From positions 248,001 to 312,000 of the forward strand of contig NZ_SWKP01000007.1 in the NCBI RefSeq assembly GCF_005871165.1: a DNA stretch of 64,000 nt, in the 5' to 3' direction. This document shows, piece after piece, positions 1 through 64,000 of the stretch (its first letter is position 1; the number at the start of each line of letters is the position of its first letter). Position numbers and translations under genes: made by a program. Origin of the DNA: Maricaulis alexandrii. GTDB taxonomy: Bacteria; Pseudomonadota; Alphaproteobacteria; Caulobacterales; Maricaulaceae. The notes beneath the pieces were generated by a model. That model was not told the origin of the DNA and searched no databases. It saw nothing but the letters and a program-made list of their open reading frames with translations.

Positions 1-621
1 GCGGACTCGCACCGCTCCTTGGTTCAGATGGCCAAGATCGACCACGTCGTCTTCAAGAAGAAGATCGTCGACACGGTGTCCGGCTATGCCCAGTGCCGGT
101 CCGACGAGATCACCGATCACCATGATTGTCGCCTGGGCCAATGGTATGACAGCCTGAACGTGCCGGAAATCCGCAATCATCGCGCCTATCGGGAACTCGT
201 GGAGCCGCACAAGCGCGTTCACGCCTCTGGTCGCGCCGCACTGGAAGCGCTGGAAGCCGGCGACCGCCGCACGGCCTTCGCCCAGCTGGCGGAACTGGAA
301 GACGCCTCCAAACAAGTCCTCACCCTGCTCGACCAGATGGCCGAGGCCCTGGATGCGGAACTCAAGCATGCCGACAATCGCAGCCTGACACGCCGAAACA
401 TCGACAAGGTCAGCGCAACCGGCCGCAATGACCGCCAGCACTCGGCCATCCAGATCGAGAACATCTCCGAAGGCGGGCTGGGCATTGCCGCAGCCGACGC
501 GGGCGAGGTCGGGGAAACCATCCAGGTCGAGCTCAATGGCGAGGTCGTGTTGGGCGAGATTGTCTGGAAGAAGAATGGCAAGGCCGGCATCCGCCTGCTC
601 AAGGGCAAGCTGACGCTCTAG
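1..621 (+). CDS. CZB (zinc-binding) plus PilZ domain protein, 5' end cut by window
   Basis: The reading frame is open from base 1; the first possible internal start is TTG at 19, but the codons before it are in frame, so the gene probably begins outside the window. The visible first half matches a chemoreceptor zinc-binding (CZB) domain: a His in the IDHVVFK stretch, Cys in CRLGQWY and two more His in a helix near residues 55-70 are the expected zinc ligands. The last 75 residues look like a PilZ domain, with the NISEGG motif typical of c-di-GMP binders, although the preceding arginine motif (RNDR) is not canonical. CZB domains usually end chemoreceptors or diguanylate cyclases, so this may be the tail of a larger signalling protein. 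An intrinsic terminator follows. Confidence 0.75.
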   Translation, partial: ADSHRSLVQMAKIDHVVFKKKIVDTVSGYAQCRSDEITDHHDCRLGQWYDSLNVPEIRNHRAYRELVEPHKRVHASGRAALEALEAGDRRTAFAQLAELEDASKQVLTLLDQMAEALDAELKHADNRSLTRRNIDKVSATGRNDRQHSAIQIENISEGGLGIAAADAGEVGETIQVELNGEVVLGEIVWKKNGKAGIRLLKGKLTL

Positions 622-649
622 GCCGGCCTTCACAGGTCCTCACGAACAA

Positions 650-675
650 GGCGGTCCTTTCGGGGCCGCCTTTTT
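650..675 (+). terminator. Rho-independent terminator after CZB-PilZ gene
   Basis: An 8-bp GC-rich stem (GGCGGTCC pairing with GGGCCGCC, one G-T pair) with a short loop is followed by five T. It lies 29 bases after the stop codon and before the converging DUF1178 gene. Confidence 0.8.
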
Positions 676-684
676 CATGTCCGC

Positions 685-1110
685 TCAGTTCGCCTTCTTG
701 GGCGGAGTGGGCGCGAAAGCGTCCGGCAGGGGTGTGACTTCGACCCCGTCCTCGAGCAGTTGACGCGTCTCGTCGGCGGAGGTCTCGCCATAGATCAGGC
801 GGGCTTCCTTGCGGCCTTCATGCATGTCGCGGGCTTCGCGGGCGAAATCCTCACCGACATAGTCGAAATTCTGGCGGATATGGGCGCGGACCTTGCCGGC
901 CATCTCGGCCAGCTGTTGCTGCTCCGAGCGCGCTTCCTTCGACCGAGAGGTCGACACGGCGGGCGCAGCCAGCGCCTTGCGGACCCGGGTGGAGCCGCAA
1001 TGCGGACATTCCACCAAGCCTTTGGCCGCCTGCGCGTCATAACTGTCCGAGCTGGAGAACCAGGCCTCGAAGTCATGATCGGCGTCACACAGAAGGGCGT
1101 AGCGGATCAT
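685..1110 (-). CDS. DUF1178 family protein
   Basis: A 141-residue protein starting MIRYALLCD, which is the hallmark opening of the alphaproteobacterial DUF1178 family. A CPHC motif near residues 36-39 follows an earlier Cys at position 8, suggesting a small zinc-ribbon-like N-terminal part; the remainder is charged and helical. Function is unknown for the family. It is the last gene of a leftward run (ComF, glutaredoxin, nitrilase, DUF1178) that is commonly kept together in Caulobacter relatives, and only 7 bases separate it from the upstream nitrilase gene, so it is probably co-transcribed. Confidence 0.85.
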   Translation of the reverse strand: MIRYALLCDADHDFEAWFSSSDSYDAQAAKGLVECPHCGSTRVRKALAAPAVSTSRSKEARSEQQQLAEMAGKVRAHIRQNFDYVGEDFAREARDMHEGRKEARLIYGETSADETRQLLEDGVEVTPLPDAFAPTPPKKAN

Positions 1111-1117
1111 GCCGGCC

Positions 1118-1951
1118 TCACATCCCCGGTCCGGTCAGCTCGCGGTCATGGGTCAGGGCCGGCACACGCGTGCGGGCCTCATCCACGCGCGACAGGTCGA
1201 GCTGTGCCGTCAGGATGCCGGGTTCGTCATGGTCGAGTTCGGCCACCACCTTGCCCCAGGGGTCGACCACCATGGAATGGCCCCAGGTGCGGCGGCCATC
1301 GGCATGCAGTCCGCCTTGGGCCGGGGCGAGGACATAGCTGCCGGTCTCGATCGCGCGGGCCCGCAGCAGTACCTCCCAGTGCGCCTTGCCGGTGGTGCGG
1401 GTGAAGGCGGCGGGAACCGTTAGCACCTGCGCGCCGGCCTGGGCGAGACGGCGGTAGAGATAGGCGAAGCGGACATCATAGCAGATCGACAGGCCCAGCT
1501 TGGCGCCCTCGGCCTCGGCCAGGACCAGGCGCTCACCGGCCTGGTAATTGTCGCTCTCGCGATAGCTCTCGCCCTGTCCCAGTCCGACATCGAACATGTG
1601 GGCCTTGTCATACCAGGCCGTCAGCGACCCATCAGGGCCGAACAGGAAGGAGCGGTTCAGCGCCTTGCGGCCCGTCTCCTGTTTCAGCGCCATGGAGCCG
1701 ATCAGGAGGGAAATGCCCAGCTCTGCCGCCAGGCCGGCAAAGGCCGGGATCACCGGATCCGCCTCGGGCGTGTGCATGAGCGGGACAGCCGCCGCCCAGT
1801 CCTTCTGGACAAGATGGGTGACTTCCGGGGTCAGGACCAGGCGCGCGCCCTCGCCCGCCGCCTGCCGGATCAGGTCCGAGGCGTCGGCCAGATTGGTCTC
1901 GGGGTCGATCCCCGAGCGCATCTGGATGAGGGCGATATCGAGCTTGGACAT
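1118..1951 (-). CDS. Carbon-nitrogen hydrolase (nitrilase superfamily, Nit1-like amidase)
   Basis: A 277-residue cytoplasmic amidase of the nitrilase superfamily. The catalytic Glu-Lys-Cys triad is visible: E43 in LTPEV, K116 in YDKAHMFD and C157 in SICYDVRF. The arrangement and length match Nit1/YafV-type enzymes, some of which hydrolyse deaminated glutathione; that substrate is plausible here because a glutaredoxin gene lies directly upstream, but it is inferred. The ATG shares one base with the grxC stop (TGATG), so the two are likely translationally coupled. Confidence 0.88.
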   Translation of the reverse strand: MSKLDIALIQMRSGIDPETNLADASDLIRQAAGEGARLVLTPEVTHLVQKDWAAAVPLMHTPEADPVIPAFAGLAAELGISLLIGSMALKQETGRKALNRSFLFGPDGSLTAWYDKAHMFDVGLGQGESYRESDNYQAGERLVLAEAEGAKLGLSICYDVRFAYLYRRLAQAGAQVLTVPAAFTRTTGKAHWEVLLRARAIETGSYVLAPAQGGLHADGRRTWGHSMVVDPWGKVVAELDHDEPGILTAQLDLSRVDEARTRVPALTHDRELTGPGM

Positions 1952-2208
1952 CAGGCCGACAGCAGGGCGTCCAGCTTGCCGGCGCGTTCCAGCGCCATCA
2001 TGTCATCACAGCCGCCGACATGCATGTCACCGATGAAGATTTGCGGGAAGGTGCGGGCGCCGTTCGAGCGCGCGATCATTTCCTGCTTCTTGGTGACGTC
2101 GAAACCGGCATCGATCTCGTTGAAAGCGACGCCCTTGGATTTGAGCAGGGAAACGGCGCGGGCGCAGTAGCCGCACATGGGACGGGTATAAAGGGTGACT
2201 TCAGCCAT
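1951..2208 (-). CDS. grxC: Glutaredoxin 3
   Basis: An 85-residue monothiol/dithiol glutaredoxin. The active-site pair is C12 and C15 in MCGYC, followed by the helix and the TFPQIFIG stretch with the cis-proline, and GGCDD near the C-terminus that contacts glutathione. The start chosen is the ATG at 2208 (MAEVTLY); a longer frame begins five codons upstream but adds nothing typical of the family. It reduces protein and glutathione mixed disulfides in the cytoplasm. Located between comF-like and nitrilase genes in one leftward operon. Confidence 0.92.
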   Translation of the reverse strand: MAEVTLYTRPMCGYCARAVSLLKSKGVAFNEIDAGFDVTKKQEMIARSNGARTFPQIFIGDMHVGGCDDMMALERAGKLDALLSA

Positions 2209-2232
2209 GATCTTCAACTCCAAAACTGCGCT

Positions 2233-2976
2233 CTAGATAGTCGCATCACTCGTCCTGACAACGCGGCACAGTGTCATAAGGTATACCGATTTTGCACCGG
2301 CCCGCTTCAACTGGCGTGCACAGGCATTCGCCGTCGCCCCCGTGGTCAGCACATCATCGATCAGGATCAGTTGCCGATCCCTGACGGATTCCGGCCGGGC
2401 GACAAAGAAGGCCCCGGCCACATTGCGCCGCCGCGCCCCCGCCGACTGACCGGCCTGGCTGGGCGTCGGCTTGCGGCGCAACAGGCTGTCTGCCTCGACC
2501 GGCACGCCCGTCCGCTGTCCCAGCGCCCGGGCCAGCAGGAGGGACTGGTTATAGCGCCGCGACCAGAGCCGCCGCCAGTGCAGCGGCACCGGCACCAGCG
2601 CATCGGCTTCAGCCAGCCAGTCCGGGGCACACATCGCCATCCAGGCGGCAAACCGGTCCACCCATTCCGGCCGCCCGCCATGCTTGAAGCCCAGCACCAG
2701 GCCCCGGGAATGGTCGTCATAGGCCAGCGGTGCCCGGGCGCCGTCATGCAGCGGCGGGCGGGCCAGGCAGGGCGCGCAGGCATGCAGGGAGTCCGACCCG
2801 CTGGCACCGGGATAGGCAAAGGGCAGCCCGCAGACATGACAACAGGGCGCGTCCAGGAAGGTCAGGGCCGACCAGCCCGGCTCTGACAAAAGCCCGTGCC
2901 CGCTCACCCGCGTGCCGGTCAGCGGGCAGACCGGCGGCCAGATCAGGTCGGCCAGCCCGCTCCAGATGCCATCCAT
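2233..2976 (-). CDS. ComF family phosphoribosyltransferase-like protein
   Basis: A 247-residue ComF/GntX-type protein. The N-terminal part carries a CHVCG...CAPC zinc-finger-like pair and the C-terminal half holds the type I phosphoribosyltransferase motif LIDDVLTTGAT. The ATG at 2976 is chosen over a frame extending to 3264, because the extension would run into the divergent methyltransferase and lacks family character. ComF proteins are linked to DNA uptake in naturally competent bacteria, but in alphaproteobacteria the role is not settled. Head of the operon comF-grxC-nitrilase-DUF1178; 48 bases separate its start from the divergent gene. Confidence 0.88.
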   Translation of the reverse strand: MDGIWSGLADLIWPPVCPLTGTRVSGHGLLSEPGWSALTFLDAPCCHVCGLPFAYPGASGSDSLHACAPCLARPPLHDGARAPLAYDDHSRGLVLGFKHGGRPEWVDRFAAWMAMCAPDWLAEADALVPVPLHWRRLWSRRYNQSLLLARALGQRTGVPVEADSLLRRKPTPSQAGQSAGARRRNVAGAFFVARPESVRDRQLILIDDVLTTGATANACARQLKRAGAKSVYLMTLCRVVRTSDATI

Positions 2977-3024
2977 GCCGCCTCCCCTCTTTTCCTGACG
3001 CCGCCGAGGGGGCATATCCCGGCC

Positions 3025-3939
3025 ATGACCGACACACCGCCCCGCCTGTTCGACCGCCAGCTCCTGGCCCGCCGCCGCAACCGGGCCGCGCCGAAATTGG
3101 CAGACTACAACTTTTTGGTGCGTCGCGCATTCGAGGATATGTGCGATCGTGTCGACAGCATCACGCGGGATTTCGACCGCGCCGCCATTCTCGGCGGCGG
3201 TCCCGGCTTGGTGGACGAGCTGGGCACGCACCCCGCCGCCGCCAAGATCGGCTGGCTGACCCAATCCGATCTGGCCGCCGATGTCGCCGCCTCACTGGAA
3301 GCGCCGGCTCTGTGCCTGGACGAGGAAGCCCTGCCCTTCGCCGAGGAAAGCCTGGACTTGGTCCTGGCACCCTGGGGCCTGCACTGGACCAATGACCTGC
3401 CCGGCGCACTGGTCCAGATCAACCACGCGCTCAAGCCGGACGGCTTCTTCGCCGCCGCCCTGCTCGGCGGCAACACGCTGACCGAGCTGCGCCAATGCCT
3501 GATGACGGCGGAGAGCGAACTGACCGGCGGCGCCGCGGCGCGGGTCTCGCCCTATGCCGGAACCTTCGACATGGCCGCCCTGTTGCAGCGCGCCGGCTTT
3601 GCCATGCCCGTGGCCGATGTCGACCGCGTCACCGTGCGCTATGACAATGCCTTCGCCCTGATGAATGATCTGCGCGGCATGGGGGAAACCTCCATCCTCG
3701 CCGACCGGCCGCAAAAACCGGCCAGCCGCGCCCTCTTCGTGCGCACCGCCCAGCTCTACGCCGAAAAATTCGCCGACCCCAATGGCCGCATCCGCGCCAG
3801 CTTCGACATCATCCACGCCGCCGGCTGGGCCCCACACCCGGACCAGCCCAAGCCCAAGCGCCCGGGGTCTGCCACGCACCGGCTGGCGGATGCTCTGGGC
3901 GTGAAAGAGAAGTCGCTGGGCGAGAAGGCAGGGAAGTAG
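3025..3939 (+). CDS. SAM-dependent methyltransferase, NDUFAF5/BioC-like
   Basis: A 304-residue class I methyltransferase starting MTDTPPRLFDRQLLARRRNRAA, the characteristic opening of alphaproteobacterial relatives of mitochondrial NDUFAF5. The SAM-binding glycine loop reads ILGGGPG near residues 54-60, followed by acidic and SLDLVLAPWGLHW motifs. NDUFAF5 works in complex I assembly; an equivalent role here is family-based inference. The ATG at 3025 is used; an in-frame extension to 2896 overlaps the divergent comF-like gene and is rejected. Confidence 0.85.
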   Translation: MTDTPPRLFDRQLLARRRNRAAPKLADYNFLVRRAFEDMCDRVDSITRDFDRAAILGGGPGLVDELGTHPAAAKIGWLTQSDLAADVAASLEAPALCLDEEALPFAEESLDLVLAPWGLHWTNDLPGALVQINHALKPDGFFAAALLGGNTLTELRQCLMTAESELTGGAAARVSPYAGTFDMAALLQRAGFAMPVADVDRVTVRYDNAFALMNDLRGMGETSILADRPQKPASRALFVRTAQLYAEKFADPNGRIRASFDIIHAAGWAPHPDQPKPKRPGSATHRLADALGVKEKSLGEKAGK

Positions 3940-3960
3940 GGGCTCAAGCTGAACCGCCCT

Positions 3961-4092
3961 CCTTCTCCCTGGGGAGAAGGTGCCGCGAAGCGGCGGATGA
4001 GGGGGGATGGCGAGGTCTTCGCGATTACTGGCGAGCACCGGGATTTCCCCTCTCCCGGCGCATGCGCGCCACCCTCTCCCCAGGGAGAGGGA
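3961..4092. repeat. Dispersed repeat family A, copy 1 (double hairpin)
   Basis: About 130 bases opening with CCTTCTCCC/GGGAGAAGG and closing with CCCTCTCCCC/GGGAGAGGG hairpins, with smaller palindromes between (CCGCGAAGCGG, GGCGCATGCGC). A near-identical copy is at 11648-11783, with fragments at 30406-30437 and 62232-62309. It lies between two convergent genes and may act as a bidirectional terminator or processing signal. The origin of the family is not shown by the sequence. Confidence 0.85.
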
Positions 4093-4132
4093 GGATCGCG
4101 ACGAGCCAAGAATTACGGAAAAACCGCCGCCC

Positions 4133-4294
4133 CTAAAACGCCGAACCCGCCTCATTGAACATGCCCATGACGGCCGGGCCGATGATGGAGAGGCCGGCGA
4201 TGGCGGCGATGGAGACGATGACGCCGATCATGGCGTATTCGATGGCCGTGGCGCCGCGCTCGTCGCGGGCGAATGTGTTCAGCAATCCCATCAT
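4133..4294 (-). CDS. Flp/Fap-type pilin component
   Basis: A 53-residue Flp pilin. After a short N-terminal leader come the Flp-type GATAIEYA motif (with the conserved Glu and Tyr) and a hydrophobic segment of about 20 residues (IGVIVSIAAIAG). Flp pilins are exported and assembled by the Tad machinery. The start is set by an ATGA overlap (4294-4291) with the mutT stop, indicating translational coupling. No tad/cpa genes are in the window, so this is an isolated pilin gene whose assembly machinery must be elsewhere if it is used. A longer frame reading to 4429 only overlaps mutT and is rejected. Confidence 0.88.
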   Translation of the reverse strand: MMGLLNTFARDERGATAIEYAMIGVIVSIAAIAGLSIIGPAVMGMFNEAGSAF

Positions 4295-4710
4295 ACCAGT
4301 CGATCCCTCAATTCGGCCGCCAGCGGGCGGTCGGCCGCCGGCATGGTGTAGTCGCCGAGGCGCTCCTTGCGGACCCAGGTGATCTCCTGGCCCTCGCGCG
4401 GTTGCGGGAAACCGTCCCAGGTGCGGCACAGGAAGAGCGGCATGACGATGTGGAAGTCGTCATAGGGGTGGGAGACGAAGGCAAAGGGGTGCAGGCACCG
4501 TTCACACGGTTCCACGCCCAGCTCCTCGCGCAGTTCTCGCACCACAGCCTGCTCCGGTGTTTCACCCGGCTCGATCTTGCCGCCGGGAAACTCCCAAAGC
4601 CCCGCCATCGGTTTGCCCTCGGGACGCTTGGCGATGAGGATACGGCCGTCCGTATCGATCAGCGCACAGGCTGCCACATGGATCACCGGTTTGGGGCCAC
4701 GAGCCGTCAT
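4291..4710 (-). CDS. mutT: 8-oxo-dGTP diphosphatase (MutT, Nudix hydrolase)
   Basis: A 139-residue Nudix protein. The Nudix box spans roughly residues 43-65 (GGKIEPGET...REL.EELG) and is complete. MutT removes oxidised guanine nucleotides from the pool to prevent transversions. Length and the N-terminal KPVIHVAACALID match bacterial MutT. It overlaps the downstream Flp pilin gene by four bases, an odd partnership with no obvious functional link. Confidence 0.9.
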   Translation of the reverse strand: MTARGPKPVIHVAACALIDTDGRILIAKRPEGKPMAGLWEFPGGKIEPGETPEQAVVRELREELGVEPCERCLHPFAFVSHPYDDFHIVMPLFLCRTWDGFPQPREGQEITWVRKERLGDYTMPAADRPLAAELRDRLV

Positions 4711-4760
4711 TATGCCTATACTCCCTTAAGGACGCGTGCAGAAAGCCAGTGAATGGCGGC

Positions 4761-5714
4761 TTAACCCGGTGAGTCCAAATTGTCCGATTCCGGCTGCAGT
4801 TCCAGCTCGGCCTCCGGACTGTCCTGGTCGGTCTCGACCTGCGGGACGGGTGGCAGTTCCGGACGCTCGATCTCGGCCTCCTGGCGCAGCTCGTCCACCA
4901 GGGCGGCCAATTGGTCATACATGTAGAATTCGGAGATCACCGGCCGCATCTGTTCCAGCGAGGGCGGCGGCTGCCGGCGGCGGTCGACCACTTGCAGGAT
5001 GTGCCAGCCCGACTCGGTCTGGAAGGGCGCGGAAATCCCGCCCTCCGGCGTGGAAAAGGCGACCGCCCCGAAACTGGGCAGGATGCCCTGGCGGGTGAAA
5101 TAGCCCAGATCACCGCCCTCCAGCCGGGTCGCCGGGTCCTGGCTCATGGCCACGGCCAGTTCGGCAAACTCCCGCCCATCGGCCAGCAATTGTGCGATCG
5201 CGTCGGCTTCCTCGCGCGTATCGACCAGGATGTGGCGGGCGCGGATTTCCTCATCCAGCGGGATCAGCCGCACCTGTTCGCGATAGATGCGCTCGATCGT
5301 GTCGTCCGAGACGGCATCGGCCAGCGCGGTCTCCAGCAGGACATTGCCCAGGATCCGCTCCTCCGCCTGGGCCAGTCGGCGGCGGGCCACTTCGGACTGG
5401 TGCAGGCCGCGGCGGCGCGCCTCCAGGGCCAGGAGGCGCTGGTCGATCAGTTCTTCCAGCAGGCTCTGGAAATGCGGGTCTCCCGGAGCCAGACCGGTAT
5501 TGTTGTCCGGGTCCTGGGCCAGGGCCTCGCGCTCGACATCGGAGCGGCGGATCACCGTGCCATCCACCCGGGCCACCACCGGATCGGCTTCGTCCGGGGA
5601 CAGGACCGGTGCGGAATCACCCGTGTCCGGGCTGGTTTGCCGCGGCGCAGGGCCGCAGGCCGCCACACTGCCAAACACCAAGAACAGTAGGGTCAAAGTG
5701 CGCAGATTCATCAC
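4761..5714 (-). CDS. Parvulin-type peptidylprolyl isomerase lipoprotein
   Basis: A 317-residue SurA/PrsA-like protein. A lipoprotein signal peptide ends at SVAAC (C20), so it is probably anchored in the periplasm. A SurA-like N-terminal chaperone region (residues 45-150) precedes a parvulin domain (about 155-250) with IRARHILV, GGDLGYF and SGWHILQV motifs. The C-terminus is acidic and proline-rich. It would help fold outer-membrane or secreted proteins. It is transcribed divergently from secA, a pairing kept in Caulobacter relatives that ties export and folding together. Confidence 0.88.
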   Translation of the reverse strand: MMNLRTLTLLFLVFGSVAACGPAPRQTSPDTGDSAPVLSPDEADPVVARVDGTVIRRSDVEREALAQDPDNNTGLAPGDPHFQSLLEELIDQRLLALEARRRGLHQSEVARRRLAQAEERILGNVLLETALADAVSDDTIERIYREQVRLIPLDEEIRARHILVDTREEADAIAQLLADGREFAELAVAMSQDPATRLEGGDLGYFTRQGILPSFGAVAFSTPEGGISAPFQTESGWHILQVVDRRRQPPPSLEQMRPVISEFYMYDQLAALVDELRQEAEIERPELPPVPQVETDQDSPEAELELQPESDNLDSPG

Positions 5715-5766
5715 GCCAACAATCCTTTAGGGGGTGATGCCGCGAACTGCATACGGTGCGGCTTGA

Positions 5767-5795
5767 TTGACACCCATACTCCCCATCCTTAAGTC
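5767..5795 (+). promoter_or_regulatory. Candidate secA promoter
   Basis: A perfect TTGACA at 5767-5772 and TAAGTC at 5790-5795 are separated by 17 bases, about 90 bases before the secA ATG. The -10 element is weak, so this is only a candidate. Confidence 0.4.
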
Positions 5796-5885
5796 ACCTA
5801 AACGTTTCAAAGCAATGCTGGCGTCCTTGGCAATCGGGACGGACCCGATGCCGGTGGCGTCGTAGTCGTACAAAAGCCAGAGCAC

Positions 5886-8648
5886 ATGCTGTCCATAGCC
5901 CGCAAGATTTTCGGTACCGATAACGATCGCAAACTCCGCCGCATGCGGCCCGTGATCGAAAAGATCAACGCGCTGGAGCCGGATTTCGAAGCGCTCAGCG
6001 ACGCCGCGCTCAAGGCCAAGACCGACGAGTTCCGCGACCGGATCAAGCAGGGCGAGAAAGTCGACAATCTCCTGCCGGAAGCCTTCGCCGCCGTGCGCGA
6101 AGCCGCCAAGCGCGCCCTGGGCCTGCGTCCCTATGACGTGCAGCTGATGGGCGGCATGGTGCTGCATGAAGGCTCCATCGCGGAAATGAAGACGGGTGAA
6201 GGTAAAACCCTCGTCGCCACCCTGCCCTCCTATCTCAATGCGCTGACCGGCAAGGCCGTCCACGTCGTGACGGTGAACGACTATCTCGCCACGCGCGACA
6301 GTGAATGGATGGGCAAGGTCTTCGCCCAGCTGGGCATGAAGACCGGCGTGATCGCCCACGGCATGACCGATCCGGAACGCCGCGAAGCCTATGCCTGCGA
6401 CGTCACCTATGCGACGAACAATGAGCTCGGCTTCGACTATCTGCGCGACAACATGAAATACTCCGTCGAGGAGATGGTGCAGCGCGGCCATGGCTTTGCC
6501 ATCGTCGACGAGGTCGACTCCATCCTGATCGACGAAGCCCGCACACCGCTGATCATTTCCGGCCGCACCGAAGACCGTACGGAATTCTACCAGGCGATCG
6601 ACAAGCTGATCCCGCTCCTGGACGAGGATTGCTACGAGATCGACGAGAAGGCGCGCTCCATCCTTCTCACCGAAGAGGGCAATGAGAAGATCGAGGAACT
6701 CCTGCGCGAGCGGGACATGATCAAGGAAGACGGCGACCTGTATGATGTCGAGAACATCTCGGTCGTGCACCACGTCAACCAGGCCCTCAAGGCGCACAAG
6801 CTTTTCGTCAAGGACAAGGACTACATCCTCAAGGACAATGCCGTTGTCCTGATCGATGAATTCACCGGCCGCATGATGCCGGGCCGCCGCCTGTCGGACG
6901 GCCTGCACCAGGCCATCGAGGCCAAGGAAGGCGCGGAGATCCAGCCGGAGAACCAGACGCTCGCCTCGGTCACCTTCCAGAATTATTTCCGTCTTTATGA
7001 CCGTCTCGCCGGCATGACCGGTACGGCGCTCACCGAGGCCGACGAATTCTTCGACATCTACAAGCTGGGCGTGGTCGAGATCCCGACCAACCGGCCGATC
7101 GCGCGGATCGATGAGGAAGACAGCGTCTATCGCACGGCCCAGGAAAAATACGACGCCGTCATCGCCGAGATCAAAGACGCCGTGAAACGGGGCCAGCCGG
7201 TCCTGGTCGGCACGGCCTCGATCGAGAAGTCTGAACTCCTGTCAGACCTGCTGACCAAGGCGAAGATCAAGCACCAGGTGCTCAACGCCCGCTATCACGA
7301 GCAGGAAGCCTTCATCATTGCCGAAGCCGGTGTGCCGGGCGCCGTGACGATCGCCACCAACATGGCCGGCCGCGGCACCGACATCCAGCTGGGCGGCAAT
7401 CTGGAAATGCGTCTGGACGCCTGGAAGGATGCGCAGTCGGAAAAGGGCAAGGAACCGACCGAAGTCGAGATTGCCAAACAAACCGAGAAGCTGAAGGCGG
7501 AAATCGCCGAGAAGAAGAAGCAGGCCCTGGATGCCGGCGGCCTCTTCGTGCTCGGCACGGAACGCCATGAAAGCCGCCGGATCGACAACCAGCTGCGCGG
7601 CCGGACCGGCCGCCAGGGTGATCCGGGCCGCTCCAAATTCTACATCTCCGTCCAGGACGACCTGCTGCGCGTGTTCGCGCCGGAACGTCTGGACGGCATC
7701 ATGCGCACGCTGGGCATGAAAGAGGGCGAGGCCATCGAGCACCCCTGGATGTCCAAGGCCCTGGAGACCTCGCAGAAGAAGGTCGAACAGCGCAATTTCG
7801 ACATCCGCAAGAACGTCCTCAAATACGATGACGTCATGAATGACCAGCGCAAGGCCGTGTTCGAGCAGCGCATCGACTTCATGACCTCCGACGATGTCTC
7901 CGATGTCATCAAGGACATGCGCCAGCAGACCGTCGAGGATCTGGTGGAAGCGCACATCCCGCCCAAGGCCTATGCCGACCAATGGGATGTGGACGGCCTG
8001 ACGACCGAGGTGAAGGAACAGCTGGGTCTGGACCTGCCGATCGCCGACTGGGCCGCCGAAGAGGGCATTGCCGACGAGGAAATCCTGGAACGGATCACCT
8101 CGGCGGCCGACCGCGCCTTTGCCGAAAAGGCTGCCACGGCCGGACCGGAACTGATGCGCCGGATCGAGAAATCCATCCTGCTGCAGGCGATCGACATCAA
8201 TTGGCGCGAGCATCTGCAAAATCTGGACGCCATGCGCTCCATGATCGGCCTGCGCTCCTACGCCCAGCGCAATCCGCTGAACGAGTTCAAGAGCGAGGCG
8301 TTCGCCCTGTTCGAACACATGATGGACAGCCTGCGCGGCGAAGTGACCCGCCAGCTCATGCTGATCCGCTTCGAGCGCCCGCCGGCCCCGCCGCAGCAGC
8401 CCGAAGGCATGAAGGAAACCCATATCGACCCGAGCACGGGCCGCAATGAGATGGCGCCGCCGACCGGCACGGCCCCGCGTCCGGGTGCCCCGCGCCTGGC
8501 ACCGTCGCGCGCAGCGACGCCCGCTCAGAAGGTCGATCCGGCCAATCCGGAGACCTGGGGCCGCGTTTCGCGCAACCAGGCCTGCCCGTGCGGCTCCGGC
8601 AAGAAGTACAAGCATTGCCACGGCGCGGTCGGCGAGGCCTCGGCCTAG
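5886..8648 (+). CDS. secA: Preprotein translocase ATPase SecA
   Basis: A 920-residue SecA, the motor that drives unfolded preproteins through SecYEG. Walker A reads MKTGEGKT near residues 102-109 and the DEAD-type motif [14 protein letters not shown] near 208-221; the preprotein cross-linking, helical scaffold and wing regions follow, and helicase motifs [13 protein letters not shown] and [10 protein letters not shown] are intact. The C-terminal zinc finger [14 protein letters not shown] (about 900-913), used for SecB and phospholipid contact, is present. Length is normal. A divergent parvulin gene lies upstream; an acetyltransferase gene begins two bases after the stop. Confidence 0.98.
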
Positions 8649-8650
8649 GC

Positions 8651-9112
8651 ATGACCGGACCTGTCCTTCGCCCTGCCCGGCCGGGCGAGGAAGAAGCCCT
8701 GTCGCAGCTTTGCCTGAAGTCCAAGGCCTATTGGGGCTATGACGCTGCCTTCATGGCAGCCGTCTCGCCCTATTTGAAGATCACCTCCGAGGCGATTGCC
8801 GCCGGTTACACGACCGTGGCCGAGCGTAAAGACGGGACCCTGCTCGGCGTCTGCCAGATCGAACCGGGCAGCACCAAGGGCAATCTCGACCTCCTCTTCG
8901 TGTCGCCCGATGCCATCGGCACGGGTGCCGGCCGGGCCCTGTTCGACGACGCCGCCGACAAGCTCCGCGCCGCTGGCGACAAGGTGATGACCATCCTGTC
9001 CGACCCCTATGCCGAGCCGGCCTATATCCATATGGGTGCGCGCCGTGTCGCGATGCGGCCCTCCGACGTGTTCAAGGGGCGCGAACTGCCCTGGCTGGAA
9101 ATGGACCTCTAG
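8651..9112 (+). CDS. GNAT family N-acetyltransferase
   Basis: A 153-residue acetyltransferase of the GNAT fold. The N-terminal LRPARPGEEEAL segment and the LLFVSPDAIGTGAGRALFDDA stretch (acetyl-CoA-binding loop, near residues 78-98) fit the family. The substrate cannot be read from the sequence. The ATG at 8651 follows the secA stop by two bases, and the earlier in-frame start inside secA is rejected. It ends three bases before the next gene, suggesting an operon secA-GNAT-kinase, though the functional link is unclear. Confidence 0.82.
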   Translation: MTGPVLRPARPGEEEALSQLCLKSKAYWGYDAAFMAAVSPYLKITSEAIAAGYTTVAERKDGTLLGVCQIEPGSTKGNLDLLFVSPDAIGTGAGRALFDDAADKLRAAGDKVMTILSDPYAEPAYIHMGARRVAMRPSDVFKGRELPWLEMDL

Positions 9113-9115
9113 GCC

Positions 9116-9610
9116 ATGGGGCGGCCGACGCTTCACCTGTTGTGCGGGAAGATCGCCTCCGGCAAATCCACCCTGGCCCGGGAACTGGCGGCGGGGCCGG
9201 AGACGCTCCTGGTCAGTGAAGACGCCTTCATGGCCGCCCTGTTTCCGGACGAAATCCATACGCTGGAGGATTTCCGCATCCGCTCCGCGCGGCTGGAGAC
9301 GGCGCTGAAACCGCATATCGCCGCCATCCTGCAGGAAGGCCTCAGCGTGGTGCTCGACTTTCACGCCAATACCCGGGCCCGCCGGGACTGGGCGCGCACG
9401 ATTGTCGAGGCGGCCGGGGCGGACGCGATCCTGCACTGGATTGATGTCCCCGATGCGGTCTGCAAGGCGCGACTGCGCGCCCGCAATGCGGCCGGCACGC
9501 ATGAATACGCGGCCTCCGACGCCCAGTTCGACCAGTTCACCGCCCACTTCCTGCCGCCGCAGCCGGAGGAGAACTGGGTCGTGGATCATATCCGGGTCTC
9601 GAACGGCTAG
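9116..9610 (+). CDS. Small P-loop ATPase/kinase-like protein
   Basis: A 164-residue protein with a Walker A motif, CGKIASGKST, at residues 10-19, and an Asp-rich VVLDFHANT motif near residue 80 resembling Walker B. This layout matches COG-type AAA/zeta-toxin-like small kinases annotated as ATP-binding proteins that phosphorylate small molecules. No lid motif identifies a substrate. The gene starts three bases after the acetyltransferase and converges on the DUF1697 gene, overlapping its end by four bases. Confidence 0.75.
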   Translation: MGRPTLHLLCGKIASGKSTLARELAAGPETLLVSEDAFMAALFPDEIHTLEDFRIRSARLETALKPHIAAILQEGLSVVLDFHANTRARRDWARTIVEAAGADAILHWIDVPDAVCKARLRARNAAGTHEYAASDAQFDQFTAHFLPPQPEENWVVDHIRVSNG

Positions 9611-10113
9611 CCCACCATCTCCACCAGTTTTCGGATCGTGTTGAGATTGCGGGCCGTGCCGGACCGTGCTGCCGGAATGACCAGTCTGGACTGGCCCATC
9701 CCGTCGCCATAATGGATGTAAATCTCCCGACCGATGGCCGCGATCTCCTCATCTTTGAGGTGCCGGATCTCGCTCTGCCAACCTTCGGGCGGCGGGGCAT
9801 CGAGGAAGGTCACCAGACAGCGATTGCCCGGCGCATCGGGAAATGGGTTCGCGGCCAGAATATCGTCCAGCTCGGCCGGGGTTCGCAGGAAGACGGGAAC
9901 CGGCTTTCCCGCCCAGGCGGCCAGTTCCGCCTCCAGCGCAACGCGCGCACCATCCGCCGTCGTGTCTGTCCGGAAAACCAGATTGCCGGACGCGATATAG
10001 GTCCTGGCATCGGCAAAGCCGCAGCGTTCCGCCATCGCCCGCAGCTCGGCCATGGGCAATTTGCCGGTCCCGCCGACATTGACGGCCCGCAGGAAGGCGA
10101 TGAGCGTGGTCAG
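9607..10113 (-). CDS. DUF1697 family protein, probable CTG start
   Basis: DUF1697 proteins usually open with a short strand and an ALLRGVNVGG-like motif. Here the in-frame codons before the first ATG (10059) encode TTLIAFLRAVNVGG, so the real protein must start upstream of that ATG. No ATG, GTG or TTG exists in frame before an upstream stop; the best candidate is CTG at 10113-10111, which overlaps the HNH gene stop as CTGA, the same geometry as a normal ATGA coupling. That gives 168 residues. The rest (TYIASGNLVF, NTIRKLVEMV end) is typical. Function of the family is unknown. Confidence 0.75.
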   Translation of the reverse strand: MTTLIAFLRAVNVGGTGKLPMAELRAMAERCGFADARTYIASGNLVFRTDTTADGARVALEAELAAWAGKPVPVFLRTPAELDDILAANPFPDAPGNRCLVTFLDAPPPEGWQSEIRHLKDEEIAAIGREIYIHYGDGMGQSRLVIPAARSGTARNLNTIRKLVEMVG

Positions 10114-10676
10114 CGCTCCAGCTCGATATCCCAGTAGAGATAGTCCAGCCAGCTCTCATGGAGGAATTTCGGCGGGAATTTTCGGCCCTGGGATTGCAAC
10201 TCATACATGGAGGGGCGTTGCGGCGGCCGGCGCAGGGGCATGCCCGCCTCGCGCGGCGTGCGCCCGCCCTTCTTGAGATTGCAGGGCCCGCAGGCGGCCA
10301 CGATATTGTCCCAGCTCGTCTTGCCGCCGGCCCTGCGCGGAATGACATGGTCGAAGGTCAGCTGGTCGACCCCGTCCTTGCCGCAATAGGCGCACTGGAA
10401 CCCGTCGCGGAGCCAGACATTGTATCGGGTGAAGGCGGGGGACCGGTCCTGGTGGATGTATTCGCGCAGCGCGACCACCGAGGGCACATGCATCTCGAAA
10501 CTGGGTGAATGCACGACCTCGTCATAATGCGAGATCACCGCCACCCGTTCCAGGAAGACATTCTTGATCGCCTCCTGCCAGGGCCAGGTGGAAAGCGGCC
10601 AATAGCTCAGGGGCTGAAAGTCCGCATTCAGGACCAGACAGGGCATTCCCTGCGGTGCACGTTCAAGCACCTGCAT
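10110..10676 (-). CDS. HNH endonuclease family protein
   Basis: A 188-residue HNH protein. The nuclease core lies at about residues 95-145: CAYCG and CGPC zinc-binding cysteines, TFDHVIPR carrying the first His, and WDNIVAACG carrying the Asn. This is the widespread chromosomal HNH family (COG1403 type) found in single copy in many alphaproteobacteria, not a homing enzyme by context. The ATG at 10676 is preferred to one at 10784 because a GGGAGG ribosome site lies just before it. It is translationally linked to the DUF1697 gene downstream. Confidence 0.87.
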   Translation of the reverse strand: MQVLERAPQGMPCLVLNADFQPLSYWPLSTWPWQEAIKNVFLERVAVISHYDEVVHSPSFEMHVPSVVALREYIHQDRSPAFTRYNVWLRDGFQCAYCGKDGVDQLTFDHVIPRRAGGKTSWDNIVAACGPCNLKKGGRTPREAGMPLRRPPQRPSMYELQSQGRKFPPKFLHESWLDYLYWDIELER

Positions 10677-10885
10677 GGCGACCTCCCTCATCAAGACCGG
10701 CCCGAACCGGTCGGTTGGGCCAGATCGAGAGGGGGTGTGTCTTTTGGACCAGCGTCCTGAAAGCGCACCTCCTGTCGCACGCAAGAGACGGATTCGCTTG
10801 TCCGAATCGATTCGCCTCCCGCGCTTGAAAGAAGGTTACTCCTGTTCGCGTGTCAGTCCTATGACGCTCTTGAGAATCTTGGGTG

Positions 10886-11551
10886 TCACACCAAACGCCC
10901 GGCCAGGGCCTTGCCGATGAAGCGCCCACCCAGGTCCAGGCCATCCTGGCCGATCGAGTGGGGAATGCCCTGGGAGATATGCCATTGGGCACCGTGTCCG
11001 GCGGCGGCGATATGCTCGAGCGCGTCGAACATGAAGCCCAGCGGCAGGACCTGGTCCTGGTCGCCATGGATCAGCATGATCGGCGGTTTGGACGCCATCT
11101 CCTCCTTCAGCTTCGCCCCGCCCGGCAGGGCGCCGGAAAAGCCCATGATGCCCGCCAGCGGCCGTTTGCGGCGCAGGCCGGCCTGGAGAGAAAGCATCGT
11201 GCCCTGGGAGAAGCCGCACAGGACGAGATCGGATTCGGACAGCTGATAGCGCGCCAGCTCCTGGTCGATGAAGGCATCCACGACCGGCCAGGCCATGGCC
11301 GCGCCTTCCTCGATCCGCTTGGGGTCGAGATTGGAGATCGGGAACCATTGAAACCCGTTCGGAGCGCCCGGCACCGGGTCCGGTGCATTCGGTGAAATCC
11401 ACTGCACATGCGGCAAATCCCGCGCCCACATCTGCCCCAGCGAAATCAGATCATCCCCGTTCGAGCCGTAGCCGTGCAGGAAGATCACCAGTTTCTTCGG
11501 CGCAGATCCGCCATGCGGCGCCAACCGCGGACCATCAATCGGACGGGACAT
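10886..11551 (-). CDS. Alpha/beta hydrolase, carboxylesterase/phospholipase family
   Basis: A 221-residue serine hydrolase. The catalytic residues can be placed: S115 in CGFSQGTM, an Asp in HGDQDQVLP and a His in GIPHSIGQ. The oxyanion region is FLHGYGSNG (residues 24-32). Size and motifs match the bacterial carboxylesterase/lysophospholipase family also containing YpfH. The substrate is unknown. The 209 bases between it and the HNH gene hold no clear gene or strong hairpin. Confidence 0.85.
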   Translation of the reverse strand: MSRPIDGPRLAPHGGSAPKKLVIFLHGYGSNGDDLISLGQMWARDLPHVQWISPNAPDPVPGAPNGFQWFPISNLDPKRIEEGAAMAWPVVDAFIDQELARYQLSESDLVLCGFSQGTMLSLQAGLRRKRPLAGIMGFSGALPGGAKLKEEMASKPPIMLIHGDQDQVLPLGFMFDALEHIAAAGHGAQWHISQGIPHSIGQDGLDLGGRFIGKALAGRLV

Positions 11552-11647
11552 TCACATCTCCAGCTTGGTTGCAGACTGGATAGTGCGAGGCGGGGGATGC
11601 GGGCAAGAGGTGTTTCCCGGCGAGGCCCGACAAGGCGACAGGCCTAC

Positions 11648-11783
11648 CCCTTCTCCCTGGGGAGAAGGTGGCGCGCATGCGCCGGATGAGGGGGGACGCC
11701 GAGGTCCTCGCGATTACCTGCCAGCACCGGGATTTCCCCCTCTCCCGGCGCATGCGCGCCACCCTCTCCCCAAGGGAGAGGGA
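11648..11783. repeat. Dispersed repeat family A, copy 2
   Basis: Almost the same sequence and length as the copy at 3961-4092, again bounded by CCTTCTCCC/GGGAGAAGG and CCCTCTCCCC/GGGAGAGGG hairpins, with the central palindrome changed to GGCGCGCATGCGCC. Lies upstream of the esterase gene, between divergent genes. Confidence 0.85.
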
Positions 11784-11829
11784 GTGCTGAACCAGCGCAA
11801 CTTATCCCCACCCACATAACCTGTGGGAC

Positions 11830-12095
11830 ACTTCCTGTGACTTCCGGGAAGAGAGGCGCGAGCTCAGTCCCTTGTGCCCGGAAGTGTGCGGAGCCTGTCC
11901 GCGCGAGGGGGTGACATCCTGAGCTCCGGCAGGGCCATCGCCAGGGGCACACGGCACAAGGTCCCGACCGTGCTGGCACCCAGGCGGTTTCGGTGCGTCG
12001 CCCGCAAGGGAAGACGATCAAATCTCCGCGTGCGGGAGACCGGTCAGGTCACTCACACTCACTACGAAAACAGACCCGTCAGGTCTCCCGCACAC
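11830..12095 (+). ncRNA. Possible structured RNA (tentative)
   Basis: Several long complementary pairs lie in a region without a gene: CCTTGTGCC (11871-11879 area) with GGCACAAGG (11953-11961), GAGCTCAG with CTGAGCTC (11860-11867 and 11919-11926, mutually exclusive with the first unless a pseudoknot forms), and a 12-bp stem GTGCGGGAGACC/GGTCTCCCGCAC (12030-12093 area) with a loop of about 40 bases. The strand is not certain. I could not match it to 6S, tmRNA, SRP or RNase P RNA. Confidence 0.3.
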
Positions 12096-12156
12096 CTCTC
12101 ATACCGCCAGCGTGGTCGCGCGTGGCGCTACGTCCGCTTCTTCAACCGCATCCCCT

Positions 12157-12346
12157 TGTCATCCCTGACACCCGCCTTCGCGGGCGCAGGCTTCTGCCCC
12201 GCGAAGGCGGAGCGCAGATCAGGGCCCCATACACGCAAGATCAGCCCGAAAGCAGGCGCGACCATTTCCGATCGCTAGATTCAAACCGGGATTATGGGTC
12301 CCGGACTTACGCCCGGCTCAAGGCCGGGCATCCATCCGGGATGACA
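12157..12346. repeat. Dispersed repeat family B, copy 1 (TGTCATCCC...GGGATGACA)
   Basis: A 190-bp element bounded by TGTCATCCC and its inverse GGGATGACA. Inside are further palindromes and the conserved phrase GCAGATCAGGG and GGTCCCGGA. Other copies: 30256-30354, 48311-48456, 48826-48946, 61975-62104, and a half copy at 48972-49011. Confidence 0.85.
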
Positions 12347-12400
12347 ATCACAAGCTCTTGTTCAGGAGAAAGAGAGCCCATGCCCCGCACAAGCAATTTT

Positions 12401-12491
12401 CCCGGGCGAAGTCCCGGGCCCCACCGAAGGTGCCGCATCCTCATCCGATGAAAAGACGGAACGTCCCGTCGGCCCCGGGACTTCGCCCGGG
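12401..12491. repeat. Inverted repeat pair of palindromic arms upstream of gluQ
   Basis: Two 18-bp arms, CCCGGGCGAAGTCCCGGG at 12401-12418 and its exact reverse complement at 12474-12491, separated by 55 bases. Each arm is itself close to palindromic (CCCGGG...CCCGGG). The pair could form one long hairpin or two small ones; it ends 68 bases before the gluQ ATG. Confidence 0.8.
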
Positions 12492-12558
12492 GGAAATGCA
12501 AATTTGGCGACATCAACGCCCCTCCCCATTCCCCGCGAACCCGCCTAAACCTGCCCCC

Positions 12559-13395
12559 ATGATCTTCACCACGCGCTTTGCCCCCTCGCCCACCGGCCAT
12601 TTGCACATCGGGCATGCCTTCTCGGCCTGGACCGCCTGGCAGGCAGCGTCCGAAAAAGGGGGGCGCTTCATCCTGCGGCTGGAGGATATCGATACGACGC
12701 GGTGCAAGCCGGAATTCGATCAGGTCATTTTCGACGATCTGATCTGGCTGGGCCTGGACTGGGAGCTGCCGGTGCGGCGCCAGTCGGAGCATTTTGATGA
12801 CTATGCCCGGGTGCTGGAGCGACTGATCGCTCTCAGGGTCGTTTATCGCTGTTTCAAGACGCGCGCGGAAATCCTGGACGATATTGCCCGCGCGCCGCAC
12901 GGGGCGGGCGAGGTCTATCGCGGGCCGGTTGATCCGATGAGCGCCGATGAAGAAGCCGAACGGGTGGCGAAGGGCGAGAGCTATGCCTGGCGCCTGTCGC
13001 TGGATCGCTGCCGGGATGTGCTGGGCCCGCGCTTTGCGGCGATGCAGTTCATCGAGGATGAGCGCGGCCTGCTGCCCGCCGACCCGGACCCGCTGGGCGA
13101 TGTCATCCTGGCGCGCAAGGATGTCGGGACCAGCTATCACATCGCCGTCGTGCATGATGATGCCCTGCAGGGCATGACCCATATCATTCGCGGCGAGGAT
13201 CTGTTCGAACTGACGCCCCTGCACGTCCTGTTGCAGACGCTGCTGGACCTGCCGACGCCGATCTACCGGCACCACCGCCTGCTGACTGACGAGAACGGCC
13301 AGCGCTTTGCCAAGCGCAATCTCTCGGTGACGCTCAAATCCATGCGCGAGGCCGGGATGAGTGCAGAGGATGTCCGCACGAAATGGGGCTTCTAG
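12559..13395 (+). CDS. gluQ: Glutamyl-Q tRNA(Asp) synthetase GluQRS
   Basis: A 278-residue paralogue of the GluRS catalytic domain that charges queuosine-34 of tRNA-Asp with glutamate. The HIGH-type signature LHIGH follows FAPSPTG at the N-terminus, and the KMSKS equivalent reads KRNLS near residues 252-256. The anticodon-binding domain is absent, as expected. The zinc site is degenerate: YRCFKTR has one Cys where the E. coli enzyme has CxC, and the later Tyr/Cys pair is YRGP. The ATG at 12559 is chosen because residues before it are unlike the family. Its 3' end overlaps the converging lipoprotein gene by four bases. Confidence 0.92.
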   Translation: MIFTTRFAPSPTGHLHIGHAFSAWTAWQAASEKGGRFILRLEDIDTTRCKPEFDQVIFDDLIWLGLDWELPVRRQSEHFDDYARVLERLIALRVVYRCFKTRAEILDDIARAPHGAGEVYRGPVDPMSADEEAERVAKGESYAWRLSLDRCRDVLGPRFAAMQFIEDERGLLPADPDPLGDVILARKDVGTSYHIAVVHDDALQGMTHIIRGEDLFELTPLHVLLQTLLDLPTPIYRHHRLLTDENGQRFAKRNLSVTLKSMREAGMSAEDVRTKWGF

Positions 13396-13949
13396 CGGCC
13401 GCCGCGCCGGGCTTCGGCGGTCTCGCTGTATTCATTGATCCGCACCAGAGCCCCGTCCCGCCAGGCATATTCCCGGACCAGGACCATGCGCCCGCCCGGC
13501 GCGCCGCGATCAATCTCGCGGACCTGTATCCGGGTCTCGCGATAATGCTCGATCGCGCGGACATGATTGCCCGACATCAGCTGCACGACCTGCCAGTCGC
13601 CACGCCGTGACACCAGCAGGGGAAAGGCGCAGGCTGTCGTGCCGCAGAAATAGGCGACAGCCGACTCGCCGCGCCGCGTCCGGCAATGCAGGGCGCGGGT
13701 CTCGATCACGAAGTCCGGTTCCGCATCATCATCAATGAAGGCCGTTGCGGCACGGGCGCTCTCCACCTCCGCCGGCTCGCAGGCGAGACTGCCTTCGCTG
13801 ATTTGATCGAGCCAGGCGGCAAAGGCGGTCTGGGCCGCGGCCGGAAGCCGGCCGGTTTCCGGATGACCGGGCGGGGGCGGGGAGCAGTTCGCCACGCACA
13901 GCCCGCCCAGCGCTGACAGGGCGATGCGCCGCAGGGTCTGCAGCTTCAT
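13392..13949 (-). CDS. Uncharacterised lipoprotein
   Basis: A 185-residue protein. The start at 13949 (MKLQTLRRIAL) has a GAGG ribosome site eight bases upstream and gives a signal peptide ending in a lipobox-like VANC. The mature protein has several Cys, including RALHCRTR and YFCGTTACAF, which could form periplasmic disulfides. I do not recognise a family. It converges on gluQ with a four-base overlap of the ends, and 136 bases separate its start from the Rieske gene. Confidence 0.7.
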   Translation of the reverse strand: MKLQTLRRIALSALGGLCVANCSPPPPGHPETGRLPAAAQTAFAAWLDQISEGSLACEPAEVESARAATAFIDDDAEPDFVIETRALHCRTRRGESAVAYFCGTTACAFPLLVSRRGDWQVVQLMSGNHVRAIEHYRETRIQVREIDRGAPGGRMVLVREYAWRDGALVRINEYSETAEARRGGR

Positions 13950-14085
13950 TCTCGCATCCTCGTTCACGCCCCAGCGCGGATGATCAGTCTAGGCAGGCGG
14001 CGACCGGTGCGGCAAGCCGATATGCCGCACTTTTAATGCGTCCTCCACGCTAGGCAGGGCGCGCCGGACACGCTATCAGGCGGAC

Positions 14086-15135
14086 ATGTTCGTACGTGAT
14101 CTCTGGTATTTCGGCGCCCTGTCGAGCGAGCTGAAACCGGGTCAGCATCTCCACCGGGAGCTGCTGGGCCAGCCCATCCTGTTCGGCCGCGACCATCAGG
14201 GGCGCGCCTATGCGCTGAAGGATATCTGCCCGCACCGCGGCATTCTCCTGTCCGGCGGCGAGGCGCAGGAGCATGGCGGCGAGACCCAGGTGGAATGCCC
14301 CTATCATGGCTGGCGTTTCCGCACGGACGGGTCCTGCGCGGCCATCCCCTCCCTCACCGGCGACCAGGCCGAGGCCATGGATCTGTCCAAGATCCGCACC
14401 CGCGCCTTTCCGGTGCATGAGGACCAGGGCCTGATCTGGATCTGGTATGCGGGCGAGGAGGATGCCGACAATCCGCCCTCCATCGATCCGCCCAAGCTGG
14501 ACATTCCGGAGGGCCACAAGCCGAAACTGGTCGTGCGGGACGTGTTCAACTGTCATGTCGATCATGCCGTGATCGGACTGATGGATCCGGCCCACATCCC
14601 CTATATCCACCGGCAATGGTGGTGGCGGTCGGCCAAGTCCGTGCATGAGAAGGAAAAGAAGTTCGGCCCGGTCGAGCGTGGCTTCTCCATGCTGCCCCAC
14701 GTGCCGTCGAAGAATTCCTATCTCTACCGCCTGATGGGCGAGCCGCAGACGGAAATCCGCTTCCAGCTGCCCGGCCTGCGGACCGAATATGTCCAGGCGG
14801 GCGGCAAGCATTTCACCGGTTTCACCGCCGTGACGCCGACCAATGAGAACTCGACCGCGATCACCATCGTCGTCTACTGGGATCACTGGCTGCCCAGCAT
14901 CGTGCCCAATCCGCTGATCAAGATGGGGATCGAGATTTTCGTGGGTCAGGACCGCGATGCGGTCAATGCCCAGCAGGTCGGCCTCGCCTATGACCCCAAA
15001 CTCATGCTGATCCATGACAGCGATGTGCAGGCGAAATGGTATTTCGCCCTCAAGCGCGCCTGGGAGAAGCATCGCGAGACGGGTGAGCCCTTCAAGAACC
15101 CCGTGAAACCCGCAACCCTGCGCTGGAGAAGCTGA
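14086..15135 (+). CDS. Rieske 2Fe-2S aromatic ring-hydroxylating oxygenase, large subunit type
   Basis: A 349-residue oxygenase. The Rieske cluster ligands are C48 and H50 (CPHRG) and C71 and H74 (CPYHGW). The C-terminal catalytic domain shows the mononuclear-iron facial region CHVDHAVIGLMDPAHIPYIH near residues 164-184. Size and domain order match vanillate demethylase and Pobilin/phytochlorobilin-type oxygenases, but the substrate is unknown. No reductase or ferredoxin gene is beside it. Its stop shares a base with the HIG1 gene start. Confidence 0.87.
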   Translation: MFVRDLWYFGALSSELKPGQHLHRELLGQPILFGRDHQGRAYALKDICPHRGILLSGGEAQEHGGETQVECPYHGWRFRTDGSCAAIPSLTGDQAEAMDLSKIRTRAFPVHEDQGLIWIWYAGEEDADNPPSIDPPKLDIPEGHKPKLVVRDVFNCHVDHAVIGLMDPAHIPYIHRQWWWRSAKSVHEKEKKFGPVERGFSMLPHVPSKNSYLYRLMGEPQTEIRFQLPGLRTEYVQAGGKHFTGFTAVTPTNENSTAITIVVYWDHWLPSIVPNPLIKMGIEIFVGQDRDAVNAQQVGLAYDPKLMLIHDSDVQAKWYFALKRAWEKHRETGEPFKNPVKPATLRWRS

Positions 15136-15347
15136 TGACCCTCGACAACGCCCTCACTGGCTTCCTCTACATTGCCATGCTGGCCGTCGTGGTCGTGCTG
15201 ATCACCGGCATCGTGAATCTCTACCGCGGTGACGAAAAAGCCCGCTCACGCTCCAACAAGCTGATGCGCCTGCGCGTGGTGACACAGTTCGTCGCGATCC
15301 TGCTGCTTCTGGTGATCCTCTACGTCCGTCAGAATTTCGGCAGCTAG
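15135..15347 (+). CDS. Twin transmembrane HIG1-domain small protein
   Basis: A 70-residue protein with two hydrophobic segments (about 7-27 and 48-65) linked by a basic loop holding SNKLMRLRVV, as in the HIG1 (hypoxia-induced) family. Mitochondrial members stabilise cytochrome oxidase supercomplexes. In many alphaproteobacteria this small gene sits directly before a cobalamin adenosyltransferase and etfBA; here those genes follow, but with other genes in between. Confidence 0.85.
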   Translation: MTLDNALTGFLYIAMLAVVVVLITGIVNLYRGDEKARSRSNKLMRLRVVTQFVAILLLLVILYVRQNFGS

Positions 15348-16441
15348 TCGAGCACCGCACCGGTCGCAGCCCGCACGGCGGCTTCGACATCCGCGTCCGG
15401 GGCGGCATTCACACCGACCATGAAGACCCGGCCGGTTTCCCGGTCGAGCCCGATCTGGACCAGCCACATCGTGTTCGATCCGGCATGGAAGAGTCGCGCC
15501 TCCCGCACGCCCCAGCCCAGCGCGTAAGTGCCACCGAAGGGGGGCGTGTGCAGGTGCTGCCAGCTGTCCGGCGACAGGAAATCACCGCCCCGCCCGGCAT
15601 CACCGTCCAGATGCGCGCGCAGATAGACCGCCATGTCGGGGGCCGAGATGTGGACTGTCCCCGCCGGCCCCATGACGGGCGGGTTGTCCGCCCGGGGGCC
15701 GGGCGCCACCGCATTGAGCCCGCCGAACAGGCCCCGCTTGTGACCGCGCGGCTGGTCAGGTGCATCGCCTGATCCGGGCGCCCCGAAACCGGCACTGTCC
15801 AGTCCCAGCGGTTCGAACACCTCGCGGGTGATCAGCGTTTCCCAGCTCGTGCCGGTGGCCTGTTCCAGCATGGCGCCGGCCACCACATAGCCGGCGTTGG
15901 AATACAGATAGTCCTGACCCGGTTCGCCCGTCGGGGACTGGGCGAGAATGTCCGCTGCGTAGCGCAGACGCTGGGCCGGCAGATCATCATCACCCGACGT
16001 GATGAAACCGAGCGTGGCCATCAGCCCGATATTGGCCGGCAAGCCGGACCGGTGGCTGAGCAGATGCTCGAAACTCGCATCGCGATACGCCGGATCGATC
16101 GTGTCGATCACATCGCCCAGATGATCCGCGACCGTGTCATCCCATCCGACAACACCCTGTTCCACCAGGCGCGCGACCAGCGTGGCCGTCATGGATTTGG
16201 TGTTGGAGCCCTGATGCCAGAGGTCGGACGTCTCGATGGCCGCATCCGTGCCGGCGGCCCGGACACCGGCGACGGCAAGGCTGACCCCGTCGGCGTTGCC
16301 CTGCATGACGACGGCACCGGGCGCGCCGCTGTCCTCGAGCAGGGTATCAGCGATCGATTGCAGGTCCGGCTGGGCCTGAACCGCCGGCTGGACCAGAAGA
16401 CCAAGGGCCAGCACCCCGCCCCAGACATCACGCCACATCAT
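15344..16441 (-). CDS. Serine hydrolase, beta-lactamase/D-Ala-D-Ala carboxypeptidase-like (class C fold)
   Basis: A 365-residue secreted protein with an N-terminal signal peptide (cleavage near AQA, residues 22-24). The catalytic SxxK motif is S79-NT-K82, and YSNAGY supplies the YxN motif. A HxG-like element occurs in RLFHAGSN near the C-terminus. This family includes esterases, peptidases and beta-lactamases, so the substrate is open. It lies in reverse orientation between the HIG1 and adenosyltransferase genes, which are usually neighbours; its 3' end overlaps the HIG1 stop by four bases. Confidence 0.87.
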   Translation of the reverse strand: MMWRDVWGGVLALGLLVQPAVQAQPDLQSIADTLLEDSGAPGAVVMQGNADGVSLAVAGVRAAGTDAAIETSDLWHQGSNTKSMTATLVARLVEQGVVGWDDTVADHLGDVIDTIDPAYRDASFEHLLSHRSGLPANIGLMATLGFITSGDDDLPAQRLRYAADILAQSPTGEPGQDYLYSNAGYVVAGAMLEQATGTSWETLITREVFEPLGLDSAGFGAPGSGDAPDQPRGHKRGLFGGLNAVAPGPRADNPPVMGPAGTVHISAPDMAVYLRAHLDGDAGRGGDFLSPDSWQHLHTPPFGGTYALGWGVREARLFHAGSNTMWLVQIGLDRETGRVFMVGVNAAPDADVEAAVRAATGAVLD

Positions 16442-16484
16442 GCTTCCCCTTCCCCGCTCTCCAGCCTGCGGCTACACAGGCAGA

Positions 16485-17060
16485 ATGGTGAAACTGACCA
16501 AAATCTACACGCGAACCGGGGATGCGGGTCAAACCCGGCTCGGCGACATGTCCCAGACGGTAAAACACGATCTGCGGGTCGAGGCCTATGGGGATATCGA
16601 CGAGACCAATTCCTCCATCGGCCTCGCCCGCGCCGCGCTCGGCTCCGGACATGGGCTGGATGAAACGCTCGCCCGTATCCAGAATGATCTGTTCGACCTG
16701 GGCGCTGATCTGTGCGTGCCGGAAAGCGACACGCCGCCGGACTGGGAACCCTTGCGCATGACCCAGACCCAGATCGATTTCCTGGAAAACGAGATCGACC
16801 GGCTCAATGCGAAACTGGAGCCGCTGAATTCTTTCATCCTGCCCGCCGGCAGCGAAGCGGCGGCCCGGCTGCACGTCGCCCGGACCGTGTGCCGCCGCGC
16901 CGAACGCAAGATTTCCGCCCTGGCCGCAACAGGCACCCGTCTCAATCCGCTGACATTGAAATACGCCAACCGTCTGTCCGACCTGCTCTTCGTGATGGCC
17001 CGCACGGCCAATCTCGACGCCGGCGGCGATGTGCTCTGGGTGCCGGGAAAGGACCGTTGA
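16485..17060 (+). CDS. Cob(I)alamin adenosyltransferase, PduO type
   Basis: A 191-residue enzyme that transfers the adenosyl group of ATP to cob(I)alamin to make coenzyme B12. The ATP-binding opening KIYTRTGDAGQTRLGD (residues 4-19) and the helical ARTVCRRAERK motif with catalytic arginines near residues 128-138 are intact. ATG at 16485 is chosen because the MVKLTKIYT start matches the family. It is divergent from the serine hydrolase by 43 bases and coupled to the NADAR gene through a TTGA overlap. Confidence 0.93.
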   Translation: MVKLTKIYTRTGDAGQTRLGDMSQTVKHDLRVEAYGDIDETNSSIGLARAALGSGHGLDETLARIQNDLFDLGADLCVPESDTPPDWEPLRMTQTQIDFLENEIDRLNAKLEPLNSFILPAGSEAAARLHVARTVCRRAERKISALAATGTRLNPLTLKYANRLSDLLFVMARTANLDAGGDVLWVPGKDR

Positions 17061-17554
17061 GCGGCGACGTCCACCTCTTCCTGCGTGGCCCGCTCAGCCA
17101 GTGGCATCCCTCACCTTTCCACTGGGAAGGCCGGGTTTATTCCTGTGCCGAGCAATTCATGATGGAGCGCAAGGCCCTGCTGTTTGGCGATACCGCTATG
17201 GCTGCGCGGATCATGGCGACCGACAAGCCCCATGAGCAAAAACTGATGGGCAGCCGGGTGTCCAGGTTCGACGAAACCATCTGGGCCGAGCATCGCGAGA
17301 CCATAGTCTACACAGCCAATCGCGAGAAGTTCGGCCAGAATTCCGGGCTAGCCAAAAAACTCCTGCGGACCGGTGACGCCCTCCTTGCCGAAGCCAATCC
17401 GCGCGACCCCAATTGGGGGATCGGATTGGCCGAGGATGATCCCAGAGCCCTGGATCCAACCCAATGGCGCGGCAGCAATCTGCTGGGTAAAATCCTGATG
17501 CGAGTCAGGAATGAGATCGCAGACGCCGGTATTGTTTCCGCCGAGGAAACTTAA
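17057..17554 (+). CDS. NADAR family protein (YbiA-like N-glycosidase), TTG start
   Basis: A 165-residue protein matching the NADAR/DUF1768 family: FYRG-like FLRGPLSQWHPSPFHWEGRVYSCAEQF... opening, the EQFMMERKALLFGD helix and the C-terminal WRGSNLLGKILMRVR. YbiA removes damaged riboflavin-pathway intermediates; other members act on ADP-ribose. The only start fitting the family length is TTG at 17057, overlapping the adenosyltransferase stop as TTGA. It is inserted in a region whose usual neighbours are adenosyltransferase and etfBA. Confidence 0.88.
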   Translation: MSGDVHLFLRGPLSQWHPSPFHWEGRVYSCAEQFMMERKALLFGDTAMAARIMATDKPHEQKLMGSRVSRFDETIWAEHRETIVYTANREKFGQNSGLAKKLLRTGDALLAEANPRDPNWGIGLAEDDPRALDPTQWRGSNLLGKILMRVRNEIADAGIVSAEET

Positions 17555-17631
17555 AAGTGATCCGGAACCCGTCGATTTCCGCGCCGTTTCACCTATGTGT
17601 ACCGGTACGTTCACTTCATACGGAGATCCGC

Positions 17632-18216
17632 ATGACCCGCCTTTTGATCGCGACCACTGCCCTTTCCCTGTTCGGCGCCGCTGCCGTCCAGGCCGAGCCG
17701 GTCGCCTACGAGTTCGACAAGACCCACACCATCATCGAGGCCAGCTGGGATCACCAGGGCTATTCCACGCAGAAACTCCAGTTCACCGATTATGACGGCA
17801 CGCTGGAACTGGATCTGGAAAACCCGTCTGCCTCCACGGTCGACATCACCTTCAACCTGATCGACGGTTTCTGGGTCGGTGCCAATCAGGACCGCTTCAT
17901 TGCCCACCTGAATTCCGACGACTTCTTCGGCACCGAGGCCAATCCGACCGCACACTTCGTCGCGACCGGGTTTGAAACCGAAGACGGGGAGACCGGTGTG
18001 ATGACCGGCGACCTGACCATGAATGGCGTCACCGCCCCGGTCAGCCTGGACGTCACGCTCAACCAGGTCGGCGAGACCCGTGATGGCAACACCAAGCTGG
18101 GCTTCACCGCCACCGGCACGATCGTCCGTTCCGAATGGGATATGGGCTTTGCCGTTCCCTTCGTCTCCGACGAGATCGACCTGTTCATCTCGACGGAGCT
18201 GGTCGCCGCGGAATAG
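17632..18216 (+). CDS. YceI family periplasmic lipocalin-like protein
   Basis: A 194-residue secreted protein with a signal peptide of 21 residues ending at VQA. The mature part is the YceI barrel: EFDKTHTIIEASWDHQGYS opening, GTLELD, TGDLTMNGVTAPVSLDV and GFTATGTIVRSEWDMGF motifs. YceI proteins bind polyisoprenoids or ubiquinone-like lipids. The ATG at 17632 follows a GGAG ribosome site; earlier in-frame codons are not signal-like. A strong terminator follows 26 bases after the stop. Confidence 0.92.
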   Translation: MTRLLIATTALSLFGAAAVQAEPVAYEFDKTHTIIEASWDHQGYSTQKLQFTDYDGTLELDLENPSASTVDITFNLIDGFWVGANQDRFIAHLNSDDFFGTEANPTAHFVATGFETEDGETGVMTGDLTMNGVTAPVSLDVTLNQVGETRDGNTKLGFTATGTIVRSEWDMGFAVPFVSDEIDLFISTELVAAE

Positions 18217-18242
18217 GTTTGTCGGCACGATGAACCACAAGA

Positions 18243-18273
18243 GGGGCATGTCCACCGGACATGCCCCTTTTTT
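18243..18273 (+). terminator. Rho-independent terminator after yceI gene
   Basis: A perfect 11-bp stem (GGGGCATGTCC/GGACATGCCCC) with a three-base loop and six T. It stops transcripts before the converging serine hydrolase gene. Confidence 0.92.
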
Positions 18274-18288
18274 GATCGCCTTTCGGGT

Positions 18289-19773
18289 TCAGCGCCGAAT
18301 TTTCGGGCTGGACCAGAGGCACAGGGTCAGAAGGGCGAACAGGCTCGTCAGGGCCACAGACAATGTCTCCAGCTCATCCACCGGCACCTCGTCAATCATG
18401 ATGGTCTCGGTGCGCCAGATCACGGAATTGGTCCAGAAGATCCAGATGAGAAACAGGGTCGCGGCAAAGGCAAGGAAGGCCAGAAAGAGACGCCCCCACA
18501 GGCGGAGGGGACCCCGGCCGACAGGCCGCAATGACAAAACCCGCTTGCCGGCCACACAGCCCGCCACCAGCCAGTAGACCCAGAACAGGCTGGCGGCGCC
18601 CAGCCCCGCACTGACCCAGGCGAGCTGGTGAGTCAGCGAGACCGCCTCATCACAGCGCGCGGCACCGTCTTCGCTTTCCATCAGACCCAGCCAAGCACAG
18701 CTCAGATCAAAGTCCAGCTGCGCACCTGATGTCGCATTGGTGAGGAAGTAAAAGCCGTCGCCGGTTGCAGGCTGGATGTATATTTGCCCATTCCATGAGG
18801 AGTTATTCCCGCCATGCCCGATCAGGATCCCCGTCGGGGTTTCCCAGCGCGAATAGCTCATGGCAAAGCGCGGATTGGGGTCGGTCGGCGCGAAGGCCTG
18901 TTCCAGGCTGTCGTTGGTCAGGACGCCACCGCCATCCATATGGGCCAGCAGAAAACGCTCGATATCAGCGCCAGAGGCGTAACCGCCCGCAGCCGTCAGC
19001 GCGACATCCCGCAAGTCCTCGATCGGCTGGCGATAATAATTGAAGGCCTCGGACACGGTCGGCAGTCTTGACGAGTCAAAACCGGCCGTCGTCATGCCGA
19101 GCGGGTCCAGCACGTGCTGGCGGGCGGCCGTGTCGAAATCCAAGCCGGTGACGGTCTCGACCAGCATTTGCAGCAGGACATATCCCCCACCGGAATAGCG
19201 TCGATGCTCACCGGGCTGATACGCGACCCGGAGGGGCGCAAAGTTTTCACTGAGGTCAACCGCGTCCTCGGGCTGCTCCTCATGGGCACCCCACCCGCCA
19301 TAGCCCGGCTGATTGGTTCCTGCCGTGTGCTGGAGAAGGCGGCGGACCGTGACCGCGTCAGGCGAATGCTCGCCATAGTCAGGCTCGAAAGGCAGTGCAT
19401 AGGTCGACAGCGGGGCATCCAGATCGATGAGCCCGTCCTGCACGAGGCTGAGAACAGTCCAGACCGTCAGGGGCTTGGAGATCGATCCGAGATTGAACGA
19501 CGTCGCATCCGTCACCGGCGCGCCCTCGCTGGTCGAACGACCGGCACGTGCCCGCCATACAATCTCACCATCGCGTATCACGCCGGCCGCGACACCCGCG
19601 ATCGAGTAACGCTGCATCGCGTGATCCAGAACCGCGTCCATATGCGTGGCGATTTCGGTATCCGAACTACCCGGCTCCAGGCCACGGATTTGCCGGAGCC
19701 CCATCGTGGTCAGGCCTGCCATCACAACAAGAATGGCCAGGCAAATAGCTCTCAATTTCACAAGGGGCGACAT
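18289..19773 (-). CDS. Membrane-anchored serine hydrolase (beta-lactamase class C fold)
   Basis: A 494-residue protein. An N-terminal hydrophobic segment (about 8-26) acts as signal or anchor; the hydrolase domain carries SxxK as S97-IS-K100 and a YSGGGY motif. The C-terminal 110 residues contain two to three hydrophobic segments separated by basic loops, so the enzyme is held in the membrane with its catalytic part outside. Start at 19773 (MSPLVK) has an AAGG site. It is transcribed away from a PadR regulator with a palindrome between them, suggesting that PadR controls it. Confidence 0.87.
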   Translation of the reverse strand: MSPLVKLRAICLAILVVMAGLTTMGLRQIRGLEPGSSDTEIATHMDAVLDHAMQRYSIAGVAAGVIRDGEIVWRARAGRSTSEGAPVTDATSFNLGSISKPLTVWTVLSLVQDGLIDLDAPLSTYALPFEPDYGEHSPDAVTVRRLLQHTAGTNQPGYGGWGAHEEQPEDAVDLSENFAPLRVAYQPGEHRRYSGGGYVLLQMLVETVTGLDFDTAARQHVLDPLGMTTAGFDSSRLPTVSEAFNYYRQPIEDLRDVALTAAGGYASGADIERFLLAHMDGGGVLTNDSLEQAFAPTDPNPRFAMSYSRWETPTGILIGHGGNNSSWNGQIYIQPATGDGFYFLTNATSGAQLDFDLSCAWLGLMESEDGAARCDEAVSLTHQLAWVSAGLGAASLFWVYWLVAGCVAGKRVLSLRPVGRGPLRLWGRLFLAFLAFAATLFLIWIFWTNSVIWRTETIMIDEVPVDELETLSVALTSLFALLTLCLWSSPKIRR

Positions 19774-19819
19774 ATCCGATCCTTCCCACCTCAACGTTGG
19801 CGATACCAACTACTATGCA

Positions 19820-19837
19820 TTGCTATATATATTGCAA
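19820..19837. promoter_or_regulatory. Candidate PadR operator (AT-rich palindrome)
   Basis: An 18-base near-perfect palindrome TTGCTATATATATTGCAA, broken only at positions 5 and 14, in the 116-base gap between the divergent serine hydrolase and padR-like genes. Such AT-rich dyads are what PadR winged-helix dimers bind; it also overlaps a TATATAT sequence that could be a -10 region. Confidence 0.6.
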
Positions 19838-19889
19838 AGCCGATACACAAGCCATAGGAAGGGATGAATGATCAGCGAGGCGGAAATTC

Positions 19890-20252
19890 ATGATCGGGAC
19901 TGAGATGGACGAGATTCTCGACCGCTGGAGCTCCCAGGCCCGCAAAGGCTATTTCGAGATGCTGCTGCTGGCCCGGCTGAAGGCCGGTCGCGCCTACGGC
20001 TACCAGGTCGTGGCCGCCCTGAAGCAGGCGCCGGGATTCGAAAACCTCGCCGAAGGCACCGTCTATCCGGTTCTGACCCGGATGAAGAAGGACGGGCTTG
20101 TCACCGCCGAATGGGTGGCCGAGGACACGGGGCCACCCCGCAAATACTACACCGTGACCGAACTGGGCGCGCGCACGCTTGATGCCATGCAGACCATCTG
20201 GCGCCGCATGGACGACGTGCTGAAAGCGCAAACCGGAAAGGAACCCGATTGA
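19890..20252 (+). CDS. PadR family transcriptional regulator
   Basis: A 120-residue winged-helix regulator. ARKGYFEMLLLARLK, AYGYQVVAAL and NLAEGTVYPVLTRMKKDGLV cover the DNA-binding domain, with PRKYYTVTELG as the wing; the short C-terminal helix would dimerise. The start may be 19890 or 19905 (MDEILDRW); both have weak ribosome sites. The stop overlaps the next gene start, and the partner encodes a membrane protein with a DUF1700/HAAS-like N-terminus, a common pairing for PadR proteins. Confidence 0.88.
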   Translation: MIGTEMDEILDRWSSQARKGYFEMLLLARLKAGRAYGYQVVAALKQAPGFENLAEGTVYPVLTRMKKDGLVTAEWVAEDTGPPRKYYTVTELGARTLDAMQTIWRRMDDVLKAQTGKEPD

Positions 20253-20803
20253 TGGATGTGACTGTGGATTTCGAAACCTCCGAGGCCCGTCGTCTCTGGT
20301 CGGACTTCCTGAAACGGCTGGACTGGTCCAATCGTCACCTCTCCCGTTCAGAACGGCGGGACGCGAAAGCGGAGGCCAAGGCCCACATGGCCGAGCTCAT
20401 CGCCCATTCGAATCTGGAGACGGAAGCGGACCGTTTGCGGGAGGCGCTTGCCCGGTTCGGCCCGCTGCCATCGCCACCGCCCGCCTGGCGCCAGCCGCTC
20501 GCCATCGGCCTGCACTATTTGGCCATCATGGTCATCGGAGCGACCGGACTGGTGCTTCTGACCCTGTTGCACATGACCGTGATGGAACTCTTCAATCCGG
20601 CCGGAGTGGGCCTCTACATTTACCCCGGCGACCGGGTCCCCACCCTCTCCTACGAATCCCAGCCGGGCGCCCGCGAGGTCCTGGGCAGCTGGTTCATTCC
20701 GGCCATGCTCGCGATCATCCTGACCGTCAGTGCCGGCCTGTACGGGCTCTGGCGCATCGCCCTGGCACCGACCGGGCCGGTCTCCCGCTGGATGAAGCCC
20801 TGA
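20252..20803 (+). CDS. PadR-partner membrane protein (HAAS-like domain plus two membrane helices)
   Basis: A 183-residue protein. Residues 1-65 form a charged helical region (FLKRLDW...HLSRSERRDAKAEAKAHMAELI) like the HAAS domain found next to PadR regulators; after a proline-rich linker come two hydrophobic segments at about 85-110 and 145-170. Proteins of this design are thought to act with PadR in envelope-stress or antimicrobial response. ATG at 20252 shares its A with the padR TGA. Exact function unknown. Confidence 0.72.
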   Translation: MDVTVDFETSEARRLWSDFLKRLDWSNRHLSRSERRDAKAEAKAHMAELIAHSNLETEADRLREALARFGPLPSPPPAWRQPLAIGLHYLAIMVIGATGLVLLTLLHMTVMELFNPAGVGLYIYPGDRVPTLSYESQPGAREVLGSWFIPAMLAIILTVSAGLYGLWRIALAPTGPVSRWMKP

Positions 20804-21195
20804 AGCCCACGGACACGGGTCGGACGCAAACACGCCTTCGTACGCCTCAAGCCGGCGGTCCGGAAGAAGACAGGGACCGGTTTGGCCTTCCGCGGGTTCG
20901 ACTGACCGCACCGCGACCACGCGCCGCAGCAAAACTTGCCGGAAAATAGGCATACCCGATACTCTAAACACACACCGAAGCCGGACCCCATTGAAACGGA
21001 TAGCATTGTGAATTGGGCCTGCCGGAGCTTTGCGCCACAAAGATCAGCCCGCAGTCCAGACGATACCGCAACTGCGAATTGACGCGAACGTAAGCCAGCT
21101 CAGTGCATTGACTTACCGCACTGGCGAAGGCAGGTTCGCGGCCTATTTCTTTAGGTGCGCAGATTATCCAGCGCGCGGCCAACCGGAGCCCAAGC
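20804..21195. other. 392-base gap upstream of etfB
   Basis: No gene or strong hairpin is visible. Two TTGAC sequences (near 21078 and 21107) lie upstream of etfB, but neither has a convincing -10 partner. The etfBA promoter is probably here. Confidence 0.5.
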
Positions 21196-21945
21196 ATGAA
21201 GATTCTCGTCCCCGTCAAACGGGTCGTCGATTACAACGTGAAGGTCCGCGTGAAGCCCGATCAAACGGGCGTCGACCTCGCGAACGTGAAAATGTCCATG
21301 AACCCCTTCTGCGAAATCGCAGTCGAGGAAGCCATCCGCCTGAAGGAAAAAGGCGTGGCCACCGAGATCGTTGCGGTCTCGATCGGCCCGGCCCAGGCTC
21401 AGGAAACCATCCGCACGGCCCTCGCCATGGGCGCGGATCGCGGCATCCTGATCCAGACCGACGAGACGGTGGAGCCGCTCGCCGTGGCCAAGCTCCTCAA
21501 GGCTGTGGTCGAGGAAGAGAGCCCGGAACTCGTCCTGCTGGGCAAGCAGGCCATTGATGATGACGCCAACCAGACCGGCCAGATGCTGGCCGCGCTGCTG
21601 GACTGGCCGCAGGGCACGTTCGCCTCGAAGGTCGAAATCGCCGACGGCAAAGCCACGGTGACCCGCGAGATCGATGGCGGCCTGCAGACGATTGCGCTGC
21701 AAATGCCGGCCATCATCACCACGGACCTTCGTCTGAACGAGCCGCGCTATGCGTCGCTGCCGAACATCATGAAGGCCAAGCGCAAGCCGATCGACACCAA
21801 GTCGCCGGACGATTACGGCGTCGACATCGCCAAGCGCCTGGAAGTGCTCAAGGTCGCCGAGCCGGCCAAGCGCGAAGCCGGCGTGAAGGTCGAGACAGTC
21901 GCCGAACTCGTCGACAAGCTGAAAAATGAAGCGGGAGTGATCTGA
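21196..21945 (+). CDS. etfB: Electron transfer flavoprotein beta subunit
   Basis: A 249-residue ETF beta subunit starting [16 protein letters not shown]. The AMP-binding signature region reads [26 protein letters not shown] near residues 100-125, and the recognition-loop phrase [22 protein letters not shown] is present near 178-199. With EtfA it forms the heterodimer that passes electrons from acyl-CoA dehydrogenases to ETF-ubiquinone oxidoreductase. It lies two bases before etfA. Confidence 0.97.
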
Positions 21946-21947
21946 TC

Positions 21948-22877
21948 ATGGCTGTTCTCGTTTATGCCGAACACGACAATGCAACGCTCAACGACGCGAC
22001 CCGCGCCGTTGTGACGGCTGCCAAGGGCCTGGGTGGCGACATCCACGTCCTGGTCGCCGGCAAGGATGCCGGTGCCGTGGCGGAAGCTGCCTCCAAGCTG
22101 GATGGTGTCTCCAAGGTGCTGCACGCCGAGAGCGATGTCTTCACCTCGCCGACGGCGGAAGCCCTCGACGCCCTCGTCACCCCGATGATGGACGAGTATG
22201 ACGCCGTGCTGGCCGCTGCGACCACGATGGGCAAGAATTTCATGCCCCGCGTCGCCGCCAAGCTCGACGTGATGCAGGTCTCCGACATCACCGCCGTGGA
22301 AAGCGCCGACACCTTCGTGCGTCCGGTCTATGCCGGCAATGCGATGATGACGGTGAAGTCTTCCGACGCGAAAAAGGTGATCACGGTCCGCCCGACGACC
22401 TTCGAGAAGGCCGGCGATGGCGGCTCTGCCTCGATCGACGAGATCGGTGCCGGTTCCGGTCCGTTCAAGTCGGAATTCGTCTCCGAGGAACTGTCCAAGT
22501 CGGACCGTCCGGAACTGACCTCTGCCAAGATCGTCATCTCCGGCGGCCGTGGCATGCAGTCCGGTGACAATTTCCACCTGCTCGACACCATCGCCGACAA
22601 GCTGGGCGCCGCCGTCGGTGCCTCGCGCGCCGCGGTCGATGCCGGCTTCGTCCCGAACGATTACCAGGTCGGCCAGACCGGCAAGGTCGTCGCTCCGGAG
22701 CTCTACATTGCCGTCGGCATTTCCGGTGCCATCCAGCACCTCGCCGGCATGAAGGACTCCAAGGTCATCGTGGCCATCAACAAGGACGAGGAAGCCCCGA
22801 TCTTCCAGGTCGCCGATTACGGCCTGGTGGCGGACCTCTTCTCGGCCCTGCCCGAACTGGACGAAGCCCTGGGCTAA
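21948..22877 (+). CDS. etfA: Electron transfer flavoprotein alpha subunit
   Basis: A 309-residue ETF alpha subunit. The FAD-binding C-terminal half shows the signature [29 protein letters not shown] (about residues 254-282) and the [20 protein letters not shown] segment near 200-220. It works with EtfB in fatty-acid and amino-acid oxidation. A strong terminator follows; the hydroxybutyryl-CoA dehydrogenase gene that often comes next is not here. Confidence 0.97.
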
Positions 22878-22903
22878 GCCCGAGGCGACACGCCAAACGA
22901 AGA

Positions 22904-22931
22904 CGCCCGGCTGGATCAGCCGGGCGTTTTT
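22904..22931 (+). terminator. Rho-independent terminator after etfA
   Basis: A 9-bp perfect stem CGCCCGGCT/AGCCGGGCG with a five-base loop and five T, 27 bases after the etfA stop. Confidence 0.92.
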
Positions 22932-22941
22932 GTTTCCAGCA

Positions 22942-24354
22942 TCACCGGATCGACCACAAATGCCGCCCCAGATTCCACCAGGTCCGGATCTGCGAGGTTT
23001 GGCGGCCGGCGGCCTCCAGGGCGTCCAGGTCATCCCGGCCCAACCAGCGACCGTCGCGAACCACCGCCTGCGGCTGATAGAGCAGACCGATGGACTGGCG
23101 CGGATCCCCCTCGACCAGAACGAAGTCCGCCGCGCAGCCCACCGCCAGACAACCGATCTCACCGCCCATCCCCAGCGCATCGGCCGGATTGAGCGTGGCC
23201 GCCCGGATCGCCTCGAGCGGGGTCAAACCCGCCTCCACCAGCAACTCCATCTCGCGCACCGTGGCGACGCCATGCGGGGTCGCCATGACGCCGGCATCCG
23301 TGCCCACCGTGAGGCGGACACCGGCCTCATGCATCATGCCGGTGAAGGCGACATAGAAGGCCTGCATCTCACTGCGGTCATGGCCCTGATAACTCGACCA
23401 GAAATCGAACGCATCCTGCTCGAAGCCGGCGACAACGGGATTATAGCCTTCCATGTCCGGACGGGTGAGGTGCGCGCCCTGGGTCTCGACAATCCGGGTC
23501 AGGTTTTCGTGCACGACCAGGGTCGGATCGACCGTCACGCCGGCCGCGGCCATGCGCTGCGCCAGGATCCAGGCGCGGTCCGGATCGGTGTCATCCTCCA
23601 GCCCGTGCCAGACGATGGATTCGGTGTGTTCGAGGGTGACAAAGCCGGCGCCCAGGGTGGGCATGATAGAGAGGGGATCCGCTTCCGTCCCCTCGACCGG
23701 GTGTCCGCTCATTGTCAGTCCCAGGGATGCCGCCTCCTCGCGGATGGCCTGGAAACTTTCGCGAGACAGGTTGGAATAGAGCTTGAGATCCCGGTAGCCG
23801 GCCGCGTATTGCCGGCGCACGGCTGCCTGTGCCTCGTCGGCGCCGGCGACCGAATGATGCAGGAGATTGCTATTGCGACCGCCCGTCTCGTTGAGAATGG
23901 GCCCCGTGGTCAGCAGGCGGGGCCCCAGAATCTCACCGCGCTCGATCCGGCGGGCCAGCGGGAGATGGAAGGGCATGCCCCCCATATTGCGCACCGTCGT
24001 CACGCCATGCGCCAGATTGGCGGCCAGGTCGACCGTATCGAAGACGTGGACATGCATGTCGATCAGACCGGGCATCAGGGTCAGGCCCTGACCGTCCACG
24101 CGTGGCAGGTCCGGCAGGGCATGGGAAACCGGACCGGTCCCGATGGCGGCGATCCGGCCCTCGCTCACCCGGACATGACCATCCGACCGCCATTCGCCCG
24201 ACACAGGGTCGAGCAAGGCGACGTTCTCGATGAAATAGACCGCGTCAGATGACCGGTCGGGCGACAAGGCGGCAGGCAGCCGGACCCACCAGAACCCGAC
24301 GGCGATCAAGACCGACAGGAGGAGGGCCAGGGGCAAGAGGCATTTTCGAGACAT
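22942..24354 (-). CDS. Secreted or membrane-anchored amidohydrolase
   Basis: A 470-residue metal-dependent hydrolase of the imidazolonepropionase-like amidohydrolase family. It opens with one hydrophobic segment (residues 5-24). The first metal ligands are H98 and H100 area in [11 protein letters not shown]; later SGHPVEG, LEHTES and GTDAGV supply His and Asp ligands; the YSN/KLYSNLS stretch holds the usual bridging Lys. Many such enzymes in marine alphaproteobacteria are prolidase-like dipeptidases. Its substrate is not evident. Confidence 0.87.
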
Positions 24355-24442
24355 GTGTTTCTCCCGGTTGAGGACCGGGTCGAAGCATCATGTCCGGGAG
24401 CCGGCGTCGTCCGGAATCCGGATTTCGGACGTCCGGTATTCG

Positions 24443-25513
24443 TCAGCCGGCCGCATCGCCGGCCAGGCCGGCGGCATAGGCAGAGGGCGTCTGGCCGGTT
24501 TCCCGCTTGAACACGTCATTGAAAACGGACTTGGAGCTGAAGCCGGCCGTATAGGCCAGATCGATCACCCGGCGCTGGGTTCCGGAGACCGCATCCTCGC
24601 GCATCATGGCGCAGACATCCTCGATGCGGAGCCGGTTGATATAGTCGTTGAAATTGCAGCCGGTCGCCGCCTTGATGACCTGCGAGACGGCACGTTCGCT
24701 CAGCCCGGCGGCCTGCGCCACTTCCGACCGCAGGAGGCGCGGCTCGGTATAGAGCGCTTCGCCCCGCACCACCGCCTCAACCCGCCGGAAATTCGCCCGT
24801 TGCGTATCGGAAACCGCCTCGTCCGGCCCGCCGGCGCCTGCCTCCAAGGCCATGCCGCCCGGCGGCAATCCCTCGAACAGGCGCGTATGCCGCACGGCCA
24901 GGAAGATCAGCACGGACACGAAGACCAGCGACAGGAGAAGCTGGAAGAGATACGCGTCCTGACTGCCCAGCCAGGGCCAGTGCGGCCGCAGCCAGAGCGC
25001 ATCCATGCGAACCGCATCGAACACGCTGTCGACGAAATAGAAGCCCACCAGCAGCATCAGCCCGTTGAGCTGGATCACCTGCGCATCGGAGCGGGTCTGG
25101 CGCGTGGCCCGGTGGAAGCGGTGGATCTGCCAGATCGCGGCGACGGAATAGGCCAGCAGGCTGATCCGGGCTGCATGCTCGACCAGGCCGATCTGGGGCG
25201 TCAGCAGCAGGGCCAGGAGCGGCGCCACGGCATGCGGCCAATCCCGCCAGGTCAGGGCCGGACCGGTACGGATCACGCCCCGTACGACCAGATAGATCAA
25301 CGGCGGATAGGCCAGGCGGAAAGCCGGCGTCACCAGCCAGACATTCCGGAACCCGGCTGTCTCCTCCAGGAAGTTGAAGACCATCCAGCTCAGCGACATA
25401 ACCAGAAGTGCACTCAGCGCGCGCAGGCGTGGCTGGCTGACGGTCAGGGCCAGGCCCACCGCGGCAACGGCGGCCAGAGCGACCTGAACGAGATGGACGG
25501 GCATAAGCGTCAT
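24443..25513 (-). CDS. AraC family regulator with membrane-embedded N-terminal domain
   Basis: A 356-residue protein. Six to seven hydrophobic segments cover residues 5-225; the C-terminal 100 residues are an AraC-type double helix-turn-helix, including LRSEVAQAAGLSERAVSQVIK and the signature IDLAYTAGFSSKSVFNDVFKRETGQTPS near 318-345. It would sense a signal in or across the membrane and bind DNA from the inner face. The neighbouring amidohydrolase in the same orientation 88 bases downstream is a possible target. Confidence 0.88.
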   Translation of the reverse strand: MTLMPVHLVQVALAAVAAVGLALTVSQPRLRALSALLVMSLSWMVFNFLEETAGFRNVWLVTPAFRLAYPPLIYLVVRGVIRTGPALTWRDWPHAVAPLLALLLTPQIGLVEHAARISLLAYSVAAIWQIHRFHRATRQTRSDAQVIQLNGLMLLVGFYFVDSVFDAVRMDALWLRPHWPWLGSQDAYLFQLLLSLVFVSVLIFLAVRHTRLFEGLPPGGMALEAGAGGPDEAVSDTQRANFRRVEAVVRGEALYTEPRLLRSEVAQAAGLSERAVSQVIKAATGCNFNDYINRLRIEDVCAMMREDAVSGTQRRVIDLAYTAGFSSKSVFNDVFKRETGQTPSAYAAGLAGDAAG

Positions 25514-25544
25514 GGCAGCAATCTAGCGGGCCCGGCGGGCCTGC

Positions 25545-25835
25545 CTAGGCCTTCCAGCCGCGAAATGCGCGATATTCCCGGATCACGGCCAGCGCCCGCC
25601 TTGCCTGATCCGGATCTCCTGCACATCCGGCCTGGATCGCATCATGAACATGCTGTGGCAGACCGTTCAGCGACGTATCGCTGAAATCCGGCGCGGTTGC
25701 CTGCCCGGCCAGGCGCGCCTCCAGCCCGGCCTCCAACTGGCCCAGACGGGCGCGCACACTGCCATCCCGGCCGCGGTGCAACAGGACCAGCGTCACCATG
25801 GCAACGACAAGGATGAGGGGAAGAAGGAGCGCCAT
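25545..25835 (-). CDS. Small membrane-anchored protein of unknown function
   Basis: A 96-residue protein: an N-terminal hydrophobic helix (about 2-18), a basic turn, then a soluble tail that is partly helical with QAGCAGDPDQARRALAVIREYR. I recognise no family. It sits between the AraC-type regulator and the phytase gene in the same orientation with small gaps (31 and 20 bases), so it may be co-transcribed with the phytase. Confidence 0.6.
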   Translation of the reverse strand: MALLLPLILVVAMVTLVLLHRGRDGSVRARLGQLEAGLEARLAGQATAPDFSDTSLNGLPQHVHDAIQAGCAGDPDQARRALAVIREYRAFRGWKA

Positions 25836-25855
25836 GCGCTCCCCCTAGCAGCCTG

Positions 25856-26914
25856 TTACGGGGCTTCCAAGCCTTCGGTGCGGGCCGCTTCGATCTCGGC
25901 GAGCACATCGCGCAGATCGACGAATTTGAAGTTCTGGCCGCCCGTATCATTCTCATCATCCTGGGCGACCCAGATGCCCGCCGGGAAAAGCGGACCAAGA
26001 TTGGCCGTGGACATGTCATGCCCGTCCGTATGCGACACGGCGTCGAATTCACCCTCGGCAATCTCCAAACGGGTGACGAAGCTGTGCGTGTCCAGATCAT
26101 AGACGGCGAAGGTGTTGTCGCTCTGGCTGGACACGACCAGATAGCCGGACGTGTCACCGACCGGGATCAGGGCAGCCCCTTCCGCATCGGCGGCGATATG
26201 GATGCCGTCAGTCTCGGCGATCTGGACCGGTTCCGCCGGATCAGTCGGCTCGGCGCCCATCACCCAGACCCCGACATTCTCTTCATTCATGTAGATCTGG
26301 CCGGTGCGGTCGTCGGCGACACAGCCCTCGGCAATCGTGCCGAGCGTGACGCGACGGACTTCCGTGGCCTCCACGGAGGTACCGTTCCAGCCCAGCAGGA
26401 GCTGGACGAAAGTGCCCGGCTCCTTGTCCGACACGAAGGCATAGAGATCGTCAGTGCGACGGCTGCGGTAGAAGCAGAAACCATAGGGCTCCACGACACC
26501 CTCTACCGGCACCGCCCCGGCATAGCTCACTTCGCGGCTGGCGGGATCGATGAAGAAGAAGGCCACCCCGATATTGGAGCGGTCGGACGCGCCGGCGATG
26601 TCGACCTGGCGGTCGCCCAGATCAAAGCCATAGCGCACATCGACATTGTTCAACCGGCCTTCGGGCAGATAGGCGTGCTCGCTGCCGTCCATATTGTAGG
26701 CATAGACGCCATTATCCTTGTCGGTCCCGAAGACCAGGCTGTCTTCCGGCATCGGGGCGACCCAGATGGCCGGGTCATCGGCGGCATCACCGATTCCGGC
26801 CACGCTGGCGGTTTCCACCGAAGCGGACACCGAACGCGGCGGCAGACCGGACGGACTGCACGCCATCAGGGCCACGCTGAGCGACATTAGCGAAATCGAA
26901 CGAACCGGAATCAT
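25856..26914 (-). CDS. Beta-propeller phytase (3-phytase), lipoprotein
   Basis: A 352-residue beta-propeller phytase, which uses calcium to cleave phosphate from phytate. The DDPAIWV motif (near residues 47-53), the NVDVRYGFDLG and DIAGASDRSN blades, PYGFCFYRS and IAEGCVADD are family hallmarks. The N-terminus (SLSVALMAC) is a lipoprotein signal, placing it at the cell envelope. ATG at 26914 has a GGGGG site; the longer frame to 27349 crosses the promoter region. Divergent from a TonB-dependent receptor, as known in several phytate-using bacteria. Confidence 0.92.
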   Translation of the reverse strand: MIPVRSISLMSLSVALMACSPSGLPPRSVSASVETASVAGIGDAADDPAIWVAPMPEDSLVFGTDKDNGVYAYNMDGSEHAYLPEGRLNNVDVRYGFDLGDRQVDIAGASDRSNIGVAFFFIDPASREVSYAGAVPVEGVVEPYGFCFYRSRRTDDLYAFVSDKEPGTFVQLLLGWNGTSVEATEVRRVTLGTIAEGCVADDRTGQIYMNEENVGVWVMGAEPTDPAEPVQIAETDGIHIAADAEGAALIPVGDTSGYLVVSSQSDNTFAVYDLDTHSFVTRLEIAEGEFDAVSHTDGHDMSTANLGPLFPAGIWVAQDDENDTGGQNFKFVDLRDVLAEIEAARTEGLEAP

Positions 26915-27158
26915 GGACCAACCCCCAAAGGCAAAACTGGCGAGCCGATACCATAGCGAAACACACGGCACACCCGGGGTTTCGTGACGTTTCCCTGACA
27001 ATTGATTGGCGATTTCGCGTTGTTGCGAAACTGACGCGCAATCGACACGAAACTGAGGGTCAAACGTCATCAGCGTGTCGCCGTTATCCCCCCATAGAGG
27101 CCGCGGACACGCCCATCCGGGCAAGCGTTTCTGCGTATCCTTTTTGTTGGGGGACCCA
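26915..27158. promoter_or_regulatory. Divergent phytase/TonB receptor control region
   Basis: This 244-base gap contains a direct repeat CGAAACTGA at 27026-27034 and 27048-27056 (period 22) and a weak pair of GTGAC/CTGAC motifs near 26983-27000, spaced 11 bases apart, which faintly resembles an alphaproteobacterial Pho box read on this strand. Either could carry phosphate or substrate control of both genes. Confidence 0.4.
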
Positions 27159-29969
27159 ATGAGCAAGACACTCGCCATGCTTGGCACCGCGTCGGTGCTG
27201 GCACTTTCCGCTGCAGCCGCGGCCCAGGCCGGCACGATTGCCGGCCGCGTGACAGACGCTTCCGAAACGGTGGGCCTGGAAGGCGCCACGGTTCGCGTCG
27301 TTGAAACCGGCCAGACGACCACGGTCGCCTCGGACGGCAGCTTCCGCATCGTCGGCCTCGCCGCCGGCGACTACACGCTGCGCGTCACCTATGTCGGTAC
27401 CGAACCGCGCGACATTCCGGTCACCCTGGCCTCGGTCAATGACACGATCTCCCCGGCCATCACGCTGGGTGATGATGTCGAATTCGTCGACAACATCCTG
27501 GTGATCGGTCAGCGCGGTGCGCTGAACTCCTCCCTCTCCCGCCAGCGCGCCAATGACGGCAATGTCGCGGTGCTGACCGCCGACGCCATCGGCCAGTTCC
27601 CGGACGAGAATGTCGCCGAAGCCGCCCGCCGTGCCGTCGGTGTCAACGTGCTCAATGACCAGGGTGAAGGCCGTTTCGTCTCCATCCGCGGTCTGTCCCC
27701 GAACCTGGTCTCCACCTCGATCAATGGTGTGCGCCTGACCTCGCCGGAAGCCGAAGACCGCCAGGTCGGCCTCGACGTCATCGACGCCGACGTCCTGTCC
27801 TCCGTCGTGATCAACAAGACGCTCCTGCCGAACATGGATGGCGACAGCGTCGGCGGTAATGTCGAAATCGAGACCATGTCCGGCTTCGACGTCGACGAGA
27901 TGTATCTGCGCGCCCGCGCCGCCACCCTCTATTCCGACCTGGAACAGGAATTCGGCTGGCGCGCCAGCATCAACTTCGCCGACAGCTTCCTCGATGACCG
28001 TCTCGGCGTCGCGGCCTCCCTGTCCCACCAGGAACGCGTCTTCGGCTCGGAAAGCTTTGAAGTCGATGGCGGCTGGGAAACCGGCGAAAGCGTGCCCTTC
28101 CCGAACGAGGTGGAGCTGCGCAATTACGAAGTCACCCGCGAGCGCACCACCGCTACGCTGAACCTCGACTACCGTGTCGACAATGAGCTGAGCTTCTACC
28201 TGCGCTCGACCTATTCGGACTTCTCCGACCAGGAATATCGCAGCCGTGTCGAGATCAAGCTGGAAGACGCCGACTATGACGACGTCAATTCCTCCGGCGA
28301 CCTGGCCGTCCTGACCACGTCGGACATGGATATCGACCGCGACATCAAGGACCGTCTGGAGACCCAGCTCATCTTCGCCACCGATTTCGGCGGTGAATGG
28401 CTGCGCGGCAATACGACGATCGACTGGTCGCTGTCCTACGTCCATGCCGAGGAAGAAGAGCCGAACCGTCTGGACGTCGACTTCCGCGGCACGTTCGAGG
28501 ATGGCGAAACCATCGGCGTCAACGTGTCCGACCCGCTCATGCCGACCCTGCACTATCAGGGCGGCCTGACGACGCAGAACATTTTCGACGCGTCGAACTA
28601 TGAGAATAACGGTTTCGAACTGACCAATGGCCTGGCCCAGGACCGCGAATATGCCGGTGCCCTGAACATCCGCCAGGACTTCACGCTGGACGGGGCTGCG
28701 GCCTATATCCAGGGCGGTCTGCGGGTTCGCCTGCGCGACAAGAAATATGCGCTGGACTTCGACGTCTATGACGACAGCGACCTGATCACGCTGGCCGATG
28801 TGACCCGCACGGTCGATTACGGCCAGTCCCGCATCGGTCCGGTCGCCAATCCCGATGCCGTCCGTGATTTCTTCTTCTCCAACCTGTCCGCGCTGTCTTA
28901 TGAAGACCTCGACAGCAATATCGAGACAGCCGGTGCCTCTTACGGTGTGTCCGAGGACGTCACCGCCGGTTACCTGATGGGCAGCTGGGACAATGGCCCG
29001 ATCCGCGTGGTTGGCGGTCTCCGCATCGAACAGACCGACGTCTCCGCCCGCGGTAATGAAGTCTACCTCGCCGAGGAAGACTCCACCTTCAACGGTGTGG
29101 TTCGGACCGAGGACGAGATCTTCGTCACGCCGCTGACCGCATCCGACGACTATACCGACGTGCTGCCGTCCATCCTGGGCCGTTTCGAACTGGCCGAGAA
29201 TGTGATCGCCCGCGCCGGCTACTACGCCTCGATCCAGCGTCCGAACCCGGGCGAGTTCGCCCCGCGCGTCCTGGTCGAGCAGAATGATGATGACGAAGTG
29301 GAAGGTGAATTCGGCAATCCGGATCTGGAACGCCTTGAAGCCCAGAACTTCGACCTGTCCATCGAGTGGTATCCGAACAACGACGCCGTCGTGTATTTCG
29401 GCTACTTCTACAAGGATCTGGAAAACATCATCGCGCCGGTCCAGTACTCCGACTACACGCTGAACGGTCGCCTCTTCGACGAAGCCGACACCTTCATCAA
29501 CCTGCCGGAAGGTGACGTGTCGGGTCTCGAGTTCAACTACCAGCAGGCCCTCGACTTCCTGCCGGTGGAAGGCTTCATCGTCGGCTTCAACGCCACCATG
29601 TCGGACAGCTCGGCCGTGCTGGCCGATGGCCGCGAGATTTCCCTGCCGGGTCAGTCCGACACGGTCTGGAATGCGGTGCTCGGCTATGACCAGGGTCCGT
29701 GGGATCTGCGCGCCGTCGTCTCGACCCGCTCGGAATATCTCGACGAGATCCGCGGCGATGCCGGTGAAGACCGGTTCGTCCTGGAACACACCCAGCTGGA
29801 CCTCTCGGCCAAGTTCGAACTGTCGGACAATCTCCAGATCTTCGCCGATCTGAAGAATGTCACGGACGAACCCTACCGCGCCGTCACCCGGCCGGACGGT
29901 GTCGACCGGATCGAACAGCTCGAGGAATACGGCTGGTCGTCGGTCTTCGGTCTGCGCTGGACCTACTAG
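27159..29969 (+). CDS. TonB-dependent receptor, phytase-linked
   Basis: A 936-residue outer-membrane receptor. A signal peptide (to about residue 24, AQA) is followed by a carboxypeptidase-regulatory-like beta domain (25-100), a plug domain starting at DNILVIGQRGAL with FPDENVAEAARRAVGV and VSIRGLSPN, and a 22-strand barrel ending in an aromatic residue (LRWTY), as BamA recognition requires. It resembles receptors of complex organic substrates. Next to a phytase, its cargo may be phytate or a phytate-metal complex; that is inference from context. Confidence 0.92.
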   Translation: MSKTLAMLGTASVLALSAAAAAQAGTIAGRVTDASETVGLEGATVRVVETGQTTTVASDGSFRIVGLAAGDYTLRVTYVGTEPRDIPVTLASVNDTISPAITLGDDVEFVDNILVIGQRGALNSSLSRQRANDGNVAVLTADAIGQFPDENVAEAARRAVGVNVLNDQGEGRFVSIRGLSPNLVSTSINGVRLTSPEAEDRQVGLDVIDADVLSSVVINKTLLPNMDGDSVGGNVEIETMSGFDVDEMYLRARAATLYSDLEQEFGWRASINFADSFLDDRLGVAASLSHQERVFGSESFEVDGGWETGESVPFPNEVELRNYEVTRERTTATLNLDYRVDNELSFYLRSTYSDFSDQEYRSRVEIKLEDADYDDVNSSGDLAVLTTSDMDIDRDIKDRLETQLIFATDFGGEWLRGNTTIDWSLSYVHAEEEEPNRLDVDFRGTFEDGETIGVNVSDPLMPTLHYQGGLTTQNIFDASNYENNGFELTNGLAQDREYAGALNIRQDFTLDGAAAYIQGGLRVRLRDKKYALDFDVYDDSDLITLADVTRTVDYGQSRIGPVANPDAVRDFFFSNLSALSYEDLDSNIETAGASYGVSEDVTAGYLMGSWDNGPIRVVGGLRIEQTDVSARGNEVYLAEEDSTFNGVVRTEDEIFVTPLTASDDYTDVLPSILGRFELAENVIARAGYYASIQRPNPGEFAPRVLVEQNDDDEVEGEFGNPDLERLEAQNFDLSIEWYPNNDAVVYFGYFYKDLENIIAPVQYSDYTLNGRLFDEADTFINLPEGDVSGLEFNYQQALDFLPVEGFIVGFNATMSDSSAVLADGREISLPGQSDTVWNAVLGYDQGPWDLRAVVSTRSEYLDEIRGDAGEDRFVLEHTQLDLSAKFELSDNLQIFADLKNVTDEPYRAVTRPDGVDRIEQLEEYGWSSVFGLRWTY

Positions 29970-29994
29970 GCCTCCACGGCCAACGCCAAGAAGA

Positions 29995-30024
29995 AGCCCC
30001 GGATCACGCGATCCGGGGCTTTTT
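29995..30024 (+). terminator. Rho-independent terminator after TonB receptor
   Basis: Perfect 11-bp stem AGCCCCGGATC/GATCCGGGGCT with a four-base loop and a T-rich tail, 26 bases after the stop. Confidence 0.92.
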
Positions 30025-30173
30025 CTTTGTCGTATCCCGAGCCCTGCGGCTGACGTGAATCCGTTGCCAACCCGTCATCAATGCGTCGTGAAGCGCCGAT
30101 AGACAGGCGCCAACCCGCTCCTCCCCGAACGGGCTCACGCCACGGCATCCCTCCGAGGCAAGCAAAACTCCCT

Positions 30174-30206
30174 GGCCGCCCGTGTTCGTGGGCGGCCTAT
30201 TTTTTT
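30174..30206 (+). terminator. Orphan Rho-independent terminator
   Basis: Stem GGCCGCCC/GGGCGGCC (8 bp) with an eight-base loop, then TATTTTTTT. It lies 150 bases after the receptor's own terminator, so it either backs it up or ends an unrecognised small RNA. Confidence 0.85.
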
Positions 30207-30255
30207 GGGGGGTAGGGCGTACGCGATGTGGCACTCAACCGACAAGCTCGACCAT

Positions 30256-30354
30256 CCGTCATCCCACGGTGACGGCAAGGCCGGCATCCGGGGGACCTGA
30301 GCTCACCCGCCGACCGGTTGGTCGAGGTCCCCCGGACAAGCCGGGGGATGACGG
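30256..30354. repeat. Dispersed repeat family B, copy 2
   Basis: Bounded by CCGTCATCCC and GGGATGACGG, with a GGGGGACCTGAGCT...GAGGTCCCCCGG inner inverted repeat. A variant of the TGTCATCCC element. Confidence 0.75.
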
Positions 30355-30405
30355 TTGAAAAGGGATGGATTTTGATGCCGAGGAAGAGGGAGTCTTCACC
30401 CTTTA

Positions 30406-30437
30406 CCCCTCTCCCCGGCAGGGGAGAGGGGGTGCTG
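30406..30437. repeat. Family A repeat fragment
   Basis: Only the closing hairpin CCCCTCTCCCC...GGGGAGAGGGG of family A is present, directly after the 3' end of the converging TlpA-like gene; it may serve as its terminator. Confidence 0.65.
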
Positions 30438-30444
30438 AAACCAC

Positions 30445-31032
30445 TCAGACCCCGCGATTGATCGCCGCCTGGATCAGACGCATCGCGTCATCGCTGTCCC
30501 ATTCTGCCGGCGCGGTCAGGCGGCCGATCTCGCGGCCCTGGCGGTCATAGAGGATGGAGGTCGGCAGGCCGGGCGTCTGGATGCGGGTGAAGCTGGCCAG
30601 ATGGGTGTCGTGGATTATCGGCAATTCGGCCAGGTCATAGCGCTCGAAAAAACTGACCGCATCGTCGAGCGACCGGTCCAGGCTGATCGTCACGACCTGG
30701 AACTCATCCCCGCCCATTTCCGCCTGAAGACGGTTGAGGGCCGGCATTTCCTCGACACAGGGCCCGCACCAGGTGGCCCAGAAATTCACCAGGATGACCT
30801 GGCCGCGATAGTCCGACAGGCGGACTTCATTGCCCGACGCATCCGCATAGACCACATCGGGCTGGGCCGGGGGCTCATCCAACGAGGTGAAGGCCCGCAT
30901 TTCGCCCTGGGCGTAGCTCGACAGGCTGCCCTGGTCGCCCGAATTGCTGCCGCTGATGAAGGCGATGGAGACAAAACCCACCACAAGGATTGCGGCCATG
31001 CCAAAAATGGCTATTCCAAGTGGTGATTTCAT
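30445..31032 (-). CDS. TlpA-like membrane-anchored thiol-disulfide oxidoreductase
   Basis: A 195-residue protein with an N-terminal membrane anchor (about 5-27) and a periplasmic thioredoxin-fold domain. The redox site is WCGPC near residues 92-96 in [15 protein letters not shown], and the cis-proline lies in [11 protein letters not shown]. TlpA-type proteins keep cytochrome c or copper-site cysteines reduced. Divergent from argH by 29 bases, an arrangement seen in other alphaproteobacteria. Confidence 0.92.
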
Positions 31033-31061
31033 TTCGTCATCTCCTTGACCGCAGGAAGCCC

Positions 31062-32480
31062 ATGTCTGACAAGCCCGCGTCCTCCAAATCCAGCGCCATG
31101 TGGGGCGGCCGGTTTTCCGCCGGACCGTCTGCCGTCATGGAAGCCATCAATGCCTCGATCGATGTCGACAAGCGGATGGCGGACCAGGATATCGACGGAT
31201 CCCTCGCGCATGCGCAGATGTTGGGCGAAACCGGGGTGATTTCAAGCGAGGATGCTGCGGCGATCCGCGCCGGGCTGGAAAAGGTCCGCACGGAAATCCA
31301 CGCCGGCGACTTTCCCTGGTCGGCAGCACTGGAAGACGTCCACATGAATGTGGAGGCGCGTCTCAAGGAAATCATTGGTGAACCGGCCGGCCGGCTTCAC
31401 ACGGGCCGCTCGCGCAATGACCAGGTCGCGACGGATTTCCGCCTCTGGCTGCGCGATGCCTGCGACCGGATCGATGCCATGCTGGCGGCCTACCAGAAGG
31501 CGCTCGTCGACCAGGCCGCCGCCCATGTCGACCAGGTCATGCCCGGCTTCACGCATTTGCAGACCGCCCAGCCTGTTTCGCTGGCCCACCACCTCCTCTC
31601 CTATGTGGAGGTCGCCCAGCGCGATCGCGGCCGTTTCGCCGACGCTCGCAAACGCCTCAATGAAAGCCCGCTGGGCTGTGCCGCCCTGGCCGGAACGGCC
31701 TTCCCGATCGACCGCGACATGACCGCCAGGGCGCTGGGCTTTGACCGGCCGATGGCCAACTCGCTGGACGGGGTCGCCGCTCGCGACTTTGCCCTGGAAG
31801 TCCTTAGCGCCGCGGCGATCTGTGCAGTCAACCTGTCCCGCTTTGCCGAAGAGATCGTGCTGTGGTGCACGCGCCGCTTCCAGTTCGCCACCCTGTCGGA
31901 TGCCTGGTCGACCGGCTCCTCCATCATGCCGCAAAAGCGCAATCCGGACGCGGCCGAACTGGTCCGCGCCAAGCCGGGCCGCATCATCGGCTCGCTGACC
32001 GGTCTTCTGACTGTCGTGAAAGGTCTGCCACTGGCCTATTCCAAGGACCTTCAGGAAGACAAGGCGCCGGTCTTCCAGGCCATTGATGACCTGGAACTGG
32101 CCCTGCTCTCCATGGCCGGCATGGCCGCCGATCTGAGCTTCAATGGCGCCGCCATGGAAGAGGCCGCCGGTGAGGCCTATTCCGACGCCACCGACCTGGC
32201 CGACTGGGTCGTGCGCGAACTGGGCAAGCCCTTCCGCGACGCGCACCACATTTCCGGCTCCATCGTCAAACTGGCCGAGGCCAAGGACGTGCCGCTGGCC
32301 GCCTTGAGCCTGGAAGAGATGCAATCGGTCGATCCGGACATCGACGACAGCGTGTTTTCCGTGTTGAGTGCCCGGGCCAGCATGAACAGCCGCACCAGCT
32401 ATGGCGGCACATCGCCCGTGCGGGTGCGTGAACAGGTCGAGGCCTGGCAGGCCCGCCTGCGTGAAAGGGAGACATCATGA
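31062..32480 (+). CDS. argH: Argininosuccinate lyase
   Basis: A 472-residue enzyme that splits argininosuccinate into arginine and fumarate, the last step of arginine synthesis. It opens MWGGRF, as the family does; the catalytic Ser loop is [12 protein letters not shown] near residues 285-296, and [10 protein letters not shown] and [11 protein letters not shown] are conserved. ATG at 31062 is used; the upstream in-frame codons overlap the divergent tlpA-like gene. Its stop overlaps the small lipoprotein start (ATGA). Confidence 0.97.
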
Positions 32481-32641
32481 CCAGGAAATCCGGCGCCATT
32501 CTTGTGCTGACGCTGACATCGCTCGGCCTGACCGGCTGCGGTCTGCGCGGCGAGCTGGAACGCCCCGATCCCCTCTGGGGCAATCCGCAGGACTATGAAT
32601 CCTCCGACACCGCCGACGAGGCGGATGAGGGCGAAAGCTGA
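32477..32641 (+). CDS. Small lipoprotein, LptM/YifL-like
   Basis: A 54-residue protein: signal peptide ending LGLTGCG with the lipidated Cys at residue 21, then [13 protein letters not shown] and an acidic tail. The GCGLRGxLxxP motif matches the small argH-linked lipoproteins related to LptM, which assists LptD folding in E. coli. ATGA overlap with argH indicates co-translation. In relatives lysA usually follows; here a DUF4175 gene comes next. Confidence 0.85.
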
Positions 32642-32711
32642 GCCTGCCAGTTCTCAAAAACGTAATGCAGCCGGCTCTCGTCTAATCATGTGGGCGTGCT
32701 AGGCTTTTTCC

Positions 32712-35264
32712 ATGCGTTTCGGTTCGCTCTCCACGGCGTGGCTTGCCCTCGTCTGGGAACGCTCGGTTCCCGTGCTCTGGCCTGGTTTGGCCGGGCTGGG
32801 CCTGTTTGCGATCCTCTCCCTGCTTGGGCTTTGGGACCAGTTTGGTGACCCTTGGCGCGCCCTGACAGCCGCCGCCCTCCTGGGCCTGGCCATCTGGCAG
32901 ACGGGCCGGGGTGTCTCGCGCTTTGCCTGGCCGACACCGGATGACACGGCGCGCCGGGTTGAAATCGACAGCGGCATCGAAGCCCGCCCGCATGAAGCCC
33001 TGACCGATGCGCCGGTGGAAAGCGATCCGCCGGCCCTTCGCGTCTGGCAGGAACACCAGTCCCGCATGGCAGCCCGCCTCGCGGATGCGCGTGCCCGCCG
33101 TCCGCATGCCGCCTGGGCCTATGCCGATCGCTGGGCCCTGCGCGGTATCATCGCGCTTTTCCTGGCGACGTCCTGGTTCATTGCCGGACCGGCCGCCCGC
33201 GACCGTCTCGGCGAGGCCTTCAGTCCATCGCTCATCCTGGCCGGGGGCGAGACCCTGTCGATCGATGCCTGGATCGATCCGCCGGCCTATACCGGCCGCC
33301 CGCCGGTTTTCCTCGCCGAGGGCGACCGCACCGCAGAAATCCCCGCCGGCTCCACCTTCGTCACCCGCATTGCCGGCAGCCGCCGCGCGCCGCATCTCAC
33401 CCTGCGCAGCGATGGTGATGTCACCCGGACGACCGGCTCGGAAATCGGCGCGGGTGTCTGGGAAGCGCGTCTGGAGATCACCGGGGATTCCACCCTGCGC
33501 CTCGCCGCGCCGGGCACACGGGAAAACTGGACGCTGACCGCCATTCCCGACAATCCGCCCCGCATCCGTCTTCTGGCTGTGCCCGACGCCACGGCCGCCG
33601 GAGAACTCGATCTGCGCTTTTCGGCCGAGGATGATTACGGCGTCACCGGCTATGCCATGGAATTCCGCCCGGAAGACGATGACACCGCCGAATGGGAACG
33701 ACTGGAGATCGATCCGGTCTCCGTCACGCCGGCGCGCGAGGAAGAGGGCCAGTCCACCTTGCTGGAAACCGCCCGCCATCCGCTGGCCGGGTCTCGCGTC
33801 AACATCCGCCTGATCGCCAGCGATGCGGCCGGCAATGAAGGCGTCTCACCCGAACTGGGTGTCACCCTGCCCGAACGCGTTTTCCTGGACGCGCTCGCCC
33901 GGGCTGTGGCCGAACAGCGCCGCGGCGTGATGGACGCCGATGACGCCTATGCCCCCCTGGCCGAGCGCGCCGTCCGCTTCCAGGAAGACATTCCGCCCGG
34001 GCCACCCTATCTCGCCGAGGAACCCCAGCGCCGCATCGAGCGCGCGCCGGAGGGGCTGCAGCACGCGGCCCGGGCCCTGGATGCGATCTCCGATGCGCCG
34101 GTCTATTTCTTTGACGACCCCGTGGTCTATCTGGGTATTCGCGAGACCGTGCACCGCCTGCGCCGCAGCCGCGACCAGTCTGACCTGGAAGGCCTGGAAA
34201 CCGATCTTTGGAATATCGCCTTGCGCGCCGAACTGGGTTCGCTCGCCGATGCCGAAGCCGCCCTGCGCGCCGCCGAACGGGCCCTGATGGAAGCCCTTGC
34301 CCGCGGCGCTGACGAGACCGAGTTGGCTGCCCTGTTCGAGGCCTATCAGCAGGCCATGGAAAATTACATGGCCGCCCTCGCCCGCGAAGCCGCCGAAGAA
34401 GGCAATTTCGCGGAAGGCGGCAATGGGCCGCAAATGGACAATGCCGCGCTCCAGGAAATGCTGGAAGCCCTGCGCGAGGCGGCCGAGCTGGGCGATACGG
34501 CCGATGCCCGCCAGGCCCTGGCCGCCCTGTCGGAAATGCTGCGCAACATGCAGATCCAGCTGGGCCAGGGATCCGGCGAAGGCGAACAGGACGATCCCGT
34601 CTCCGAAGCCATGCGCGAAGCCCTGGAAGAACTGGGCGAGATGATTGGCGAGCAGCGTGACCTGCAGGACCAGACTTTCTCGCTGAACCAGCAGCAACAA
34701 CAATCCGGTGGCAATTCCCCGCCCTCCGGCGGTCAGCCGCAAGGCGGACAGACCGGCGAAGGCCCGCAAACCCTGGCGGAGAACCAGAGCGGCGGGGCCC
34801 AGTCCGCCCAGCAATTGGCAGACGCCCAGGGCCAGCTGGCCGAACGCTTCGGCCAGTCCTCCGAAAGCGTGCCCGGCGAAGGCAGCCAGGAGAATATGGA
34901 CGGGGCCGGCCAGGCCATGGGCCAGGCCGAGGAGGCCCTGCGTCAGGGCGATACGGAAGGCGCGCTCGCCGCCCAGGAGGATGCGCTCGCCGAATTGCGC
35001 GCCGGTGCCGAAGCCCTGGCCCGTGAACTCCTGGAACGGATGGAAGACGGGCAGGGTCCCGGTGCCGAAGGCGAAGAGGAGCGCGACCCGCTCGGCCGCC
35101 CGGCCGAAGGCGCCTTTGCTGACGGGTCCGGTGTGGACGTCCCCGACGAGATGAGCCGGGCCCGCGCCCGCGAAATCCTGCAGCGCCTGCGCGATCGCGC
35201 CGCCCAGAGCGGCCTGACCCAGGAAGAGCTCGACTATATCGAACGCCTGCTCGACCGCTTCTGA
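32712..35264 (+). CDS. DUF4175 family (TIGR02302-like) membrane protein with Gln-rich C-terminus
   Basis: An 850-residue protein. Two N-terminal hydrophobic segments (about 20-45 and 50-70) and a third near 138-158 precede a large periplasmic part; residues 560-810 are low-complexity, rich in Gln, Gly, Glu and Ala (runs such as NQQQQQSGG), and the end is DYIERLLDRF. This architecture is the alphaproteobacterial family formerly called aProt_lowcomp. Its role is unknown; its steady position after argH/lysA suggests an envelope function independent of amino-acid synthesis. Confidence 0.88.
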   Translation: MRFGSLSTAWLALVWERSVPVLWPGLAGLGLFAILSLLGLWDQFGDPWRALTAAALLGLAIWQTGRGVSRFAWPTPDDTARRVEIDSGIEARPHEALTDAPVESDPPALRVWQEHQSRMAARLADARARRPHAAWAYADRWALRGIIALFLATSWFIAGPAARDRLGEAFSPSLILAGGETLSIDAWIDPPAYTGRPPVFLAEGDRTAEIPAGSTFVTRIAGSRRAPHLTLRSDGDVTRTTGSEIGAGVWEARLEITGDSTLRLAAPGTRENWTLTAIPDNPPRIRLLAVPDATAAGELDLRFSAEDDYGVTGYAMEFRPEDDDTAEWERLEIDPVSVTPAREEEGQSTLLETARHPLAGSRVNIRLIASDAAGNEGVSPELGVTLPERVFLDALARAVAEQRRGVMDADDAYAPLAERAVRFQEDIPPGPPYLAEEPQRRIERAPEGLQHAARALDAISDAPVYFFDDPVVYLGIRETVHRLRRSRDQSDLEGLETDLWNIALRAELGSLADAEAALRAAERALMEALARGADETELAALFEAYQQAMENYMAALAREAAEEGNFAEGGNGPQMDNAALQEMLEALREAAELGDTADARQALAALSEMLRNMQIQLGQGSGEGEQDDPVSEAMREALEELGEMIGEQRDLQDQTFSLNQQQQQSGGNSPPSGGQPQGGQTGEGPQTLAENQSGGAQSAQQLADAQGQLAERFGQSSESVPGEGSQENMDGAGQAMGQAEEALRQGDTEGALAAQEDALAELRAGAEALARELLERMEDGQGPGAEGEEERDPLGRPAEGAFADGSGVDVPDEMSRARAREILQRLRDRAAQSGLTQEELDYIERLLDRF

Positions 35265-35848
35265 TCGCCCCATTTGTGGTTAATGGGCAACACCGCGATT
35301 TTTTAGCAACTTTGGGAGTTGATCCCGGCCGCGAGCTGGCGCATTACCCGCGCCCTTCGCTGAGCCGTGGCTCGTGAGACCACACCGGCGCGGTGGGCCC
35401 TGCCCGTCCCGTGTTCCGGATCGGCGAATTGCTTGGATAGCTAAACGGTAAAGCACATGATTGCGGTTCATGAATTTCGGGGTTCGAGTCCCCGTCCAAA
35501 ATTCCAAACTCCTCAATTGGTTGCGAACCAAGTTGTATCCGGCTGCCAGGAGCGTTCGCGCCCCTGTTCGACCGTGACCGTGCGTGAGCCTGCTTACGCC
35601 CTGTCACACCCGTCAGCCCGGCAGACGGCACATGCGCTTTGCGGTGTGCAGGATACCGGCTTCGGGAAAGAGCCTGAGGGCTCGCTGACCGGGAGAGATC
35701 GCGCCGCCTGACGGCCATCTCTCCTCGCGGCGGGTCCCTCTAGGCCGGGACCCGTCGTCTGAATGCACACCCCGTGCGTGTTCCGTCGAATGGTCCTGGC
35801 AGTCCTGCCAAGCCCTTTTCAACGCCAACACAAGAAAGGCCTAGAACA
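35265..35848. other. 584-base gap with structured RNA, upstream of slipin
   Basis: No plausible protein gene. It contains the tRNA-like element (below), a TTGGTTGCGAACCAA hairpin (35518-35532), and later hairpins such as GGGTCCC/GGGACCC near 35733-35755 and GGAGAGAT/ATCTCTCC near 35692-35722. The density of stable pairing suggests a transcribed leader or RNA genes. Confidence 0.7.
35411..35545 (+). ncRNA. tRNA-mimicking RNA, candidate bacterial Y RNA (YrlA-like)
   Basis: Every tRNA element is present with correct spacing: acceptor-like TTGGA/TCCAA (35433-35437, 35495-35499), TA linker, D arm GCT/AGC with a nine-base loop holding GG (35440-35454), a perfect 5-bp anticodon-type arm with a 7-base loop (35456-35472), a 5-base variable loop, and a T arm CGGGG-TTCGAGT-CCCCG (35478-35494). 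But the top acceptor pairs are mismatched, no CCA follows, and the formal anticodon would be GCG (Arg), which bacteria rarely use. Instead the ends continue as a helix: GGCGAATTG (35423-35431) with CAATTGGTT (35514-35522), and CCGGAT with ATCCGG outside. This is how Y RNAs of the YrlA type carry a tRNA-like module on a stem. Confidence 0.6.
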
Positions 35849-36991
35849 ATGATCTACAAGACGGCCGTTTTGGCCGAACATGAACGCGGAGTTCTGCTGC
35901 GCGATCAAACCGTCATCGACCTGGTGAAGCCGGGCCGGCACCGCTGGCTCGACCCGTGGGACCGCCTGCGCCTGGAAATCTTCGACACCGACCGTGTCGT
36001 GATGGACAGCACTTGGGCCAACCGCATCCTGCGCCAACATCCGGACCTGGCCGGCGACGACTTCGTCTTCGTCCGCCCGGAGGCCGGACAATTGGCGCTC
36101 ATCATGCTGGACGGCGCGCCCTACACGGTCGTCGCCCACGGGATGAACCGGGCCTTCTGGACCGTGATGCACGATCTCGATGTGGAGATGGTGGATCTCG
36201 CCGAAGCGGACCGGATCGATCCGCGCCTGGCCGATCGCTGGGCTGTCGCCGCAGGCACGTCCATCGTTCGGGCCATGGTCGGAACGCGGGAATCCGGTCT
36301 GCTCTACGTGGACGGGGCGCTGCGCGAACAGCTCGCCCCGGGACGTCACGCCTTCTGGGCGGCGGACCGGAGCGTCCGGGTCGAGGTCGTCGATCTGCGG
36401 GAAACCGCCCTGGACGTGGTCGCACAGGAAGTCCTGACCAAGGACCGGGTCACCATCCGGCTCAACCTGACCGCCTTCACCCGGATCACCGATCCGGTGG
36501 CGCGGGCAACCGGGCTGAGCGATGCCGAAGGGCATGTCTACAAGCTGATCCAGTTCGCGGCGCGTGAAGCCGTGGCGGGCCGGACGCTGGACACGCTGCT
36601 GCGGGATCGCGTGGAGATCGACCGGGAGATCACGGCCCATGTCCGTGAGCGCCTGGCCGAAACCGGGATGGCCGTCTCCGATCTGCGGATCAAGGATGTC
36701 ATCCTGCCCGGTGACATGCGCGAGATGCTGAACAAGGTGGTGGAGGCGGAGAAGGCCGCCGAAGCCAATCTGATCCGGCGTCGCGAGGAAACCGCGGCAA
36801 CGCGGTCCCTGCTCAACACGGCGCGGCTGATGGATGACCATCCCGGCCTGATGCGCCTGAAGGAGCTGGAAGCGCTGGAACGGCTGACCGAGAAGGTCGG
36901 ACGGATCGACGTCCACCAGACGTCCGAAGGGGCCGGACTGCCGGCCCTGCTGGAAACCCTGATGGGCCGCACCAAGACGGACACCGTCTAG
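35849..36991 (+). CDS. Slipin (SPFH/band 7, stomatin-like) protein
   Basis: A 380-residue SPFH protein. Residues 1-110 are a slipin-type N-terminal region (VLAEHERGVLLRDQTVIDLVKPGRHRW), followed by the band 7 domain (about 165-310) with VLTKDRVTIRLNLTAFTRI and the KLIQFAAREAVAGRTLDTLLRDR helix; the C-terminal coiled coil (VVEAEKAAEANLIRRREETAATRSL) mediates oligomerisation. No membrane helix is evident, so it probably associates peripherally. ATG at 35849 follows an AAAGG site. Slipin genes occur near Rsr/RtcB RNA-repair genes in some bacteria, which fits the tRNA-like RNA upstream. Confidence 0.88.
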   Translation: MIYKTAVLAEHERGVLLRDQTVIDLVKPGRHRWLDPWDRLRLEIFDTDRVVMDSTWANRILRQHPDLAGDDFVFVRPEAGQLALIMLDGAPYTVVAHGMNRAFWTVMHDLDVEMVDLAEADRIDPRLADRWAVAAGTSIVRAMVGTRESGLLYVDGALREQLAPGRHAFWAADRSVRVEVVDLRETALDVVAQEVLTKDRVTIRLNLTAFTRITDPVARATGLSDAEGHVYKLIQFAAREAVAGRTLDTLLRDRVEIDREITAHVRERLAETGMAVSDLRIKDVILPGDMREMLNKVVEAEKAAEANLIRRREETAATRSLLNTARLMDDHPGLMRLKELEALERLTEKVGRIDVHQTSEGAGLPALLETLMGRTKTDTV

Positions 36992-36994
36992 ACA

Positions 36995-37026
36995 GGGCGG
37001 GCTGGCCGAGGCCGGTCCGCCCTTTT
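36995..37026 (+). terminator. Rho-independent terminator after slipin
   Basis: Stem of 13 pairs, GGGCGG and GCTGGCC pairing with GGCCGGT and CCGCCC (two G-T pairs), two-base loop, then TTTT. It lies between converging genes. Confidence 0.82.
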
Positions 37027-37041
37027 GCCTGTCAGCGCGGG

Positions 37042-37854
37042 CTAGTGATGATCCGAACTGGCGTGCTGGTCTTCGGGCGCAGCAGCCGCCGGTGCGTCAT
37101 GAGACGGTTCGGAATGGTCCGGCCCGGGCGCGTGCGCCTCCGGGTCCGCCTCAGGCTCTGCATTGCCGGTGGCGGCCCGTGCCATCAACAGGACCTCAAC
37201 CTCGACCGCTTCCGGCGGCGGATCGGACACGACCGTGCTGAAGGTCCGGCGACGCCCGGCCAGGACATCCCCGGCCGGCATGGAAATCTGCCATTCCAGC
37301 AGGCTCTCGCCATGCTCGTCCCGCAGGATCGCCCGCAAGCCCGGGACAGCGCGGGCGCGTCGGTCGAAATTGTGGATGTCGCCCTCGACCACGAGCAGCG
37401 GCACACCGTGGGCGGTATCGCGGCGGATATCCAGTTCACCGACGGAAAAACCGTAGGGATTCACGGTGGCCCCGACTGCAGCATAGGCCGACGAGGCTCG
37501 CGGCCACAAAGTCACCACATCGACACGGAAAATCCACGCACAGACGAACAGGACCATGCAGGCCGCCAGCAATCCGCCCCAGGCGCCGCCGGCGGCAGCC
37601 ATGGACAGGGTGTGACGCTTGCGCTCCTGACGGGCCCGGAAGGCCTTGTGCGGCATGCTTTCCGGTTCGGGCGCCGCAGGGGTTTCTGCTGCGGGCTCGA
37701 CTTGCGGAGCGTCCTGAACCGTTGGAATCTCGGCTTCTGCGGTCCATACATGTCCGCAGGATGCGCAACGCACACGCCGGCCGGTCGCGCCAATCGACTC
37801 CGGATTGGCACGGTAGCGCGTGGAACAGGACGGGCAGCTCAGTACTATGCTCAT
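37042..37854 (-). CDS. MJ0042-type zinc-ribbon/DUF3426 membrane protein
   Basis: A 270-residue protein. The N-terminal zinc ribbon has two Cys pairs, CPSC (residues 7-10) and CASC (31-34). After a proline/alanine-rich linker comes one membrane helix (about 98-118) and a DUF3426-like extracytoplasmic domain (VNPYGFSVGELDIRRDTAHGVPLLVVEGDIHN...). The end is His/Asp/Glu-rich. It sits divergently beside ftsE, as in Caulobacter relatives; a part in division or envelope control is inferred from that. Start at 37854 (MSIVLSCP) is required by the zinc ribbon. Confidence 0.87.
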   Translation of the reverse strand: MSIVLSCPSCSTRYRANPESIGATGRRVRCASCGHVWTAEAEIPTVQDAPQVEPAAETPAAPEPESMPHKAFRARQERKRHTLSMAAAGGAWGGLLAACMVLFVCAWIFRVDVVTLWPRASSAYAAVGATVNPYGFSVGELDIRRDTAHGVPLLVVEGDIHNFDRRARAVPGLRAILRDEHGESLLEWQISMPAGDVLAGRRRTFSTVVSDPPPEAVEVEVLLMARAATGNAEPEADPEAHAPGPDHSEPSHDAPAAAAPEDQHASSDHH

Positions 37855-37917
37855 TGCGAGTCTTCGACGTCCTACTTGGCTCACCCGCGTCAGTGGAGGT
37901 TCTCCATCAACCCGAGT

Positions 37918-38823
37918 ATGACCGCTTCCCCGCACAGCGATCCCGAACCGGTCGTCCGCTTCGACAATGTCGGCATGCGGTACGGGCGCGGCCCGGAGAT
38001 TCTGCGCGATTTGTCATTTGATTTACCACGCGGTTCTTTCCAATTCCTCACCGGACCGTCCGGTGCGGGCAAGACATCGCTGTTGAAACTCATCTATCTC
38101 GCCGCAAAACCGTCCCGCGGGCTGATTTCCTGCTTCGGTCGCGACGTCGCGACCCTGCCCCGCGACGAGCTTCCGGATTTGCGGCGGCGTATTGGCGTGG
38201 TTTTCCAGGAATTCAGATTACTCAATCATTTGAGCGTGTTCGACAATGTGTCCCTGCCGCTTCGGGTCGCCGGAAAGAAACGGTCGGAGTATGCCGAGGA
38301 CGTCGCCGAACTGCTCGCCTGGGTCGGACTGGGCGACAAGATGTCGGCCCTGCCTCCGACCCTGTCAGGCGGTGAACAACAGCGGGTCGCCATCGCGCGG
38401 GCCGTGGTCGGACAGCCGGAAATCCTCATTGCGGACGAACCGACGGGCAATGTCGATCCGGAAATGGGCATGCGCCTGCTGCGTCTTTTTGCCGAACTGA
38501 ACAAGCTGGGCACGACGATTGTCATCGCCACCCACGATCTCCAGCTCGTGCGCATGGTGGATGCCCCGGTCATGACCCTGGCCAATGGTCATCTCCATAT
38601 CCGGCCGCCGCGCAGTCAGCGTCAGCGCGAGGCCGAACTGCGTGAAGCGGAGCGCCGTGATGCGGATGACCGGCCGACCGCGACCGTCCCGATGGGCCCG
38701 GAGCCGAGCGCGCAGGACGCGGCGGACGATCTCGATGACGAGGATCCCATGGACGCGGTCGCCCGGGCCATGGAAATGCCCGATGAAGACGATACAGATG
38801 ACGGGGAGGATCGCGATGCATGA
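37918..38823 (+). CDS. ftsE: Cell division ATP-binding protein FtsE
   Basis: A 301-residue ABC ATPase that with FtsX controls peptidoglycan hydrolases at the septum. Walker A is GPSGAGKTS (about 44-52), the signature LSGGEQQRVAIARA near 141-154, and Walker B ILIADEP. Unusually, about 75 residues of charged, largely acidic tail (DAADDLDDEDPMD..., ending DDGEDRDA) follow the conserved domain, longer than standard FtsE (about 220-230). The ATG at 37918 lies far from the GGAGG site; an ATC at 37906 sits at ideal spacing, so the true start deserves checking. It overlaps ftsX by eight bases. Confidence 0.93.
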   Translation: MTASPHSDPEPVVRFDNVGMRYGRGPEILRDLSFDLPRGSFQFLTGPSGAGKTSLLKLIYLAAKPSRGLISCFGRDVATLPRDELPDLRRRIGVVFQEFRLLNHLSVFDNVSLPLRVAGKKRSEYAEDVAELLAWVGLGDKMSALPPTLSGGEQQRVAIARAVVGQPEILIADEPTGNVDPEMGMRLLRLFAELNKLGTTIVIATHDLQLVRMVDAPVMTLANGHLHIRPPRSQRQREAELREAERRDADDRPTATVPMGPEPSAQDAADDLDDEDPMDAVARAMEMPDEDDTDDGEDRDA

Positions 38824-39733
38824 CGATCTTCCGCGACCGCCATCGGGTGGGTCCGGCCGCCTTCTCCCGCCCGATGCCGGGCGTGACCGCCCGCTTTTCC
38901 TGGTCGCCGCCATCCTGGTTTTCCTGGCCTGTATTGCTGCCCTCGGCGCCCGGGGTGCCTGGCACCAGGCGCAGAACTGGACGACGGAGCTGGAAAGCAG
39001 CCTGACCATCCAGATCCGCCCCGTCGACGGGCGCGACACCGAAGCCGACACGCAACGCGCCGCCGAGATTGCGCGCGGCATGCCGGGCGTGCAGGCGGCC
39101 ACGCCGCGGACCCGTGAGGATGCCTTGGCCCTGCTCACGCCCTGGCTGGGTGAAGGCAATCTGCCCGATGACCTGCCCCTGCCCCTGATGGTGGATGTGG
39201 AACTGGAACCCCGCGCCGCCCGCGATGACCGGGTCGCGATCAGCGATCTCCAGGCCCGCCTCGACGCCGAAGGCATGGCCGCCAGTGTCGATGACCATTC
39301 CCGGTGGGCCCGGGCCGTGCGCCGTGCGGCCGGGACCGCCCAGACGCTGGGCCTGTCCCTGCTTGCCCTGTTGACCGGCGCCGCAGCGGCCGTCATCGCC
39401 TTTGCGGCCCGGGCCAGTCTCGCCGCCCGCACGGATGTCATAGACGCCCTGCATCTGTGTGGAGCCGAGGACCGTTTCATTGCCGGCCTGTTCCAGCGCC
39501 GCTTCTTCATGCTGGGTGTGAAATCCGGCCTGGTCGGCGCCCTGTTTGCGGCGCTGGTCTCGATAGGGGTCAGTTTCAGCCAGTCACCCGCGGACATGGC
39601 GTTTTTCCTGCCACGCTGGGCGGCCAACCCGTTCGAGCTTATTCTTCTGGGAGCCGCGCCATTGCTGGCCGGCCTGACATCGGCCCTGTCGGCCCGGCTG
39701 GCTGTCGCCTCCGATCTGCGGGGGCGCTGGTAG
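38816..39733 (+). CDS. ftsX: Cell division protein FtsX
   Basis: A 305-residue permease-like protein. Four membrane segments are visible (about 28-48, 180-205, 228-250, 268-292) with a large periplasmic loop of the FtsX type after the first (SLTIQIRPVDG...). It pairs with FtsE. Start MHDDLPRP at 38816 lies inside the end of ftsE. The sequence between helices 2 and 3, IDALHLCGAEDRFIAGLFQRRFF, matches the cytoplasmic coupling region of FtsX. Confidence 0.93.
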   Translation: MHDDLPRPPSGGSGRLLPPDAGRDRPLFLVAAILVFLACIAALGARGAWHQAQNWTTELESSLTIQIRPVDGRDTEADTQRAAEIARGMPGVQAATPRTREDALALLTPWLGEGNLPDDLPLPLMVDVELEPRAARDDRVAISDLQARLDAEGMAASVDDHSRWARAVRRAAGTAQTLGLSLLALLTGAAAAVIAFAARASLAARTDVIDALHLCGAEDRFIAGLFQRRFFMLGVKSGLVGALFAALVSIGVSFSQSPADMAFFLPRWAANPFELILLGAAPLLAGLTSALSARLAVASDLRGRW

Positions 39734-39808
39734 GATGCGGCCACAAATCAGCCCCTTTCGCCGGCCCTACTGCCGCGCATGCCGGGACGGCGAGCCAGGG
39801 AGAGATGG

Positions 39809-40396
39809 ATGAAACGCAGCTGGGATCTGGCCCGGGCGCTCGCCTTCTTCTTCGTTGTCATCCTGGCGACGGGCTTCATCCTGTTTGCCCTGCGCGTGAC
39901 CGGTTTCGACCAAAGCCTCAGCGAAGAACCGGCCGATGCGATCATCGTGCTGACCGGGGATACCGGGCGTCTTTCGGCCGGAGCGGACCTGCTGAATGAC
40001 GGGCATGCCCCGCACCTGCTGATCTCGGGTGTCCACCCGTCAGCCTCGCGCAATGACCTGCTGACCCAGACCGGGCTGAGCGAGGCGGAATTCGACTGCT
40101 GCGTCACGCTGGGCCGCCAGGCGACCGACACGATCGGCAATGCCCGCGAGGCCGGTGATCTGGTGCGTGATCGCGGCTATGACCGGCTGATCATTGTCAC
40201 CTCGGACTACCATCTTCCGCGCAGCCTGCTGGAGATGAAAACCCTGATGCCCGGCGTGGAGCTGATCCCCTATCCGGTCCGCACGCAGCCGCCCTGGCGC
40301 AATGCGCGGGTGGCGCGGCTCTGGCTGCTGGAATACGCCAAATACACGACCGTTCAGGTGCGCTATGCCGTCTGGCCCGCACCGCGCAACAGCTAG
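39809..40396 (+). CDS. YdcF family protein (DUF218)
   Basis: A 195-residue protein: one membrane helix (about 8-30), then the DUF218 domain with ADAIIVLTGDTGRLSAGADLL, RQATDTIGNAREAG and IIVTSDYHLPRSLLEM. YdcF proteins are inner-membrane anchored with a Rossmann-like periplasmic domain linked to envelope synthesis. ATG at 39809 follows AGGGAGAG. It stands between ftsX and plsC, the usual neighbourhood. Confidence 0.9.
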   Translation: MKRSWDLARALAFFFVVILATGFILFALRVTGFDQSLSEEPADAIIVLTGDTGRLSAGADLLNDGHAPHLLISGVHPSASRNDLLTQTGLSEAEFDCCVTLGRQATDTIGNAREAGDLVRDRGYDRLIIVTSDYHLPRSLLEMKTLMPGVELIPYPVRTQPPWRNARVARLWLLEYAKYTTVQVRYAVWPAPRNS

Positions 40397-40411
40397 GACG
40401 AAACCGGCCCG

Positions 40412-41122
40412 ATGAAGACGCTGCAATCGCTGATTTTCTACATCTACATGTATGGCCTGATGGTCGTGATGGGCCTGCTGGGCCTGCCGCTCCTGCTGAC
40501 GCCGCGCACCTGGGCCCGCGCCTGGCTGCGCGTCTATCTCCACATGCTGTGGTTCGGCATGCGCCTGATCTATGGCATCAAGTTCGAGGTTCGCGGCCGC
40601 GAGAACCTGCCCGAGGGCGGCGCCCTGATCGCATCCAAGCACATGAGCATGTGGGAGACCCTGGCCTATTGGGGCATTCTCGCCGACCCGGCCATCATCC
40701 TGAAGAAATCGCTGATCTATTTCCCCTTCTTCGGCTGGTTCGCGGTGAAGCTGGGCAATATCGCCATCGACCGCAAGGGCGGCGCCCGCGCACTCAAGAA
40801 AATGCTGTCCGATGCGGCCCGTCGGGGCGAGGAAGGCCGCCAGGTCCTGATCTTCCCGGAAGGAACCCGTGTGAAGCCGGGCGAAGCACCCGATTTCAAA
40901 CCGGGCATTGCCGGCCTGTATCTGTCGATGAATGTGCCCTGCGTGCCGGTCGCCCTCAATTCCGGCGTTTTCCTGCACTCCTATTGCGGACTGAAACGCG
41001 GCGGCACGATCGTGGTGGAATTCCTCGAGCCCATTCAGCCGGGCCTCGACAAGCCGACCTTCCTGCGGCAATTGCATGAGCGTATCGACACGGCATCCCG
41101 TGCGCTCGAAGGCATGAATTAG
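40412..41122 (+). CDS. plsC: 1-acyl-sn-glycerol-3-phosphate acyltransferase
   Basis: A 236-residue membrane acyltransferase of the PlsC family, acylating lysophosphatidic acid to phosphatidic acid. Motif I is SKHMSMWET, so the catalytic His-x4-Asp reads His-x4-Glu, a variant common in alphaproteobacterial PlsC; motif III is FPEGTR near residues 149-154. The N-terminal 30 residues form a membrane helix. Confidence 0.92.
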   Translation: MKTLQSLIFYIYMYGLMVVMGLLGLPLLLTPRTWARAWLRVYLHMLWFGMRLIYGIKFEVRGRENLPEGGALIASKHMSMWETLAYWGILADPAIILKKSLIYFPFFGWFAVKLGNIAIDRKGGARALKKMLSDAARRGEEGRQVLIFPEGTRVKPGEAPDFKPGIAGLYLSMNVPCVPVALNSGVFLHSYCGLKRGGTIVVEFLEPIQPGLDKPTFLRQLHERIDTASRALEGMN

Positions 41123-41202
41123 GGGATGCGTGTTCTGTCGCCGGGCATGTTGGCACCGGCGCGTGTTTTGGGGTCCGGCGCGTCCGGATAGGGTATACGC
41201 TT

Positions 41203-42207
41203 ATGGTACGGTCCAAACTGCTCTGGCCGATCTTCGCTATCGTGCTGGTTCTGGTGGCCTATTCGGCTTATTGGGTGTTCGCCAGTCAGCAACTCCGCAA
41301 AGGGGTGGATGACTGGATCGCGGAACAGGAAGCCGCCGGTTACACGATCGAGCATGACGGTGTCCGCATCGGCGGTTATCCCTATCGCTTCCAGATCCGC
41401 GTCATCAATTCGCGCATCCAGGCCCCCGCGAGCGATGGCGGCTGGCTGGCGCGGTTCGCCGATGTCCGGGCCAATGCGATGCCGCATGACTTCGCCCACT
41501 GGATTGTCTCCTTCTACGGCCCGCTCTTCCTTGAGAACCACACCGGCCCCGGCAGCGCGATCGAGGTCAATGCCAGCGATGCCCGGGTCAGCCTGGTCTA
41601 TGACCGCGACGGCAATACCCAGCGCGTTGGCGCCGAAATCCGCGACTTCGTGGTGACCACCCATGCCGGACAGGCGCCGGACATCCAGTCCGTGGACGCG
41701 GTGCTTCTGAACGGATTGGTGGAAGAAGATGACCGTCTGCGCCTGCGCCTGTCGATGAGCGGTGTGACGGCGTCACCCGGCGTTCTGGACAGCGGCGTGG
41801 AACGCGAGTTCGGCGATACGGTCGGCACGGCGCGTATCGACCTGGAGGTCTCGCAATGGTCCGCCCTCGCGCGCGGCGCCAATGCCCTGGCCTGGCGGCA
41901 GGCCGAGGGCACGCTCCACATCGAGGACAGCGAACTGGAATGGGGCCCGGCCCATATCACCGGCACGGGCGACTTCATCCTGGACGACCAGGCGCGTCCG
42001 GATGGCCGGCTGTCCCTGCGCATCACCGATCCGGATGCGCTCGCCAATGCCCTGGTCGAATCCGGGGTCGTCCCGGAAGAGAATGAGCAGGCGCTGCGCC
42101 TGGCGGCCATGCTGGCCCCGCGCGGACCGGACGGTGTCTCCCTGCCGTTTCGCATCCACGATGGCGGGGTCTATCTCGGTCCGGTCCGGCTGGGCGGTCT
42201 CGACTAG
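41203..42207 (+). CDS. DUF2125 family envelope protein
   Basis: A 334-residue protein. One N-terminal membrane helix (about 6-27) anchors a large periplasmic region; the opening VDDWIAEQEAAGYTIEHDGVRIGGYPYRFQIRV is diagnostic for DUF2125, a family with long-repeat beta structure possibly related to lipid-transfer bridge (AsmA-like) proteins. Its function is unknown. In relatives it is next to prephenate dehydrogenase and hisC; here it converges directly on hisC with a four-base end overlap. Confidence 0.88.
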   Translation: MVRSKLLWPIFAIVLVLVAYSAYWVFASQQLRKGVDDWIAEQEAAGYTIEHDGVRIGGYPYRFQIRVINSRIQAPASDGGWLARFADVRANAMPHDFAHWIVSFYGPLFLENHTGPGSAIEVNASDARVSLVYDRDGNTQRVGAEIRDFVVTTHAGQAPDIQSVDAVLLNGLVEEDDRLRLRLSMSGVTASPGVLDSGVEREFGDTVGTARIDLEVSQWSALARGANALAWRQAEGTLHIEDSELEWGPAHITGTGDFILDDQARPDGRLSLRITDPDALANALVESGVVPEENEQALRLAAMLAPRGPDGVSLPFRIHDGGVYLGPVRLGGLD

Positions 42208-43292
42208 GCCTTCATGAAGTCCGACAAGGCCTCGACCAGGCGGCGGTTCTCATCATCCTTGCCAACCGTGGCGCGCAATGCGTTGGGCAGGCCATAGGGC
42301 TCGACGCCCCGGATGATCAGGCCCTTGGAGGTCAGATAGGCGTCGGCATCCGCCGCCGTCTTGCCCGGGGTTTCCGGGAAATGGATCAGCACGAAATTGC
42401 AGACGCTGGGTGTCACTTCCAGGCCCAAGCCGCCGATCTGCTGGCGCAGCCAATCGACCCATTTCGCATTGTGCTCGGCGGAACGGCGCATGAAGTCGCG
42501 GTCCTGGATCGCGGCAGTGCCCGCTTCGATGGCGGGCAGGTTCACATTGAACGGACCGCGCACACGGTGCAGCACATCGATGATGGCCTTGTTCCCGTAG
42601 GCCCAGCCCAGACGGGCGCCGGCCAGGCCGTGGATTTTCGAGAACGTCCGCGTCACGACGACATCATCACGCTCGCGGGCCAGTTCCAGACCGGCAGTGT
42701 AATCGGCGGCATCGACAAACTCGGCATAGGCCGCATCGATCACCAGCAGGGTGGTGGCCGGCAGGGCATCGCGCAGACGGCGGATTTCCGCGTCGGAAAT
42801 GTAAGTGCCGGTCGGATTGTTCGGATTGGCGATGAAGACGATGCGCGCATCATCCCCGGCCGCCTCGATCACCGCATCCACATCCGTGGTGTAATTCTTC
42901 TCGGGTGCCGAGACGAGTTCGGCACCACTCTGCATGGCCACGAGGCGATAGACCAGGAAGCCGTATTGCGACTGGACGACCTTGTCGCCCGGATTGAGAT
43001 AGGCCTTGCCCAGCAGTTGCAGGATCTCGTCGGAGCCACAGCCGCAGACAATGTTTTCCGCTTCCAGACCCTCTTCCTTCGCAATGGCTTCGCGCAGCTT
43101 GGTGGCGCCGCCATCGGGGTAGAGGTGCAGGCGGGAAGCCGAGGCTTCGAAGGCCTCCGCGGCCTTGGGCGAGCAGCCCAGCGCGTTTTCATTGGAGGAC
43201 AGCTTCACCGGGTTGGCGATGCCGGGCGCTTCCGACGATCCGGGCTTGTAGGGGCGAATGTCGAGAATACCGTCGCGAGGCTGAATACCCAT
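42204..43292 (-). CDS. hisC: Histidinol-phosphate aminotransferase
   Basis: A 362-residue PLP enzyme of histidine synthesis, also able to act on aromatic amino acids in many bacteria. The PLP lysine lies in TRTFSKIHGLAGARLGW (near residues 212-228), FIANPNNPTGTY and the N-terminal LSSNENALGCSPKA match HisC. The start is set by MGIQPRDGILDI. Nine bases separate it from the methyltransferase gene in the same strand. Confidence 0.93.
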   Translation of the reverse strand: MGIQPRDGILDIRPYKPGSSEAPGIANPVKLSSNENALGCSPKAAEAFEASASRLHLYPDGGATKLREAIAKEEGLEAENIVCGCGSDEILQLLGKAYLNPGDKVVQSQYGFLVYRLVAMQSGAELVSAPEKNYTTDVDAVIEAAGDDARIVFIANPNNPTGTYISDAEIRRLRDALPATTLLVIDAAYAEFVDAADYTAGLELARERDDVVVTRTFSKIHGLAGARLGWAYGNKAIIDVLHRVRGPFNVNLPAIEAGTAAIQDRDFMRRSAEHNAKWVDWLRQQIGGLGLEVTPSVCNFVLIHFPETPGKTAADADAYLTSKGLIIRGVEPYGLPNALRATVGKDDENRRLVEALSDFMKA

Positions 43293-43301
43293 AAAATGTC
43301 C

Positions 43302-44060
43302 TCAGGTGTTGGGCGTCCGGTTGGACTGGTTGCGGGGAGATAACGCGGGGCGGCTGCGTCCTTCAAGAGCCGGGGTCCGGGCAGGTGCAGCATGGCCCTT
43401 GGGACGCACGGCACCGGTATGCTTGACCGCCTCGGCCAGGATCACACCGCCCAGCCCCGCCCAGGCATGCTCGCCCGCCTCTTCCCAGAGCTTGGCGATG
43501 CGCGGATTGTGGGCCCAGTTCCAGGGCGGCGCGTAGAGCGCCCGCGACCAGGCGGAGGGCTCCAGCAGGGCATCTTCCAGGACACTGGATATCTGCTGGC
43601 GCGTGAAGGGACGGCCATGACCGAAGGGCGTCTTGTCGGACAAGGCCCAGACTCCGGTCCGCGAGGCCGTGACCAGCATGAGCCGGCCTTCCGGCGCCAT
43701 GACCCGCCAGACCTCCCGCAAGAGCGTGGACAGGGAGTCGGCCTCCTCCAGGGCATGAACCAGGATGATGCGGTCGAACAGGGCTTCCGGGAAAGGCAGT
43801 CTCAACTCGTCGCCCAGCACCACTGGCGGCTCGTCCGCAGCGGGGATGATCGCACCTTGGCCAGCCGGCATGAAGGAGATGCAACGCCGGGCTTCGGCCT
43901 TCAGCGGCGCGAGATAGGGTGTGGCATATCCCAGACCCAGAACGTCCAGCCCTTTCGTGGCCGGCCACAGCGCGGCGATGCGCCGGCCAATCATGCGGCG
44001 GGCGGTCAGCCCTTTGCGGCTGGCATAGAAACGATTGAGTTCACTGGCATCATGGCGCAC
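43302..44060 (-). CDS. Class I SAM-dependent methyltransferase (type 11)
   Basis: A 252-residue methyltransferase. The SAM loop reads VLGLGYATPYL (about 40-50), followed by IILVHALEEADSL as the acidic post I motif region. N-terminal LNRFYASRKGLTARRMI is typical of alphaproteobacterial members found beside gloB. It is divergent from gloB by 71 bases. The target is unknown. Confidence 0.85.
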   Translation of the reverse strand: MRHDASELNRFYASRKGLTARRMIGRRIAALWPATKGLDVLGLGYATPYLAPLKAEARRCISFMPAGQGAIIPAADEPPVVLGDELRLPFPEALFDRIILVHALEEADSLSTLLREVWRVMAPEGRLMLVTASRTGVWALSDKTPFGHGRPFTRQQISSVLEDALLEPSAWSRALYAPPWNWAHNPRIAKLWEEAGEHAWAGLGGVILAEAVKHTGAVRPKGHAAPARTPALEGRSRPALSPRNQSNRTPNT

Positions 44061-44131
44061 TGGCCATACTCCCGGTCCATGGCCTACACATCGAGGTCAG
44101 GCCCACACTAGCGAAACCGGCGGTTTGGACA

Positions 44132-44902
44132 ATGAGCGCGCTTGAAATCCGGCAATTTCCTTGCCTGTCAGACAATTACGGCTTCCTCATCCATGATCCG
44201 GACAGTGGTGAAACAGTGGTGATCGACACGCCCGATGCCAAGGCCATCGAGGCCGAAGCCGCAGCCGCCGGCTGGACCATCACCCAGATCTGGAACACGC
44301 ACCACCATTGGGACCATGCCGGGGGCAATACCGAACTGAAAGCAGCCACAAAAGCGCACGTGGTGGCCCCGAAAGCGGATCAGAACCGTATCGAAAGTGT
44401 CGACCAATGGGTCCAGGATGGTGACACGGTGATGCTGGGACAGCATCGCGCCGATGTCTATTTCACACCGGGACACACGCTCGGTCATGTCTGCTACCAT
44501 TTCCCGGACCAGAAGATCGCGTTCGTCGGCGACACGCTCTTCGCGCTGGGATGCGGCCGGCTGTTCGAGGGCTCGCCACAGCAGATGTGGGAGAGTCTCT
44601 CACGCCTGATGGACTGGCCGGATGAAACGAAGATCTACTGCGCCCATGAATACACCCAGTCCAATGCCGCCTTCGCGCTGAGTGTGGACCCGGACAATCG
44701 CGACTTGCAGGCCTATGCCGCCCAGGTCGAGGCGGAACGGGCCCGGGGCGAACCGACCGTACCGACCACGATCGGCGCCGAGAAAGCCGCCAATCCCTTC
44801 CTGCGGGCTGCCGACCCGGCACTGCGGGCCCGGCTGGGCCTGGACAGTGCGGCGGATGCGGATGTGTTCGCGGAAATCCGCCGCCTCAAGGACAATTTCT
44901 GA
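44132..44902 (+). CDS. gloB: Hydroxyacylglutathione hydrolase (glyoxalase II)
   Basis: A 256-residue metallo-beta-lactamase fold enzyme that hydrolyses S-D-lactoylglutathione to lactate, finishing methylglyoxal detoxification. The metal site is THHHWDH near residues 53-59, with GHTLGHVCY, GDTLF and CAHEYT supplying the other ligands. The C-terminal substrate domain ends LGLDSAADADVFAEIRRLKDNF. Two bases lead to the cupin gene. Confidence 0.93.
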   Translation: MSALEIRQFPCLSDNYGFLIHDPDSGETVVIDTPDAKAIEAEAAAAGWTITQIWNTHHHWDHAGGNTELKAATKAHVVAPKADQNRIESVDQWVQDGDTVMLGQHRADVYFTPGHTLGHVCYHFPDQKIAFVGDTLFALGCGRLFEGSPQQMWESLSRLMDWPDETKIYCAHEYTQSNAAFALSVDPDNRDLQAYAAQVEAERARGEPTVPTTIGAEKAANPFLRAADPALRARLGLDSAADADVFAEIRRLKDNF

Positions 44903-44904
44903 CC

Positions 44905-45336
44905 ATGGACAGCACCGCCCGATCCATCATCGAGACCCTCAACATGCAGCCCCATCCGGAAGGCGGCTGGTATGTGGAGACCTTCCGCGACCGTCCCGGA
45001 CCGGACGGACGTTCCCTGTCGACCGCGATCTATTTCCTGCTGCCGGAAGGCTCGGTGTCGCACTGGCACCGCGTCGATGCCGTGGAGACCTGGCACTGGT
45101 ATGCCGGCGCGCCGCTGGAATTGTCGATCAGCGAGGATGCCCGGAGCGTGCGGACCGACCGTCTCGGGCCGGACATCACCAAGGGCGAACGGCCCCAGGG
45201 CATCGTACCCTTCATGGCGTGGCAGAGTGCCCGCTCGACCGGTGCCTGGACGCTGGTCGGCTGCACGGTGGCGCCGGGGTTCCAGTTTGAAGGGTTTGAG
45301 CTGGCCGAACCGGGCTGGGCACCGGGCCAGGCCTAG
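44905..45336 (+). CDS. Cupin domain protein, DUF985
   Basis: A 143-residue single-domain cupin. The DUF985 opening HPEGGWYVETFRD and the beta-barrel motifs LLPEGSVSHWHRVDAVETWHWYAG with metal-binding His, then VPFMAWQSARS and TLVGCTVAPGFQFEGFELA are diagnostic. Function of DUF985 is unknown, though a plant-like relative acts on oxidised sugars. It probably shares a transcript with gloB. Confidence 0.9.
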   Translation: MDSTARSIIETLNMQPHPEGGWYVETFRDRPGPDGRSLSTAIYFLLPEGSVSHWHRVDAVETWHWYAGAPLELSISEDARSVRTDRLGPDITKGERPQGIVPFMAWQSARSTGAWTLVGCTVAPGFQFEGFELAEPGWAPGQA

Positions 45337-45342
45337 ATTGGC

Positions 45343-46071
45343 CTAGATCGGGTTCAGGATGGCTTCGGCGATATAGGCCGAGCTCGGACGGCCGGCAAAG
45401 CCCAGTTCGGGCACGATGGTCACAACCAGGGCACCGCCATCACGTTCGGCACCGGGCTGGCTGCCGAGCACGATGTTCACATGCTCCACCTCACGCGTGC
45501 GCCGGCGGTCGGTGCCCGCCAGGGCAAAGGCGCGCTCGATCAGATTGAAGGCATCGAACTGGACACCCAGACCGGCGCGCGGGGCCGGCGAGTATTCCAC
45601 CTGCAGATCCCGGTTGAGCGAATAGGCCAGATATTCGGCCAGCGCTTCGGCGCGGTCGCGCACTTCACCCGGCGCGCGCGGCGTGGGCGTCATGGCACCG
45701 GACGGGCTGGCGAATTCCACGATCACGCCATCCGGTGCATCCGCGGGGAAATAGGTGGCGCCGCCGAGACCGGTGATCCGGATCACTTCGCGACCGGTAT
45801 CGGTGATGTAGGCCGTGCCGCCGCCGGGCGCACGATTGGGATAGAGGACCAGGACTTCGGCATCCTGCGCATCGCGCTCGCGCAGCAGGGCAGCCTCGCC
45901 GGAACGGTCGAAGAGGAAGAACTCCCCGGTATCGGCCCGCTGGTACCAGCCGGTCAGTTCTGCGGAGCGGTCATTGCGCAGCAACCGGTCCCGCAGCGGG
46001 TTGGGCTGCAGGGCGGAGACCGCACCGGCGAAAAGCACGGCGGACAATATGGCAACAAGAAATCGCGTCAT
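45343..46071 (-). CDS. Uncharacterised secreted protein
   Basis: A 242-residue protein with a signal peptide (residues 1-20, ending VSA). The mature part is predicted beta-rich, with LTGWYQRADTGEFFLFDRSGEAALLRERDA and ITGLGGATYFPADAPDG. I do not recognise the family with certainty; similar single-copy secreted proteins are conserved in Caulobacterales. ATG at 46071 is chosen; the frame extends far upstream into the phbB gene, which is a shadow. Confidence 0.75.
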   Translation of the reverse strand: MTRFLVAILSAVLFAGAVSALQPNPLRDRLLRNDRSAELTGWYQRADTGEFFLFDRSGEAALLRERDAQDAEVLVLYPNRAPGGGTAYITDTGREVIRITGLGGATYFPADAPDGVIVEFASPSGAMTPTPRAPGEVRDRAEALAEYLAYSLNRDLQVEYSPAPRAGLGVQFDAFNLIERAFALAGTDRRRTREVEHVNIVLGSQPGAERDGGALVVTIVPELGFAGRPSSAYIAEAILNPI

Positions 46072-46127
46072 CCCGGGACTCTTATTCTTCCGCAAGAGGG
46101 CAAATTTGGGGCAGGACCTGAAATTCC

Positions 46128-46853
46128 TCAGGTCATGTACTGCCCGCCATTCGCCGTCAGGGTCGAGCCCGTCATGAAGGCGGCAGCATCGGAACACAGG
46201 AAGGCGACCAGGGCACCGATCTCCTCGGCCTCGCCGAGGCGCCCCGCAGGGATGCCGGACACGATCTTTTCCAGAACGGCCTCGGGCACGGCGGAGACCA
46301 TCTCGGTGGCGATATAGCCCGGGCAGATCGCGTTCACGGTAATGCCCTTGCTGGCATTCTCCTGGGCCAGCGCCTTGGTGAAGCCGATCACCCCGGCCTT
46401 GGCGGCGGAATAATTCACCTGGCCCATCTGCCCCTTCTGGCCATTGATCGAGGAGATGTTGATGATCCGGCCCCAGCCGCGATCCCGCATGCCCAGGATC
46501 ACCGGGCGAGTGCAATTGAACAGGCTGTCCAGATCGACATTGAGCACCTCGCGCCATTGCTCCGGGGTCATCTTGTGGAACATGCCGTCGCGCGTGATGC
46601 CGGCATTGTTCACCAGGATGTCGATCGGCGCGCCGAGCATCTGTTCGGCCTCGGCCAGGCCGGTCTGGCAGGCGGCATAATCCCCGACATCGAACTTCAC
46701 CACCGGTATGCCGGAGGCCTCGGAAAAGGCGCGCGCGGCTTCGTCATTGCCGGCGTAATTGGCGATCACCGCATGACCAGCCGCTTTCAGGGCCTGGCTG
46801 ATCGCCGCCCCAATCCCCCGGGTTCCACCGGTCACAATCGCCGTGCGTGTCAT
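46128..46853 (-). CDS. phbB: Acetoacetyl-CoA reductase
   Basis: A 241-residue short-chain dehydrogenase. The nucleotide-binding loop is GGTRGIGAAI (8-17), the catalytic set is S139-type Ser in ISSINGQKGQ and YSAAK, and GGQYMT ends the protein, as in PhbB/PhaB, which reduce acetoacetyl-CoA to 3-hydroxybutyryl-CoA for polyhydroxyalkanoate. ATG at 46853 gives the family start MTRTAIVTGG. The neighbouring phaR gene supports the assignment over the related FabG. Confidence 0.93.
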   Translation of the reverse strand: MTRTAIVTGGTRGIGAAISQALKAAGHAVIANYAGNDEAARAFSEASGIPVVKFDVGDYAACQTGLAEAEQMLGAPIDILVNNAGITRDGMFHKMTPEQWREVLNVDLDSLFNCTRPVILGMRDRGWGRIINISSINGQKGQMGQVNYSAAKAGVIGFTKALAQENASKGITVNAICPGYIATEMVSAVPEAVLEKIVSGIPAGRLGEAEEIGALVAFLCSDAAAFMTGSTLTANGGQYMT

Positions 46854-46925
46854 TCCATCCCCCATCGTCTGCGGCTTTGACCGTCTGACGTTTTGAACCG
46901 ATTTGCCTTCGCGCTTGCAGCACAC

Positions 46926-46951
46926 CCTGTCATGGGCGTACACCTGTCATG
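46926..46951. promoter_or_regulatory. Direct repeat in the phbB-phaR gap
   Basis: CCTGTCATG occurs at 46926-46934 and 46943-46951, period 17, in the control region between the divergent phbB and phaR genes. The spacing differs from the 11-base period of a Pho box, so a different regulator, perhaps PhaR itself, may use it. Confidence 0.35.
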
Positions 46952-47025
46952 AAATATCAACACGCCCGTGTCGAGCAAGAACCAAACGACACGAAAATAA
47001 AGGGCGTGCCACAGGGGAGTAAGCG

Positions 47026-47637
47026 GTGACCAAATCGAACGGGAAATCGTCGGAAATCGTCATCAAGAAGTATGCGAACCGGCGGCTCTACGACACGTCG
47101 ACCAGTCAGTATGTGACATTGGATTATCTCAGGGACCTGGTGAAGAAGGGTACGGACTTCCAGGTCATTGACGCCAAGAGCGGGGAAGACCTCACCCGCG
47201 GCGTCCTCGCCCAGATCATTTTCGAGGAAGAAGCCCGCGGCGCCAATCTGCTGCCGGTGGACTTCCTGCGCCAGCTGATCGGCTTTTACGGCGACAGCCT
47301 GCAGAGCGTCGTGCCCGGCTATCTGCAGATGTCGATGAATTCCTTTTCCCAGCAGCAGGAAGAATTCCGCGACCGGATGACGGAAGCGATGACCTCGCCC
47401 CAGGCCTCCATGGCCATGATCGAGGAACAGACCCGCCGCAATATGGAAATGTTCGGCCAGGCGATGCGCATGTTCTCGCCCTTCACGGCGGCCTCCGGGG
47501 CTGCACCGGCTTCCGGCGAAACCGCCCCGGCCAGCGAGACCGAGGACAAGAAGGAGGGCGATGACGTCGCCGCCATGCGTGAAGAGCTGGACGCCATGCG
47601 TGCCAAGCTGGACCAGCTGCTCGACACCAAGAAATAG
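47026..47637 (+). CDS. phaR: Polyhydroxyalkanoate synthesis repressor PhaR
   Basis: A 203-residue regulator. The N-terminal PHB/PHA accumulation regulator domain reads IVIKKYANRRLYDTSTSQYVTLDYLRDLV, and LLPVDFLRQLIGFYGDSLQSVVPGYL is the adjoining domain. PhaR binds PHA granules and, when these are absent, represses phasin and its own gene. The start is GTG at 47026. The C-terminus is a charged coiled coil. A perfect terminator follows. Confidence 0.95.
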   Translation: MTKSNGKSSEIVIKKYANRRLYDTSTSQYVTLDYLRDLVKKGTDFQVIDAKSGEDLTRGVLAQIIFEEEARGANLLPVDFLRQLIGFYGDSLQSVVPGYLQMSMNSFSQQQEEFRDRMTEAMTSPQASMAMIEEQTRRNMEMFGQAMRMFSPFTAASGAAPASGETAPASETEDKKEGDDVAAMREELDAMRAKLDQLLDTKK

Positions 47638-47700
47638 CCACGCCGGCCGCCCCGTTCCCGAACGGGCCGGGCCGCGTTAACACTTTCGTATCGATATGAA

Positions 47701-47738
47701 CCAGCCGGCCCGGAAATCGGGCCGGCTGGTGTGTTTTT
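47701..47738 (+). terminator. Rho-independent terminator after phaR
   Basis: Perfect 12-bp stem CCAGCCGGCCCG/CGGGCCGGCTGG, five-base loop, then TGTGTTTTT. Confidence 0.92.
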
Positions 47739-47821
47739 ACAACCCGTAAACCGTGGTTTTGGCCCGAAAAGCCGGTTAACCTCTCATTAAGAGTTGGCAT
47801 CCGGCTTGCGAAGACAAGGGC

Positions 47822-48154
47822 ATGACCACGATCCGCAACGCATATCCTGTCCCGACCCCGACCAGCCGTCGCATTGCGCCGGCCGGCCGTACACGCGGAT
47901 CGAATGATCGTCCGCCGCGGCAGGACGCAGCGATGTCTCCTGTCCCGACCCCGCATTCGACCGAGCGTGAAAGCGCCCGCTCCTATGTGCGCTCGCGTCC
48001 CGCCACGGCGGAAGTCATGGTCCAGATCATCGGCGACACGCCGCGCCGCGGCCTGAAGGCCGAGGCCAGTGAAGTGGAACGCTTCCGCCGCACCTATGAA
48101 CAGGCCGCCCAGCCCCTGCGCCCGACGGCCCCCAAATGGGAGCGCTGCGCATGA
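47822..48154 (+). CDS. Small basic protein of unknown function
   Basis: A 110-residue protein rich in Pro, Arg and Thr in its first 50 residues and helical later (EASEVERFRRTYEQAAQPL). It is followed through an ATGA overlap by a 28-residue membrane peptide gene and then a terminator, so the pair is a small operon. I recognise no family; coding is supported by the coupled second gene and the tidy terminator. Confidence 0.6.
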   Translation: MTTIRNAYPVPTPTSRRIAPAGRTRGSNDRPPRQDAAMSPVPTPHSTERESARSYVRSRPATAEVMVQIIGDTPRRGLKAEASEVERFRRTYEQAAQPLRPTAPKWERCA

Positions 48155-48237
48155 GCCTCTCCAGCTTCACCACCCGCCGCACCGGTTTCTGGATCGATGT
48201 CAGCCTCGGCGCCGGATTATTGTTCGTGCTGCTGTAA
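48151..48237 (+). CDS. 28-residue membrane peptide
   Basis: A short frame opening MSLSSFTTRRTGFW and ending with a hydrophobic run of about 12 residues (VSLGAGLLFVLL). It starts in an ATGA overlap with the preceding gene and ends 11 bases before a strong terminator. Such short membrane peptides are easily missed; function unknown. Confidence 0.55.
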   Translation: MSLSSFTTRRTGFWIDVSLGAGLLFVLL

Positions 48238-48248
48238 GTGCCGAACGA

Positions 48249-48271
48249 GCCGCCCGATGGGCGGCTTTTTT
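48249..48271 (+). terminator. Rho-independent terminator
   Basis: Stem GCCGCCC/GGGCGGC with a three-base loop and six T, ending the small two-gene unit. Confidence 0.92.
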
Positions 48272-48310
48272 GTGCGCAGCATTGAGTGCGGCACGGCCCA
48301 GCCCTTCCCT

Positions 48311-48456
48311 TGTCATCCCTGACGAATGCCCCCGACTTGATCGGGGGCGCAGATCAGGGACCCATTTGCGCCCCGTCGCACGATAGGTCCCGGCTCTATG
48401 CCCCGCTTTCGCGGGGAGAAAGCCTGCGCCCGCGAAAGCGGGTGGCCGGGATGACA
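48311..48456. repeat. Dispersed repeat family B, copy 3 (left of GIY-YIG gene)
   Basis: Starts TGTCATCCC, ends GGGATGACA, with CGCAGATCAGGGACCCATTT and GGTCCCGGCTCTATGCC inside, shared almost word for word with the copy at 48826-48946 in the same orientation. It ends 10 bases from the stop codon of the GIY-YIG gene. Confidence 0.88.
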
Positions 48457-48466
48457 ATGCGGGGTG

Positions 48467-48796
48467 CTAATCACCGATCCGACTGACAACATCACGAGGC
48501 TCGATGCCACCCAGGGAAACATAGAGATCATCCCAGTCAGGATTGTCCTGTTCGATCAGCTCGATCTTCCAGTCCCGTCGCCAACGCTTGATCCGCTTCT
48601 CACGCGTGATGGCATTGTTCACCAGATCGTGGTGCTCGAACCAGACCAGGCGGGATACGCCATACTTGCGGGTGAACCCGTCCGCCTGTCCCAATTTATG
48701 CTCGTACACCCGGCGCATGAGATCATTCGTGACACCGCAATACAGCGTCCCCATGCGCCGGGACGCCAGCAGGTACACATAGTAGCTCCGCTCCAT
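48467..48796 (-). CDS. GIY-YIG nuclease domain protein
   Basis: A 109-residue single-domain nuclease of the COG2827/UPF0213 type. The GIY-YIG core reads YYVYLL (residues 5-10) and LYCGVT (18-23), with Arg in LMRRVYEH (26-33) and a downstream EKRIKRW helix. Such proteins are often misnamed UvrC-like. The ATG at 48796 is chosen; the frame stays open into the neighbouring repeat, giving a repeat-derived RPAQGRASVRDD leader that is an artefact. The gene is framed on both sides by family B repeats. Confidence 0.9.
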   Translation of the reverse strand: MERSYYVYLLASRRMGTLYCGVTNDLMRRVYEHKLGQADGFTRKYGVSRLVWFEHHDLVNNAITREKRIKRWRRDWKIELIEQDNPDWDDLYVSLGGIEPRDVVSRIGD

Positions 48797-48825
48797 AATG
48801 CACTTATAAGTTGCGTTTTGTGGTT

Positions 48826-48946
48826 TGTCATCCCTGACGGATGCCCGGCCTTGAGCCGGGCGCAGATCAGGGACCCATTTCGCCGCGCGGCACAATAGGT
48901 CCCGGCTCTATGCCCCGCTTTCGCGGGGCGACCGGCCGGGATGACA
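48826..48946. repeat. Dispersed repeat family B, copy 4 (right of GIY-YIG gene)
   Basis: Same orientation and same inner phrases as the left copy; begins 30 bases before the nuclease ATG. Together they form direct repeats around the gene. Confidence 0.88.
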
Positions 48947-48971
48947 AGAAGTAGTTCTGACTATACGTGCG

Positions 48972-49011
48972 CGGGTCCCCCGGATGCCCCACGGGCACCG
49001 GGGGATGACGG
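48972..49011. repeat. Family B half-element
   Basis: GGGTCCCCCGG...CCGGGGGATGACGG, matching only the closing half of the element at 30256-30354. Confidence 0.6.
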
Positions 49012-49035
49012 TGGGTTTGAACGGGTTGAAACAAC

Positions 49036-49065
49036 AAAAAACGCCGCCCCAAACGGAGCGGCGTT
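49036..49065 (-). terminator. Rho-independent terminator for the minus-strand membrane gene
   Basis: Read on the minus strand: AACGCCGC/GCGGCGTT stem (8 bp), ten-base loop, then TTTTT. It lies 27 bases after the stop at 49092. Confidence 0.88.
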
Positions 49066-49091
49066 TCTGTTACGCGCTATGTCAGTTCGGC

Positions 49092-49505
49092 TTATTCGCC
49101 GCCGACGGCCAGGTCGCGGCGGGCCGCGACGATGGTGACCACGAAGCCGGCCACGGTGTCCATGAGCGCCATGATGGTGATCAGGAAGAAGACCGAGGTG
49201 CCGAAACGGCCGACCAGAAGGAAGAGCGCCATCGCGATCACGAAGACCAGCATGGACAGGCCGTGATTGATGATGGTGGCCGTGCCGGTGCCGGCCGACT
49301 TCACCAGTTCGATGAACATCATGATCATGCCGATGATGATCAGAAGATCGCCCAGCTTCATCGCCCACGGTCCGGAGACCAGCGGGATCGAGAAGAGCGT
49401 GTTGTCCATCATGGCCGCGGCCGAAGCCGGATCGCCGCCGGCAAAGATGACAATCGCCGAATAGATGATCACCGGAATGATCAGCAATGGAACAATATTG
49501 AACAT
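49092..49505 (-). CDS. Four-helix membrane protein of unknown function
   Basis: A 137-residue protein with four hydrophobic segments (about 2-22, 48-66, 78-98, 104-126). ATG at 49505 has a GGGGGAGG ribosome site four bases upstream; the longer frame lacks membrane or signal character. Conserved-looking in composition but I recognise no family. Confidence 0.75.
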   Translation of the reverse strand: MFNIVPLLIIPVIIYSAIVIFAGGDPASAAAMMDNTLFSIPLVSGPWAMKLGDLLIIIGMIMMFIELVKSAGTGTATIINHGLSMLVFVIAMALFLLVGRFGTSVFFLITIMALMDTVAGFVVTIVAARRDLAVGGE

Positions 49506-49641
49506 GGAACCTCCCCCATTTCCGCTGCCCCGCGCGCGTTGCGCCTGATTGGCAGCCGTCATACCCAACAATACGCCGTTATCTCCCCCGCCGGCCATAT
49601 CGTGTCCTTTCAAACTATGGGCCAGACATGGCCCTTGAACC

Positions 49642-50373
49642 CTAGAACTCGTCGCTTCCGCGCGGATTGCGCGCCCGCGAATTTAACCACATTACGCCCA
49701 TCATGTCTGTCAAAGAGGCGAAAAGACGGCCAAAATTCGTATATTTCGACGATCCGATCGTGCGATGGCGGTGTGTGACCGGCCGGAATTCGCACAAATA
49801 GCCCTCGCGATTCATCAGCGCCGGCAGGAAACGGTGCTGGTGGTCGAAGAAGGGCAGTTCCAGATAGGCCGCGCGTTTGAAGGCCTTCAGCCCGCAGCCG
49901 GTATCATTGCAATTATCGTTGAGCATCGCCTTGCGGATGCCATTGCCGAAGCGTGAGGCGAACTTCTTCCAGGCACTGTCCTGGCGATTGGCCGAACGGT
50001 CGCCGCCGACCAGGGCCAGATTGTCCGGCGCATCATCCCGGATCAGCGCATCGACCACGGTGGGCAGGTTTTCCGGCGGGTTCTGGCCATCCCCGTCCAG
50101 TGTGCAGATCACGGCGCCGCGCGCATGCATGACCCCGGTGCGCACCGAGCGCGACTGGCCGGCATTATGCCGGTGCGCGATCACGCGCAGCATCGGCAAT
50201 TCCGTCTTGGCGTCGATCAATTCCTGGCGGGTCGTATCGCTGGAACAGTCGTCCACAAACAGGATTTCGAACTCACGGCCGCTCAGCGCCTCGGCAATCT
50301 CACGGGCCAGGGGCACCACATTTCCGGCCTCGTTATAGGCGGGGACGACAACGGAGATTTGGGGTTTGGTCAT
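49642..50373 (-). CDS. Family 2 glycosyltransferase, dolichol-phosphate mannosyltransferase-like
   Basis: A 243-residue GT2 enzyme. It opens ISVVVPAYNEAGNV, with ILFVDDCSSD and the DxD motif LDGDGQN near residues 95-101. Without C-terminal membrane helices it matches soluble DPM1/ArnC-like transferases that make undecaprenyl-phosphate sugars. Divergent from a GT39-type membrane transferase, which could use that lipid-linked sugar. ATG at 50373 gives the standard start. Confidence 0.88.
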   Translation of the reverse strand: MTKPQISVVVPAYNEAGNVVPLAREIAEALSGREFEILFVDDCSSDTTRQELIDAKTELPMLRVIAHRHNAGQSRSVRTGVMHARGAVICTLDGDGQNPPENLPTVVDALIRDDAPDNLALVGGDRSANRQDSAWKKFASRFGNGIRKAMLNDNCNDTGCGLKAFKRAAYLELPFFDHQHRFLPALMNREGYLCEFRPVTHRHRTIGSSKYTNFGRLFASLTDMMGVMWLNSRARNPRGSDEF

Positions 50374-50488
50374 GACGGTCTGGCTTACAGGTGTCTGGTT
50401 GTGCTTGCGAAACAGGGGCTGCCCGTTACATACCGGTTCTGGCTCATGACGCGAGGGATTTCTCACCTCGCGCAGTCTCGGAGGCATC

Positions 50489-52462
50489 ATGACCGAATTG
50501 GCCCGCGGCGTCCGCGCCTATGTCATCATCGGCCTGCTGGCGGCCCTGTCCGCCCTGGCGGGGATCTTCACCCTGCCGCCACTGGACCGGGATGAAAGCC
50601 GCTTTGCCCAGGCCACGGCGCAAATGCTGGAGACCGGGAATTTCGTCGAGATCAACTTCCTCGACACCGAGCGCAACAAGAAGCCGGTCGGCATTCACTG
50701 GATGCAGGCGGTGACGGTTGCCGCCCTCTCCGATGCCGAGGCGCGCGAGATCTGGGCCTATCGCATCCCCTCCCTTCTGGGCGTGATCCTAGCCGCGCTG
50801 GCCGCCTTCTGGGGCGGCTCGAAACTGATCGGGCGCGAGGCGGCCTTTGCCGGTGCGGCCCTGTTCGCCACCACCATCCTGCTGGGCATTGAAGGCGGGA
50901 TCGCCAAGACCGATGCCATGCTCGCCGGGTGCACGACCCTGGCCATGGCCGCGCTCATGAATGCACGCGGCGGTGACAGTCCGGGCTGGAAAACCGCCCT
51001 CCTCTTCTGGTTCGCCATCGGGCTGGGTGCGCTGATCAAGGGACCGGTGACGCCCATGGTGGCCGGTCTGGCGATCATTGCCCTATTGATCTGGGAACGG
51101 GAGTGGCGCTGGCTGAAGCCCGTCCTGACCTGGTGGGGACCGATCCTCGCCATTTCCATGGTCGTGCCCTGGCTGGTCTCCATCCAGATTGCCACTGAAG
51201 GCAATTTCCTGCGCGAAGCGCTGGGCGATGACCTGGGCCCGAAACTGGTCTCCAGCCATGAACGCCATGGCGGACCGATCGGTTATCATCTCCTCCTCCT
51301 GCCGCTTTTGCTCTTCCCGGCAACGCTCTTCCTGGTGCCGGGCGTGGGACGCCTGGTCGGCGCGATCCGGCAGAAGACGGACATGGCCGGTGCGGCGCGC
51401 TTCCTGGTGTGCTGGGCCGTGCCGACCTGGCTGGTCTTCGAACTCCTGCCGACCAAACTCCCGCACTATGTCCTGCCCGCCTATCCGGCCCTCGCCCTGG
51501 CGGCTGGCTGGGGGCTGGTGGAGCTGGTCAAGGCGCAGGCCTGGCAGCGCTGGGTCAGCTGGGGGTTGTTTGCGTTTGCGGGTGTCGTGTTTGCCATCGT
51601 GATCCCAGTGGCGTTTGTGATGTATGGCAATAATGCCAGCTGGGATGCGGTCCGCCTCTCCCTCGCCGGTTTCCAGGGCGGGTTCGATCTGGGCCTCGAC
51701 CCGGCCGTGGCCGCCCGGGTGTTCATCGCCAGCGCAATTTTCGTCGGCCTCACTGCCGCCGCCCTGGTCAGCGATAGGGTGAAGCCGGGCGTGCTCGCCC
51801 TGGTCTTCGCCGTGCTGGCCGGACTGGGCTGGCAACTCGCCGCCCGCGGGGCGGCCTTACCGAATGCTTTTGCGGTTCGGCTGGCCGATCAGGTGCGCGC
51901 GGCGCGGGAAAACTCGGAGACGATCACCGGCCTGTCGCCCGATGAGATCGTGACCGCCTCCAGCTATACCGAACCCAGCCTCGTCTTCTCGCTGGGATCC
52001 GATACGGTTCTGGGCTCGGCTGACGAAGTGCTGGCCTTCGCGGAGAGCCGTGAGGAGCCGACCATGGTGGTGCTGGACTTGTCGCGGGAGCCCGGTTTGC
52101 GCAATTTCTTGCTCTATCAACGCGGCTCTGACTCAGCCGACGGAACGGGTCTACCAGACTGGCTCATCGCTCGCGGACGCACTGCATTCCACGGTATGCG
52201 GGATGACCTCCAGAACAGCTTGCCTGAGGCCGGAGACAGCCAGCTGGCCAATGCAGGGTGGATGCTGACGCTTCGAGATCTCGGTGCTTGCCCCGCGCGA
52301 ACGCTGGCGTCCGGAACCAATTATTCCCGCGGCGACGAGACCGTTTTGGTGATCCTCTTCACGCGATGCGCCCCATCAAATGCAAATGATGTCCGTGTGA
52401 TGACGCGGATCCTGCCCAACCCCAATGCAACCGAGACCAACCCCAATGACCCGCAAGATTGA
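50489..52462 (+). CDS. Family 39 membrane glycosyltransferase (ArnT/PMT-like)
   Basis: A 657-residue membrane enzyme with about twelve hydrophobic segments through residue 450 and a soluble C-terminal domain. The first periplasmic loop carries PPLDRDESRFAQ, the catalytic acidic pair of the PMT/ArnT family, and the KLPHYVLPAYPALAL region typical of ArnT follows. It would transfer a sugar from a polyprenyl-phosphate donor to lipid A or a protein. Its 3' end overlaps the HMG-CoA lyase start by 17 bases. Confidence 0.9.
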   Translation: MTELARGVRAYVIIGLLAALSALAGIFTLPPLDRDESRFAQATAQMLETGNFVEINFLDTERNKKPVGIHWMQAVTVAALSDAEAREIWAYRIPSLLGVILAALAAFWGGSKLIGREAAFAGAALFATTILLGIEGGIAKTDAMLAGCTTLAMAALMNARGGDSPGWKTALLFWFAIGLGALIKGPVTPMVAGLAIIALLIWEREWRWLKPVLTWWGPILAISMVVPWLVSIQIATEGNFLREALGDDLGPKLVSSHERHGGPIGYHLLLLPLLLFPATLFLVPGVGRLVGAIRQKTDMAGAARFLVCWAVPTWLVFELLPTKLPHYVLPAYPALALAAGWGLVELVKAQAWQRWVSWGLFAFAGVVFAIVIPVAFVMYGNNASWDAVRLSLAGFQGGFDLGLDPAVAARVFIASAIFVGLTAAALVSDRVKPGVLALVFAVLAGLGWQLAARGAALPNAFAVRLADQVRAARENSETITGLSPDEIVTASSYTEPSLVFSLGSDTVLGSADEVLAFAESREEPTMVVLDLSREPGLRNFLLYQRGSDSADGTGLPDWLIARGRTAFHGMRDDLQNSLPEAGDSQLANAGWMLTLRDLGACPARTLASGTNYSRGDETVLVILFTRCAPSNANDVRVMTRILPNPNATETNPNDPQD

Positions 52463-53351
52463 AATCGTTGAAGTCGGGCCGCGTGACGGTCTGCAGAATG
52501 ATCCGGCGATGATGTCGACGGACACCAAGATCGAGTTTGTCGAGCGGCTGATCGCTTCCGGGGTTCGGCGGATGGAAGCGGCCAGCTTTGTCCATCCCAA
52601 ACTCGTGCCGGCGATGGCCGACAGCGACGCCGTCATGCAGCGCGTGCCGCGTCAGGACGGGGTGAAATATATCGGGCTGGCGCTCAATGAGCGCGGCATG
52701 CGCCGGGCGCTGGAGGCGGGCTGTGACGAGGTCAATTACGTCATGGTGGCGTCGGAAGGCTTCGGCCTGAAAAACCAGAATGCCACGCCGGACCAGACCG
52801 CCGACCTGTTCGACCGGATCGCCGTGCTTGCCCATGATGAGGGCACCCCGGTCTCGGTGACCGTGTCGGTGGCCTTTGGTGATCCGTTTGATGGTGAGGT
52901 GGATCCGGCCGTTGTGGCGCGTCTCGCTGGCCGGGCGCGGGCGGCAGGTGCGGTCGAGTTTGCCATGGGCGACACGATCGGTGTGGCCGATCCCTGGGCG
53001 GTGCGGCGCATGCTGGATTTGGTGCGGGCCGAGAGCGGGGATATGCGCCTGCGCATGCATTTCCACAACACGCGCAATACGGCGATGGCGAATATCTATG
53101 CCGCCGTCGAGGCCGGTGTGGACGTCATTGATGCCTCGGTCGGCGGGATTGGGGGCTGTCCCTTTGCGCCGGCGGCGACGGGCAATGTGGCGACCGAGGA
53201 TGTTGTCTACATGCTGGAGCGTGGCGGCTATGAGACGGGGCTGGACCTGGACAGTCTGATCGAGACGGCGAAATGGCTGGAGACGGAAGGGCTGAAACAC
53301 CCGGTCGACAGCGCGCTCTCCCGCGCCGGCGGATTTCCGAAACCGGCCTGA
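52446..53351 (+). CDS. Hydroxymethylglutaryl-CoA lyase
   Basis: A 301-residue TIM-barrel lyase that splits HMG-CoA into acetoacetate and acetyl-CoA in leucine breakdown. EVGPRDGLQND opens the barrel, and the C-terminal signature GGIGGCPFAPAATGNVATEDVVYML includes the catalytic Cys. ATG at 52446 (MTRKIEIVEVGPRDGL) is the family start. The gene overlaps the preceding transferase, but the functions are unrelated. Confidence 0.93.
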   Translation: MTRKIEIVEVGPRDGLQNDPAMMSTDTKIEFVERLIASGVRRMEAASFVHPKLVPAMADSDAVMQRVPRQDGVKYIGLALNERGMRRALEAGCDEVNYVMVASEGFGLKNQNATPDQTADLFDRIAVLAHDEGTPVSVTVSVAFGDPFDGEVDPAVVARLAGRARAAGAVEFAMGDTIGVADPWAVRRMLDLVRAESGDMRLRMHFHNTRNTAMANIYAAVEAGVDVIDASVGGIGGCPFAPAATGNVATEDVVYMLERGGYETGLDLDSLIETAKWLETEGLKHPVDSALSRAGGFPKPA

Positions 53352-53354
53352 GGC

Positions 53355-54305
53355 CTAGCTGCGCGCGGCGCGATGGGCCTTGAGGCGGCGCAGGCGACGG
53401 ACCACGGCGCGGCGGTGCAGGGCGGCCTGGGCCCAGCCGCGCAGGCGCAGATAACTGGCGCGCCCCCACAGGGCCGCAAAGATCGGTCCGATCAGCGCCA
53501 TCGTCGCCAGGCGCTGCACCGGACCGGGATAGTATTTCCAGAAATACTTCACGAAGCCGAGCCCCTTATGGGTCTCGACAAAGAAGGGCGAGGAATGGCT
53601 CGTCCCGCCATAATGCTTGATGTTGGCGCGCGGCTCGAACCAGACGGAGCCGCCCCGCTCGCGGATTTTCCGGCACAGATCGATATCCTCGACATGCAGG
53701 AAATAGCGTTCGTCGAACCCGCCGATCGCCAGGAAATCATCGCGCCGCATCATCAGGGCGGCGCCGGAGACGACCGGCATCGGCTCCATCGCTTCGGACA
53801 GGGGCCGGTTCTCATAGTGCAGATTGCGCATGCCCGGCAGGAAACGGTCGAGCGCGAAGAAGGTGGACAGGGCCGAGGCCGGGGTCAGCTCGCCGCGACG
53901 GCCGCCGCGCTGTTCGGTGCCGTCGGCATTGGTGATGCGCGCGCCGATCGCCCAGAGCGCCTCATCCTTGAGTTCCGCTGCCGACGCTTTCAGCCGGCTC
54001 GCCACGCCGGGCGCCAGGACCGCATCGGGATTGAGAAAGAGGACATAATCGCCATTGGTCCGCCGGGCGCCGATATTGCAGCCCTTGGCGAAACCCAGAT
54101 TCCCGCCGGTCTCGATCAGCACGAATTTGTCTGTGTTGGAGGCCATGGCCCGCAGGGCGCGGATCAGCTCGGGCGGATTGCCGTGATTGACCAGGACAAA
54201 CTCGTCGACACCGGGCGCGGCCAGGATCGAGGCCACGGCTTCCAGCAGGCGCGGACCGGTCTGCCAGGCGACCGTCACGACACTCAGACGCGCAGGCGCA
54301 GTCAT
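53355..54305 (-). CDS. Family 2 glycosyltransferase, rhamnosyltransferase-like
   Basis: A 316-residue GT2 enzyme. LSVVTVAWQTG opens the fold, with GGNLGFAKGCNIGAR and DYVLFLNPDAVLAPG, where NPD replaces the DxD, then GAALMMRRDDFLAIGGFDERYFLHVEDIDLC; this is the pattern of dTDP-rhamnosyl and related transferases. Its ATG overlaps the stop of the O-antigen ligase gene by four bases (ATGA), so the two act in one surface-polysaccharide step sequence. Confidence 0.88.
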   Translation of the reverse strand: MTAPARLSVVTVAWQTGPRLLEAVASILAAPGVDEFVLVNHGNPPELIRALRAMASNTDKFVLIETGGNLGFAKGCNIGARRTNGDYVLFLNPDAVLAPGVASRLKASAAELKDEALWAIGARITNADGTEQRGGRRGELTPASALSTFFALDRFLPGMRNLHYENRPLSEAMEPMPVVSGAALMMRRDDFLAIGGFDERYFLHVEDIDLCRKIRERGGSVWFEPRANIKHYGGTSHSSPFFVETHKGLGFVKYFWKYYPGPVQRLATMALIGPIFAALWGRASYLRLRGWAQAALHRRAVVRRLRRLKAHRAARS

Positions 54306-55507
54306 GCCGGGCGCTTCGCTCCGAGGAAGAAGACCGACGTCGCTGCCAACGCTACTGTCCCTTGGTGCCATTCCTGCCAGACCCCGTAGGAGAATACGAT
54401 CAGGGAAACATAGGCCACGAAGACCCAGACGACCCCCATAGCCTGAATACGTGACAGTTTTGGTGCGGCGGCGATACGGCCCCCCATGGCCACCAGTGCT
54501 GCAGCCAGCAGCACGGCACCAACTGCTCCGGTCTCAAGCCAGACATGCAAAGTGGCATTGTGCGGGTGCATCGGCAAGGCCTCCACGTTGAAACCTTGCA
54601 ACACCAGCTCGCGATTCAAGGGGCGCGAGGCGTCCAGCCCGTAACCGAACCACGGGTTTTCCCGAATTAATTCACCCGCATAGCTCCATATCTCCAAGCG
54701 CCAGACCCAGGAGAGCGGCAAAGCGTCGCGAAGATCGTCCGGCAGGGCGGCAATGACCTCGGGAAGGGCCAGGGGCATCACGACCAGCATGCCGGCAGTC
54801 ACGCCGAAGGCGCCCGCCACCACGGTGCGGGGCCAGAAAGCCGCCAGAAGCGTGGCGCCGCTGGCCAGGATGAAGGCCGCCGCATTGACCTCAATGCCAT
54901 AGGAGAAAGCGGCCAGGGCGGCCATCGCGACAAAAACCGCACCGATCAGGACGCCCCCCTCGCGCCAGGCGATCAGTGCGGCCGGGACGGCCAGCAGGAT
55001 GAGTGGAACGGCGGCATGGCCCAGATTGCGGTTCACGAACGTGGCGACATCGGCCGCCGGCATGCCGGAGAAGTCCTCTTCCGCCAGCTTGAAAGCCAAC
55101 GTGTTCACCCCGTCGAACATCGCCTCATAGACCAAGAAGAGGCCGAGGGAGAGCAGCAGGAAGAAGATCGCCGCCTCGACCCGCCGCTGCCACGCCCCCT
55201 CCAGCGCCCCGATCCGGGCCGCGAAAAGGATGTAGAGCGGGATGCCCAGACAGGTCCGCCAGATCTGTCCGGGATCGTCATGCGGCGACCAGAGATAGCT
55301 CAGCGCCACCCAGACCAGGAAGAAGCCGCCGAAAACGGCGGCCCAGGGAATGCGGCGGATCTGCCAGAATTTGGGATCCACCGGCACCGCCGCCATGGCC
55401 AGCAGCGAGACCCAGGGCGCGATCAGGAGGCTGCCCGCAATCGCGAAGACGAGAGACAGGCCGAAACCGGCAATGCCGGCAATCCCGGCTCTCGTATCAT
55501 CGCGCAC
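54302..55507 (-). CDS. O-antigen ligase/polymerase family membrane protein
   Basis: A 401-residue polytopic protein with about eleven hydrophobic segments. The Wzy/WaaL-type periplasmic loop with GYGLDASRPLNRELV and HPHNATLHVWLETGAVG (near residues 293-335) holds the Arg and His residues typical of the family. It would ligate or polymerise O-antigen or another polysaccharide. Confidence 0.9.
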   Translation of the reverse strand: MRDDTRAGIAGIAGFGLSLVFAIAGSLLIAPWVSLLAMAAVPVDPKFWQIRRIPWAAVFGGFFLVWVALSYLWSPHDDPGQIWRTCLGIPLYILFAARIGALEGAWQRRVEAAIFFLLLSLGLFLVYEAMFDGVNTLAFKLAEEDFSGMPAADVATFVNRNLGHAAVPLILLAVPAALIAWREGGVLIGAVFVAMAALAAFSYGIEVNAAAFILASGATLLAAFWPRTVVAGAFGVTAGMLVVMPLALPEVIAALPDDLRDALPLSWVWRLEIWSYAGELIRENPWFGYGLDASRPLNRELVLQGFNVEALPMHPHNATLHVWLETGAVGAVLLAAALVAMGGRIAAAPKLSRIQAMGVVWVFVAYVSLIVFSYGVWQEWHQGTVALAATSVFFLGAKRPA

Positions 55508-55529
55508 GGTCGGGCGCCCTCCCTACCCG

Positions 55530-57464
55530 TCAGCCACGCTTCTGGTCAGGTGCCAGCGCATCCGCGGACAGGCGTTCGATCGCCGTATCCAGCGACAGGA
55601 TTTCCTGTGTCTTGCCGTCCTCGCCCAGGAAGCGCAGGGCGAGCGTGCCCTCCTCGGCTTCCTTGCGGCCGACCACGGCGATCACCGGAACCTTGCCGAC
55701 GGAATGTTCGCGGACCTTGTAGTTGATCTTCTCATTGCGAAGATCGGTCTCGGCGCGCAGGCCGGCCTTGATCATGGCAGCCTTCACCTCCTGGGCATAA
55801 CCGTCCGCATCGGACGTGATCGTCGCGATCACGACCTGGCGCGGAGCCAGCCAGAAGGGCAGCTTGCCGGCATAGTTCTCGATCAGCACGCCCAGGAAAC
55901 GCTCCAGCGAACCCAGGATGGCCCGGTGCAGCATGACCGGACGGTGCTTCTCGCTGTCATCGCCGACAAAGGTCGCGTCCAGGCGTTCCGGCAGGTTGAA
56001 ATCGCACTGGATCGTGCCCGTCTGCCATTCCCGTCCGATCGCATCCTTCAACACGAAGTCCAGCTTGGGACCGTAGAAGGCGCCATCACCCGGATTGTGC
56101 TCATAGTCGAGACCGGAGGCCTCGGCGGCTTCCTTGAGCGAGGCTTCCGCCTTGTCCCAGACCTCGTCCGAGCCGACACGCTGTTCGGGACGGTCGGAGA
56201 ATTTGATCCGCGGCTCCTCGAAGCCGAAATCGGCATAGACCGACTTCAACAGCTCACAGAAGGCTTTCACTTCCTCGGTGATCTGGTCGACCGTGCAGAA
56301 GATGTGCGCATCATCCTGCACGAAGCCGCGCACCCGCATCAGACCGTGCAGCGAGCCGGACGGTTCATAGCGGTGGCAGGAACCGAACTCGGCCAGGCGC
56401 AGCGGCAGGTCGCGATAGGATTTCTGGCCCTGGTTGAAGACCTGGACGTGGCAGGGGCAGTTCATCGGCTTCACGGCCAGGACTTTCTCTTCCTGGTCGA
56501 TCGAGGAAATGAACATGTTCTCCCGGTATTTGTCCCAGTGGCCCGAGGCTTCCCAAAACTTGCGATCCATCAGCTGCGGCGTCTTGATCTCGACATAGCC
56601 GGCCGCTTCCAGACGGCGGCGCATATAGTCCTGCACGCCACGATACAGCGTCCAGCCATTGGGGTGCCAAAAGACCTGGCCCTGCGCTTCTTCCTGGAAA
56701 TGGAAGAGTTCCATCTGCTTGCCCAGACGGCGGTGATCCCGCTTCTCGGCTTCTTCCAGACGGTGCAGGTGCGCCTTGAGCTGTTTGTCATCGGCCCAGG
56801 CCGTGCCGTAGATCCGCTGCAGCATGGCGTTGCGGTGATCGCCGCGCCAATAGGCACCGGCCACCTTCATCAGCTTGAACGCCTTGCCGATCTTGCCCGT
56901 CGAGGGCAGGTGCGGCCCGCGGCACAGATCGAACCAGTCGCCCTGGCGATAGATCGTGATCGTCTCGTCTTCCGGCAGGTCCTGGATCAGCTCGGCCTTG
57001 TAGGTCTCGCCCATTTCCTTGAACTTCGCGATCGCCTCATTGCGGTCCCAGACCTCACGCTCGAAGGGCAAATCGGCATCGACGATCTTCGCCATGCGCT
57101 TTTCGATGGCGTCGAAATCCTCCGGCGTGAAGGGCTCCTCACGGGCGAAGTCGTAATAGAAGCCTTCCTCGATGGCCGGGCCGATCGTGACCTGCGTGCC
57201 GGGGAATAGCTCCTGCACCGCCTGGGCGAGGATGTGCGCCGTATCGTGACGGATCACTTCGAGCGCCTTGTCATCCTTGCGGGTAATCAGGGAGACCGTC
57301 GCATCGCCTTCCAGCGGACGCGTCAGATCCCACTCCTGTCCATCCACTTCGGCAATAATGGAAGCCTTGGCGAGCGATTTGGAAATGCTCGTCGCGAGGT
57401 CGAGCGGCGTGGCCCCTTCGGGCAGCTCGCGTTTCGACCCATCAGGCAGCGTCACATTGATCAT
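55530..57464 (-). CDS. thrS: Threonyl-tRNA synthetase
   Basis: A 644-residue class II synthetase. A TGS domain (1-60, [24 protein letters not shown]), the editing domain with [11 protein letters not shown] (H73-type metal site), and the catalytic domain with [26 protein letters not shown] and the C-terminal anticodon domain ([14 protein letters not shown]) are all present. The ATG overlaps the yidD stop (ATGA). Confidence 0.97.
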
Positions 57465-57838
57465 TGGTCTAAGTCCTTGTCGTCGGCGCGGTCTGCCGGC
57501 GGATGGGCGTGCATTCTGGTCTGGTTCGGCGGCGACCGGAAGGCCCAGACGCGCCACCAGGGGGTGTCATCGCGCCGCGGCGGAACCGGGTCGAAGCCGA
57601 ATGTGCCCCCGGGCCGGCAGCGCAGCAGCCGCCCCAGTGTCAGCCAGAAACCCCGCCAGCCGCCCTGGTCCTTCACCGCATCAATGGCGTAGTGCGAACA
57701 GGTCGGCTCGTGCCGGCAGCGCACTCCCACCGCGTAGAAGACCGGGGAAATGACCAGCTGATAGGCTCGCAGGGCGAAGACCATCAACCAGCCCACCGGA
57801 CCGGGTTTCGGCGTCTCGTTCGGTTCCGTCGAACGCAT
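57461..57838 (-). CDS. yidD: Membrane protein insertion efficiency factor YidD
   Basis: A 125-residue protein with the YidD core: [55 protein letters not shown]; the Cys at [11 protein letters not shown] and CRPGG are conserved. The C-terminal 35 residues are extra and basic/acidic. YidD helps YidC insert inner-membrane proteins. The start may be 57838 or 57865. The conserved order scaffold-yidD-thrS is kept. Confidence 0.92.
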
Positions 57839-57985
57839 GTGAATCAAGCCTTTTAACGCCGTCATGCGAGCTGTCCACCATGGACATGAGGCACGCAATG
57901 CGGACCGCAGTAAAGAAATCGGTTCGGGAAGATGGGCTTGCGGACTGTCCGGGCAGCCCCGCCGGCGCGGCGGGGGCGGACAGCC

Positions 57986-58441
57986 CTAGCCGGTTGGCTC
58001 TGTCGCCTTGGCGGTCGAGCCGCCCACCTGGCGGGCCGCTTCGCAGACGGCCTCGAAGGCCAGCATCACCGATTGGTGCCGGGCCGGATAGGCACGGGCC
58101 CCTTCCAGGACAGACAGTTCGCCAAAGCGGCCGCGCGGAGACGGCTTGCCCTGTTTCAGCATGGCCAGAAGACTGTCCCGCGCCAGGGCCAGTTCCTGGG
58201 CGGAGGCGCCAATGACCTGGCGCGCCATGATCGAGGCCGAAGCCTGCCCCAGCGCACAGGCCTTCACCCGCAGCGCCAGATCGGCCACACGGCCATTCTG
58301 CATCACCAGATCCACTTCCACTTCCGAGCCACACAGGCGCGAAACCTTGCGCACGGACGCCTGGGGCCGAGGCAAACGCCCCACCCGCGGAACGTCCGCT
58401 GCGAGCCGGAGAACGGCGTTGGAATAAAGATCATCAGCCAT
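57986..58441 (-). CDS. Fe-S cluster assembly scaffold (IscU/NifU N-domain-like)
   Basis: A 151-residue scaffold-like protein. MADDLYSNAVLRLAADVP opens it, RLCGSEVEVDL and KACALGQASASIMA contain the two Cys expected for cluster binding, and the third part (GRFGELSVLEGARAYPARHQSVMLAFEAVCEA) holds a third Cys less clearly. This divergent SufU-like form is usual in alphaproteobacteria. Start at 58441; 33 bases divide it from the divergent next gene. Confidence 0.87.
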   Translation of the reverse strand: MADDLYSNAVLRLAADVPRVGRLPRPQASVRKVSRLCGSEVEVDLVMQNGRVADLALRVKACALGQASASIMARQVIGASAQELALARDSLLAMLKQGKPSPRGRFGELSVLEGARAYPARHQSVMLAFEAVCEAARQVGGSTAKATEPTG

Positions 58442-58473
58442 GATGGGCTCTATGTAAGGGCTTTTGGAGCCGG

Positions 58474-59208
58474 ATGGAATGGGCCATGATTGCTTCCCGG
58501 CTGGCGAATGGGCCGAACACCAAACGGGCAACCTATTGGTTGAAGACTCATTCTCGCCCTTATCAACAGCCTATATTGTGGTTTGAAACCGAAAACCGTC
58601 AATATTTGGTAGTTATTAAGGATGAAGTGCCGTTCGCGTTGATTCTGTCAGAATACGACGTTAAACCCTCCAGCCGCATGGAGCTGACAATGGCAAATGC
58701 AGAGGCGATCCCAGGAGACGAAGTGACGTATGGCGGTGCCAGCCTTGGCAACGCACCGTATCGCTACAAATTCTTCCTGGCCGCTCCGATGAGCTCGCTC
58801 AACAAGGACGAGTACGCGTCAACGCGTGACTGGGCCATGCGTCTCACTTGGGAGTTGGAGCGGGTGCATGGCGGGAATTCCGTCTACTATGCCGGACGCA
58901 ACATCACGACGTCGAACGAGTTCACGCCCGCAGATGAAGCGGCCAAGACAGATGTCGACGCGGTTCTCAATGCTCGCCATTTTCTGCTCTTCTACCCCAT
59001 CGCCTCTCATACCAGCGCCCATTTCGAACTGGGTCTGGCAGCCGGCCTTGGGCGGGACGTGACCATCATCACACCATCACGGGACACACTTCCCTTCCTG
59101 CTCCAACATCCCGAAGCACTTGCAAAAACGGGCTTGAGCAAGCCGATCAGAGTGATCGAATATGGCGATCACCTTCCGGTTGCAGGGGATATCGCCCTCA
59201 CCCTATAG
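58474..59208 (+). CDS. Soluble nucleoside-deoxyribosyltransferase/TIR-like domain protein, paralogue 1
   Basis: A 244-residue protein. The C-terminal half is a Rossmann-like domain with FFLAAPMSS (residues 100-108), an Asp pair in KTDVDAVL (159-166), LLFYP and the SAHFELGLAAGLGRDVTII block whose E185 lines up with the catalytic Glu of nucleoside 2-deoxyribosyltransferases; TLPFLL (205-210) follows. The first 100 residues are beta-rich and unmatched. The first ATG (58474) or the one at 58486 could be the start. Base composition is more AT-rich than its neighbours. The next gene is a clear paralogue of this domain. Enzymatic activity and substrate are not shown. Confidence 0.65.
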   Translation: MEWAMIASRLANGPNTKRATYWLKTHSRPYQQPILWFETENRQYLVVIKDEVPFALILSEYDVKPSSRMELTMANAEAIPGDEVTYGGASLGNAPYRYKFFLAAPMSSLNKDEYASTRDWAMRLTWELERVHGGNSVYYAGRNITTSNEFTPADEAAKTDVDAVLNARHFLLFYPIASHTSAHFELGLAAGLGRDVTIITPSRDTLPFLLQHPEALAKTGLSKPIRVIEYGDHLPVAGDIALTL

Positions 59209-59243
59209 TGCCACTCGCTTCGAGGGCAAAAGGGGGTGTCGGC

Positions 59244-60041
59244 ATGCCGGACGTCGGAACGAATGGGTTTTTGAAAGAACTGGGCCGGCTGATGCGGCTC
59301 CTGAGTGTAGAGGAGCGTCTGGCTGGCATTCTTTTTCTCGCCAGTTGGTTCGCCGTACTGGCCGCGCTTCCCTTTTTTGGAAGCTCACTCACATCCCAGC
59401 TTTTCTTCTACGGCTTCATCTTCCTTCAGGCCTTAGTTGGAGCTGGACTGCTCTTCACCAGATTTCGCCGCCTCAACAAGGCCAAGGCGTCCCTCGAACG
59501 GGGCCGAAAAGCAGCCGCTGAAACGCTGAAAGACGGCGATCAGACTCCCGCCAACGCCCCGGACCACGTGGACTTGTTTCTGGCGGTACCGATGGATGGG
59601 TTCGACGATTTCAACAAAAGCGAACTCTATAACGGCGCGCTGGACCCATTGTTGGTGGCGCTCAACCATTTCGTGGAAGCGAAAAACCTCTATTGCGGCT
59701 GCAAATTCATCAAGACGGAAGACAATTTCGACACGCCGCCAGCCGGTTACCGCCTCAGCAATGCGGCGAGCCTGACTTGCGAACGCTTCATGCTGATCTG
59801 GCCGAGCAGTGTCGCCACAAGCGCCCTCTTCGAACTGGGAATAGCCCGAATGCGCCAAATTCCAACGGTCATCTTCTATCGGAATGAAAAAGAGCTCCCT
59901 TACTTGCTGAGAGGTAAGAAGTCGGTCGGAAACTCAGACGGTTGGCCTGTGCATTTTCACCAGTTCAGCACGCTGGACGACATCTGTAGCCAGATCCAGG
60001 AAAAGGGCCACGATCTGTTTCCGGAGCGGCATACAAACTAG
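59244..60041 (+). CDS. Membrane-anchored nucleoside-deoxyribosyltransferase/TIR-like domain protein, paralogue 2
   Basis: A 265-residue protein. Two hydrophobic segments (about 27-47 and 52-73) anchor it; the cytoplasmic domain repeats the motifs of the neighbouring protein: LFLAVPMDGF (111-120), CERFMLIWP (179-187), SALFELGIARMR (193-204, E197 aligned with E185 of the neighbour) and ELPYLL (217-222). The ATG at 59244 has an AGGGGG ribosome site; a GTG at 59208 overlapping the previous stop is possible. Two-helix plus nucleotide-acting domain architecture recalls membrane-pore or sensor proteins of nucleotide-centred defence systems; this is inference. Confidence 0.62.
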   Translation: MPDVGTNGFLKELGRLMRLLSVEERLAGILFLASWFAVLAALPFFGSSLTSQLFFYGFIFLQALVGAGLLFTRFRRLNKAKASLERGRKAAAETLKDGDQTPANAPDHVDLFLAVPMDGFDDFNKSELYNGALDPLLVALNHFVEAKNLYCGCKFIKTEDNFDTPPAGYRLSNAASLTCERFMLIWPSSVATSALFELGIARMRQIPTVIFYRNEKELPYLLRGKKSVGNSDGWPVHFHQFSTLDDICSQIQEKGHDLFPERHTN

Positions 60042-60105
60042 CTGCCGAAGCCCCGCATCTCGACGTCACGAGGCCAGTTCACCGCTGGCCTTGAGAGCCA
60101 GACAC

Positions 60106-61833
60106 TCAGTCCGGCCTTTGCGCCTCGGCGAGGGCCCGGCCCTCCGCGATCGTGTAGGCTCCGGTCTCTTCGACGCAGTAATCATCCACGTATGCTCCAT
60201 TGAACGTCCAGGTCGATTCTTCGAAATCCCCTTCCGATCCCGGCGTGGTCGCAAACTCCCATCGGCGGGTCCGCGCTTCGCGGGCATCACAATCGAATTC
60301 AGTGATCCGGATCAGATGGGATTGTTGGCGAAACAGGACAAATTCCTCGTAAAACGTATTCCCGCCCGTGCTTGTTCTCGCCTTGAATGAGCATCGGAAT
60401 TCGGAACAGGAATGCACAGCGAGCTGACCATCGAGTTCGAGGTGTTCGGCGCCTGCGATGACGTCCGGCTCTGGAGCCTGGGGCGAAACTGGAGCCGGGG
60501 ACGGAGCCTCGCGCCCGATCACCTCGCACATGCGCACGACACCATCCTCGCAGAAGAGCTCGGCCAAAGTCGTGGCGTGATCAAGAACCTCTCCTTCGCT
60601 CGCCGCAGTCATCACTTCGAACGGGTCGCACGCATCAGACTGACCCATGCCGCATGAGAGGCCGTAGAGGCGTAGTGCCCGGGCCGGCCATACTTCTATC
60701 CGCGGCTCGAATCCTACCTGGTGCACCCGGGCTTCCTGAAAGCAGGCATCTGCCGTCTGGGGATTTCCGGAGTTGCACAGCAAGAATGTGGTCTGGTAGG
60801 CGGCGAATTGCAGGGTCACCAGCTGTTCATAGAGCCTGGCCGCATTGGCCGCTGGCAGCAGGACCTCGCTGAGAGTCTGATCGGACTGGATGGACCGGAT
60901 ACAGCCGGACCCATCCCGGCACCGCACGCGCAAGGCGGGGATGGGCGCCTCGACGGTTCCGGTCAGCTCCGGCGCGAATTCCAGGTCCAGAAGCGGTTCG
61001 GAAATCTCGAAATTCTCGACGGACATCATGTCGCGGCGCGTGAAACGCAAGCTGAAGTCCAGACGCGGGGCCAATGATCGTGTCCCGCCCTGGAAGGACC
61101 AGCTGCGCCCCGCGCGCTCAGTGACCTGCAGCGCGTTGTCCGGATAAACCACGCCGACATAGATACTGCTGTCATACTGGCCGGGCTGCAGCCGGACTTC
61201 GGACAGATTGCCGTCCCGCCAGGCCTCCCCGCGCCGGATCATCTCGGTGTTCGGGTCGACATCATCGGGCAGCGCCACACCGGCATAGAGCTCGGTCTGG
61301 TCATCAACGCCGATACCGCCATTGAGCATTCTGCGCCCGCCGAAAATCCGGCCCGCCTGACGCGCATAAGCGTCGAGCTCTTCCTGCAGGCGCGCTTCCA
61401 GATCGCGGATGGAATCATGCGTTTCAATCAGCCCATCCAACATGGACAGATTGTGCGCATGATCGGCTGCCGTCGCCATCTGGCCGCGACAGGCATTGTC
61501 GAAATCACGGCGTTCCTCGCGCACCTCGGATGTGAGGACGTCGACCCGCCGCCGGACCGAATGCAATTCGCTCCGAATTCCGTAGATGCGGGACGACAGG
61601 TCAGCGCCTTCGCAGGCCGGGAAGGCGACACCGACATGATTCAGGCAAGCCTCGAACACGGGCCGCATACGGTCCGCATCCCTGGACGCCGCATTCACGC
61701 GATCGATCAGCGTGTCGTTTTCAGAAAAAACCTCGCTGTAGACATTGTCATGACTGCGCAGAGCATTATCGCAGGCATCCTGTGCCGAGCTTCCGAGCAG
61801 GCCGAGCCCCAGAGCCATAGCAACAAACGACAT
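60106..61833 (-). CDS. Large secreted protein of unknown function
   Basis: A 575-residue protein with a short signal peptide (residues 1-17, ending SSAQ). It holds an N-terminal helical, coiled-coil-like region (about 50-170 with IRSELHSVRRRVDVLTSEVREERRDF), a beta-rich centre, and eleven or more Cys, many in GSGC, LSCG, DACD and SCSEFRCSF contexts that suggest disulfides. A stretch around LYGLSCGMGQSDACD faintly resembles a Sel1-like repeat. No family recognised. It converges on the paralogous pair upstream. Confidence 0.65.
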   Translation of the reverse strand: MSFVAMALGLGLLGSSAQDACDNALRSHDNVYSEVFSENDTLIDRVNAASRDADRMRPVFEACLNHVGVAFPACEGADLSSRIYGIRSELHSVRRRVDVLTSEVREERRDFDNACRGQMATAADHAHNLSMLDGLIETHDSIRDLEARLQEELDAYARQAGRIFGGRRMLNGGIGVDDQTELYAGVALPDDVDPNTEMIRRGEAWRDGNLSEVRLQPGQYDSSIYVGVVYPDNALQVTERAGRSWSFQGGTRSLAPRLDFSLRFTRRDMMSVENFEISEPLLDLEFAPELTGTVEAPIPALRVRCRDGSGCIRSIQSDQTLSEVLLPAANAARLYEQLVTLQFAAYQTTFLLCNSGNPQTADACFQEARVHQVGFEPRIEVWPARALRLYGLSCGMGQSDACDPFEVMTAASEGEVLDHATTLAELFCEDGVVRMCEVIGREAPSPAPVSPQAPEPDVIAGAEHLELDGQLAVHSCSEFRCSFKARTSTGGNTFYEEFVLFRQQSHLIRITEFDCDAREARTRRWEFATTPGSEGDFEESTWTFNGAYVDDYCVEETGAYTIAEGRALAEAQRPD

Positions 61834-61974
61834 TTTCCCCTCCCACTACCTTGCCGCTGACAGGGTATCGGCTCGTATCTCTCGGAGCAAATACAGGAAA
61901 AGACGGGAAGAATGGTTGGGTGCGGTGATGGGATTGGGGCGCCCCCGACCAGAGGGAGAGGGTCAGAACACCCT

Positions 61975-62104
61975 TGTCATCCCGGATGGATGCCCCGCGA
62001 AAGCGGGGTGCAAGTCCGGGACCCATGCCTCAACACGCGCAGCTCTCGAAAATGGGTCCCTGATCTACGCCCGGCTCAAGGCCGGGCATCCGTCAGGGAT
62101 GACA
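61975..62104. repeat. Dispersed repeat family B, copy 5
   Basis: TGTCATCCCGGA at the left end and TCAGGGATGACA at the right, with AAGTCCGGGACCCAT and AATGGGTCCCTGAT forming an inner inverted pair around a central unique segment. Confidence 0.88.
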
Positions 62105-62231
62105 ACAGAAAACAGGCTAGAAATCCTCTTTCCTCTTGATGGGAACGGAGGAGCTCAAGGACAGTCCGGGGGATTGTCCGACGTGTCGAAGCCGGCGAAT
62201 GCTGGGCGGAAGGGGTGAATCCCGGTGGGAT

Positions 62232-62309
62232 GAGCTTTTTTAGCCGGTCACCCACTCCACCGCGCGTGCGCGCGGCCCCCTCGCCCATCAAGGGCGAGGA
62301 CAATCCGGA
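62232..62309. repeat. Family A-like fragment
   Basis: CACCCACTCC..., GCGCGTGCGCGC and CCCTCGCCCATCAAGGGCGAGG hairpins, related in plan to family A but diverged; it ends at the stop of the following minus-strand gene. Confidence 0.5.
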
Positions 62310-62310
62310 A

Positions 62311-62580
62311 CTACTCCCAGTCCACCTCGTCTTCATCGAGATAGGTCGGTTCCGTCCGGCCCAGCACTTCGGGGATGTCGCCGAAGGGTTCATCGCCCTC
62401 TTCCGGCTCCGGTTCCCAGGCCTCGTCGACCTCGACAGACCAGAAGCCTTCGGCAAAGGCCGCGCCTTCGGCCAGCTTGATGGCGGCATCGGCATCGGCA
62501 GCGATGACGCCCCAGGTGATGAAACACTCACCTGTGGCGTCCTCGGCCTGCATCAGCACATTGAAGCCCTTGAGGGCCAT
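62311..62580 (-). CDS. Small acidic conserved protein of unknown function
   Basis: An 89-residue very acidic protein: MALKGFNVLMQAEDATGECF start, a central alpha/beta part (AADADAAIKLAEGAAFAEGFWSVEVDEAW), and a Glu/Asp/Pro tail. Length and layout recall small conserved proteins next to cysS in alphaproteobacteria; function unknown. Five bases separate its start from the cysS stop region, so it probably is translated from the cysS transcript. Confidence 0.75.
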   Translation of the reverse strand: MALKGFNVLMQAEDATGECFITWGVIAADADAAIKLAEGAAFAEGFWSVEVDEAWEPEPEEGDEPFGDIPEVLGRTEPTYLDEDEVDWE

Positions 62581-62585
62581 GGCAA

Positions 62586-63995
62586 TTACTCCGTCACCTT
62601 GCGCCAGGTCGAGCCTTCCGGTCCGTCATCGACCTGGACCTTGAGTTCATTGAGGCGATCGCGGATCTCGTCCGCCTTGCCCCAATCCTTGGCCTCGCGG
62701 GCGGCCTGCCGCTGGACGATGAGATCATCGATCTCGGCGCGTTCCCCGGCCGACAGGGCCGTCAGGCCGAACCAGTCATCCGGGTCGGCCTGGCCCAGGC
62801 CGAGCAGCGCCCCGGCGGCCAACAATTCTCCCTTGGCCTTGGCTTTCGCTGCCTCGGTTTCCGCCTTGTTGGCCTCGCCGGCGATCTGGAAGAGCTCGGA
62901 CAGGGCCTTCGGCGTGTTGAGATCGTCCAGCACAGCGTCCAGGAAAGGGTCCGGTGCGGGCACGTCGGCGGCCTCGACATCGCCCAGGCGGCGCAGCACG
63001 CCATAGACCCGGTCCAGCGAGCGGCGGGTCTTGGCCAGCAGGTCGCGCGTCCAGGTCAGCGGGGCACGATAATGCGCGGTCAGCAGGGCATAGCGCAGCA
63101 CCTCGCCCGGCCATTCCTCGATCAGCTCATGGACGAGCTGAACATTGCCCAGGGATTTGGACATCTTGTCCGTACCCATGGTCAGAAAGCCATTGTGGAG
63201 CCAGTAATTCGCCATCGAGGCCCCACCATGGGCGCAAACCGATTGCGCGATCTCGTTTTCATGGTGCGGGAAGACGAGGTCCGTGCCGCCGCCATGAATG
63301 TCGAAAGTCTCGCCCAGATGCTGTTCCGTCATGGCGGAGCATTCCAGATGCCAGCCCGGACGGCCGCGACCCCAGGGGCTGTCCCAGCCCGGCTCGTCAT
63401 CCTTGGACGGTTTCCAGAGCACAAAATCGCCCGGCGCTTTCTTGTAGGGCGCCACTTCGACACGGGCCCCGGCGATCATGTCGTCCAGCGAGCGGCGCGA
63501 CAGGGCGCCATAGCGCTCATAGGAGGAGACCGAGAACAGGACATGGCCTTCCGCCGCATAGGCATGGCCGGAATCCACCAGGGTCCGGATCATGGCGATC
63601 ATGCCATCGACATGATCGGTTGCATGCGGCTCGATCGTCGGCCGGCCGACCCCCAGCGCGCCCATGTCGGCGCGGTAGATTTCAGCATAGTGCTGCGTGA
63701 TCTCGGAGATCGGCTTGCCGCTCTCCTTTGAGGCCTTGATGATCTTGTCGTCGATATCGGTGATGTTGCGCGCATAGACGACCTGGTCGGCACCATAGAG
63801 GTGCTGCAGCACGCGGAAGAGCGTGTCGAAGACCACGGCCGGACGGGCATTGCCGATATGGGCATAGGAATACACGGTCGGTCCGCAGACATACATCGTC
63901 ACCCGGTCCGGATCGATCGGTTCGAAAACCCGTTTGCGGCGGGCCATCGTGTCATAAAGGGTGAGCGAATTCATAATCTTGTCCGTATCCGACAT
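62586..63995 (-). CDS. cysS: Cysteinyl-tRNA synthetase
   Basis: A 469-residue class I synthetase that charges tRNA-Cys. The zinc ligand region MYVCGPTVYSYAHIGN carries the HIGH motif as HIGN, WHLECSAM and FPHHENEIAQ give the other zinc ligands, and KMSKSLGN is intact. The start is ATG 63995 (MSDTDKIM) or 63974 (MNSLTLYD); the latter fits the usual family start. Just five bases lie between 63995 and the window end, so its upstream context is not seen. Confidence 0.96.
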   Translation of the reverse strand: MSDTDKIMNSLTLYDTMARRKRVFEPIDPDRVTMYVCGPTVYSYAHIGNARPAVVFDTLFRVLQHLYGADQVVYARNITDIDDKIIKASKESGKPISEITQHYAEIYRADMGALGVGRPTIEPHATDHVDGMIAMIRTLVDSGHAYAAEGHVLFSVSSYERYGALSRRSLDDMIAGARVEVAPYKKAPGDFVLWKPSKDDEPGWDSPWGRGRPGWHLECSAMTEQHLGETFDIHGGGTDLVFPHHENEIAQSVCAHGGASMANYWLHNGFLTMGTDKMSKSLGNVQLVHELIEEWPGEVLRYALLTAHYRAPLTWTRDLLAKTRRSLDRVYGVLRRLGDVEAADVPAPDPFLDAVLDDLNTPKALSELFQIAGEANKAETEAAKAKAKGELLAAGALLGLGQADPDDWFGLTALSAGERAEIDDLIVQRQAAREAKDWGKADEIRDRLNELKVQVDDGPEGSTWRKVTE

Positions 63996-64000
63996 AAGTC

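What the first reader, a model, noticed from the sequence alone, without database searches (positions are those of the whole stretch)
35411..35545. A complete tRNA cloverleaf that is not a tRNA, upstream of a slipin gene: candidate Y RNA
Seen: all tRNA arms with exact spacing (D arm 35440-35454, anticodon-like arm 35456-35472, T arm 35478-35494 with TTCGAGT loop), yet acceptor positions 1-72 and 2-71 are mispaired, no CCA follows, and the formal anticodon GCG is one bacteria hardly use. The helix instead continues outward (GGCGAATTG with CAATTGGTT, one G-G mismatch and two G-U pairs; then CCGGAT with ATCCGG). Known: YrlA-type bacterial Y RNAs carry a tRNA-mimicking module on a stem bound by the Ro60 orthologue Rsr, and genes for Rsr, RtcB and, as I recall, slipins can cluster. 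Inference: this may be a Y RNA of an alphaproteobacterial RNA-repair or RNA-quality system with slipin as a partner.
Basis: partly seen in the sequence, partly recalled or inferred. Interest (0 to 1): 0.85.

Follow-up and report, generated by a model that had tools for sequence, protein, structure and literature searches.

The report
Slipin-linked RNA with changeable anticodon arms
Upstream of a bacterial scaffold-protein gene lies a conserved RNA carrying transfer-RNA look-alikes whose anticodons change from species to species while the rest stays fixed, which suggests a decoy against toxins that cut transfer RNAs.

Summary
The cloverleaf is real (ARAGORN; Rfam tRNA 50.9 bits), with acceptor pairs 1-72 and 2-71 broken and no CCA. 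The outward helix is not conserved in two related species. It is not a YrlA Y RNA: no RF02553 match, no TROVE gene in the genome. It is the tRNA-mimic part of a leader RNA (about 350-450 nt by conservation) that accompanies this slipin subfamily in the window's class and beyond. Of 113 slipin loci with readable upstream DNA, 103 have two T arms in tandem (controls 0 of 113, 4 of 112, 0 of 77) and 9, the window included, have one. A free anticodon-like hairpin often follows (46 of 73; shuffles 0.9). In 33 Bradyrhizobium loci the anticodon is hypervariable (0.515 differences per site) between near-invariant stems (0.059). The window and two congeners carry GCG, TTT and ACG in the same arm. Outside the class, 14 of 16 loci have rtcB beside slipin. 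I favour an RNA cofactor of slipin with exchangeable anticodon arms that decoy or report tRNA-cutting toxins; that mechanism is inference (about 0.45). By my recall, Burroughs and Aravind (2016) already noted SPFH proteins with a 'novel tRNA-like molecule'; the paper is not held, so unchecked.

The parts
35319..35347 (+). Promoter-like -35 TTGATC (35319-35324) and -10 CATTAC (35342-35347), 17 nt apart; inferred and weak
   Evidence: Read, positions. My own sigma70 scan did not choose this pair in the window; it rests on the same place and spacing in G001 (TTGATC-17-CATACC, sequence) and on TTGCAA-17-TATTAG at a comparable place in most Bradyrhizobium loci.
35353..35422 (+). Conserved leader with hairpin and near-invariant GGCGC and GTGTTCC boxes
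   Evidence: 35-sequence alignment A3, whose members were picked by the second box; 97% identical to G001. Start and end are approximate.
35431..35502 (+). tRNA-like domain (proximal type, T2), formal anticodon GCG; acceptor stem open at 1-72 and 2-71
35461..35467 (+). Anticodon loop TTGCGGT, the variable element (CTTTTAA in G001, CTACGAA in G002)
35517..35531 (+). Free anticodon-like stem-loop TTGG(TTGCGAA)CCAA (ASL3)
   Evidence: position; class-wide enrichment. In G001 this place holds no clear U33 loop; in G002 TGTG(CTTGAAA)CACA can be read.
35541..35720 (+). Conserved 3' domain with the GATACCG motif (35652-35658)
   Evidence: 91% identical to G001; motif present in 44 of 76 non-Bradyrhizobium loci (4.5 expected) and 36 of 36 Bradyrhizobium-group loci. 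Borders are approximate.
35721..35848 (+). Rest of the slipin 5' region, 98% identical to G001
35849..36991 (+). Slipin (SPFH/Band_7) protein, 380 aa
   Evidence: Pfam PF01145 E 2.6e-25; AlphaFold model mean pLDDT 88.7

Best explanation
The finding is one domain of a conserved, presumably non-coding RNA that accompanies a slipin subfamily. The RNA has a leader, one or two tRNA-like domains, often a free anticodon stem-loop, and a 3' domain. In the window's class it looks transcribed from a housekeeping-type promoter (inferred); in six loci of other classes it sits behind a sigma54-type box in front of slipin and rtcB. Mechanism (inferred): leader and 3' domain anchor the RNA to slipin, a member of a family that forms oligomers, and the exchangeable anticodon arms present bait for ribotoxins that cut tRNA anticodon loops. 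The bait would absorb the nuclease, and the cut RNA would be resealed by RtcB where present or act as a damage signal. Shown here by sequence: the RNA-slipin pairing, the architecture, the open acceptor of the proximal domain, the variable anticodons. Not shown: expression, binding to slipin, cleavage, protection.
For: Pairing: 103 of 113 slipin loci with readable upstream DNA have two T arms 58-95 nt apart and 112 have at least one; the same test finds tandem arms in 0 of 113 on the opposite strand, 4 of 112 in slipin coding DNA and 0 of 77 further upstream. ARAGORN alone finds sense-strand tRNAs 278-772 nt upstream in 66 of 77 loci with at least 1000 nt upstream. Not working tRNAs: in the proximal domain, pairs 1-72 to 7-66 form in 52, 40, 41, 57, 99, 101 and 99 of 112 loci; 31 anticodons occur in 100 seven-nt loops, 17 of them with A34 other than ACG, which bacteria rarely use (recalled); CCA in 14 of 112. 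Anticodon arms as payload: 34-36 vary at 0.515 per site against 0.059 in their stem, 0.105 in the leader and 0.288 at slipin third codon positions (33 loci); U33 is kept in 80 and purine 37 in 96 of 100 loops. Free arm: 46 of 73 loci against a shuffle mean of 0.94 (maximum 4) and 5 of 216 control windows, with 25 different closing stems and 27 anticodons. RNA-repair context: RtcB within 1.5 kb in 14 of 16 loci outside the class, sigma54-type boxes in 6 of these. Hughes et al. 2020 suggest the YrlA tRNA-like domain could competitively inhibit an anticodon nuclease (PMC7790460, passage).
Against: No transcript, binding or cleavage data. RtcB is not obligatory: 3 of 8 slipin genomes in the class sample have it, against 45 of 379 others; none of the 8 same-class loci of the phylum sample has it within 1.5 kb. 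Anticodon variation ranks 3rd and 5th of 384 three-nt windows, but other top windows are plain linkers, so relaxed constraint cannot be excluded by rate alone. In the E. coli and Citrobacter relatives the RNA is cut down to leader, T arm, hairpin and 3' domain, without anticodon arms, so slipin can do without the payload. A lone T arm is weak evidence: the same test finds at least one in 41 of 112 slipin coding stretches. The rule for a canonical free loop was set after seeing the data. In Salmonella, YrlA was not cleaved by the anticodon nuclease (PMC7790460).
Confidence: 0.45

Rival explanations
1. Y RNA-like scaffold: the RNA tethers slipin to nucleases, ligase or damaged RNA, and the tRNA mimics serve to look like tRNA to partner enzymes; the anticodon is simply unconstrained.
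For: A leader-like GTGTTCCG box, a T arm and a GATGCCGG-like stretch remain in E. coli, where the anticodon arms are gone. Rsr/YrlA occupies the analogous place in other rtc operons (L012, L015).
Against: The loops keep U33 and purine 37, and a separate free anticodon arm with its own varied anticodons is present; an unconstrained loop would need neither.
Confidence: 0.25
2. Cis-acting sensor: the tRNA-like leader controls slipin (and rtcB) expression, for example through cleavage of the arms by a ribotoxin or through processing by RNase P and RNase Z.
For: The T arms lie upstream of and on the same strand as slipin; the last 128 nt before the start codon are 98% identical in G001.
Against: Distance to the start codon is large and variable; no switch between alternative folds was identified (not tested systematically).
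Confidence: 0.2
3. Stress tRNAs: the domains are real tRNAs supplied under translational stress, as in the Anabaena cryptic tRNA operon, co-regulated with rtcB and a slipin.
For: Anabaena TrcR represses the trn operon and rtcB, and its deletion raises slipin alr0740 42-fold (PMC10272220, passages). Contig L134 has 14 ARAGORN tRNAs and an HNH-like ORF before a proximal-type domain and this slipin. The distal domains often have good acceptor stems, and CCA in 55 of 103.
Against: Proximal domains have open acceptor stems and rarely CCA; distal domains have 5-, 6-, 8- or 9-nt anticodon loops in 60 of 103; 17 of 100 proximal anticodons have A34 other than ACG; free arms cannot be tRNAs.
Confidence: 0.08
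4. A decayed tRNA gene or integration-site remnant that happens to lie before slipin.
For: Low tRNA score within the genome.
Against: Conserved position and architecture; compensatory changes in stems; closer to its slipin-linked homologues (0.77) than to any of 40 host tRNAs compared (at most 0.69).
Confidence: 0.01
5. YrlA-type Y RNA bound by Rsr.
For: A tRNA-like module in an RNA-repair setting.
Against: No RF02553 match and no TROVE match in the genome.
Confidence: 0.01

Closest known systems
SPFH/Band-7 module with a 'novel tRNA-like molecule' in RNA-repair loci (Burroughs and Aravind 2016, NAR 44:8525; abstract recalled, paper not held)
   Same: SPFH protein, cognate tRNA-like RNA, RNA-repair neighbourhood
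   Different: I recall nothing there on tandem domains, a free anticodon arm, hypervariable anticodons, the leader and 3' domain, or a stand-alone form; this could not be checked
YrlA/YrlB Y RNAs with Rsr in rsr-yrlBA-rtcBA operons
   Same: Tandem tRNA-like RNAs next to a scaffold protein in rtc operons (YrlB's likeness to tRNA is recalled)
   Different: Different protein (TROVE versus SPFH), no RF02553 match in the window, different leader, free anticodon arm, variable anticodons
Anabaena cryptic tRNA operon (trn, L-array) with rtcB and slipin alr0740 under TrcR
   Same: tRNA genes, rtcB and slipin respond together to loss of TrcR (PMC10272220, passages)
   Different: A 26-gene tRNA operon on a megaplasmid (abstract), with rtcB and, by its locus tag, slipin elsewhere
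Bacillus cereus pseudo-tRNA tRNA-Other
   Same: tRNA-like RNA not used in translation (PMC3399842, abstract in listing)
   Different: The abstract shown names no slipin and no tandem or free anticodon arms

Membership tests
YrlA Y RNA | Match to RF02553 | tested here: not met
   No match in the window at gathering, nor in 35265-35860 at E up to 5; the same model finds YrlA pairs in L012 and L015
YrlA Y RNA | Rsr/Ro60 (TROVE) in the genome | tested here: not met
   0 matches to PF05731 in G000
YrlA Y RNA | tRNA-like module | tested here: met
YrlA Y RNA | Rsr-binding stem | not tested
   Not looked for; no Rsr found
Functional elongator tRNA | Complete 7-bp acceptor stem with CCA | tested here: not met
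   1-72 and 2-71 mispaired, no encoded CCA; same trend in 112 proximal domains. CCA could be added after transcription.
Functional elongator tRNA | Scores as a tRNA | tested here: met
   ARAGORN; RF00005 50.9 bits
Functional elongator tRNA | Anticodon conserved between orthologues | tested here: not met
   GCG, TTT and ACG in three congeners
Functional elongator tRNA | Aminoacylation and ribosome use | not testable with these tools
   Needs experiment
SPFH protein plus tRNA-like RNA of RNA-repair loci | SPFH/Band_7 protein | tested here: met
   PF01145 E 2.6e-25
SPFH protein plus tRNA-like RNA of RNA-repair loci | Cognate tRNA-like RNA upstream | tested here: met
   Window; tandem arms in 103 of 113 readable loci
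SPFH protein plus tRNA-like RNA of RNA-repair loci | RNA ligase in the neighbourhood | tested here: inconclusive
   RtcB within 1.5 kb in 14 of 16 loci outside the class and, as a distant form, within 5 kb in 9 Bradyrhizobium loci; in the window's genome only on another contig
Membrane-anchored stomatin/slipin | N-terminal hydrophobic hairpin | tested here: not met
   A 19-aa window with hydropathy 1.6 or more starts in the first 60 residues in 1 of 42 aligned slipins, anywhere in 8 of 42; a crude test

The most novel reading that the evidence does not exclude
A hypervariable poly-anticodon RNA: a conserved RNA chassis bound to an SPFH oligomer, carrying two tRNA mimics and a free anticodon arm whose anticodons are rewritten between species under an arms race with anticodon-cutting toxins, so that the RNA is a changeable molecular decoy and sensor for the RNA-repair system.
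Probability: 0.35. Interest if true: 0.92.

Novelty: new variant of a known kind. Interest (0 to 1): 0.77.

Why it matters
If right, bacteria keep a dedicated RNA whose anticodon arms are swapped like lock blanks to intercept tRNA-cutting toxins. That would help explain why rtc-type repair operons carry tRNA mimics beside scaffold proteins (Rsr, slipin) and would give these slipins a molecular partner. The window's RNA matches no Rfam family beyond tRNA at gathering, and the six E. coli chromosome regions I fetched carry no RNA feature there. The idea is directly testable: the anticodons predict which toxins should be intercepted.

Tried and rejected
YrlA membership: rejected. Outward helix: rejected, not kept in two congeners; the 135-nt stretch does not fold unusually well. 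Copy of a host tRNA: rejected. Obligatory RtcB: rejected; in the smaller relatives sample all 5 slipin genomes have RtcB against 8 of 26 others. Sigma54 as a general promoter: strong boxes (at least 13.5 of 15.5) in 6 loci only (L122, L123, L124, L126, L129, L130). The promoter scan did not pick the window's proposed pair, so that promoter is an inference. The leader model R1 finds the leader at E below 1e-4 in 5 of 8 slipin-bearing relatives and in 0 of 53 without; but three of those five (window, G001, G044) were in the model's own alignment, leaving G056 and G002 as independent hits, and two weak hits (G046, G010) in slipin-free genomes have no tRNA nearby. The class search with R1 scored only 12 candidates per genome and missed slipin-bearing genomes, so it says nothing. 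VIA-align was unavailable. Foldseek also hits Major Vault Protein (E about 1e-10, ranks 16-18); a vault-like RNP is an idea I did not test. Phage records: one weak match.

Limits of the counts. The tRNA parser is my own and maximises pairing, with bonuses for 7-nt loops and U33, so those counts lean upward. Left out of the 117 loci: own-genome duplicates (L001, L003, L101), L002 (G001 again), L005 (contig starts just upstream) and L006 (slipin broken). Of the 117, L032, L043, L086 and L115 lack readable upstream DNA (a T loop is seen at the very edge of L032) and L108, a partial weaker match that may be another SPFH gene, has none: hence 112 of 113. One search used 73 loci: 69 of 76 non-Bradyrhizobium loci with parser score of at least 22, minus L128 (near-duplicate of L127), plus 5 Bradyrhizobium. 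One search used 33 of 35 chosen Bradyrhizobium loci; L050 and L076 lacked the exact anchor. Many loci are related, so counts are not independent events.

Literature. No paper in the held library has both 'slipin' and 'tRNA-like'; 57 hold 'slipin' and 'tRNA', and of the 30 listed only PMC10272220 is bacterial. Passages seen by term search only: PMC10272220, PMC9938897, PMC7790460, PMC13086221, PMC7824862, PMC11237479, PMC6514570. PMC3399842: abstract start in a listing. Burroughs and Aravind 2016: recalled only.

Full report
Observation. The window holds one tRNA-like gene, 35431-35502, called tRNA-Arg(GCG) by ARAGORN and RF00005 at 50.9 bits. Acceptor pairs 1-72 and 2-71 are mismatched and no CCA follows. 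The genome has 42 tRNA matches, including Arg ACG, CCG, CCT and TCT. The claimed outward helix is not conserved: in the congeners G001 and G002 its arms do not co-vary, and the stretch folds no better than shuffles (z -0.54). The 3' arm of that helix can form a hairpin, TTGG(TTGCGAA)CCAA, at 35517-35531. The window is probably from Maricaulis: a contig of the congener G002 has the same length, 72,805 bases, as a named Maricaulis contig carrying the same broken slipin (inference).

Not a Y RNA. RF02553 does not match at gathering or at E up to 5. The genome has RtcB on another contig but no TROVE match. Two congeners do have TROVE-RtcB loci with tandem YrlA, so the negative is informative.

The RNA accompanies slipin. 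The downstream gene is a Band_7/SPFH protein. A search of 61 relatives found it in 8. In the five of those whose upstream DNA I could then read besides the window's (G001, G023, G028, G044, G056), tRNA-like elements lie upstream of slipin with different anticodons. One scan gave 80 named loci, the best of a capped list; class and phylum samples gave the slipin in 8 of 387 and 25 of 397 genomes. In the combined 117 loci, 103 have two T arms 58-95 nt apart, 9 have one (the window and G001 among them) and 5 have none; of those 5, four lack readable upstream DNA and L108 is a partial, weaker match. Controls: tandem arms in 0 of 113 on the opposite strand, 4 of 112 in slipin coding DNA and 0 of 77 in DNA 1100-2000 nt upstream; a lone arm is commoner by chance, in 8, 41 and 8 of these. 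ARAGORN alone finds sense-strand tRNAs 278-772 nt upstream in 66 of 77 loci with at least 1000 nt upstream, and 4 tRNAs elsewhere in the 80 loci.

Architecture. (a) A leader with a hairpin and near-invariant GGCGC and GTGTTCC boxes (alignment of 35 picked by the second box); a looser box test finds it in 51 of 76 non-Bradyrhizobium loci (1.4 expected) and 36 of 36 Bradyrhizobium-group loci. (b) A distal tRNA-like domain, with CCA in 55 of 103 but an anticodon loop of 7 nt in only 43 of 103. (c) A proximal domain with good anticodon and T arms and an acceptor often reduced to about three pairs: positions 1-72 to 7-66 pair in 52, 40, 41, 57, 99, 101 and 99 of 112. (d) A free stem-loop with a 7-nt loop of anticodon form, in 72 of 112 loci against 1.6 expected, and in 46 of 73 loci of a set thinned of Bradyrhizobium, against a shuffle mean of 0.94 (maximum 4) and 5 of 216 control windows further downstream; 25 different closing stems and 27 anticodons. 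The rule for the loop form was set after seeing examples. (e) A 3' domain with a GATACCG-type motif, in 44 of 76 (4.5 expected) and 36 of 36. In the proximal domain all five anticodon-stem pairs are standard in at least 72 of 73 loci, with 9-44 two-sided changes each (my parser favours pairing).

Variable anticodons. In 33 Bradyrhizobium loci the mean pairwise difference per site is 0.515 at proximal positions 34-36, 0.406 in the proximal loop and 0.433 in the distal loop, against 0.059 and 0.070 in the anticodon stems, 0.059 in the proximal T arm, 0.105 in the leader, 0.089 in the 3' domain, 0.104 in the free-arm loop and 0.288 at 35 third codon positions of slipin. So in this genus the free arm is not hypervariable. 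Close loci such as L083, L090 and L091 (2.5-4% apart in leader, 3' domain and third positions) carry ATGTGAA, CTGCTAA and CTATGAA. Next to the window, leader and 3' domain are 97% and 91% identical to G001, but the anticodon loop matches at 1 of 7 positions and the stretch holding the free arm at 21 of 38; the three congeners read GCG, TTT and ACG. Across 100 seven-nt loops there are 31 anticodons; U33 is kept in 80 and purine 37 in 96. Other fast windows in the RNA are plain linkers, so rate alone does not separate diversifying selection from relaxed constraint; the kept loop form argues against simple decay.

Context. In 14 of 16 phylum-sample loci outside the window's class, RtcB (60-69% identical) lies within 1.5 kb, against 0 of 8 in the class; in 9 Bradyrhizobium loci a distant RtcB lies within 5 kb. 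Six loci have strong sigma54-type boxes before the RNA. In the class sample RtcB occurs in 3 of 8 slipin genomes and 45 of 379 others; in the relatives sample in 5 of 5 and 8 of 26. It is a frequent, not a fixed, partner. In Pseudomonas aeruginosa an SPFH gene in the rtc locus is in print (PMC13086221, passage). In Anabaena, slipin alr0740, rtcB and a cryptic 26-gene tRNA operon respond together to loss of TrcR (PMC10272220, abstract start and passages). In E. coli, 1617 of 5426 genomes hold at least 80% of a stretch with the RNA region, slipin and a nucleotidyltransferase gene, with a reduced RNA lacking anticodon arms.

Mechanism. I commit, with confidence of about 0.45, to an RNA cofactor of an SPFH scaffold whose exchangeable anticodon arms act as bait for anticodon-cutting toxins, upstream of RtcB-type repair where present. 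The conserved RNA-slipin unit itself I hold at about 0.95. A competitive-inhibitor role was suggested for YrlA's tRNA-like domain by Hughes et al. (PMC7790460, passage), who also found that YrlA itself was not cleaved. Expression, binding, cleavage and protection are all untested here.

Novelty. I recall, but could not read, that Burroughs and Aravind (2016) named SPFH/Band-7 modules with a 'novel tRNA-like molecule' as RNA-repair cofactors. So the pairing as such is probably known, and I file this as a new variant: tandem domains, a free anticodon arm, hypervariable anticodons, a conserved chassis, and a stand-alone form without rtcB beside it.

Noticed in passing
L134:191-4074: Viral-collection contig with 14 ARAGORN tRNAs (Arg GCG among them) and an ORF that looks like an HNH endonuclease (1211-1807, named by eye), then a proximal-type tRNA domain (2455-2527), a free anticodon arm GCAGG(CTGAAAC)CCTGC, a GGATACCG motif and this slipin; reminiscent of the Anabaena tRNA array beside an HNH gene (PMC9938897, passage).
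   Followed up: partly
window 35849-36991: The slipin model matches Major Vault Protein as well as stomatin in Foldseek (E about 1e-10, ranks 16-18); a vault-like RNP link is untested.
   Followed up: no
L012 and L015: Two congeners carry tandem YrlA RNAs next to TROVE and RtcB genes, a separate system from the slipin RNA.
   Followed up: partly
L182 and L006: In congener G002 the slipin gene is interrupted and its pieces lie at two contig ends; an IS-type transposase sequence (named by eye) abuts the break.
   Followed up: partly
L176, L188-L193: The E. coli slipin locus (1617 of 5426 genomes with at least 80% of the query, lab strain W included) has a strong sigma54-type box and a reduced, unannotated RNA with a T arm only.
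   Followed up: partly
window 35778: A second GTGTTCCG box about 71 nt before the slipin start, also in G001.
   Followed up: no
L046, L049, L050, L056, L070, L076, L083, L090, L091: A distant RtcB homologue (about 31-42% identity) within 5 kb of the slipin RNA in these Bradyrhizobium loci.
   Followed up: no
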